Source: Saprospiraceae bacterium
Lineage (GTDB): Bacteria > Bacteroidota > Bacteroidia > Chitinophagales > Saprospiraceae
Assembly: GCA_029252685.1 (NCBI GenBank)
Contig: JAQXAY010000030.1
Span: forward strand, 1 to 37,962
Reading direction: 5' to 3'
Length of the DNA stretch: 37,962 nucleotides
In this document: piece by piece, positions 1 through 37,962 of the stretch
Numbering within the stretch: position 1 is the stretch's first letter
Layout of the letters: the number at the start of each line of letters is the position of its first letter
Translations under genes and position numbers: made by a program
The notes under the pieces: model-generated
What the model was told of the DNA's origin: nothing
The model's database searches: none
What the model saw: the letters and a program-made list of their open reading frames with translations, nothing else

Positions 1-820
1 TAGAAGCATCTTCCATCTTGTTCACGATACCATCAACTTTTGATACGATATAATTATAAAAGATCTGAAGAATAATTGCTACGATAAGACCAAATACTGT
101 AGTCAATAGGGCAACTTTAATACCACCCGCTACTACTGTAGGTGAGATATCTCCAGCCGCTTCAATATCATCGAATGCACCGATCATACCAATTACCGTA
201 CCCATGAAACCAAGCATTGGAGCCACAGCGATAAATAGTGAAATCCAAATCAAACCTTTTTCTAAAAGTCCCATCTGAACACCACCGTAAGCAACGATCG
301 CTTTTTCAACAGCTTCAGGACCGCTTCCAGCATTTTTCAAACCTTCGTAAAGGATAGATGCAGTAGGTCCTTGTGTGGACTTACAAACCTCCATAGCACC
401 TTCAAGGTCATCAGCCTTAAGACGATCATCAATTTTTCCTAAAAGTTTATCAGTATTAACTGAAGCAATATTTAGTGTAATAATACGCTCAATACAGAAC
501 GCAAGACCTAAAATCAAGGCAATCAATACAAGTGACATAAACTCGTATCCACCTTCGATGAATTTTTCTTTCAAAACCTGAAATCCTCCTGGCTCTTCAA
601 CTACTTCTTCAGTAGCATCTACAGACATCTCTTCAGCAGGAGCAGCTTCCTCAGCCATTGCCGCTGTAGTATCCATAGCAGCATCTTCCATAGTGGAATC
701 AACAGCTTCAGCAGCGGTTTCCAAATCAGTGTTCTCTTGTTCTCCGTCCTGAGCAAAAGACGCTTGAGCAGTCATTGTCACAAGCCCTAATACAAAAAGT
801 AACGCAAATAACTTTCGCAT
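1..820 (-). CDS. MotA/TolQ/ExbB-family proton channel protein, 3' end off the window
   Basis: Translating the minus strand from the ATG at 818-820 gives an open frame of 273 codons to the window edge, so only the C-terminus is missing. Residues 1-24 look like a signal peptide (hydrophobic stretch, then ASFAQ). Residues 25-77 form an Ala/Glu/Asp-rich acidic segment. Transmembrane segments follow at about 95-111, 190-215 and 233-260. The latter two carry the MotA/TolQ/ExbB signature, including APMLGFMGTVIGMIGAF and a later TTVFGLIVAIILQ. Proteins of this family form the proton-conducting pentamer of the inner membrane that energises TonB- or Tol-dependent work at the outer membrane. ExbD-type genes usually follow, which here would lie beyond position 1. 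Family assignment is firm. Whether the partner is TonB, Tol or a gliding motor cannot be told. Confidence 0.9.
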   Translation of the reverse strand, partial: MRKLFALLFVLGLVTMTAQASFAQDGEQENTDLETAAEAVDSTMEDAAMDTTAAMAEEAAPAEEMSVDATEEVVEEPGGFQVLKEKFIEGGYEFMSLVLIALILGLAFCIERIITLNIASVNTDKLLGKIDDRLKADDLEGAMEVCKSTQGPTASILYEGLKNAGSGPEAVEKAIVAYGGVQMGLLEKGLIWISLFIAVAPMLGFMGTVIGMIGAFDDIEAAGDISPTVVAGGIKVALLTTVFGLIVAIILQIFYNYIVSKVDGIVNKMEDAS

Positions 821-900
821 AGCTAGATAGTTTAACGAATTGTTTTTACAATTAGTGGTTATAAATAAAATGTGATATGCCTTGAGCTAAGAAAACAATA

Positions 901-991
901 TGGCGGAGAGAGCGGGATTCGAACCCGCGATACCCTTTTGGAGTATACACGCTTTCCAAGCGTGCGCCTTAAGCCACTCGGCCACCTCTCC
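901..991 (-). tRNA. tRNA-Ser (anticodon GGA)
   Basis: The minus strand reads as a complete class II tRNA. The 7-bp acceptor stem pairs GGAGAGG with TCTCTCC (last pair G-T), followed by a G discriminator and an encoded CCA (901-903). The anticodon stem CACGC/GCGTG holds loop TTGGAAA, so the anticodon is GGA (serine codons UCC/UCU). A long variable arm (ATAC.../...GTAT) is typical of tRNA-Ser. The T arm is GCGGG-TTCGAAT-CCCGC. Confidence 0.97.
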
Positions 992-1178
992 AACTTCAAA
1001 AGTTCGCTCTACAAGACTATCTTGAATTTGTGACGCAATCGTGCTTGCATCCAACAATAGCGTAAAAATTGAAAAAAGAACTGAATTATCAAAAGAATAA
1101 TTAATTAAATATAAACTCAGTTCACTCTTTTATTCAATGTTCACATATCAGATGCAATAAATAACAATTTGGTTGTGC

Positions 1179-1943
1179 TCATATTTTAAAAATTCTTGAA
1201 GCATTTTCGCTGGTAATCCTTGCAAGCTCTTCTAATGGAACTTGCTTAATATCAGCCAACTTCTGAGCAATATAGGCAATAAAGGCAGATTCATTTCGCT
1301 TTCCTCTTTTGGGAGTAGGTGATAAATAAGGAGAATCAGTTTCAAGAACAAGGTGCTTTAGAGGAATTTTTTCCAAAACTTCAGAAAGTCCACTTTTTTT
1401 AAAAGTAAGTACCCCTCCTATTCCAAGATTGAATCCAAGATCAATAATTTGCTTTGCTTCTTCGTAGCTCCCACCAAAACAATGAAATATTCCTCTGGAC
1501 CTCCCTGAGCCGTAATCTTTCAAAACATCAATCAATAGCTGAGTGGTCTCTCTAGAATGAATTATAATTGGAATATCCAGTTTTTCAGCCCATTCAACTT
1601 GCATAAGGAATGCCGCCTCCTGTTCTTTCTTGTATGTCTTATCCCAATACAAATCCATACCAATCTCTCCAATAGCAACAAAAGAACGTTTATCTAACTC
1701 GGATTTGATTTGTTCCAGGACTTGCTTGTAGTCCGCAGCAACTGAACAGGGATGCAAACCCATCATAGGGTGCATTTGCCCTGGATAAGCCGCTTCCAAA
1801 GCATACATCCCATCTATTGAATCCAAGTCTATATTGGGGAGAAAAAAATGCTCTACGCCCACATCCAATGCCCGTTGAATCATCTCTGTTCTATCTTCTT
1901 CAAATTGATTGGCATATAAATGCGTATGTGTATCGATCAACAT
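1179..1943 (-). CDS. tatD: TatD-family metal-dependent hydrolase (DNase)
   Basis: This 254-residue protein has the usual TatD length and all its metal ligands: H6 and H8 in DTHTH, E93 in GEIGMD, H129 in IIIHSRE, H154 in FHCFGG, and D203 in LETDSPYLSP. The family forms a TIM barrel with a two-metal centre. E. coli TatD is a 3'-5' exonuclease acting on single-stranded DNA and RNA, implicated in DNA repair and RNA turnover, and is cytosolic. The gene stands alone on the minus strand. It is divergent from the RNase H gene across a 99-nt spacer that carries a good Bacteroidota promoter for tatD. Which member of the TatD/YcfH/YjjV set it corresponds to is not certain. Confidence 0.93.
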   Translation of the reverse strand: MLIDTHTHLYANQFEEDRTEMIQRALDVGVEHFFLPNIDLDSIDGMYALEAAYPGQMHPMMGLHPCSVAADYKQVLEQIKSELDKRSFVAIGEIGMDLYWDKTYKKEQEAAFLMQVEWAEKLDIPIIIHSRETTQLLIDVLKDYGSGRSRGIFHCFGGSYEEAKQIIDLGFNLGIGGVLTFKKSGLSEVLEKIPLKHLVLETDSPYLSPTPKRGKRNESAFIAYIAQKLADIKQVPLEELARITSENASRIFKI

Positions 1944-1977
1944 ATTTTATATTTTTAAGCACTTTGCTTTGTTGGCA

Positions 1978-2010
1978 CAAAAATATTCACAATTTTGTTG
2001 TTTATTCAAA
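1978..2010 (-). promoter_or_regulatory. Bacteroidota-type promoter of tatD
   Basis: On the minus strand, TTTG (2007-2010) is followed after 21 nt by TATTTTTG (1978-1985). This matches the Bacteroidota -33 TTG / -7 TAnnTTTG consensus. It lies 35 nt upstream of the tatD ATG, in the spacer shared with the divergent RNase H gene. Confidence 0.6.
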
Positions 2011-2042
2011 AGAAGAGGAAATAAAATATCATAAACTTATAA

Positions 2043-2663
2043 ATGGCTAAAAAACAAAAGTATTACGTTGTTTGGGTAGGTGCGAAACCTGGTATTTACA
2101 ATTCTTGGCCTGACTGTCAAAAACAAGTTGCTGGCTTTCCTAAAGCCCGGTATAAATCCTTTGAATCTAAGCTGGAAGCAGAACTTGCTCTAAAAAAAGG
2201 CTATAGTATCTCCTCCAAATCTTCAAAACAAAAATCATCGACATCAAATCCTCGGTCCAATATAAATTACATAACTATATCAGTAGATGCAGCTTGCAGC
2301 GGTAATCCTGGAAAAATGGAATATCAAGGAGTGGACACCAAATCCGGCAAACAATATTTTCATTTTGCTTCAAAACTTGGCACCAACAACATTGGTGAGT
2401 TTCTTGCTATAGTCCATGGACTATCGTTTTTAAAGAAACAAAACTCTAAACGAGCGATCTATACGGACTCAAAAAGTGCAATGAGTTGGGTTAGAAACAA
2501 AAAATGTAAAACAACACTTGAACGAAATACACAGACTGAAGAGTTATATAAATTGATCGAGCGTGCAGAAATTTGGCTCAAGCAAAATACTTACAACACA
2601 GAAATATTAAAATGGGACACAAAATCTTGGGGAGAGATACCTGCTGATTTTGGCCGGAAATAA
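2043..2663 (+). CDS. Ribonuclease H with N-terminal viroplasmin domain
   Basis: The 206-residue protein has two parts. Residues 1-50 match the caulimovirus viroplasmin / RNase H1 N-terminal domain (KYYVVWVGAKPGIYNSW, then FPKARYKSF), which binds RNA-DNA hybrids. After a Ser/Lys-rich linker (55-72) comes a type 1 RNase H fold. Its catalytic carboxylates are visible: D82 (VDAACSGNPG), E119 (NNIGEFLAI), D142 (YTDSKSA) and D202 (PADFGRK). It should cut the RNA strand of RNA-DNA hybrids (primer and R-loop removal). The gene ends 6 nt before the next gene on the same strand, so the two are probably co-transcribed. Confidence 0.9.
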   Translation: MAKKQKYYVVWVGAKPGIYNSWPDCQKQVAGFPKARYKSFESKLEAELALKKGYSISSKSSKQKSSTSNPRSNINYITISVDAACSGNPGKMEYQGVDTKSGKQYFHFASKLGTNNIGEFLAIVHGLSFLKKQNSKRAIYTDSKSAMSWVRNKKCKTTLERNTQTEELYKLIERAEIWLKQNTYNTEILKWDTKSWGEIPADFGRK

Positions 2664-2669
2664 TAAAAT

Positions 2670-3752
2670 ATGCTAGAAAGTTGGACATCAGTGGTTTCTA
2701 AAAAAATCTTGGAAAGATCCTATTCGGACTTCAGTTTAAAACAAAATATTTCAATCTTCCAAAAGCCAAAATTCAAGCTCAAGAAAGAACGTATTGCACT
2801 GATTGGCTGCAATGATGGTCTACTAGATGCCGTACGTCCAATCCTATATGCTTTTGCTGGCAATTTTGGTGAAAACAATATCGCAGATTTAGGAAACCTT
2901 AAAAACCTAGACGCAGATCACAACCCTCAATTAATGCAGGATCTGGTAGATGCAGGAATAACTCCTATAGTGGTATCTGCAACAGCGAGTCAACTGCATT
3001 CTCACCTTGTCTCTTCAATAAAGAACAAGAAAAAAATACATTGTAGCCTTATCGACGAGACTGTCCCTACTAAAGCGCAAGGGCCAATAGATCAACGATT
3101 ATTATTCCCAATAGCTACAAATAAAATACAATGGCCCAATCAGTTCAAGATACTAGGGATTCAAAAGCATCAAGTAGCCGCAAAACAAATACAAGAAGCG
3201 GAAAAAAACAATCTACGCTTATTTAGACTAGGCGGTCTAAAAACGGATCTTACGATGGCAGAACCTCTCTTAAGAGATACGAATGTCCTAGGGTTCAATG
3301 GTAGGGTTCTAAAATCCAGTGAAACACAAGACAAAGAAAATCACTCACCATCGGGTCTAAGCATTGATCAGGCCTGTCAGCTAATGCGCTATGCGGGCAT
3401 CAATGAGCAAATGCAATTTGTAAATATTTATGGATTCGATGATAGGTTTGCTCCAAACCCTACAACCGCTCATGCAGTAGCTCAATTAATTTGGTATTTC
3501 CTAGACGGTTTCTTTGATCAAAAAGGAGATTATCCAGTTGATAAGCGAAAATTGAAGTCATATGTAGTAGATCTCAAATACGATAACCTTAATATTAGTT
3601 TCTGGAAATCAAAAAAGTCAGGTAGATGGTGGGTTGAAGTACCAAGAACTAAAGGGAAGTCAGTACTTATGCCATGTAGTCAAAAGGAATATGAAAGTTG
3701 TGCAGCAGGAATTCTGAGCGACAACCTTGTAGAGTTGCTAGAGTTATTCTAA
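2670..3752 (+). CDS. Degenerate arginase/formimidoylglutamase-family protein
   Basis: The 360-residue protein resembles the Bacteroidota arginase/formimidoylglutamase-like family. The recognisable parts are a C-terminal half with PSGLSIDQACQLMRYAG (compare the PGGLS...ALMRYAG region of ureohydrolases), followed by NIYGFDDRFAPNPTTAHAVA at about 275-294. The metal-binding motifs of active enzymes (GGDHS, DAHxD, SxDxD) are not there: the GGDHS position reads SATASQLH and the SxDxD region reads GFNGRV. It is therefore unlikely to hydrolyse arginine or formimidoylglutamate. It probably has a structural or binding role that is unknown. It follows the RNase H gene by 6 nt, and its TAA abuts the murF stop codon with no gap. 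Family membership is inferred from motifs read by eye. Confidence 0.6.
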   Translation: MLESWTSVVSKKILERSYSDFSLKQNISIFQKPKFKLKKERIALIGCNDGLLDAVRPILYAFAGNFGENNIADLGNLKNLDADHNPQLMQDLVDAGITPIVVSATASQLHSHLVSSIKNKKKIHCSLIDETVPTKAQGPIDQRLLFPIATNKIQWPNQFKILGIQKHQVAAKQIQEAEKNNLRLFRLGGLKTDLTMAEPLLRDTNVLGFNGRVLKSSETQDKENHSPSGLSIDQACQLMRYAGINEQMQFVNIYGFDDRFAPNPTTAHAVAQLIWYFLDGFFDQKGDYPVDKRKLKSYVVDLKYDNLNISFWKSKKSGRWWVEVPRTKGKSVLMPCSQKEYESCAAGILSDNLVELLELF

Positions 3753-5057
3753 TCAATCCAATAATCGCTCTAAACCTATGCCCCTCGATCCTTTTAATAG
3801 AATTACTAATCCATTTAAATCCTGTAAATCAAACCAAGATTTCGTTGCTTGAACATCCTCAAAGTGAAGCATTTCTTTTGGTAAGGAGACTTTGCCGAAC
3901 TCCTCCCCTACAAGCACACATTGAGCTTCTAGATTTCGAATCAAATCAACAATATCCTGATGTGCCTTTTTTGAGAAATCACCTAACTCCTTCATATCTC
4001 CGAGAATCAATAGCTTTTTTCCTTTCAAACTCTTTAAAAAGGATTGAATAGAAACTAACATACTATCTGGATTTGCATTATAGGCATCCTTAAAGATCCT
4101 AGCACCTTTATACTCTACTAACTGAGATCTGTTATCAGAAGGAATATAAGTACCTACAGCATCTAGAATACTGTCTATACTTACCTTAAAGTAATGGCCA
4201 ATCGCGATAGCTGCTGCTATATTTTCAGCATTATACTTACCCTGAATATTCGTCCTTAAATTATATATCTTATAGTTTTCATCTAAAAGATCAATGTTTA
4301 TAAATGGAGCAGAGCTATTTAACTTAATATTATAAAAATCATCTTGAAGCGAATCCTTCAGTCCATATCCAATCTTTCGATTGATCTTAGCAGCTAATTC
4401 CACTAAGTTCGCATCACCAATGTTATAGAAAAATGTACCATTGTTCTCAAGTAGATAATCTAACAACTCTCCTTTTCCTTTTTTAACGCCTTCTATCCCG
4501 CCAAAGCCCTCAAGGTGAGCTTTGCCAATATTAGTGATAAGGCCATGGCTAGGCTGAGCAATCGAACACAAAAATTCAATCTCCTTCTGATGATTAGCCC
4601 CCATCTCAATCACAGCAACCTCATGCTTTTCTTCTAAATCCAAAAGGGTCAAAGGTACACCGATATGATTATTAAAGTTACCCTTCGTAAAATGAGTTTG
4701 ATACCTTTTAGAGAGGGTTTTTGCTATAAGCTCTTTACTTGTAGTCTTTCCATTTGATCCTGTTAGACCAATGACGGGTATGTGAAATCGTTGTCGATAA
4801 TCTCGAGCCAAATTCTGAAGAGCAGTCAAACCATCCTTTACAAGGATACAATTTTCAGGAATTGCATATTGCTCCTCATCCACTACGGCAAAAGTAGCCC
4901 CTTTTTTCAAAGCTTCTTGTGCGTATGTATTACCATTAAAGCTAGCGCCTTTTAGTGCAAAAAAAATAGAACCTGGAATAATGTTGCGACTGTCGGTTGA
5001 CACCTTTCGAAGTTCTAGAAATGTATTTAGGATTAAATTACGGTTAGCTTGGTTCAT
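3753..5057 (-). CDS. murF: UDP-N-acetylmuramoyl-tripeptide--D-alanyl-D-alanine ligase
   Basis: MurF adds D-Ala-D-Ala to UDP-MurNAc-tripeptide in the cytosol, the last soluble step of peptidoglycan precursor synthesis, using ATP. The 434-residue protein shows the Mur ligase series. There is an N-terminal substrate domain (STDSRNIIPGSIFFALKG, about 20-37). The ATP-binding P-loop is GLTGSNGKTT (97-106). VIEMGANHQKEI follows at 149-160, then GKYNAENIAAA (273-283). The MurF hallmark YNANPDSM is at 326-333, and GDMKELG at 353-359. It lies downstream of gldJ on the same strand but behind a terminator-like hairpin. It converges with the arginase-like gene with abutting stop codons. Confidence 0.96.
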   Translation of the reverse strand: MNQANRNLILNTFLELRKVSTDSRNIIPGSIFFALKGASFNGNTYAQEALKKGATFAVVDEEQYAIPENCILVKDGLTALQNLARDYRQRFHIPVIGLTGSNGKTTSKELIAKTLSKRYQTHFTKGNFNNHIGVPLTLLDLEEKHEVAVIEMGANHQKEIEFLCSIAQPSHGLITNIGKAHLEGFGGIEGVKKGKGELLDYLLENNGTFFYNIGDANLVELAAKINRKIGYGLKDSLQDDFYNIKLNSSAPFINIDLLDENYKIYNLRTNIQGKYNAENIAAAIAIGHYFKVSIDSILDAVGTYIPSDNRSQLVEYKGARIFKDAYNANPDSMLVSIQSFLKSLKGKKLLILGDMKELGDFSKKAHQDIVDLIRNLEAQCVLVGEEFGKVSLPKEMLHFEDVQATKSWFDLQDLNGLVILLKGSRGIGLERLLD

Positions 5058-5108
5058 AATGTATTGGCAATTTCAACATTCCGAATATAAATATACTTCG
5101 GAAAATTC

Positions 5109-5145
5109 AAAAAAAAAGTCCTTCCGACAAACGAAAGGACTTTTT
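5109..5145 (-). terminator. Intrinsic terminator after gldJ
   Basis: GTCCTT (5118-5123) pairs with AAGGAC (5135-5140) around an 11-nt loop. It is flanked by nine A on the left (5109-5117) and five T on the right, giving an 11-bp extended stem with a T-run on the minus-strand transcript. It lies 16 nt after the gldJ stop and 51 nt before murF, so murF may need its own promoter or read-through. Confidence 0.8.
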
Positions 5146-5160
5146 AAAAGCTAGATCGGA

Positions 5161-6660
5161 TTATTTATATCTTCTCTTAACTTTTGATTTTTTAACATCA
5201 AACTCGTTTCCACCTTTTTCAGATGTAACATCCGGTGAACCAGTTCTTGTCATAGCACAACGGAAACCAATTGTACGGTCAGCTTTGTCTTCCTCTTTAA
5301 ATCTACGTGCGCCAGGAGACAACCAGTAAGCTCTATCAGCCCATGATCCACCTTTGATTACACGTGATTTGTTGGAAATAAGTGTTGCTACTCCATATTC
5401 GTAGATAGACTTAGATTGCTCATCACCATCTAGGTAATCATGTACCATACCTTTACGGTAATTCTCACGATCTGAAGCTTCTTCGTCCGTTACATATCTA
5501 TATTGGATTTTTCCTAATGAATCTTTTTCAACGATTTCACCATCTTCCATAACTTTCGTTTTGAAACGGTTTCCACGGTAAGAATTCAAATCCTGGTTGT
5601 CAACATCAGAAAGTGATGCAGAAGTCATTGGACGATAAATATCAGCAACCCACTCAGAAACATTACCCGCCATGTGGTATAGACCAAAATCATTCGGCAT
5701 TGATGTTCTTGCAGGAGCAGTGATATGTGCACGGTCATTAAGACGACCTGACATACCCATATAATCACCTCGACCTTTCTTAAAGTTAGCAAGGATCTTA
5801 CCTTGAGACTTATCTCTTCTTTGGTACCTTACAGTATTTCCATCCCAAGGATAAAGTCTTCTGTCAGTGATATTTTCGTGCAGTTCAGATTCCATCTTTC
5901 CAATAAGTGCAAGAGCAGCATATTCCCACTCTGCTTCAGTTGGAAGTCTGTAAGAAGGCAATAGAATACCATCTTCGAAACGAACAGAACGTTCTCCACC
6001 AGTAGCTTTATCTTCAAGATTTTTACGAACAGAACCATCATACTGTCCTAACAAGTAAGACTCCGTATTAAAGTTATCCGCATCTCTTTGCTCAGGATTC
6101 AAATTAAGAATACCTTTTTCTACAAGAATCATCTCGTTTGTACGATCTGTTCTCCAGTTACAGTATTCACTAGCTTGCAACCAATTAACACCAACTACTG
6201 GATAATTATCATATGCAGGGTGACGGAAATAAGTCTCAACAAAAGGTTCGTTGAATGCTAGTTCTTCACGCCATACAAGTGTATCCGGGTGTGCACCTTT
6301 CCATACATCAGGATAATTTTCGCCAAATACACGCTTTAGCCAAAATAGATATTCCCGGTATGCGGAGTTTGTAACCTCCGTTTCATCCATATAGAATGAT
6401 GATACTGTTACTCTACGTGGAACATTGTTCCATTCGTAAGTTACATCTTGCTCAGTTAGACCCATTGTGAAGGTACCACCTTCAATCAATACTAGGTTCG
6501 GACCTGTAGCTTGTCCTTGGTAATCGAGTTTTTCAAAACCACCCCATTCCTGATCATTATACGCCCAACCAGTAGTGGCAGAACGTTCTTTAGGGCCACA
6601 TGATGATAATGCAACCACAGCAAACAGAAATAATGGGCTTAACTTCAACAGATTCTTCAT
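5161..6660 (-). CDS. gldJ: Gliding motility / type IX secretion lipoprotein GldJ
   Basis: The 499-residue protein begins with a lipoprotein signal peptide ending in the lipobox L18-S-S-C21. From about residue 55 it has a formylglycine-generating-enzyme-like (FGE-sulfatase/SUMF1) fold: LIEGGTFTMG (58-67), SFYMDETEVTN (88-98), VGVNWLQASEYCNW, a mid-protein LPTEAEWEYAA, and near the C-terminus KGGSWADRAYWL and RTIGFRCA. GldJ and GldK share this fold. The WNN-P segment (78-81) before SFYMDETEVTN, and the porU/porV neighbours, favour GldJ. In Flavobacterium, GldJ is an outer-membrane lipoprotein required for gliding and for stability of GldK and the type IX secretion machinery. It has a promoter just upstream and a terminator after it. 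Confidence 0.88.
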   Translation of the reverse strand: MKNLLKLSPLFLFAVVALSSCGPKERSATTGWAYNDQEWGGFEKLDYQGQATGPNLVLIEGGTFTMGLTEQDVTYEWNNVPRRVTVSSFYMDETEVTNSAYREYLFWLKRVFGENYPDVWKGAHPDTLVWREELAFNEPFVETYFRHPAYDNYPVVGVNWLQASEYCNWRTDRTNEMILVEKGILNLNPEQRDADNFNTESYLLGQYDGSVRKNLEDKATGGERSVRFEDGILLPSYRLPTEAEWEYAALALIGKMESELHENITDRRLYPWDGNTVRYQRRDKSQGKILANFKKGRGDYMGMSGRLNDRAHITAPARTSMPNDFGLYHMAGNVSEWVADIYRPMTSASLSDVDNQDLNSYRGNRFKTKVMEDGEIVEKDSLGKIQYRYVTDEEASDRENYRKGMVHDYLDGDEQSKSIYEYGVATLISNKSRVIKGGSWADRAYWLSPGARRFKEEDKADRTIGFRCAMTRTGSPDVTSEKGGNEFDVKKSKVKRRYK

Positions 6661-6694
6661 TGCTAAAAAGCTTTTTTACTATTAAAAGACGAAA

Positions 6695-6723
6695 CAAATA
6701 TAGTGATTTTTTGATCCCACAAA
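6695..6723 (-). promoter_or_regulatory. Bacteroidota-type promoter of gldJ
   Basis: On the minus strand, TTTTG ending at 6720 is followed after 17 nt by TATATTTG (6695-6702), a full TAnnTTTG match. It is 34 nt upstream of the gldJ ATG. The spacer is at the short end of the usual range. Confidence 0.5.
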
Positions 6724-6795
6724 ATATTTCATAAGCAAAAGTCAAAAAAATACAGAAAATAATTCTTGCAAGTACTCGATTACAGCTAATTATAT

Positions 6796-7812
6796 TTATC
6801 GGAATAATTGCAAACAATCAATCGAATTGTATTTTTTTGCTCTACTTTTAAAATAATCACTTTGATCAAACCTAAAAGAAACAGCAATTTCGTGGGCACC
6901 TCCGCTTGAGTATGCCTGTAAAGCCGACACTGTAAAGTCATAAGAATAGCCAAGTTTAAAGATTCCACTTTGCACTCCTACCATCAAAACAGCGGCGTCC
7001 GCATTCGTCCAAGAGTACCTGTACCAGGCTCCTCCGAAGACAAATGATGAACTAATATAAGCACCAGCATTCACTTGACCAAAATCTCCTTGCTTTACTA
7101 TCAGAACATTTGGTGAAATAAACGCGGTTGAATTTCTTTTATTGCCTCTGTTAAGATCGATTTGTGTCCCAAATTGCATAGAAACCATCAATGGCACACC
7201 ATTACTTAATCGATTTTCGTTGAGGAGAATAATCCCGTCATTCCCACGGTTCATATGTCGTAAAGACAAGCCTGCGTATACAGCCTTAGAGGCAAATAAG
7301 ATTCCAGAAGAAATATCAAAATAGTTAGCTTGCAAACTTTCAGGGCGTGCTTCCTCAGAAAAACTTTGGTCGGATACATCTCCTGTGATTGGATCAATTT
7401 GGTCCAAGAAAACATATTTATCCCAATCGTAGAATTTCTGTCCAAAGCCCAATTCTGTACCAAAACGAACCGTCCAATCGTTTCGCATATTCAATTGATA
7501 AGAATAAAGCCCTTTAATCTCAGAAGTTGAAATAAACCCTTCCCCTTGAATATCAGATAATACAAATAAGCCTAGACCACTTTTGGCACTTCTGAAATAA
7601 GTATCAAAACTAGCTGCATAAGTTTGATAAGCATCAAATGATGGCCACTGAAACCTGCTTTGAAGATTAATCCTAGGAGCACCAACACTACCAGTGAAGG
7701 CAGGATTGAGTAAAGTCGGGGACGCATAAAACTGCGAAAAAACAGGATCTTGTGCTTTTGCAGTAGAACAAAAAACTAGGATTAAAACAAACGAGAGTAT
7801 AGAACGAATCAT
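6796..7812 (-). CDS. Type IX secretion membrane protein, PorP/SprF family
   Basis: This is an outer-membrane beta-barrel of the PorP/SprF family. I start it at the ATG at 7810-7812, giving 338 residues and a clean signal peptide (MIRSILSFVLILVFCSTAKAQ, about residues 1-20). An upstream in-frame ATG at 7839 would add nine residues that spoil the signal peptide. After the signal come the family hallmark DPVFSQFYASPTLLNPAFTG, then alternating strands such as SGLGLFVLSDIQGEG, and a terminal GGAHEIAVSFRF. About 20 basic and hydrophilic residues follow the last strand, a short unusual tail. PorP/SprF proteins pair with secreted or surface partners and with the PorK/N ring. This copy lies away from a porKLMN cluster and upstream of gldJ on the same strand. 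Confidence 0.88.
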   Translation of the reverse strand: MIRSILSFVLILVFCSTAKAQDPVFSQFYASPTLLNPAFTGSVGAPRINLQSRFQWPSFDAYQTYAASFDTYFRSAKSGLGLFVLSDIQGEGFISTSEIKGLYSYQLNMRNDWTVRFGTELGFGQKFYDWDKYVFLDQIDPITGDVSDQSFSEEARPESLQANYFDISSGILFASKAVYAGLSLRHMNRGNDGIILLNENRLSNGVPLMVSMQFGTQIDLNRGNKRNSTAFISPNVLIVKQGDFGQVNAGAYISSSFVFGGAWYRYSWTNADAAVLMVGVQSGIFKLGYSYDFTVSALQAYSSGGAHEIAVSFRFDQSDYFKSRAKKYNSIDCLQLFR

Positions 7813-8022
7813 AGTATGCCTATATTTGTGAATATTCAAGTCAGATAACTTGATCGGTTAATATATAAATGCAAATTAATAAAACACAGTACTCGACAAT
7901 CTAATTTTAATATTTGCCCATTAAGAGCATTCGGTTTGTTAAAATTGGAATTCAAAAACTTTACCTATTGTACATGCGTTTTGGATTCATCATACCACTA
8001 ACACTATACCTAAAGTTTGATT

Positions 8023-11000
8023 ATGCATAAGGTTTATATAAAACTATTTTTTTCATTCCTTTTTTGCCTTTCCTTTCAAGTAAACCATCTTAAAGCTCAA
8101 GAAGTTTTAAATGAGGCTCTTAGCATTAGCTGGGAAAAGAAGGACTTAGAACTTGACGAATCAGGAACTATGCTTGAAAATGTATATTCTTTTGAAAATG
8201 GATGTAGAGAACCTATGCTAATCCAAATACCCTATCTCAACTACACCTTTCAAGTTCAGGGTCCTGGAAAAATCACTGCGTATATCACTGAAAATGAGAC
8301 TCAGGTTCTAGATATTGACCTCAAAGAAAACCTTAATAAACTAGATAATGATTTTATAATCAATAAATCCATTGAAAAAAATGGCGATAAATATTTTGCA
8401 CGGATAAGTATATTGCCAGCAAAATTAAATGGAACTTCAATCATTGGATTAGCAAGTGGGACATTAAAGGCAAGCTTTACACCAGGAGTAGCTGAAATGC
8501 GCAGAGGTCCCACAACAATCGATTCAAAATTAGCCAGTGGAACCTATCACAAGATTTCCGTAGCTAAATCCGGCATATTCAAAATAAGTGCAGAATTCCT
8601 TCAAACTGAATTAAATCTAGACCTCACTACAATTGATCCTAAAAAAATAAAAATTTATGGTCACGGAGGAGGACGCCTACCTCTTCGAGCAGGAGAATAT
8701 ACTAAAGAAGACTTGCCCGAAATCCCAATCTGGATTCCAGGTGAATCAGATAATATTTTTGATAGCAATGATAACATTTACTTCTATGCGGAAGGTCCTA
8801 ACTCATGGAGATACGACGAAGACGATATGGAGTTACAATTTGAAATGAATACCTATTCAAATAAAAATTACTATTTCATTCAATTTGATGACTCTACAAA
8901 TGGTCTAAGAATTAATATTGATGGTGCAGTCGATGGAGAAACAGATATCACTTCATATGATGTAGTTTCAAGATTAGAATCCGACCAGTACAACATATTA
9001 GATTATGTAAGTCTAAATCAGGGTTCTGGACAAGATTGGTTCGGCGATTTATTCAAAAACCTTAGAACAGCTAGTTATTTATTTAGCATACCAAATCTTG
9101 TATTAGCTGATTCCATATAGCTTGAAGCCCGATTTGCATCTCGAGCATCAACGAGTAATACAACTTTTGAACTCAGGACGAATGGCCAAACAGCAAGTAC
9201 TGGAACCTTTTCATCCACCACACTAAGTAATTCAAATTCATCTGGTGCCAAGGCTAAAACACTTCAGGAAAAATTCCTAGTAACCGGTAGTAATTTCACG
9301 GTTGAGGTAAATTATCCTGAGGTTGCAAATAGCACTGGTTGGTTAGACTATATTGAGGCACGAGGAAAAGCCAATCTAACAAAAGGAAATGGCCAACTTA
9401 CTTTTCAATCCTATAAATCATTGGATTACAGCGCAGTAAACTATAGAATCAATTCCTCAGAACCTTTGTTAGTATGGGATATTTCAAACCCCTGCTTACC
9501 AAGTAATAAAAGTATTGATGGTTCAGGTTCAACCAAGACATTTGGATCACAATCAGATGTATTCAAGCGTTTTATTGCATTTAACACAAGTGAGGCCTAT
9601 TCAGATATAAGCTATGCTGGAATAGTCGCCAATCAGAATCTGCACGGTATGCAGCCAACTGATATGATTATCATAAGCCCTGAGGTATTTATGAGTCAAG
9701 CAAACCGATTGGCTGAGCACCGATCGAACAATGATGACCTTAGCATAAGCATTGTCCAACCTGCCCATATTTTCAATGAGTTTTCTTCTGGTAAACCTGA
9801 TGCCGCTGCCATTAGAAATTTCCTGAAACATATTTATGAAAAGAATCCAGCAAAATTAAAATATGTCCTTTTACTTGGTGACGGGTCATTTGACAACAGA
9901 AACATACTTGGACTTGGTAACAACTATATTATCACCTACGAAACGGAACAGTCTCTAGCGCCAATTTATGCCTATCCTTCTGATGATTACTTTGGATTAA
10001 TTGATGATGATGAGGGTATAATTACACAGAATAGTTTAATGAATATTGCCATAGGACGACTCCCTGTTAAAAATACAGCAGAAGCTTCTGCTGTAGTGAA
10101 TAAAATCATCCGATATGATGATAAACTTGTTACAGAGGGAGATTGGAAAAACTGGGCAGTTTTTGTTGGAGATGATGAGGATTCATCAAAACATTCAAAA
10201 GATTCGGACAAGCTTGCCAAACAAACAGCAGAGAAATTCCCATGGATCAATCAAGACAAAATCTATATTGATGCCTTTGAACAAGAGTCTACCTCTTTTG
10301 GAACAAGAGTTCCAGGCGCTAGGGAGGCAATAACCAATAGTCTATTCAAAGGAGCTTTGAGTGTAACATACTTAGGGCATGGTGGCTCTATTGGCTGGGC
10401 ACAGGAGCGAATCCTTCAAATGCAAGATATTATATCCTTCAATAACACAAATAAACTCCCTGTATTCCTAACTGCGACTTGCTCTTTCGCGGGATATGAT
10501 GATCCAAAATTTACTTCTGGCGGAGAGGAAACTATTTTGAATCCAAATGGAGGAGCTATTTCTATGTTTACAACTGTTCGAGCAGTACTCGCTAATGACA
10601 ATTATGACTTATCAAGAGCGATCGTTGATACACTTTACACGAATTCCCCAAGTGGATCTATGCGATTTGGAGATGCAATGAATGCCGCAAAAAACAATCC
10701 ATCAATAAGTGCTAGTAATCATAGGAAGTTCACGCTTTTGGGTGATCCAAGCCAAAAGATATCAATCCCAAGCTATGAGGTGTTGACTACAGAGATAAAC
10801 GGAAATGATGTAGCTCAAAATGAAATAGATACCATCTCATCACTAGAACTAGTGCAAGTTAAAGGTAAGATATTAGATTTCGATGGTTCTGATCTTAACA
10901 CCTTCAATGGAAAATTATACATCACAGTATTTGATAAAAAAGTAACTAACCAAACGCTTGGACAAGATTCAGGCTCTCCCATTTTCAATTATGACATTCA

Positions 11001-11883
11001 AAAGAATATCATTTTTAAAGGTTTAAGCAGTGTTATTGATGGTCAGTTTCAATTTGAATTCGTTGTACCAAAAGATATTTCGTTTGAATTTGGAAATGGA
11101 AAGATCAGCTATTATGCCATCGAAAGCAATGGGAATAAGGAGGCTAAAGGAAGTACAGAGAATATTATAATTGGAGGGTCGTCTGATAATGCAATTGTCG
11201 ATGATCAAGGGCCAGAGGTAGAAGTGTACATGAATAATGAGAACTTCGTATTTGGTGGTATAACCAGTTCCAACCCAATTTTATATGTCAAGTTAAAAGA
11301 TGACAATGGCATCAACATAGTTGGGAACAGCATTGGTCACGATCTAACAGGAACACTTGACGAAAACACGCAGAACTCATTCTTACTCAACGAATATTAT
11401 CAATCAGAACTTGATAACTATAAAAGTGGTATCATCCGTTACCCACTTTCTGATGTTAGTGAGGGAAGACATCAAGTCAAGGTCAAAGCTTGGGATATTG
11501 CAAATAACTCTAGCGAAGGCTACACAGAATTTGTAGTAAGCTCATCTGGTGCTATAGCATTGCAGCAAGTTTTAAACTACCCAAATCCTTTCATCAACAG
11601 CACCTGTTTTCAGTTTGAGCACAATATGGAAGGTCAGAACTTGGATATTCAAATTCAGATATTCAGTATATCTGGCAGGTTGGTTAAAACAATAGAAACT
11701 CAAATATTATCTAACGGAAGTCGTTTAGGATTAGGAGATTGTATACAATGGGATGGTAGAGATGATTTTGGCTCTGACTTGGCTAAGGGCGTTTATGTTT
11801 ACAAAATTAAAGCGCAGACTCAAAGTGCATCAGGCCTTATAAGTGGCGAAAGTGCATTTGAGAAATTAGTTATTCTAAAATAA
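8023..11883 (+). pseudogene. porU: Type IX secretion sortase PorU with an internal TAG stop
   Basis: PorU is the cell-surface C25 (gingipain-like) transpeptidase that removes the C-terminal signal of type IX cargo and attaches the cargo to A-LPS. I start it at the ATG at 8023; a TTG six bases earlier is less likely. There is a signal peptide (about 1-26, ending KAQ). The frame then runs without a shift to the TAA at 11881-11883, 1286 codons, except for one TAG at 9118-9120 (codon 366). The 300 bases after the TAG are open in the same frame and read as PorU sequence (LEARFASRAS, GWLDYIEARGKANL). The C25 catalytic pair is present: His786 in YLGHGG and Cys820 in TATCSF. The C-terminus has an NYPNPF...VYKIKA sorting/FlgD-like domain. 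The TAG could be a sequencing error, a real nonsense mutation, or suppressed in vivo. Confidence 0.85.
9118..9120 (+). other. In-frame amber codon inside porU
   Basis: The codons around it read GAT TCC ATA TAG CTT GAA GCC CGA, with coding-quality sequence on both sides in the same frame. One base change (for example TAT, TAC, AAG or CAG to TAG) explains it. infA, map, the acetyltransferase gene and the polyprenyl synthase gene in this window end with TAG, so TAG is a working stop here. Confidence 0.95.
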
Positions 11884-11921
11884 TCCTTTGCCGAAAGACC
11901 CCAAGCAGACAATTACAAAAG

Positions 11922-11970
11922 ACAAAATGTTAAGAATACAAGATCTTCAATAAAAAGTATTCTATTTTGT
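11922..11970 (+). other. Long inverted repeat between porU and porV
   Basis: ACAAAAT (11922-11928) and AGAATAC (11933-11939), separated by a 4-nt bulge, pair with GTATTCT (11957-11963) and ATTTTGT (11964-11970). This gives 14 base pairs around a 17-nt loop. It is 38 nt after the porU stop. There is no long T-run after it, so it may be a weak terminator, an RNA-processing site or a stabilising 3' end. Confidence 0.55.
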
Positions 11971-12052
11971 TATTTCCTTAGACCGATTGAAAATATAAGG
12001 GCTTTACCCTATTTATTGGATCAATTACTAATTTATTATGGTGACAAGACAT

Positions 12053-12060
12053 TATATTTG
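12053..12060 (+). promoter_or_regulatory. Possible porV promoter (-7 element)
   Basis: TATATTTG matches the Bacteroidota TAnnTTTG element 21 nt before the porV ATG. No TTG is visible at the expected -33 spacing, so this is a weaker call than the tatD and rpsL promoters. Confidence 0.35.
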
Positions 12061-12081
12061 CACCAAATCAAGCATGACTAC

Positions 12082-13290
12082 ATGAAAAAGTATTTTTACG
12101 GAGCATTATTTACTTTGCTCCTTATAACATTATCTACTACAGAATCATCTGCACAGTGCATTCAGAACTCAAATGGCGATTGGGTACTTCCTGGATCAGG
12201 AGAACCTTGTCCAAATGCTATTATCACAGCAGTTCCATTCCTAAGAATTTCAGCAGATGCAAGAGCATCCGGTCTAGGTGATGCAGGTATTGCATTGAGT
12301 GCTGATGCAAACAGTCTAGGTTTCAATGACTCCAAGTTAGTGTTTGCAGAAGAGGATATGGGAGTTAGTATGTCCTATACGCCATGGTTCCGAAACATCA
12401 ATATTACGGATATGTATATAGCATATCTCTCCGGTTATAAAAAAATAGATAACCTTCAAGCTTTTGGCGGAAGTATCCGATTCTTCTCCTTTGGTAATAT
12501 TATTTTCACGGATGAAAATGGTCAACAAGTAGGAGAAGGAAATCCACAGGAAGCGGAAATAAAGCTAGCCTATGCTAGAAAGTTGGGAGACAAGTTGGGT
12601 TTTGGTATCGGAGGTAAATTTATTTACTCTGATCTTGCATCTAACCAGGTTGTTGCAGGACAAACGATAAGCGCTGGACTTGCAGGTGCTGTTGATATTT
12701 CGGCAACCTATATGGATGACATAGAAATCGGTAATACTGATGCAGAACTAACCGTTGCCCTATCAGCAACGAATATAGGTTCAAAGATCACCTATCTAAA
12801 TGCAGCAAATAATGCCAAGGATTATTTACCTACAAATTTGGGACTTGGAGCTGCATTAAATTTTAAAATTGATGAATTCAACAAAGTAGCACTTGTTGCC
12901 GATTTCAATAAATTAATGGTTCCGACGACATGTTTTGGACCGGACTGTGACCAAGACGGAAATGGAATTTCTGATCACTTAGAACTAAATCCAATTGCAG
13001 CAATGTTCTCTAGCTTTGGAGATGCACCAAATGGCTTTAGTGAAGAAATTGCAGAAATTCAAGTTTCGACGGGTGTGGAATATTGGTATAATAACCAATT
13101 TGCGCTGAGAGGTGGTTATTTCCATGAAAGTGCAACCAAAGGAAACAGAAGGTTTGCTACAATCGGTACAGGATTAAAATACAATGTTTTTGAAATCAAC
13201 TTATCCTATTTGATTTCTATAAACCAACAAAATAATCCTCTAGCCAATACAATGCGTTTTGCTCTTATCTTCAACTTTGGAGAAAATTAA
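12082..13290 (+). CDS. porV: Type IX secretion outer membrane protein PorV (LptO)
   Basis: PorV is an outer-membrane beta-barrel that takes cargo from the SprA translocon and delivers it to PorU. I start it at the ATG at 12082-12084, giving 402 residues, the usual PorV length. A TTG-initiated extension upstream is not protein-like. Residues 1-25 form a signal peptide ending ESSAQ. The mature part has the PorV/FadL-like signature ISADARASGLGDAGIALS early on, followed by repeated amphipathic strands and a terminal strand ending MRFALIFNFGEN. It follows porU by about 200 nt on the same strand, which supports the pairing of the two attachment-complex partners. Expression may come from its own -7 element or from porU read-through. 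Confidence 0.93.
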   Translation: MKKYFYGALFTLLLITLSTTESSAQCIQNSNGDWVLPGSGEPCPNAIITAVPFLRISADARASGLGDAGIALSADANSLGFNDSKLVFAEEDMGVSMSYTPWFRNINITDMYIAYLSGYKKIDNLQAFGGSIRFFSFGNIIFTDENGQQVGEGNPQEAEIKLAYARKLGDKLGFGIGGKFIYSDLASNQVVAGQTISAGLAGAVDISATYMDDIEIGNTDAELTVALSATNIGSKITYLNAANNAKDYLPTNLGLGAALNFKIDEFNKVALVADFNKLMVPTTCFGPDCDQDGNGISDHLELNPIAAMFSSFGDAPNGFSEEIAEIQVSTGVEYWYNNQFALRGGYFHESATKGNRRFATIGTGLKYNVFEINLSYLISINQQNNPLANTMRFALIFNFGEN

Positions 13291-13307
13291 GCAATACTAT
13301 TTATGGT

Positions 13308-13347
13308 AAAAAAGCCTTGACGATCATTTGTTGTCAAGGCTTTTTTT
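13308..13347 (+). terminator. Intrinsic terminator after porV
   Basis: GCCTTGAC (13314-13321) pairs perfectly with GTCAAGGC (13333-13340) around an 11-nt loop and is followed by seven T (13341-13347). It sits 23 nt after the porV stop and closes the plus-strand porU-porV unit. Confidence 0.9.
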
Positions 13348-13421
13348 ATGCCCCGATAGTAGACATAAAATGAAAAGTCTGGGAAGCCTTGCAAATTTGA
13401 ATTGGATTCAAACAGGGACAT

Positions 13422-13460
13422 AAAAAAAGGCTCAAACGAAATCGTTTGAACCTTTTTTTT
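13422..13460 (-). terminator. Terminator of the ribosomal-protein cluster (bidirectional)
   Basis: TCAAACGA (13432-13439) pairs with TCGTTTGA (13442-13449), extended by GG/CC and flanked by seven A on the left and eight T on the right. On the minus strand this is a strong hairpin with a U-tract 22 nt after the rplQ stop. It would also stop plus-strand transcripts. Confidence 0.9.
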
Positions 13461-13481
13461 ATTTATATAGAAAGATAAGAA

Positions 13482-14030
13482 CTAAGCGTCCTTTTCTTCT
13501 TCTTTAGTATCTTCTGTTGCAGTATCTTCTGCTGCAGTTTCTTCTGCTGCAGTTTCTTCGTTTACTGTTTCAGTAGTAGCAGTTGTCTCGGCTGTAGCTG
13601 TAGAATCAGACTTCTTCGCCTTTGAACGACGACGACGACTTGGCTTCTTAGCATCTTTAAGGTTGTAAACTTCATTGAAATCAACAAACTCAATCATAGC
13701 CATTTCTGCTCCATCAGAACGACGGAATCCAGTTTTGATTACACGAACGTAACCACCAGGTCTGTCCCCTATCTTATCAGCAACAGTGCTAAACAATTCT
13801 TTAACAGCCTCTTTATTCTGAAGGTATGAGAACACAACACGACGAGAGTGCATTGTATTTACTTTACCTTTAGTAACGATAGGCTCAATAAACTTTCTAA
13901 GTGCCTTAGCCTTAGCAAGTGTAGTTTCGATACGCTTGTGCTCTATTAGAGAGATTCCAAGGTTCCTTAAAAGCGCTTTTCTGTGCGCAGTTTTTCTACC
14001 TAAGTGGTTGAATTTCTTACCGTGACGCAT
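13482..14030 (-). CDS. rplQ: 50S ribosomal protein L17 with extended tail
   Basis: Residues 1-123 are a standard L17 ([20 protein letters not shown] at the start, [19 protein letters not shown] near 99-117), a 50S protein near the tunnel exit. The protein is 182 residues, about 60 longer than the core. The tail has a basic patch (128-140, [10 protein letters not shown]) and then an acidic Ala/Glu/Thr stretch (141-182), partly encoded by a 15-bp tandem repeat. It is the last gene of the cluster, 95 nt after rpoA, and is followed by a terminator. Confidence 0.97.
13511..13555 (-). repeat. Three tandem copies of a 15-bp unit in the rplQ tail
   Basis: Units at 13511-13525, 13526-13540 and 13541-13555 differ at two positions in the first copy and are identical in the other two. 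Each encodes five residues of the ETAAE type, so unit gain or loss keeps the frame. Confidence 0.9.
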
Positions 14031-14125
14031 AACAAATTTGTTTTAAAAAATAAATAACATCGAAGCATGCTCACCGCAGTTAAGCAGGTGCATTACTACA
14101 ATAAAGAAAAGACCAAGCCAGAGGC

Positions 14126-15124
14126 TTAGTCTTCGTCAATCTTATATTTTGACAAGTCCATACCGAAAGTCAGACCCTTTTCTGTAAGTAACTCCTCGAT
14201 TTCTACAAGGGATTTCTTACCGAAGTTTCTGAACTTCAATAGTTCATGTGTATCATACTTAACCAACTCAGCAAGTGAATTGATCTTAGCTGCTTTTAGA
14301 CAGTTGTATGCACGAACAGACAAATCAAGATCTTCCAATGAGGTCTTAAGCAGTTTACGCATGTGTAAGATGTGTTCATCTACAACATCGTCTTTACGCT
14401 CCTTACCTGTATCGAAAGTAATATTTTCATCCGTGATAAGCATAAGATGCTTGATCATGATACGTGAAGCCTCTTTGATCGCGTCTTCAGGGTGGATAGT
14501 ACCATCCGTCTTAACTGTAATCGTAAGCTTCTCATAATCGGTACGCTGACCAACACGAGTATTTTCAATTTTGTAAGATACATTCTTAATCGGCGTGTAG
14601 ATCGAATCGATCGGAATAACGCCAATAGGTGCATCTTTAGGAAGATTCTCATCGGCTGGAACGTATCCACGTCCGTGAGAAACTGTAAGTTCAAGCTCAA
14701 GGTTTACAGACGGCTCCATTGAACAAATGTGTAAATCAGGATTCATGATCTTGAAAACATTTGTGAACCCCTCGATATCACCTGCAGTGAAGGCCTCCTT
14801 ACCACTGATGGTAAGATAGATTTTCTCGTTTGTCAAACTATCTTCTTGAAGAACTTGCTTGATACGAACTTGCTTAAGGTTAAGGATAATATCTACTACA
14901 TCCTCAACAACACCTTTAATGGTGGCGAATTCGTGACTTACACCAGCAATACGTACCGCTGAGATAGCGTATCCTTCAAGTGATGATAAAAGAACTCTTC
15001 TAAGAGAGTTACCTACTGTTTGCCCAAAACCTGGCTCAAGCGGCTTAAATTCGAAGACTCCTTCGAATTCATCAGCTTTTTGCATTACAATCTTGTCAGG
15101 CTTCTGAAAGTTTAATATGCTCAT
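14126..15124 (-). CDS. rpoA: DNA-directed RNA polymerase subunit alpha
   Basis: The 332-residue protein has the alpha N-terminal domain, which dimerises and nucleates polymerase assembly ([20 protein letters not shown], about 27-46; then [21 protein letters not shown]). It also has the helical C-terminal domain that contacts UP elements and activators ([20 protein letters not shown], then [16 protein letters not shown]). The DNA-contacting Arg of the VR-NCLK motif is kept. It is the penultimate gene of the cluster, between rpsD and rplQ, as in the alpha operon of most bacteria. Confidence 0.98.
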
Positions 15125-15208
15125 ATTAAATATGCTAGACTTTATATTATTGACCAGTTAAATTCAACTAATAGAGGGGGTAGAACAGGTTTTCCTCAAT
15201 ATAGCATA

Positions 15209-15242
15209 AGCAGATAGAATTGCTTATCACATCTCTATCTGC
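15209..15242 (-). promoter_or_regulatory. Alternative hairpins in the rpsD-rpoA spacer
   Basis: In the 150-nt spacer, GCAGATAGA (15210-15218) pairs perfectly with TCTATCTGC (15234-15242). The competing pairing AAGCA (15208-15212) with TGCTT (15221-15225) uses the same left arm. There is no T-run after it on the minus strand, so it is not a simple terminator. A regulatory or processing role is inference. Confidence 0.4.
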
Positions 15243-15274
15243 CTAATATATATAAAAAAAACAACAAGTCGAAA

Positions 15275-15886
15275 TTACTTAGAGTACAATTCGACAATAA
15301 GCTGTTCGTTAATATTCTCAGGAATCTGATCTCTTTCTGGCATAGAAAGATATTTCCCTTCCATCTTATCAGCATTAAACTCTAACCAACCGAACTTACG
15401 CACGTCTGATTTAGATTTAACTGAATCCACAATTACTGTATTTGCTTGAGATTTACCACGCACAGTTACAACATCGCCTGAACGAAGTGTTACAGAAGGT
15501 ACATTTGTAATCACACCATTAAGAACAATGTGTTTATGTGTAACCAACTGACGAGCTGCTCTACGTGTAGGGGCAATACCTAGACGGTATACAGTGTTGT
15601 CTAAACGAGACTCAAGAAGTTTTAGTAAAACTTCACCTGTAACACCACCTTTACGGCTTGCTTTTTCAAATAAATTGCGGAATTGCTTCTCAAGAACACC
15701 ATAAGTGTACTTCGCTTTTTGCTTTTCCATCAATTGTTTGGCATAATCAGACTTGTTCTTTCTACGTCTGCCATTACCATGCATACCCGGAGGGTATTTC
15801 TTTTTATCAAAGGCTTTGCTCGGGCCGAAAATCGCCTCTCCAAGTGCGCGAGCTTTTTTGGCCTTAGGACCAGTATATCTTGCCAT
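15275..15886 (-). CDS. rpsD: 30S ribosomal protein S4
   Basis: The 203-residue protein has the S4 layout. The N-terminal rRNA-binding region contains KKYPPGMHG (about 29-37). The S4 RNA-binding domain follows ([36 protein letters not shown]). S4 is a primary 16S rRNA binder that starts 30S assembly, and in E. coli it represses the alpha operon. The protein has no cysteine at all, so it is the zinc-free (C-minus) form. It sits between rpsK and rpoA. Confidence 0.98.
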
Positions 15887-15927
15887 TTTTCTTCTAAAAT
15901 AAAGTTAAATAATATCCAACCAAGGAA

Positions 15928-16317
15928 TTATACGCGTCTCTTCTTAGGAGGACGACATCCGTTGTGTGGAACAGGCGTCACGTCAAAAATGCGTGAGATC
16001 TTAATACCTGTAGAGTCTACCGCACGAATTGCAGCTTCACGTCCAGCACCAGGTCCTTTAACGTAAACTGTAGCAGAACGCATACCAGCTTCGTTAGCAA
16101 CCCTGGCTGCGTCCGATGCAGCGATTTGAGCAGCATAAGGAGTATTCTTCTTAGAACCTCTGAAACCTGCCTTACCAGCAGATGCCCATGAGATTACTTC
16201 TCCTTTCTTATTCGTGATAGAGATAATGATATTATTGAAAGAAGCCTTGATGTATACCAAACCTTCTGGGTCAACTTTTACATTTCTCTTTCCACGAGAA
16301 CTTCTATTTTGTGCCAT
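15928..16317 (-). CDS. rpsK: 30S ribosomal protein S11
   Basis: The 129-residue protein matches S11 throughout: [18 protein letters not shown] (20-37), [19 protein letters not shown], and the C-terminal [19 protein letters not shown]11 lines the 30S platform near the E site and binds 16S rRNA. The start ATG (16315-16317) is preceded by GAGGT two bases upstream. That is a Shine-Dalgarno-like element, uncommon in this phylum, and it can be caught in RNA pairing (see 16320-16370). Confidence 0.98.
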
Positions 16318-16319
16318 TT

Positions 16320-16370
16320 ACCTCTAGATTTACGAGGTCCTATAATCAAAGTCACTTTGATTATTACCTC
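16320..16370 (-). promoter_or_regulatory. Candidate translational switch between rpsM and rpsK
   Basis: ATAATCAAAGT (16342-16352) and ACTTTGATTAT (16354-16364) form an 11-bp perfect inverted repeat. GAGGT (16334-16338) and ACCTC (16366-16370) extend it as an outer stem. The same GAGGT can instead pair with ACCTC at 16320-16324. In the minus-strand mRNA, the 16320-16324 segment is the GAGGT lying two bases before the rpsK ATG. The two pairings exclude each other, so the RNA could open or close the rpsK start. Confidence 0.5.
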
Positions 16371-16381
16371 ATAATTTAAAA

Positions 16382-16759
16382 TTATTTAGTCGCTTTCTTC
16401 TTGTTCGCCACAGTCTTACGTTTTCCTTTACGAGTACGAGCGTTTGTCTTTGTACGCTGTCCACGAAGAGGAAGACCTTTTCTGTGTCTCAAACCTCTGT
16501 AACATCCGATATCCATAAGACGCTTGATGTTCATCTGAACCTCTGATCTTAGTTCACCTTCAACGGTGTAATCATTCTGTATAAGAGTTGTGATACTACG
16601 AATGTTGTCATCATTCCAATCTCCAACCTTAGTATTCTCATCGATTCCACACTTTTCTAGGATCTCAGCTGAGCGAGTCGCTCCAACACCATAGATGTAT
16701 GTCAATGCGATAATACCACGCTTGTTTTTTGGAAGATCGTTTCCTGCTATCCGAGCCAT
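16382..16759 (-). CDS. rpsM: 30S ribosomal protein S13
   Basis: The 125-residue protein is S13: [26 protein letters not shown] at about 22-27, the helix-turn region [20 protein letters not shown], and the basic tail [16 protein letters not shown]13 sits in the 30S head and contacts the 50S subunit (bridge B1) and P-site tRNA. It opens the alpha-type block after rpmJ and is followed by a strongly structured spacer before rpsK. Confidence 0.98.
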
Positions 16760-16792
16760 TATCTTACTGTTTTATACAATTAGCTATCAATA

Positions 16793-16909
16793 TTAACCCT
16801 GGCGTTGCTTAAACTTAGGGTTCTTCTTATTGATAATATAAATCTTTCCTTTTCTCTTAACGATCTTGCAATCTGCAGAACGTTTCTTAACCGACGCTTT
16901 AACTTTCAT
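16793..16909 (-). CDS. rpmJ: 50S ribosomal protein L36, zinc-free form
   Basis: A 38-codon frame runs from the ATG at 16907-16909 to TAA at 16793-16795. It starts [20 protein letters not shown] and ends NPKFKQRQG, the standard L36 pattern. Only one cysteine (C14) remains of the usual zinc-ribbon ligands, so this is the C-minus type. L36 binds 23S rRNA late in 50S assembly. It lies between infA and rpsM, 22 nt after infA. Confidence 0.96.
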
Positions 16910-16931
16910 TATGCTAAGCTTTTAAATTACT

Positions 16932-17150
16932 CTATTTGTAGCGATAGATTATTCTACCTCTCGTCAAATCGTATGGAGACATTTCAACTGCTACCTTGTC
17001 TCCAGGGAGAATACGAATATAGTGCATTCTCATTTTACCTGAAATAGTAGCAACAATCTGGTGATCATTACCCAAACGTACTTTGAACATAGCATTAGAC
17101 AATGCTTCTACAATTGTACCGTCTTGTTTAATTAGATCTTTCTTTGCCAT
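16932..17150 (-). CDS. infA: Translation initiation factor IF-1
   Basis: The 72-residue OB-fold protein matches IF-1 along its length: [20 protein letters not shown], then FKVRL, the [18 protein letters not shown] core, [18 protein letters not shown], and the terminal YRYK. IF-1 occupies the 30S A site during initiation with IF-2 and IF-3. It sits between map and rpmJ, its usual place in the spc-alpha junction. The gene ends with TAG. Confidence 0.98.
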
Positions 17151-17235
17151 ACATTTATTTTCGGTGTGCGAAATTAACCAATTTTTAAATAAGATTAAAG
17201 TTTCACGCCATTTTTTTACTAATAAAATGAATTTC

Positions 17236-18042
17236 CTAAAAGACTCCTACAGCCTGTACATTAGGATTCTTCTTCAACGCATTCTCTATAAGTGTATGAT
17301 CAGACAGAATATCTGCCTTCTCACGACCTACAGCAACTGTGTGTTCAAAGTGGGCGGATGGTTTAAGATCCTTAGTAATAATAGTCCATCCATCTTCAGC
17401 ATGACCTATTGTGCGCTTACCCATATTAATCATAGGTTCAATCGCTATAACAAGTCCTTCTTTGATCTTTGGTCCATTACCTTTACGGCCATAATTTGGC
17501 ACTTCTGGTGCTTCATGTAATGACCGACCAATACCATGTCCTACAAGCTCTCGCACAACGCCATAATTTCGCTCACGCTCTGCATAAGCTTGGACAGCAT
17601 GCCCGATATCTCCGATACGATTTCCCTCAACAGCCATTTCAATGGCTTTATAAAGGGAGGTATTGGTAGTTTTTAATAACTGAAGTACATCATCACTTAC
17701 CTCTCCTATCGGAAATGTATAGGCACTATCGCCGAAGAAATCATTCATAAAGACCCCACAATCTACAGATACAATATCTCCATCTTTAAATACTGTCTCG
17801 GTTGGAATACCATGAACAACTTGTTCATTGACAGATACACAAAGTGTTGCTGGAAAACCATTATATCCTTTAAACCCTGGAACGGCTCCATGATCTCTAA
17901 TAACAGTTTCTGCTACTTGATCAATCTCTAAACCGGTAATGCCTGGCTTTAATATACTACCCACTTCAGACAGAGCCTTGCAAACTAGCAAGCAACTTTG
18001 TCGAATCAATTCAATTTCTTCCTTGGTTTTGTAGTATACCAT
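17236..18042 (-). CDS. map: Type I methionine aminopeptidase
   Basis: MetAP removes the N-terminal Met from nascent proteins. Counting from the ATG at 18040-18042 (268 residues), all five metal ligands are in place: D94 and D105 ([18 protein letters not shown]), H169 (VGHGIG), E202 (AIEPMINMG) and E233 (HFEHTVAV). The substrate-binding His78 (VVHGIP) is also present. An ATG four codons earlier (18054) is possible, but homologues start with the MxYYKT sequence. It lies between secY and infA, as in many spc operons, here without adk. It ends with TAG. Confidence 0.95.
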
Positions 18043-18065
18043 AAAACATTTCATTCAAAAATAAC

Positions 18066-18104
18066 CGCGTCACAAAGAAGTGTAAACACTTGCTCTCTGA
18101 CACG
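18066..18104 (-). other. Nested inverted repeat in the secY-map spacer
   Basis: AAGTGT (18078-18083) and ACACTT (18086-18091) form an inner inverted repeat. CGCGTCA (18066-18072) and TGACACG (18098-18104) form an outer arm with one mismatch. There is no T-run on the minus strand. It may be an RNA element; its function is unknown. Confidence 0.35.
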
Positions 18105-18138
18105 GATAAAATATATTGCTGAACGGAAAAGAATGTAA

Positions 18139-19503
18139 TTACATTCCTGCTCCTATATTCTGCATTCTTGATTGCTTTCCTTGAATTCTTCCTGACTTCA
18201 TAAGACCATCATAGTGCTTAAGAAGCAAGTAAGATTCAATTTGAGCCAAGGTATCAAGTACTACTGCAACAAGGATCAATAGAGACGTTCCTCCGAAGAA
18301 GATCGCAAAACCTTGGTTTACACCAGCCGCCACTGCAAAAGCAGGAAGGATAGCAATAAGTCCAAGGAAAACTGAACCTGGAAGTGTAATTCTTGATGTA
18401 ATCGTATCAATCAAATCAGCTGTAGGCTGACCTGGTTTAACACCCGGAATAAATGCGTTCATATTTTTCAAATAATCGGCATAATCCTTAGGGTTTACCA
18501 TTAAGGCTGTATAGATATATGTGAATCCTACAACCAAAAGGAAAGCAAGTACACTTGAAATAGCTGAGAAAGGATTTGACAACTGTGTGTATAAACCTCC
18601 TAACTCAGACCCATTGCTAATAAAATACTGTCCGATAGTAGCCGGAAGGAATAATATAGCTTGAGCAAAGATAATTGGCATTACACCAGCAGCATTCACT
18701 TTTAGTGGAATGAAATCTCTTTCATTTTGCATTTTCATGCCTGCAATATTTGATCCACGACCAGAGACTTGCTTTGCATACTGAACTGGAATCCTACGGA
18801 TACCTTGTACAATAAGTACAGTCACCATAACGATACCAAATAAAGCAGCTAATTCAAGAATCAGTACTAGGAATGTACCTGACTGAGCACCAATCTCAGC
18901 AGCAAAGGACTGCGGTAAAGAGGCGATGATACCTACTGTAATAAGTAGAGACACACCATTACCAATTCCTCTGTCTGTGATTCGCTCACCCAACCACATT
19001 GCAAATATTGTACCTGCAGAAAGTATGATTAGATTACAGATTGTAAAGATAGGCATACTAATAGTATCCATTACGAGTCCATCATTGCGGATCATACTAA
19101 GATACGCAGAACCTTGAAGGAATGTAATAGCTAATGTCAGTGCTCTAGTAATCTGCGTTAACTTCTTACGTCCAGTTTCACCATCTTTTTGAAGACGCTG
19201 GAAATAAGGCACTGCAAATCCCAACAACTGAATGATGATGGATGCAGTAATGTAAGGCATTATACCAAGAGCGAATACAGATGCAGAGTTGAATGCACCA
19301 CCTGTAAAGGTGTTGATCAAATCGAGAAGGTCTTTTGCACCTTCTGCAGCATCCTGCGTTTGAATCTTAGACGCATCTACACCAGGTAGTACGATAAAAG
19401 CTCCAAATCTGTAAACTGCTAGTAAGCCAATGGTCAGAAGAATACGCTTACGTAATTCTTCAATCTTCCATATGTTATTTAATGTACTTAAAAATCGTTT
19501 CAT
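18139..19503 (-). CDS. secY: Preprotein translocase subunit SecY
   Basis: SecY is the channel of the Sec translocon in the inner membrane. The 454-residue protein has about ten hydrophobic segments. It also carries SecY signatures: GIMPYITASIIIQLL (plug-side helix 2, about 81-95), QKDGETGRKKLTQITR, GIGNGVSLLI (helix 5), FANPKDYAD-like VNPKDYADYLKNMNAFIPG, and GTSLLILVAVVLDTLAQIE near the end. The C-terminus (GRIQGKQSRMQNIGAGM) is cytosolic. It follows rplO by 10 nt and precedes map. Confidence 0.98.
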   Translation of the reverse strand: MKRFLSTLNNIWKIEELRKRILLTIGLLAVYRFGAFIVLPGVDASKIQTQDAAEGAKDLLDLINTFTGGAFNSASVFALGIMPYITASIIIQLLGFAVPYFQRLQKDGETGRKKLTQITRALTLAITFLQGSAYLSMIRNDGLVMDTISMPIFTICNLIILSAGTIFAMWLGERITDRGIGNGVSLLITVGIIASLPQSFAAEIGAQSGTFLVLILELAALFGIVMVTVLIVQGIRRIPVQYAKQVSGRGSNIAGMKMQNERDFIPLKVNAAGVMPIIFAQAILFLPATIGQYFISNGSELGGLYTQLSNPFSAISSVLAFLLVVGFTYIYTALMVNPKDYADYLKNMNAFIPGVKPGQPTADLIDTITSRITLPGSVFLGLIAILPAFAVAAGVNQGFAIFFGGTSLLILVAVVLDTLAQIESYLLLKHYDGLMKSGRIQGKQSRMQNIGAGM

Positions 19504-19513
19504 TAGAGGTCAG

Positions 19514-19960
19514 TTATACTAGGTTAACACTACCGCCTTTTGCTTCAACGGCTTCTTTTGCTGAATTAGAGGCAGCGTGAACACTGATCGTAAGAGCCGT
19601 ATTCAATTCCCCCGTAGCCAACAACTTCACTCTATCGGTTTTTCTCACTACATTAAGTTCAACAAGCTTCTCTATATCGAAGTTTGTAATATTATGCTTT
19701 GCTGCAAGAGTCTCAAGTCTCCCAATGTTTAGAGCAACATACTCTACACGTGTTGGGTTTTTGAAACCTCTCTTAGGCAAACGCATTTGAAGAGCCATCT
19801 GTCCACCTTCAAAGTGGCGCTTACGGCTATATCCAGAACGGGATTTTTGTCCCTTATGTCCACGAGTGGCAGTACCACCTCTAGTAGATCCTTGCCCTCG
19901 AGCAATTCTCTTTCCAGATTTCACTGAACCTTTAGCTGGTTTTAAATTATGCAGTTCCAT
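19514..19960 (-). CDS. rplO: 50S ribosomal protein L15
   Basis: The 148-residue protein is L15: MELHNLKPAKGSVKSGKRIA, the Gly/Arg-rich GQGSTRGGTATRGHKGQKSR, FEGGQMALQMRLPKRGFKN (about 50-68), then the globular C-terminal half. The extended N-terminal arm reaches into 23S rRNA. It stands in the usual rpmD-rplO-secY order. Confidence 0.97.
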   Translation of the reverse strand: MELHNLKPAKGSVKSGKRIARGQGSTRGGTATRGHKGQKSRSGYSRKRHFEGGQMALQMRLPKRGFKNPTRVEYVALNIGRLETLAAKHNITNFDIEKLVELNVVRKTDRVKLLATGELNTALTISVHAASNSAKEAVEAKGGSVNLV

Positions 19961-19998
19961 ATCTACAAAATTTTCAAATTCAAATAATTGAAAAAATG

Positions 19999-20178
19999 TT
20001 AAGCCTCTTCAACTTTCACTAAATGGCTTATTTTATTAATCATCCCCATAATTTGAGGAGTGGCTTCGTGCTCGACAGTTTGATTCATCTTGCGAAGACC
20101 TAGTGCTTGAATGGTTGCCTTTTGCTTAGCAGGGCGACCGATGACACTTTTTATTTTAGTTACGCGAACTTTTCCCAT
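19999..20178 (-). CDS. rpmD: 50S ribosomal protein L30
   Basis: A 59-residue frame runs from the ATG at 20176-20178 to TAA at 19999-20001. It reads [20 protein letters not shown], then [18 protein letters not shown] and a short C-terminal helix/strand ending VKVEEA. This is the complete L30 pattern, and the gene is in its expected slot between rpsE and rplO. L30 is a small 23S rRNA-binding protein on the 50S surface. Confidence 0.96.
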
Positions 20179-20216
20179 TTCTTATAAATTTTGACCGCTC
20201 AAAATAGCAGTAATTT

Positions 20217-20735
20217 TTAACCATTGAAAAGTTTATCCATAGAAATTCCTCTTTGCTTAGCAATATCTCTTGGACTACGTAGTTTTTTCAAAGCATCAAT
20301 TGTAGCCTTCACTACATTGTGTGGGTTTGAAGACCCTTGAGACTTTGCCAAAACATTCTGTACACCTGCGATTTCTAGAACTGCACGCATACCACCACCA
20401 GCGATAACACCTGTACCATCAGAAGCTGGCTTGATCAATACGCGACCTGCGTCGTATTTACCTAACTGCTCATGAGGAATAGTACCATTGATAAGAGGGA
20501 ACTTTACAAGATTCTTCTTTGCTTCATCAACTGCTTTAGAAATAGCTTCAGATACATCTCTAGCTTTTCCAAGACCGTGACCTACAGATCCTTTACCATC
20601 ACCAACAACAACGATTGCTGCGAAGCTGAAGGTACGACCACCCTTTGTCACTTTAGCTACACGGTTAAGCTTTACTAGCTTTTCCTTCAGCTCAGACTCA
20701 GTGGATTTTACTCTATTATTCGTTTTCTTTGCCAT
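20217..20735 (-). CDS. rpsE: 30S ribosomal protein S5
   Basis: The 172-residue protein has the S5 double-stranded RNA-binding domain ([40 protein letters not shown]) and the C-terminal fold ([58 protein letters not shown]). S5 acts in decoding accuracy and helps clamp mRNA. It is followed by rpmD 38 nt later. Confidence 0.98.
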
Positions 20736-20754
20736 TTTCGACTCGATTTATGAA

Positions 20755-21105
20755 TTAGAACTGAAGACCACCTTCACGCGCCCCGTCAGCCAAAGCTTTA
20801 ACTCGACCGTGGTAAAGGTAACCGCTACGATCGAATTTAACTTTAGTAATATTTTTTGCAATAGCGCGCTCAGCGATAAGTTTACCTACCTGAGCTGCAG
20901 CATCAGTCTTAATTTTAGCATCAACAGTTCCTTCTTTTGAAGAAGCTGAAGCTAAAGTTGTACCATTTAAGTCATCTATCAACTGGCAATAGATAGCTTT
21001 GTTGCTACGAAAAACACTAATACGAGGACAAGTTTCTGTCCCTTTGATATTCTTTTTAACGCGCAAGTGAATTTTCTTCCTTCTTGCTCCTTTAGTTAAT
21101 TTCAT
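20755..21105 (-). CDS. rplR: 50S ribosomal protein L18
   Basis: The 116-residue protein is L18: [16 protein letters not shown] near the start, [27 protein letters not shown], and the C-terminal [20 protein letters not shown] followed by ARE-GGLQF. It binds 5S rRNA in the central protuberance with L5. It follows rplF after an 86-nt spacer containing a nested hairpin. Confidence 0.98.
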
Positions 21106-21119
21106 AATATTTAAGTTTT

Positions 21120-21161
21120 GGCCTTAGTGAAAGAGTTTTGAACAAAACCAAACCCAAGGCC
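21120..21161 (-). promoter_or_regulatory. Nested hairpins between rplF and rplR
   Basis: GGCCTT (21120-21125) pairs with AAGGCC (21156-21161), enclosing a second perfect stem GTTTTG (21135-21140) / CAAAAC (21143-21148). No U-tract follows on the minus-strand RNA. The structure may control translation or processing between the two genes; that is inference. Confidence 0.4.
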
Positions 21162-21191
21162 CTACTAAATGAAATCTTAATTAATTTATAA

Positions 21192-21746
21192 TTACTTGGC
21201 AGCAGTCTTACCTGCTTTACGACGTACTTGCTCACCAACAAAGCGAATACCTTTACCTTTATAAGGTTCAGGGCTTCTAAATGCTCTGATCTTTGCAGCA
21301 ATTTCACCAATCAGTTCTTTGTCAGCACTTTCAAGAATTACTTTTGGATTTTGACCTCTTTCAGAGACCGTTACAACCTTTACTTCTGCTGGTACAGCAA
21401 AGAAGATAGGGTGAGAATATCCAAGTGTAAGTTCTAGAAGTTGACCCTGATTTGATGCACGATAACCGACACCGACAAGTTCTAATTCTTTTTTAAACCC
21501 AGAATAAACACCTTCCACCATGTTGGCGATCAATGAACGGTAAAGACCGTGCATTGCTTTGTGGCGTTTTTGTTCTGTAGGGCGTTTTACTGTCAATACA
21601 CCTTCTGCAATTTCCACAGATAGATCAACATTAATCTGCTGTGTTAAAGTTGCATTCTTTCCTTTTACAGTTACCAGATTACGATCTGAAACTGTAATCT
21701 CAACTCCTGCTGGTATATTGATAGGTGCTTTTCCAATACGAGACAT
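21192..21746 (-). CDS. rplF: 50S ribosomal protein L6
   Basis: The 184-residue protein is L6: MSRIGKAPINIPAGVEI at the start, HGLYRSLIANMVEGVYSGFK (about 65-84), LELVGVGYRASNQG, LTLGYSHPI, and the C-terminal RSPEPYKGKGIRFVGEQVRRK with KAGKT. It has the two L6 repeats and binds 23S rRNA near the sarcin-ricin loop where GTPase factors dock. It sits between rpsH and rplR. Confidence 0.98.
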   Translation of the reverse strand: MSRIGKAPINIPAGVEITVSDRNLVTVKGKNATLTQQINVDLSVEIAEGVLTVKRPTEQKRHKAMHGLYRSLIANMVEGVYSGFKKELELVGVGYRASNQGQLLELTLGYSHPIFFAVPAEVKVVTVSERGQNPKVILESADKELIGEIAAKIRAFRSPEPYKGKGIRFVGEQVRRKAGKTAAK

Positions 21747-21804
21747 GACCTATTATTTTATTATTTAAACAAAAATCAGCTTTCTTGCGCAAACAAAAAA
21801 GCTA

Positions 21805-22206
21805 TTAATATACGTAACAAAGTACTTCACCTCCTACGTTAAGAGACCGAGCTTGTTTTTCTGTCATTACACCTCTAGATGTAGAGACAAGTGCAATACC
21901 CAAACCATTGATAACGCGAGGTAAATCATTTGCTTTTCTATACTGACGCAAACCAGGCTTTGAAACACGCTCTAATTTGCGAATAACAGGCGTATTATTG
22001 GAATCGTACTTAAGAGCGATTCTGATCACGTGTTGAGCATTCTCATTAGTATCAAATTTGTACTTGAGAATGTAACCCTGATCATAGAGAATCTCTGTGA
22101 TCGCTTTTTTTAATTTTGAGGAAGGAATGACTACCATCTTATGGCTAGCCATTTGTGCATTTCTGATACGAGTCAGAAAATCTGCAATTGGATCTGTTAC
22201 AATCAT
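21805..22206 (-). CDS. rpsH: 30S ribosomal protein S8
   Basis: The 133-residue protein is S8: MIVTDPIADFLTRIRNAQMA, then VVIPSSKLKKAITEILYDQG, RVSKPGLRQYRKANDLPRVI and the C-terminal GIALVSTSRGVMTEKQARSL with GGEVLCYVY. S8 is a primary 16S rRNA binder of the central domain, and in E. coli it represses the spc operon. The upstream spacer toward rpsN has an 8-bp long-range inverted repeat (TTAATTAG at 22208-22215 with CTAATTAA at 22281-22288). Confidence 0.98.
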   Translation of the reverse strand: MIVTDPIADFLTRIRNAQMASHKMVVIPSSKLKKAITEILYDQGYILKYKFDTNENAQHVIRIALKYDSNNTPVIRKLERVSKPGLRQYRKANDLPRVINGLGIALVSTSRGVMTEKQARSLNVGGEVLCYVY

Positions 22207-22291
22207 CTTAATTAGTTTAGAGTTCAGACATTATGTGTGAAACAGGTACCGTAATCGATAACCCTAAACACCCAACTTATCTAATTAATAA

Positions 22292-22561
22292 TTACCAACT
22301 TGCCTTGGTAATACCTGGAATTTTTCCTGCAAGAGCCAAATCTCTGAATTGAACTCTACAGATTCCAAATCTTCGCATATATCCTTTAGGACGACCCGTT
22401 AATTTACAACGGTTATGCAAACGAACTGGTGATGAATTCTTTGGAAGTTTATCCAAACCATCATAATCACCAGCTTCTTTTAGTGCTTTACGCTTTTCAG
22501 CATACTTGGCAACCATCTTGGCACGCTTAACTTCACGTGCAATAACTGATTTTCTAGCCAT
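22292..22561 (-). CDS. rpsN: 30S ribosomal protein S14, zinc-free form
   Basis: The 89-residue protein is S14: [20 protein letters not shown], then the C-terminal [20 protein letters not shown] followed by VQFRDLA and [11 protein letters not shown]. Only two of the four zinc-ribbon cysteines (C52, C68) are present; the others are T55 and Q71, so it should not bind zinc in the usual way. Its length fits the 89-residue C-minus class. It follows rplE by 24 nt. Confidence 0.97.
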
Positions 22562-22585
22562 TGTTAGCTTATTTAAAGATTAAAA

Positions 22586-23140
22586 TTATCGTTGATTCTT
22601 GAATGGAAGACCAATAGCCTTCAACAATTCAAGTGCTTCAGCATCAGTATTAGCGGAAGTAACAAAGGTAATATCCATACCTGTGATCTTATTCACCTTA
22701 TCAATATTGATTTCAGGGAAAATGATCTGCTCAGTAACACCCATAGAGTAATTACCTCTTCCATCAAAACTTTTATCATTGATACCTCTAAAGTCACGTA
22801 CTCGTGGAAGAGATACTGAGATCAAACGATCCAAGAATTCCCACATACGCTCATTTCTCAAGGTAACACGAGCACCGATGGTCATACCATCACGAAGTTT
22901 GAAGTTCGATACTGATTTCTTAGCCTTAGTAGGCACAGCCTTCTGACCAGTGATCATAGACATCTCGTTCAAAGCATGCTCCGCTAACTTCTTATCTTGA
23001 GTAGCTGCTCCAACTCCTTGGTTCAAGCAAACTTTCTCAATACGAGGAATCTGCATTACAGACTTATACTGGAATTTCTCCATCAAAGCCTTCTTTACCT
23101 CTTCTTCATATTTGACTCTAAGTCTTGGTTGATTACTCAT
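22586..23140 (-). CDS. rplE: 50S ribosomal protein L5
   Basis: The 184-residue protein is L5: [19 protein letters not shown] (about 31-49), [59 protein letters not shown] and [19 protein letters not shown]. It binds 5S rRNA and contacts the P-site tRNA elbow. Its ATG overlaps the rplX stop by one base (TAATG), which implies translational coupling. Confidence 0.98.
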
Positions 23141-23478
23141 TACTTAATAATTTCTCCAGATTTTTTAGAATAACGTACCATCTTGCCGTCTTCTTCTCTG
23201 CGACCAACACGAGTTGGTTTACCAGATTTAGGATCAACAAGCATCAGATTTGAAATATGAATAGGAGCTGGCGTTTCTGTGATACCACCTGGGTTATCAT
23301 TTGTCGCCTTTAGGTGCTTCTTCACCATATTTGTATCTGCTACAATTGCGCGATTTTCAGAAGTGAATACTTCTAACACCTCACGAACGGTGTCTCCCTT
23401 ACTTGCACCCGTTACAACGATGACTTGGTCACCCTTTTTAATGTGCAATTTTGGTGCGAATCTGCTTTTTTTCGACAT
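23140..23478 (-). CDS. rplX: 50S ribosomal protein L24
   Basis: The 112-residue protein has the L24/KOW pattern: [20 protein letters not shown] (11-30), [40 protein letters not shown] and [21 protein letters not shown]24 starts 50S assembly by binding domain I of 23S rRNA. Its stop overlaps the rplE start by one base. Confidence 0.98.
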
Positions 23479-23521
23479 AGCTATAGTTCTTTACAACCTG
23501 AACTTAGGTCCAAGTTAATAA

Positions 23522-23890
23522 TTACAATACTTCAGGAGCTAATGAAACGATTCTCATGTAATCGCGGTCACGTAGCTCACGAGCTACAGGTCCGAAAATA
23601 CGAGACCCTCTAGGCTCTTCACTTGCATTCAATAGCACCACTGCATTATCATCGAATCGGATGTAAGTACCATCCTTACGACGAATTTCTTTTTTAGTAC
23701 GCACTACAACTGCTTTGGTAACTGTTCCTTTCTTAACGTTACCGCCAGGAGAAGCTTCCTTTACTGTTACAACGATTTGATCACCGATAGACGCGTAACG
23801 ACGCTTACTACCTCCCAAAACTTTGATACAAAGGACTTCTTTTGCCCCAGAGTTGTCTGCTACTTTTAATCTTGATTCCTGCTGGATCAT
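23522..23890 (-). CDS. rplN: 50S ribosomal protein L14
   Basis: The 122-residue protein is L14 from end to end: [100 protein letters not shown]. It lies at the subunit interface and forms bridge B8. The spacer from rpsQ contains a perfect GCTGG-caaa-CCAGC hairpin (23911-23924) just before this gene. Confidence 0.98.
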
Positions 23891-23936
23891 AACTTTTCAA
23901 TTTATCGATCGCTGGCAAACCAGCAATAGAATATGA

Positions 23937-24200
23937 TTATTTAGCTCTTTCTATGATTTCAACCAATCTCCAACGCTTGTTCTTAGACATTGGACGTGTT
24001 TCCATGATACGAACTAGATCGCCAACATTACAATCGTTGTTAGCGTCGTGCGCCATGAATTTTTTGGTCTTCTTTACAAACTTACCATAGATAGGGTGAC
24101 GAAGACGACGCTCAACTTGCACGCTGATCGACTTCTCCATAGCATTGCTCACCACAGTACCTACACGAGTTTTACGCAAATTTCTTTGTACTTCCATCAT
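23937..24200 (-). CDS. rpsQ: 30S ribosomal protein S17
   Basis: The 87-residue OB-fold protein is S17: [20 protein letters not shown] (6-25), [40 protein letters not shown] and the terminal [12 protein letters not shown]17 binds 16S rRNA early in 30S assembly. There are two adjacent ATG codons at the start (24200 and 24197); either could be used. Confidence 0.97.
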
Positions 24201-24243
24201 AAATGGTTTAAGAACTGGACTAGGCCAGCTCTGATAATTTTAT

Positions 24244-24507
24244 TTATTTGCCTTTCTTTCTTCTAAAACGGATCTTTGAACGACCTGCCAGTTCTTCTGC
24301 AGTCATCTGCGCGATCTCACGACCACGGATTTCTGTGTTTAAACGAGCTATGTCATGTCTAAGCTCCTTCAGTGAAAGAGGATTCTCAAGACCAGTTACC
24401 GCGTGGTCAAAACAAAGCTGCTTATACTCATTTTCCTTGTTCACCAACTCGTTCTTCAAGTCTTCGCTTGAAAAATCCTTGTACTCTAAAGATTTCTTGC
24501 TTGCCAT
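24244..24507 (-). CDS. rpmC: 50S ribosomal protein L29 with extended ends
   Basis: The core matches L29: FSSEDLKNELVNKENEYKQL (12-31), CFDHAVTGLENPLSLKELRH, and IARLNTEIRGREIA. L29 lies at the tunnel exit, where chaperones and SRP dock. At 87 residues it is about 20 longer than usual. The excess is a short N-terminal extension and a basic C-terminal tail (ELAGRSKIRFRRKKGK, 72-87). It is in its normal place between rplP and rpsQ. Confidence 0.94.
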   Translation of the reverse strand: MASKKSLEYKDFSSEDLKNELVNKENEYKQLCFDHAVTGLENPLSLKELRHDIARLNTEIRGREIAQMTAEELAGRSKIRFRRKKGK

Positions 24508-24534
24508 TACCTTTCGACGTTAATGGTTAAAAAA

Positions 24535-24957
24535 TTATTGTTCTACGTAGTCAGGTCGCACAGAAACCTTCGTCATTACAGGTAACTTTTGCGCGGCCAA
24601 ACGCAATGCCTCCATTGCTACTTCTTTTGGCACACCATCAAGCTCAAACATAACACGTCCTGGCTTTACAAGCGCTACCCAATGATCCAATGCACCCTTA
24701 CCTTTACCCATACGAACCTCTGCGGGCTTCGATGTGATCGGCTTATCTGGGAAAATTCGGATCCAAACCTTTCCTTCCCTCTTCATATAACGGGTCATCG
24801 CGATACGAGCAGACTCTAGCTGACGACTTGTGATACGTCCTTGCGTAGTGGCCTTCAATCCAAAGCTACCGAAAGACACCTTACTTCCTTTATATGCAAG
24901 TCCAGTGTTTCTTCCTTTATGTTGCTTACGATATTTCGTCCTTTTCGGCTGTAACAT
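24535..24957 (-). CDS. rplP: 50S ribosomal protein L16
   Basis: I start L16 at the ATG at 24955-24957, giving 140 residues beginning [19 protein letters not shown], the family start. The frame stays open 18 codons further upstream, but that part is not conserved sequence. Other signatures are [60 protein letters not shown] and [21 protein letters not shown]16 organises the A-site side of the 50S. It is separated from rpsC by an unusually long 176-nt spacer carrying a promoter. Confidence 0.98.
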
Positions 24958-25061
24958 TATTAAAACTATTTGTAAGTAGCACCCAAAACAGGTACCACCA
25001 GTTGTTAACAATCAACAACACTCTTCAGTCAGTGCTTACACACCTATCCTAAAAAGCGAGG

Positions 25062-25093
25062 CAAAGGTACATTATTTTTTCGGAAATAAACAA
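25062..25093 (-). promoter_or_regulatory. Internal promoter before rplP
   Basis: On the minus strand, TTG (25091-25093) is followed after 21 nt by TACCTTTG (25062-25069), a full match to the Bacteroidota TTG / TAnnTTTG consensus. The same -7 octamer is used by the rpsL promoter. It would yield a leader of about 100 nt before rplP and would split the cluster into at least two transcription units. Confidence 0.6.
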
Positions 25094-25133
25094 TTTCCTT
25101 TGCCTAAAATATTGACAGTGAAACTAAAAGCTA

Positions 25134-25892
25134 TTAAGAGTTATTCTGCTGTCTCCCAGTTCTTCTATTACCACCGCCACGACGAGCATCTCTACGACCA
25201 CCGCCGCCTCTACGACCGCCTTTATCTTTCTTAAGATCAAAGCCAGCATTTGGAGAAAGATCTCTCTTACCAAGTATTTCTCCTTTACAGATCCACACTT
25301 TGATACCGATCTTACCGTATACCGTTTGAGCTTCAACTAAAGCGTAATCGATGTCAGCTCTGAATGTATGCAAAGGTGTTCTACCTTCTTTGTACTCTTC
25401 AGAACGAGCCATCTCAGCGCCATTCAAACGACCACCGATACGAACTTTGATACCTTCGGCACCTGCGCGTATTGATGACTGAATAGCCATTTTAATAGCT
25501 CTACGATAATTAATTCTACCTTCAATTTGTTGAGCGATACTTTCGCCCACAATCGTTGCATCAAGCTCCGGCTTACGGATTTCTAGGATGTTAATTTGAA
25601 CATCCATTCCTGAAAGCTTTTTAAGCTCTTCGCGGATACGATCAACTTCTTGACCGCCTTTACCGATGATAATACCCGGACGAGACGTCTGGATAGTAAC
25701 GGTAACGCGTTTAAGAGTACGCTCGATTACTATGCGAGCGATACCACCCTTACGGATACGTGCTTTAAGGTATTTTCTGATTTTTTCATCTTCAACTACC
25801 TTATCACCGAAGTTTTTACCTCCGTACCAGTTGGACTCCCATCCTCGGATGATACCCAAACGATTACCAATTGGATTCGTCTTTTGACCCAT
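25134..25892 (-). CDS. rpsC: 30S ribosomal protein S3 with Arg/Gly-rich tail
   Basis: The 252-residue protein has the S3 pattern: [20 protein letters not shown] at the start; the KH domain with [20 protein letters not shown] (about 71-90); and the C-terminal domain ([54 protein letters not shown]). S3 is at the mRNA entry channel and contributes to helicase activity. The last 30 or so residues (from about 221) are Arg/Gly-rich, with [14 protein letters not shown] and NRRTGR before QQNNS. Transcription of rplP resumes from a promoter downstream. Confidence 0.97.
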
Positions 25893-25967
25893 TGTTCCAA
25901 TTTAATTGTTTGATCAATTGAGACCTCGGCTAAGCCGTGGACCCAGTTTATTCAACTGTTAATAATT

Positions 25968-26348
25968 TTATTCTACAGTCTCTCCTTGCTCAGACGCTAA
26001 AGGCATACTGTTCTCAACCACGATTGTAACGTGATTAGTATGCTTGCGAATACGGTGCGCACGACCGTGAGGAGCAGGACGAAAACGTTTTAGCATTGTT
26101 CCTTGGTCAGAAAATGCAGTCTTAATAACAAGACCATAATTATCTGCACTATCGGCACTATCTAATTTGTTTTCCCAGTTAGCAACTGCAGAAAGGACTA
26201 ATTTTTCCAACCACACTGCTGCTTCCTTTTTAGTAAAGCGAAGAATATCTAAAGCTTCCTCTACTTCCTTTCCTCTGATGAGGTCTACTACCAATCGCAT
26301 CTTGCGTGCTGACATCGGACAGTTTCTAAGTTTAGCTACTGCTTCCAT
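25968..26348 (-). CDS. rplV: 50S ribosomal protein L22
   Basis: Starting at the ATG at 26346-26348 gives 126 residues; a TTG three codons upstream is unlikely. The signatures are AVAKLRNCPMSARKMRLVVD, LIRGKEVEEALDILRFTKKE, KLVLSAVANWENK and the tunnel-lining beta-hairpin with FRPAPHGRAHRIRKHTNHVT. L22 lines the exit tunnel at the constriction with L4. It is in its normal place between rpsS and rpsC. Confidence 0.97.
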   Translation of the reverse strand: MEAVAKLRNCPMSARKMRLVVDLIRGKEVEEALDILRFTKKEAAVWLEKLVLSAVANWENKLDSADSADNYGLVIKTAFSDQGTMLKRFRPAPHGRAHRIRKHTNHVTIVVENSMPLASEQGETVE

Positions 26349-26423
26349 TGTATTCAATCAATTTGAATATTCAAAAATCCACTTCTCCCCAAGTCAAAAA
26401 GACTCGGAATATAAGCGGTCTTC

Positions 26424-26687
26424 TTATTTCTTACCGCCGTGACCTCTGAATGAACGCGTTGGAGAAAATTCTCCCAACTTGTGTCCAACCATATTCTCTG
26501 TTACGTAAACAGGCACGAAAATTTTTCCGTTATGTACAGCTATAGTTTGTCCAACCATATCTGGAATAATAACTGAAGATCTCGACCAAGTTTTGATCGT
26601 GGTCTTTTTTGTGCTTTCTTTAGCTGCTGCAAGTTTCTTGAGTAGCTTGAAGAATACGTAAGGTCCTTTTTTTATCGATCTTGCCAT
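26424..26687 (-). CDS. rpsS: 30S ribosomal protein S19
   Basis: The 87-residue protein is S19: [77 protein letters not shown]19 is in the 30S head and binds 16S rRNA with S13. It sits between rplB and rplV as in standard S10 operons. Confidence 0.98.
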
Positions 26688-26715
26688 AAAGCAAATTTAT
26701 TTACTTATTTACAAA

Positions 26716-27549
<834 letters not shown>

Positions 27550-27610
27550 AATTTTTCAGTTATTAATTGTTATGAACTATCGCGGGCATTGACTAAACCC
27601 ACACAATTCA

Positions 27611-27907
27611 TTAAACATCACCATAAAAGTCAATTTCCTCTCCTGAACCAAGAGTAACCAATGCTTTCTTGAAGCTAGGTTTACGTCCTTTCAGGATACC
27701 GCTTCGCGTATTACGCGATTTAGCCTTTGCAGGCATGATTATTGTATTAACCGATTCGACGTTCACGCCATATTTTTCTTCAACGGCCTTCTTGATCTCA
27801 ATCTTGTTCACTTTTTTGTTTACAATAAAAGTGTACTGATTCAATCGCTCTGAAGTTCTCTCGGTCTTTTCCGTAATCCACGGTTTGATTAAGATATCCT
27901 TTGCCAT
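27611..27907 (-). CDS. rplW: 50S ribosomal protein L23
   Basis: The 98-residue protein is L23: MAKDILIKPWITEKTERTSE, then LNQYTFIVNKKVNKIEIKKA, VEEKYGVNVESVNTIIMPAK and a basic loop before KALVTLGSGEEIDFYGDV. L23 is at the tunnel exit and docks trigger factor and SRP. It is in the usual rplD-rplW-rplB order. Confidence 0.98.
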   Translation of the reverse strand: MAKDILIKPWITEKTERTSERLNQYTFIVNKKVNKIEIKKAVEEKYGVNVESVNTIIMPAKAKSRNTRSGILKGRKPSFKKALVTLGSGEEIDFYGDV

Positions 27908-27935
27908 TTTTTTCGATTTATAGCTTTATAAAAGC

Positions 27936-28562
27936 TTATGCAAAATCTTTTTTAATCACCTTCACTGAAGCTTCAGAAATGATCAGCGTATTTGAATTCA
28001 TAATTACATATGTATTCAAGTCTGCTGCACGCATTACAGATGCCTTCTGGATATTCCCACTAGAACGAAGTAAATTTACATCGTGCTCAGGAATAACGTG
28101 AAGTGTCTTTTTCCCATTCAAACCCAACGCCTTCAGCATAGAGTTATAAACAGATGTCTTAGGTGCTTCAAAAGCAGCGTCTTCAAGAACTATGATACTA
28201 CCACTACTTGCCTTAGCTGAAAGAGCTGAAAGACGAGCTAGGTTTTTAACCTTTTTGTTAAGGTCAAATCCATAGTTACGAGGCCTAGGACCGAACATAC
28301 GACCTCCACCTCTGAATACACCAGATTTGATGCTACCAGCACGAGCAGTACCCGTACCCTTCTGTTTCTTAATTTTTCGCGTAGAACCAACGATCTCGCC
28401 GCGTTCTTTCGCTTTGTGCGTTCCTTGACGTTGATTAGCCAAATACTGCTTTACTGCTAAATACACAGCATGCTCATTGGGCTCAACACCAAAGATGTTC
28501 TTAGGAAGTGTAACCGACTTTCCGGTTTTTTCTCCCTGAATATTTAAAACATCAAGTTTCAT
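27936..28562 (-). CDS. rplD: 50S ribosomal protein L4
   Basis: I start at the ATG at 28560-28562 (208 residues, MKLDVLNIQGEKTGKSVTLP); an ATG three codons upstream is less typical. The signatures are AVYLAVKQYLANQRQGTHKA, STRKIKKQKGTGTARAGSIK, GGGRMFGPRPRNYGFDLNKK (the tunnel loop) and the Rossmann-like C-terminal half. L4 lines the exit tunnel, and in E. coli it represses the S10 operon. Confidence 0.97.
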   Translation of the reverse strand: MKLDVLNIQGEKTGKSVTLPKNIFGVEPNEHAVYLAVKQYLANQRQGTHKAKERGEIVGSTRKIKKQKGTGTARAGSIKSGVFRGGGRMFGPRPRNYGFDLNKKVKNLARLSALSAKASSGSIIVLEDAAFEAPKTSVYNSMLKALGLNGKKTLHVIPEHDVNLLRSSGNIQKASVMRAADLNTYVIMNSNTLIISEASVKVIKKDFA

Positions 28563-28605
28563 CGCTGTCACTTTAAATAGTTAAGGAATAAGGTTCCCTT
28601 ACAAT

Positions 28606-29229
28606 TTATTTCTCAATAATCACATAAGATCCCTTGTGACCTGGTACTGCTCCTTTTAAAAGGACAATATTTTGATCTGGGAATACCTTTAATACTTCAA
28701 GGTTCTTAACTTTAACGCGGCTTCCACCCATACGTCCAGCCATTCGCATACCTTTGAATACTTTCGCAGGATATGAAGCTGCACCGATTGAACCCGGAGC
28801 ACGTTGTCTGTTATGCTGACCATGTGTAGCATCGTTAACACCTTTGAAACCATGACGTTTTACAACACCCTGGAATCCTTTACCTTTTGTAGTACCTACA
28901 GCATTAACTATATCACCATCTTGCAAAACCTCTTCCAAGGCTACGATGTCACCCAACTGCTTTTCTACTAAATCAAAATTGCGGAATTCCACAATTTTTC
29001 TTTTTGGTGTAGATTTTGCATTGTTGAAATGTCCCATCATCGCCTTGGTAGTGCGCTTTTCTTTGGCGTCATCGAAGCCCAACTGCATAGAGTTGTACCC
29101 GTCAGTATCTTCTGTCTTTACCTGAGTAACTGTGCATGGACCTGCCTGAACTACAGTACAAGCCACATTTCGACCTTTATTGTCGAAGATGCTAGTCATT
29201 CCGATTTTTCTACCAATAATACCGTTCAC
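28606..29229 (-). CDS. rplC: 50S ribosomal protein L3 (GTG start)
   Basis: The 207-residue protein is L3: [20 protein letters not shown] (2-21), [18 protein letters not shown], then [16 protein letters not shown], the [17 protein letters not shown] loop with [13 protein letters not shown]. Homology puts the start at 29227-29229, which is GTG; the two nearby ATG codons upstream are out of frame. L3 folds against the peptidyl-transferase centre. A 185-nt spacer separates it from rpsJ. Confidence 0.97.
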
Positions 29230-29283
29230 GACATCATTTTTTTTGAACCGAGAACACCTGATTTTTGAACTTTTAAAACATGT

Positions 29284-29300
29284 TGGATCAGATTTGATCC
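29284..29300 (-). promoter_or_regulatory. Hairpin in the long rpsJ-rplC spacer
   Basis: GGATCA and TGATCC form a perfect 6-bp stem with a 4-nt loop, about 55 nt upstream of the rplC GTG. The 185-nt spacer (29230-29414) is the longest in the cluster. I see no TAnnTTTG element in it, so it is more likely an RNA leader than a promoter. Confidence 0.35.
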
Positions 29301-29414
29301 AGAATTTGTCTAAAGAGATTTATAAGGAAGGCTGACCGTCTATATATATCTCGTAAGTTCAAGAATGGTACCCGTGATTCGTTTAAAATAAAATTTTAAG
29401 CGTTGCCCGTCAGA

Positions 29415-29723
29415 TTAAGTTAACTTAACCTGGATATCCACTCCACTAGGAAGTTCCAATTTTGAAAGTGCGTCCACAGTTTTTTGCGTAGGAGTGAATA
29501 TTTCAATCAAACGCTTGTGTGTTCGCAATTGGAACTGCTCACGAGATTTCTTGTTTACGTGCGGAGAACGCAAAACGGTGAAAATCTCTTTCTTAGTGGG
29601 CAGCGGAATCGGTCCTGTTACAACAGCACCGCTGTTACGAACTGTTTTTACAATTTTCTCCGTTGACTTATCAACCAAATTATGGTCATAAGAACGAAGT
29701 TTAATACGGATTTTTTGATTCAT
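29415..29723 (-). CDS. rpsJ: 30S ribosomal protein S10
   Basis: The 102-residue protein is S10: [80 protein letters not shown], ending with the VDIQVKLT strand. S10 is in the 30S head and also acts as NusE in antitermination. It follows fusA by 90 nt, joining str and S10 blocks without tuf. Confidence 0.98.
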
Positions 29724-29813
29724 AACCCTTTTATCAAACTTTTAAAAAAAATTTACATTAAATGAAGGATTGGGACTCATTTGCCCCAACCCTGTCTATC
29801 TTATATTTAAAGC

Positions 29814-31946
29814 TTACGCTTCAATACCTTTTGCTTTTTCAATTACATCTTTTGACACACTAGCCGGAGCTGGTGCGAAGTGTGAGAACTCCATAGTAGA
29901 GTTTGCACGACCAGAAGTAATTGTACGAAGTGCCGTTACATATCCGAACATTTCAGATAAAGGAACTTCTGCCTGGATAGAAATAGCTCCACCCGGACGT
30001 GTATCCTGACCTTGAGGTAATCCACGACGACGGTTAAGGTCACCAATTACACTACCTACATAATCATCAGGAGTTGTTACCTCAAGCTTCATGATCGGCT
30101 CAAGAATAACTGGTTTACATTGAGAAGCTGCAGACTTGAAACCTTCCTTAGCACAAAGCTCAAAGGCAATTGGCTTAGAATCGACTGCGTGCGTAGATCC
30201 ATCATAAAGACGAACTTTCATTGAATCCATCGCATATCCTGCAAGTACTCCGTTATCCATCATCGCTTGGAAACCCTTAACTATTGATGGGAAGAATTCT
30301 TTTGGAATTGAACCACCAACAATCTTGTTTACAAACTGAAGTCTAACTTTACCATCTTTGAAATCATCTGAGTCTAAGAACTCTTGATCAGCAGGTCCTA
30401 ATTCGAATTGCATATCGGCAAATAGACCTGAACCACCAGACTGCTTTTTCAAGCGCTCTCTGTGATCTACAGTGTTTGTAAGTGCCTCTTTGTAATTCAC
30501 CTGAGGTTGTCCTTGGTTACATTCAACCTTGAACTCTCTTCTAAGACGATCAACAATAATCTCAAGGTGAAGCTCACCCATACCAGAAATTACAGTTTGG
30601 TTTGTTTCTTCGTCGTAACGAACCTTGAACGTTGGATCCTCCTCTGAAAGTTTAGCTAATGCCATACCCAATTTGTCAACATCTTTCTGAGTCTTAGGCT
30701 CGATAGCGATACCGATAACTGGATCAGGGAAAGTCATTGATTCAAGAGCGATAGGATTGTCAAGGTCACAAAGTGTATCACCAGTTCTTAGGTCTTTGAA
30801 ACCTACACCTGCAGCAATATCACCCGCTTCTACTCTATCAATAGCGTTCTGCTTGTTAGAGTGCATCTGGAATAATCTCGAGATACGCTCTTTCTTGCCT
30901 GAACGTGAATTGTAAATGTAAGATCCAGCGTTTAATGCGCCAGAATAAACTCTGAAGAATGCCAAACGACCAACAAATGGATCTGTTGCAATCTTAAATG
31001 CAAGTGCTGCAAATGGATCTTCTACAGATGGCTTTCTTGTTTCAGCTTCCTCTGTTTTAGGATTGATACCTTCGATTGCCTCAACATCCATTGGAGAAGG
31101 TTGGAAACAACAAACAGCATCAAGTACAGCTTGTACACCTTTATTTTTAAAGGCAGTTCCACAGTACATTGGAGTAATACTCATGTCGATTACCGCTTTA
31201 CGAATTGCTGCACGAATCTCTTCAGCAGAAATTGAATCCGGATCATCGAAGAATTTCTCCATAAGCGTCTCATCATAATCAGCAACTGATTCTAATAAAA
31301 GCTCTCTTTTTTCCTCAACAGTTTCCTTTAAATCTTCAGGAATTGGAATTACTTCGTAAGTCATACCTCTGTCTTCCTCATTCCAAATGATTGCTTCATT
31401 CGTAACAAGATCAACAACACCACGATAAGTTTCTTCCGCACCAATAGGCACCTGCATTGGAATTGCGTTAGCACCTAATTTCTCTCTAACGTCTTTAACA
31501 ACATTAAAGAAGTCTGCACCAGAACGGTCCATTTTATTAACGAAACCAATTCTTGGAACTTTATATCTATCAGCTTGACGCCATACAGTCTCAGATTGAG
31601 GCTCAACACCAGAAACCGCACAAAAAAGAGCAACAACACCATCAAGTACGCGCAAAGAACGCTCTACTTCAACAGTAAAGTCAACGTGCCCTGGAGTATC
31701 AATGATATTAATTGAATATTCATCATCTTTCCACTTCCAGCTCGTTTTTGTTGCAGCAGACGTAATAGTAATACCACGCTCCTGCTCTTGCTCCATCCAG
31801 TCCATTGTTGCAGCACCATCGTGCACCTCACCAATCTTGTGAGACATACCTGTGTAGTACAGAATACGCTCTGTTGTTGTTGTCTTACCAGCATCAATGT
31901 GAGCGGCAATACCAATGTTTCTGGTGAATCTTAGATCCTTAGCCAT
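29814..31946 (-). CDS. fusA: Elongation factor G
   Basis: EF-G catalyses GTP-dependent translocation and, with RRF, ribosome recycling. The 710-residue protein has the G motifs [15 protein letters not shown] (15-29), the [10 protein letters not shown] switch I region, [20 protein letters not shown] and [10 protein letters not shown]. It also has the G'/II insertion and the C-terminal domains IV and V ([39 protein letters not shown]). It follows rpsG by 35 nt. The start ATG and full length match bacterial EF-G1. It is not possible to exclude a second, specialised EF-G elsewhere. Confidence 0.98.
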
Positions 31947-31981
31947 AACTTAACCCTTAAAGGAATTTATTAATCTATTAA

Positions 31982-32449
31982 TTAAACTCTGAAGTGAGCA
32001 AATGCTCTATTTGATTCAGCCATCTTATGCGTATCTTCTTTACGCTTAACAGCTGCACCTTCATTTTTGCTTGCAGCAATGACTTCAGCAGCTAATCTCT
32101 CAGCCATACCTTTACCACTTCGCTGACGTGCAAATTTGATCATCCACTTCATACCGATTGAAATCTTGCGGGTAGCACGAATTTCAGTAGGAATCTGGAA
32201 TGTAGCACCACCAATTCTTCTTGAGCGAACCTCAACTTGTGGTATTACATTGTTCAATCCTTTCTTCCAAATTTCATGTTCCGGCTGGTCAGTACGTTCT
32301 TTAACGATTGCCATTGCATCATAAAACACCTTGAATGCTGTGGATTTTTTTCCATCAAGCATCATGTTATTTACAAACTGAGTCACCATAGTATCCTTAT
32401 ATATAGGATCTGGTGTGATAACTCGCATTTTAGGTTTTCTTTTTCTCAT
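31982..32449 (-). CDS. rpsG: 30S ribosomal protein S7
   Basis: The 155-residue protein is S7: [121 protein letters not shown]7 is the primary binder of the 16S 3' domain and lies at the E site. In E. coli it represses the str operon. It sits between rpsL and fusA. Confidence 0.98.
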
Positions 32450-32513
32450 TACTTTTTAAGATTAGCGGTTTCTATTTGAAACATAATTCATTAATTAGTT
32501 ACTACTTCCTAAA

Positions 32514-32888
32514 CTATTTTTTAGGACGTTTTGCACCATACTTCGAACGACTCTGAAGTCTATCAGCAACTCCTGCTGTATCCAAAGCACCACGTACGAT
32601 GGTATAACGTACACCCGGTAGATCTTTTACACGACCTCCACGAACAAGCACAATTGAGTGCTCTTGAAGATTGTGACCTTCTCCCGGAATGTAGGCAATC
32701 ACCTCAATACCGTTCGTCAAGCGCACCTTAGCAACCTTACGCAAAGCGGAGTTTGGCTTCTTTGGCGTCGTGGTATAAACACGAGTACATACTCCGCGTT
32801 TTTGCGGACAAGAATCCAAAGCTCTAGAATTACTCGTCACTACGACTTTCTTTCTCCCTTTGCGAACTAATTGGTTAATAGTTGGCAT
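32514..32888 (-). CDS. rpsL: 30S ribosomal protein S12
   Basis: The 124-residue protein is S12: [100 protein letters not shown]. The two lysines where streptomycin resistance mutations arise (TTPKKPNS and GGRVKDLPG) are wild type, and the Asp modified by RimO is present. S12 monitors decoding. It is the first gene of the cluster, about 95 nt behind a consensus promoter. Confidence 0.98.
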
Positions 32889-32988
32889 CTGTTACACTTA
32901 TTTTATTTCAATTAATCAGTTTCTTTTCACCCCTGTCTCCAAGGGCTTCAGCATAATTCATAGAATAAACCATGTATTTTTGCAGGTG

Positions 32989-33020
32989 CAAAGGTATAAT
33001 TTATATCTTAGATTGACAAA
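32989..33020 (-). promoter_or_regulatory. Main promoter of the ribosomal-protein cluster (rpsL)
   Basis: On the minus strand, TTTG (33017-33020) is followed after 20 nt by TACCTTTG (32989-32996), a textbook Bacteroidota TTTG / TAnnTTTG promoter. The leader RNA of about 94 nt contains a short CCCT/AGGG hairpin before rpsL. Confidence 0.7.
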
Positions 33021-33173
33021 TAATGATGTAAAAAAATGTGCATCAATATTCTATGCCCCCGCAAAAAGACTTTTGACTTCAGTTCACTGAATTTCTAAAG
33101 ACCACAAAAATAGTCTATTTTGGCATGAATCAAAACGTTTCTTTACATTATTTAAACAAACGACTCAATCTAT

Positions 33174-33620
33174 ATGACAAACATAAAAATCAGAAAGATC
33201 AAAGCCTCAGAAATGCGAAAGGCCTATGAACTGGTTAGAGAATTAGCTATTTACGAAAAAGCGGAGGAATCTTTGACTATTGGCCTTGAGGAATATAACA
33301 AACAGTTTGAGGAACAGCTTTTTGATATACTTGTTGCAGAACATAATTCTTCTATAATAGGAATGGCATTATACTACCCTACATTCTCCACCTGGAAAGG
33401 AAAAATGATGTATCTAGAAGATTTTGTAGTCCAGGAAGCCTTCCGAAAAAGCGGAGTGGGCCAATTATTATTTGATGCCTTTTTAGAAGAAGCAAAAACA
33501 CAAGATTGCAAGCTAGTCAAATGGCAGGTATTAGACTGGAATGAACCTGCCATAAATTTTTACAAAAAGAACAATGCCACTATCGAAGACGAGTGGCTGA
33601 GTTGCAAAATATTTTTATAG
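33174..33620 (+). CDS. GNAT acetyltransferase, spermidine/spermine (diamine) N-acetyltransferase-like
   Basis: The 148-residue protein is a single GNAT domain close to the SSAT1/SSAT2 (diamine or thialysine N-acetyltransferase) subgroup. Its markers are YYPTFSTWKGKMMYLEDFVV (67-86), the acetyl-CoA loop RKSGVGQLL (compare RxxGxG), and the C-terminal DWNEPAINFYKKNNA, which is diagnostic of SSAT-type enzymes. It would move acetyl from acetyl-CoA to a polyamine or lysine analogue in the cytosol. The exact substrate is unknown. It stands alone on the plus strand, divergent from the rpsL promoter. Its TAG stop directly abuts the TAG of the opposing polyprenyl synthase gene. Confidence 0.85.
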   Translation: MTNIKIRKIKASEMRKAYELVRELAIYEKAEESLTIGLEEYNKQFEEQLFDILVAEHNSSIIGMALYYPTFSTWKGKMMYLEDFVVQEAFRKSGVGQLLFDAFLEEAKTQDCKLVKWQVLDWNEPAINFYKKNNATIEDEWLSCKIFL

Positions 33621-34595
33621 CTAAGCTTCTCTGCCCAAAAGGTATTCAGAAAGATCGTTAAACATGTTGATTTTTGGAAATCCTTCAAGCATATCATTTA
33701 GTGCTGCAGTAGCCTTTGCTCTGTATGAATTTTTAACTTCTTCGGCATATTCAAGAGCACCGTATTCAATAAATTTAGATTTCACAAGTTCGATCTTTGT
33801 AGACTCATCTAAACTACGATCATTAATCAGTGCTAAGAAATCTGCTGCTAGGTCTTTACTAAGATTTTCTAGGGTTTTTAAGACTAACAAAGTTTTCTTC
33901 CCTTGAACAATATCGCCACCTACCTTTTTACCAAACTTCTCGGGATCACCAAAACTATCTAAGATATCATCCTGTACCTGAAAAGCAAGTCCAACATTAA
34001 TCCCATAGGTATACATGGCCTTTGCTTGCTCTGGACTCGCATCTGCAAGCAGAGCTCCTATTTTCAATCCCGCGGCAAACAATACAGCGGTCTTCCACTC
34101 AATCATCTTCAAATACTCCGTTTCTGTAACATCAAGGCGCTCCTCAAAATCTACATCTAATTGTTGACCATGACAAACCAACTTTGCAGCATCATTGAAA
34201 CTCTTAATAATTTCTGCAAAATACTTATGGTCAGAATATTTAAATAAGAGTCCATAGCTCTGGATAAGCATTACATCACCAGACAAGATTCCTGTATTGA
34301 GATCGTAGCGTTTATGCACAGTATCCTTACCTCTCCTAAGAGGGGCTTCATCCATAATATCATCGTGAACCAATGTGAAATTATGAAAAACCTCTAATGC
34401 CATTGCAGCATCTTTTGCGTAGTCTAAATCTCCATTAAATGTATCTGTACTCATCAAAAGAGCAGTAGGTCTTAGGCGCTTGCCACCAAGTTTCATTATG
34501 TAATCAACCGGTTCATATAAGTTTGCCGGAAAGGCATTGAAGTCAGTTCCATGCAAGTTATCCGCAAAAACCTTCTGATACTTTAAAAATTCCAT
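33621..34595 (-). CDS. Short-chain polyprenyl diphosphate synthase (geranylgeranyl/farnesyl type)
   Basis: The 324-residue all-helical trans-prenyltransferase has GGKRLRP (37-43), the first Asp-rich motif DDIMD (78-82) with LRRG four residues later, and the second Asp-rich motif DDILD (209-213) with KKVGGDIVQGKKTLL. It condenses isopentenyl diphosphate onto allylic diphosphates. The first motif lacks the two-residue insert of bacterial farnesyl synthases, and there is an aromatic residue (F73) five positions before it. In characterised enzymes this usually limits the product to about C20; that is inference. It is the last gene of the thiolase-multifunctional protein unit (28-nt gap) and ends with TAG. 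Confidence 0.88.
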   Translation of the reverse strand: MEFLKYQKVFADNLHGTDFNAFPANLYEPVDYIMKLGGKRLRPTALLMSTDTFNGDLDYAKDAAMALEVFHNFTLVHDDIMDEAPLRRGKDTVHKRYDLNTGILSGDVMLIQSYGLLFKYSDHKYFAEIIKSFNDAAKLVCHGQQLDVDFEERLDVTETEYLKMIEWKTAVLFAAGLKIGALLADASPEQAKAMYTYGINVGLAFQVQDDILDSFGDPEKFGKKVGGDIVQGKKTLLVLKTLENLSKDLAADFLALINDRSLDESTKIELVKSKFIEYGALEYAEEVKNSYRAKATAALNDMLEGFPKINMFNDLSEYLLGREA

Positions 34596-34623
34596 ATTAC
34601 TAGTGATTGTTCAGTTTGTCTAT

Positions 34624-36750
34624 TTAGTCTACTTTTTCTACTTTTTCAAGCTGTAATTTATACAGTATAGAAGGAATAGAGAACCTTGGTCCATATTTTT
34701 CTTCTAGTTCTTTGCATCGATCCACAAAGGCATCTTTACCAAAATCATTAATATACTGCACAGCGCCCCCTTTAAATGCTGGAAATCCCCAACCATAAAT
34801 GGACCCTAAATTCGCTTCTTCTACAGAGGATATCACTTTCTCTTGGAGACACCAAAGTACCTCTATAACTTGTGCAATCATTAATCTTTCCTCTATATCA
34901 ATTGGATCAAAAGCAAGATCAGGCTTAAAATATTCTTTTAGCCCAGTCCAAAGCCTAAGGTCCTTATTATCATTCATTTCATAAAAGCCCAGCTCAGTCT
35001 TTCCGCCTTTCCTTCCCATTTCAAGCATTTGCTCGATAACATTTACAGCAGGATGCTGAATATATTTTGGTCCGTAAAGCTCAGCAGCTTGCTTCTCAAA
35101 CTTCAAGACAAGTTCAAGAGACAATCGATCTGCCAAAGATAAAGGACCAAAAGGCATACCAGTACCTTTGGCAACATTTTCAATCATGGAGGGAGGACAG
35201 CCTTCCATCAATAAACTCATCCCCTCCAATAAATAGGTATTTCTGACTCTTGAGACATAAAAACCCCAACCATCCTTTACAATGATTGGATACTTTTTAA
35301 TTGATTTTACAAAATCAAAAGCTTTAGCGACCGTCTCATCGCTGGTATGCTTCCCCTTGACAATCTCAACCATTTCTGTCTTATCTACTGGTGCAAAGAA
35401 ATGTAAACCTACAAATCGATCTGACATTTCTATACTATTAGACAATTTAGTAATAGGAATGGATATTGTATTTGAAGCTATTACAGCGTAGTCATCAAGT
35501 TGTGCTGCTGCTTCCTGAACAACTTGACTTTTAAGATGCTGATTTTCGAATACAGCCTCTATGACTAGGTCACATTGCTTAAAAGAGGCACTATCTTCCG
35601 TAGCGATGATGCCTTGCTCTAAGTCACCGCGCAGCGAAGCCGTAATTAAACCCTCCTCCTCCATTTCTATCAAACGATCTTTTACAAGATCAACGCCACG
35701 TTCTGCTATCAAACTTGATACATCTTTAAGTACAACCTCCATACCATTGATCAGACATTCGACAGCAATAGCAGTTCCCATGACACCAGCACCAATAATA
35801 CCTATTCTCCTTGATCTGAACTTACCAAATCCTTGGGGTCTATTGCACCCTCTAAAGATTTCATGCGCATCAAACCAAAGCGTCTTCATCATATTCTTGC
35901 AGGTCTTTGAAACCAACAATTCAGTAAAATAACGTGTCTCTATTTTGGAGGCTGTATCAAAATCAACTTTTGAACCTTCTGAAAGTACATTTAGTAACAC
36001 TTGAACGGCAGGATATTTTTGTTTGTACTTTTTCGCAACTTCGGCAGCTAGTAAACTAATCTTTTCTGCAATTCTAGGATGATGCGCTGAACCTCCAGGA
36101 ATTTGTCCCCCTTTTTCATCCCATACCTGAATCCCTTTAGGATTCTCTAAAATCCATTTTTTGGCATATTCCATCATTTCAGCCTCAGAATCTAGGATTT
36201 TATCAACTAAGCCTTCCTTTTTAGCCTCATGCACAGTATAGTACTTTGCCTTTTCTGCTACTCGAAATGCCTGTTCCAATCCTAAGGTCCACATCAATCG
36301 GATCATCCCACCATTACCAGGAATCAAACCTAATTTCGTTTGGGGAAGTCCCATTTTTATCTCTGCATTATCTACAGTTAGTCTATAGTGTGCGGCTAAG
36401 GCAAACTCAAAGCCCAATCCAAGAGTTGAACCGTTCATAGCTGCGACTACGGGAAGTCCAGGACGTTCCATATCTCTAAGCAACTTCTTAACCTTCTCTG
36501 TAAAATCAAAGATCTCCTTTGGATCTTCTGCTTCATACAGATAATCCAAATCGCCCCCATTGAGAAAGGTTCTTTTTGCAGAGGTAATAATAACGCCCTT
36601 CAACAGCCCTTTTTCGGCATCGTTTTTAAGTTGTACCACAACTGGAACGAAAGCTTCAATAATTTTATGATTAAGTACATTATGTTGTCTGCCATCCATA
36701 TCGAGTGTCAAAACAACTATACCATCTTTATCTTTTAAATATCTTATCAT
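34624..36750 (-). CDS. Fatty-acid oxidation multifunctional protein (enoyl-CoA hydratase / 3-hydroxyacyl-CoA dehydrogenase)
   Basis: The 708-residue protein matches the FadB/FadJ alpha subunit: an N-terminal crotonase domain (about 1-190), a linker, an NAD-binding 3-hydroxyacyl-CoA dehydrogenase domain (GIIGAGVMG, 317-325) and a C-terminal dehydrogenase pair. The dehydrogenase catalytic pair is H450 (GLHFFAPV) and E462. In the crotonase domain E115 (GFEFALA) is kept, but the position equal to E. coli FadB Glu139 is Gln137 (GLPQTKLGLIPG), so hydratase activity is in doubt. It follows the thiolase by 12 nt, so the two probably form a beta-oxidation complex. It may act in fatty-acid or amino-acid-derived acyl-CoA breakdown. 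Confidence 0.93.
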   Translation of the reverse strand: MIRYLKDKDGIVVLTLDMDGRQHNVLNHKIIEAFVPVVVQLKNDAEKGLLKGVIITSAKRTFLNGGDLDYLYEAEDPKEIFDFTEKVKKLLRDMERPGLPVVAAMNGSTLGLGFEFALAAHYRLTVDNAEIKMGLPQTKLGLIPGNGGMIRLMWTLGLEQAFRVAEKAKYYTVHEAKKEGLVDKILDSEAEMMEYAKKWILENPKGIQVWDEKGGQIPGGSAHHPRIAEKISLLAAEVAKKYKQKYPAVQVLLNVLSEGSKVDFDTASKIETRYFTELLVSKTCKNMMKTLWFDAHEIFRGCNRPQGFGKFRSRRIGIIGAGVMGTAIAVECLINGMEVVLKDVSSLIAERGVDLVKDRLIEMEEEGLITASLRGDLEQGIIATEDSASFKQCDLVIEAVFENQHLKSQVVQEAAAQLDDYAVIASNTISIPITKLSNSIEMSDRFVGLHFFAPVDKTEMVEIVKGKHTSDETVAKAFDFVKSIKKYPIIVKDGWGFYVSRVRNTYLLEGMSLLMEGCPPSMIENVAKGTGMPFGPLSLADRLSLELVLKFEKQAAELYGPKYIQHPAVNVIEQMLEMGRKGGKTELGFYEMNDNKDLRLWTGLKEYFKPDLAFDPIDIEERLMIAQVIEVLWCLQEKVISSVEEANLGSIYGWGFPAFKGGAVQYINDFGKDAFVDRCKELEEKYGPRFSIPSILYKLQLEKVEKVD

Positions 36751-36762
36751 GAAGTCAAGCTA

Positions 36763-37962
36763 TTAAAGTCTTTCAATAATTGTAGCAGTACCTATACCTG
36801 CTCCAGCACATAAAGTAACACATCCGTATCTAAGATTCCTTCGCTCTAACTCATCGAGCAAGGTGCCTAATAGAATTGTGCCTGTCGCTCCCAACGGATG
36901 TCCCATTGCTATAGCTCCACCATTAACATTTACGCGATCTAAATCAACGCCAAGATCTTCAACTGCTTTTAAGACAACTGAAGCAAAAGCTTCATTAATC
37001 TCCCATAAATCTATATCAGCTATGGATAAACCAGCCTTGGCTAATGCCTTTTGTACCGCTGGAGTAATCCCAGTAAGCATTATAGTTGGTTCTGTGCTAA
37101 CAAGTGCTGTGGAAACCAACCTTGCTCGTTTCTCCAAACCCAATTTTTCACCAATACTGTGATTGCCGATCAAAACAAGTGAAGCTCCATCTACTATACC
37201 ACTAGAATTACCTGCTGTATGGACATATTCCAGGCATTCTGCCAATGGATATTTAAGCAATGCCATGGTAGCAAACCCTGCCTCACCGAGGGCCTCAAAG
37301 GAGGCATCTAATCTTGATAATGCTTCAAAAGAAGTATTCGGACGAATTGCCTCATCCTTCTCAAGAATGGTGAGTCCATTGCAATCGACAACAGGAATCA
37401 GTGACTTAGAAAAATAATCTTGCGATGATGCAAGCGCAGCTTTTTGATGGGAGCCAAGGGCGTATTCATCCAATTGCTTCCTTGAGAACCCTTCTAAGGT
37501 AGCGATCAAATCCGCTGAAACTCCTTGCTGCACATAGGACGTATTATTAATCAACTCTGGATCATTCAACAATGCTCCTCCATCTGTACCCATAGGCACT
37601 CTGCTCATACTTTCCACACCTCCTGCAACAATAAGATCAGCCATTCCAGCAATTATTTTTGCTGCACCCATGTTTACTGCTTCCAGTCCACTTGCACAAT
37701 AGCGATTGATCTGAATGCCGGGCACACTATTGTCCCACCCTGCATACATAACACCTGCTTTTGCGATATTATATCCTTGGTCATCAACAGGGGTAACACA
37801 GCCAATGATCACATCATCGACTTTAGCGGTATCTAAGTCATTGCGACCCTTAATTGCACCCAACATGGTAGATAAAAGATCGATTGGTCTTCTTTCATAA
37901 AGCGAGCCCGTACGTTTACCTTTTCCTCTTGGCGTTCTAACGGAATCAAAAATAAATACATC
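36763..37962 (-). CDS. Acetyl-CoA acyltransferase (thiolase), 5' end off the window
   Basis: The frame is open from the right edge. The first whole codons read DVFIFDSVRTPRGKGKRTGS, the N-terminus of a thiolase, so only the start codon and perhaps one to three residues are missing; an internal ATG at 37866 is not the start. Catalytic residues are Cys89 of the visible part (RYCASGLEA), His in GGAIAMGHPLGATG and Cys in VTLCAGAGIG. Thiolases cleave 3-ketoacyl-CoA with CoA in beta-oxidation. It is 12 nt upstream of the FadB/FadJ-like gene, the standard pairing. A biosynthetic acetoacetyl-CoA role cannot be excluded. Confidence 0.93.
   Translation of the reverse strand, partial: DVFIFDSVRTPRGKGKRTGSLYERRPIDLLSTMLGAIKGRNDLDTAKVDDVIIGCVTPVDDQGYNIAKAGVMYAGWDNSVPGIQINRYCASGLEAVNMGAAKIIAGMADLIVAGGVESMSRVPMGTDGGALLNDPELINNTSYVQQGVSADLIATLEGFSRKQLDEYALGSHQKAALASSQDYFSKSLIPVVDCNGLTILEKDEAIRPNTSFEALSRLDASFEALGEAGFATMALLKYPLAECLEYVHTAGNSSGIVDGASLVLIGNHSIGEKLGLEKRARLVSTALVSTEPTIMLTGITPAVQKALAKAGLSIADIDLWEINEAFASVVLKAVEDLGVDLDRVNVNGGAIAMGHPLGATGTILLGTLLDELERRNLRYGCVTLCAGAGIGTATIIERL

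Follow-up and report, generated by a model that had tools for sequence, protein, structure and literature searches.

PorU is the C-terminal signal peptidase and sortase of the type IX secretion system (T9SS), represented by the profile NF033707 and by 6za2 from P. gingivalis. In P. gingivalis it is the enzyme joining type A cargo to A-LPS (PMC10202324). In porU mutants of P. gingivalis the CTDs are kept on the cargo, and some of the cargo is found on the surface bound to PorV (PMC5562754), and type B CTD proteins are reportedly secreted without PorU (PMC9143113). The window analysed here, a stretch of 37,962 nucleotides, is contig 12 of a Saprospiraceae assembly of 3.44 Mb in 297 contigs that is about 96% complete. 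It carries a gene with the same domain order as the known PorU proteins, including the C25 His/Cys pair and the sorting domain, and with porV as its neighbour, but in contrast to known PorU this gene alone has an in-frame TAG in the N-terminal region, at a codon where the sister species have Gln. By descent the gene is porU, but its sequence as it stands does not code for a whole PorU.

The porU locus

The porU frame starts with an ATG at position 8023 and ends with the TAA at 11881–11883, the last sense base being 11880. Translation of 8023–11886 gives a single internal stop, TAG at codon 366 (Table 1), with no second stop and no frameshift, and the 920 codons that follow it (codons 367–1286) are open, which in random sequence of like composition has a chance of about 1e-27. 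By alignment the TAG is located upstream of the C25 domain, between residues 198 and 228 of 6za2. In the profile search the piece upstream of the TAG matches positions 2–183 of NF033707, and the downstream piece matches positions 191–1095 with 1037 bits and alone passes the cut-off of 420 bits. The two stretches adjoin, indicating that almost no PorU sequence is missing. The C25 domain (PF01364, 344 bits) and the C-terminal sorting domain (TIGR04183, 28.5 bits with a cut-off of 23) are both present, and the predicted His786 and Cys820 align with those of P. gingivalis PorU. A full-length match to the PorU profile, a C25 domain with its His/Cys pair and a sorting domain are all found, and what the gene lacks is one continuous frame for one exported protein, which is broken at codon 366.

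The initial annotation of this DNA, made from the letters alone, had described an unshifted porU frame with one TAG, PorU-type sequence continuing beyond it, and an intact His/Cys pair and sorting domain downstream, all of which agrees with the results above. It had also described the genes around porU as undamaged, and porV and the porP/sprF family gene do score above their cut-offs, and the frame of gldJ is unbroken with a score just under its cut-off (Table 1). The listed porV frame opens with a TTG, and its first in-frame ATG is found about 66 codons past the porU stop. Elsewhere in the window, positions 13482–14030 encode ribosomal protein L17, whose long C-terminal part matches the NCBIfam 'sunset domain variant' with 136 bits, below the cut-off of 280 bits, and positions 2670–3752 contain a frame of 360 residues without an NCBIfam match, ending one base before the end of murF on the opposite strand.

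Table 1. Features of the porU region, in positions of the window.
Feature	Position	Strand	Evidence
gldJ, unbroken frame of 499 codons	5161..6660	-	439.5 bits, cut-off 458.2 (just under)
porP/sprF family gene, intact	6796..7839	-	207 bits, above cut-off
porU 5' piece, codons 1-365: signal peptide and N-terminal region	8023..9117	+	NF033707 2-183; 6za2 residues 23-198
In-frame TAG, codon 366; Gln in G001 (CAG) and G002 (CAA)	9118..9120	+	translation, species alignment
porU 3' piece, codons 367-1286 and TAA: remaining N-terminal region, C25 peptidase, sorting domain	9121..11883	+	
Predicted catalytic His, codon 786, in YLGHGG	10378..10380	+	aligns with P. gingivalis PorU 6za2
Predicted catalytic Cys, codon 820, in TATCSF	10480..10482	+	aligns with P. 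gingivalis PorU 6za2
porV, intact	12016..13290	+	445 bits, above cut-off

Codon 366 in relatives and the age of the stop

The near relatives are Saprospiraceae metagenome assemblies, including two other species of the same genus (G001 and G002). Both have a sense codon at position 366, and from the CAG of G001 the TAG is one C-to-T step away. In about 36 more distant relatives the same column contains V, N, H, Q, F, E, D, R, T, L, K, Y, A, S and W, and no stop. No internal porU stop is found in any other genome in a comparison of 61 genomes, where the frame is continuous wherever a contig covers it; three TAA codons in the porU of G004 are a match overrun upstream of its signal peptide, and not internal stops. 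An order-wide survey likewise has no internal stop among the approximately 150 best PorU places, all of which score higher than the porU of the window.

A porU that had been dead for long would be expected to pile up changes downstream of the stop. In three-way columns, 68 residues after the stop are unique to this genome and 64 are unique to G001, and before the stop the corresponding numbers are 33 and 38. The downstream part of porU shows no relaxation or decay. The synonymous sites of porU are saturated in the species comparison, so that dN/dS is not computable. As no constraint is lost downstream, the TAG is either very young compared to the split from G001, or an error, or bypassed.

Termination at TAG

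RF1 is present and unbroken (502 bits), and TAG terminates 55 of the 347 frames that are 250 residues or longer in 759 kb of the genome, in line with the earlier view that TAG is a working stop here and speaks against recoding. No tRNA with a CUA anticodon is found among the 29 tRNAs from a search with RF00005, a set that is incomplete, with tRNA-Ala and tRNA-Ile missing, and none in the 30 of 54 loci scanned with an anticodon-plus-T-loop pattern, where only normal tRNA-Glu and tRNA-Cys are seen. The absent tRNA-Ala and tRNA-Ile were probably lost with an unbinned rRNA operon. One copy of tRNA-Glu is at an end of contig 51 and another at an end of contig 286, and the two are possibly one gene split over two contigs.

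In-frame stops within coding sequence were sought in the 759 kb with a dicodon-score scan, which recovers 51% of simulated nonsense codons and was used instead of an earlier scan with single-codon scores that missed the known porU stop. The porU gene is the only strong case, indicating that false stops are not general in the assembly. By eye, a riboflavin-synthase-like frame comes to its natural end at L144:4226–4228, and L138:17806–17808 belongs to a non-coding upstream frame, neither being an interrupted gene. Amber recoding of the whole genome is refuted by the unbroken RF1, the common use of TAG at the end of long frames, the lack of a CUA tRNA among the tRNAs and loci searched, and the lack of any other such gene in the 759 kb. 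A strong suppressor of general effect is improbable.

The type IX secretion system and the assembly

There is one porU in the assembly, and no second copy is found in it. SprA is intact, and about 113 places in the genome have a type A sorting domain above the cut-off, suggesting that the T9SS was used and selected until very recently, and that a loss of PorU should be costly. Contig 16 (L185:1–3738) is a perfect palindrome of 3,738 bp, the arms 1–1869 and 1870–3738 (1,869 bp each) showing 100% complementarity with no spacer. It is almost certainly an assembly artefact, and one T9SS cargo gene is therefore counted twice.

Explanations of the in-frame TAG

The initial annotation had listed a recent nonsense mutation, a base error and suppression as the options, and this was the right set. 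The weights that we give to these three are judgements and not computed values. At about even chances, and as the most likely reading, the TAG is a genuine nonsense allele of very recent origin that at least part of the population sampled carries, although its existence in cells is something that we infer. A one-base change would then have turned the Gln codon of the sole porU into TAG, translation would end at residue 365, the exported N-terminal stub would lack both the C25 sortase domain and the sorting signal, and type A cargo would go unprocessed. The Gln codons of the sister species, the single porU, the use of TAG as a real stop, the negative search for a CUA tRNA, the absence of decay and the lack of another strong interruption in the 759 kb all argue for such an allele. 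Against it are the retained SprA and sorting-domain genes, the lack of a second lesion in porU, and the fragmented metagenome assembly with at least one artefactual contig. The same points favour an error in the consensus or the assembly, or a base from a minor strain chosen by the assembler, the dominant strain having an intact porU: the assembly is from a metagenome, in 297 contigs of which one is a perfect palindrome, the change in porU is a single base with strong conservation on both sides, and a loss should be costly where SprA is intact and cargo abundant. This is a serious competitor that we hold to be somewhat short of an even chance, as false stops are uncommon in the assembly, with no other of like strength recovered by the dicodon scan at its power of 51%.

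Readthrough of the TAG by a near-cognate or unseen suppressor tRNA, often enough to give useful PorU, would fit the absence of decay downstream and the highly variable column at codon 366, which tolerates almost any residue so that any inserted amino acid would serve, and the tRNAs of the genome are incompletely recovered. It is nevertheless improbable, considering the intact RF1, the many true TAG stops, the tRNA searches and the lack of another gene with such a stop in the 759-kb sample, and also the plain sense codon in both sister species, which means that there is no conserved stop. That PorU is split, with each frame a working gene of its own, is hardly credible. The downstream frame does have internal starts, a TTG at 9421 and a first ATG 176 codons past the TAG, but a restarted product would have no signal peptide and could not get to the site of PorU action on the surface, and the frame of the relatives is continuous wherever a contig covers it. 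It is very doubtful, finally, that a real loss-of-function allele, or a low level of PorU from inefficient readthrough, makes this a non-anchoring variant that uses the anchored or released enzymes of its neighbours.

Consequences and comparison with known systems

If the nonsense allele is real, and if P. gingivalis is a guide to this Saprospiraceae bacterium, the processing of type A cargo and its anchoring to A-LPS would be expected to fail, but not all T9SS function or secretion. The initial annotation had concluded that such a strain could no longer anchor cargo; this stands for type A processing and A-LPS anchoring, but as a total loss it is overstated, considering the PorV-bound cargo of P. 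gingivalis mutants (PMC5562754) and the type B proteins (PMC9143113). A real allele would be a natural and recent porU null under a large T9SS cargo load, and a small natural experiment on unprocessed type A cargo. A one-base stop in a metagenome assembly without reads should, however, not be equated with a loss of the secretion function.

Like the known cases of amber recoding (pyrrolysine, TAG-to-Gln codes, suppressor tRNAs), porU has an in-frame TAG with conserved coding sequence after it. It differs from them in that RF1 is present, TAG is widely a stop rather than rare, no CUA tRNA is found, and there is one such gene found, with no in-frame TAG conserved in the relatives or in other genes. 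With ordinary nonsense pseudogenes and polymorphisms it shares a single substitution in an otherwise intact gene with no compensating feature; it differs from an ordinary nonsense pseudogene in having no visible decay, and a stop so recent that decay is invisible cannot be distinguished from an assembly error. As far as the sequence can tell, the TAG in porU is no new genetic trick; if real, it is an ordinary nonsense change.
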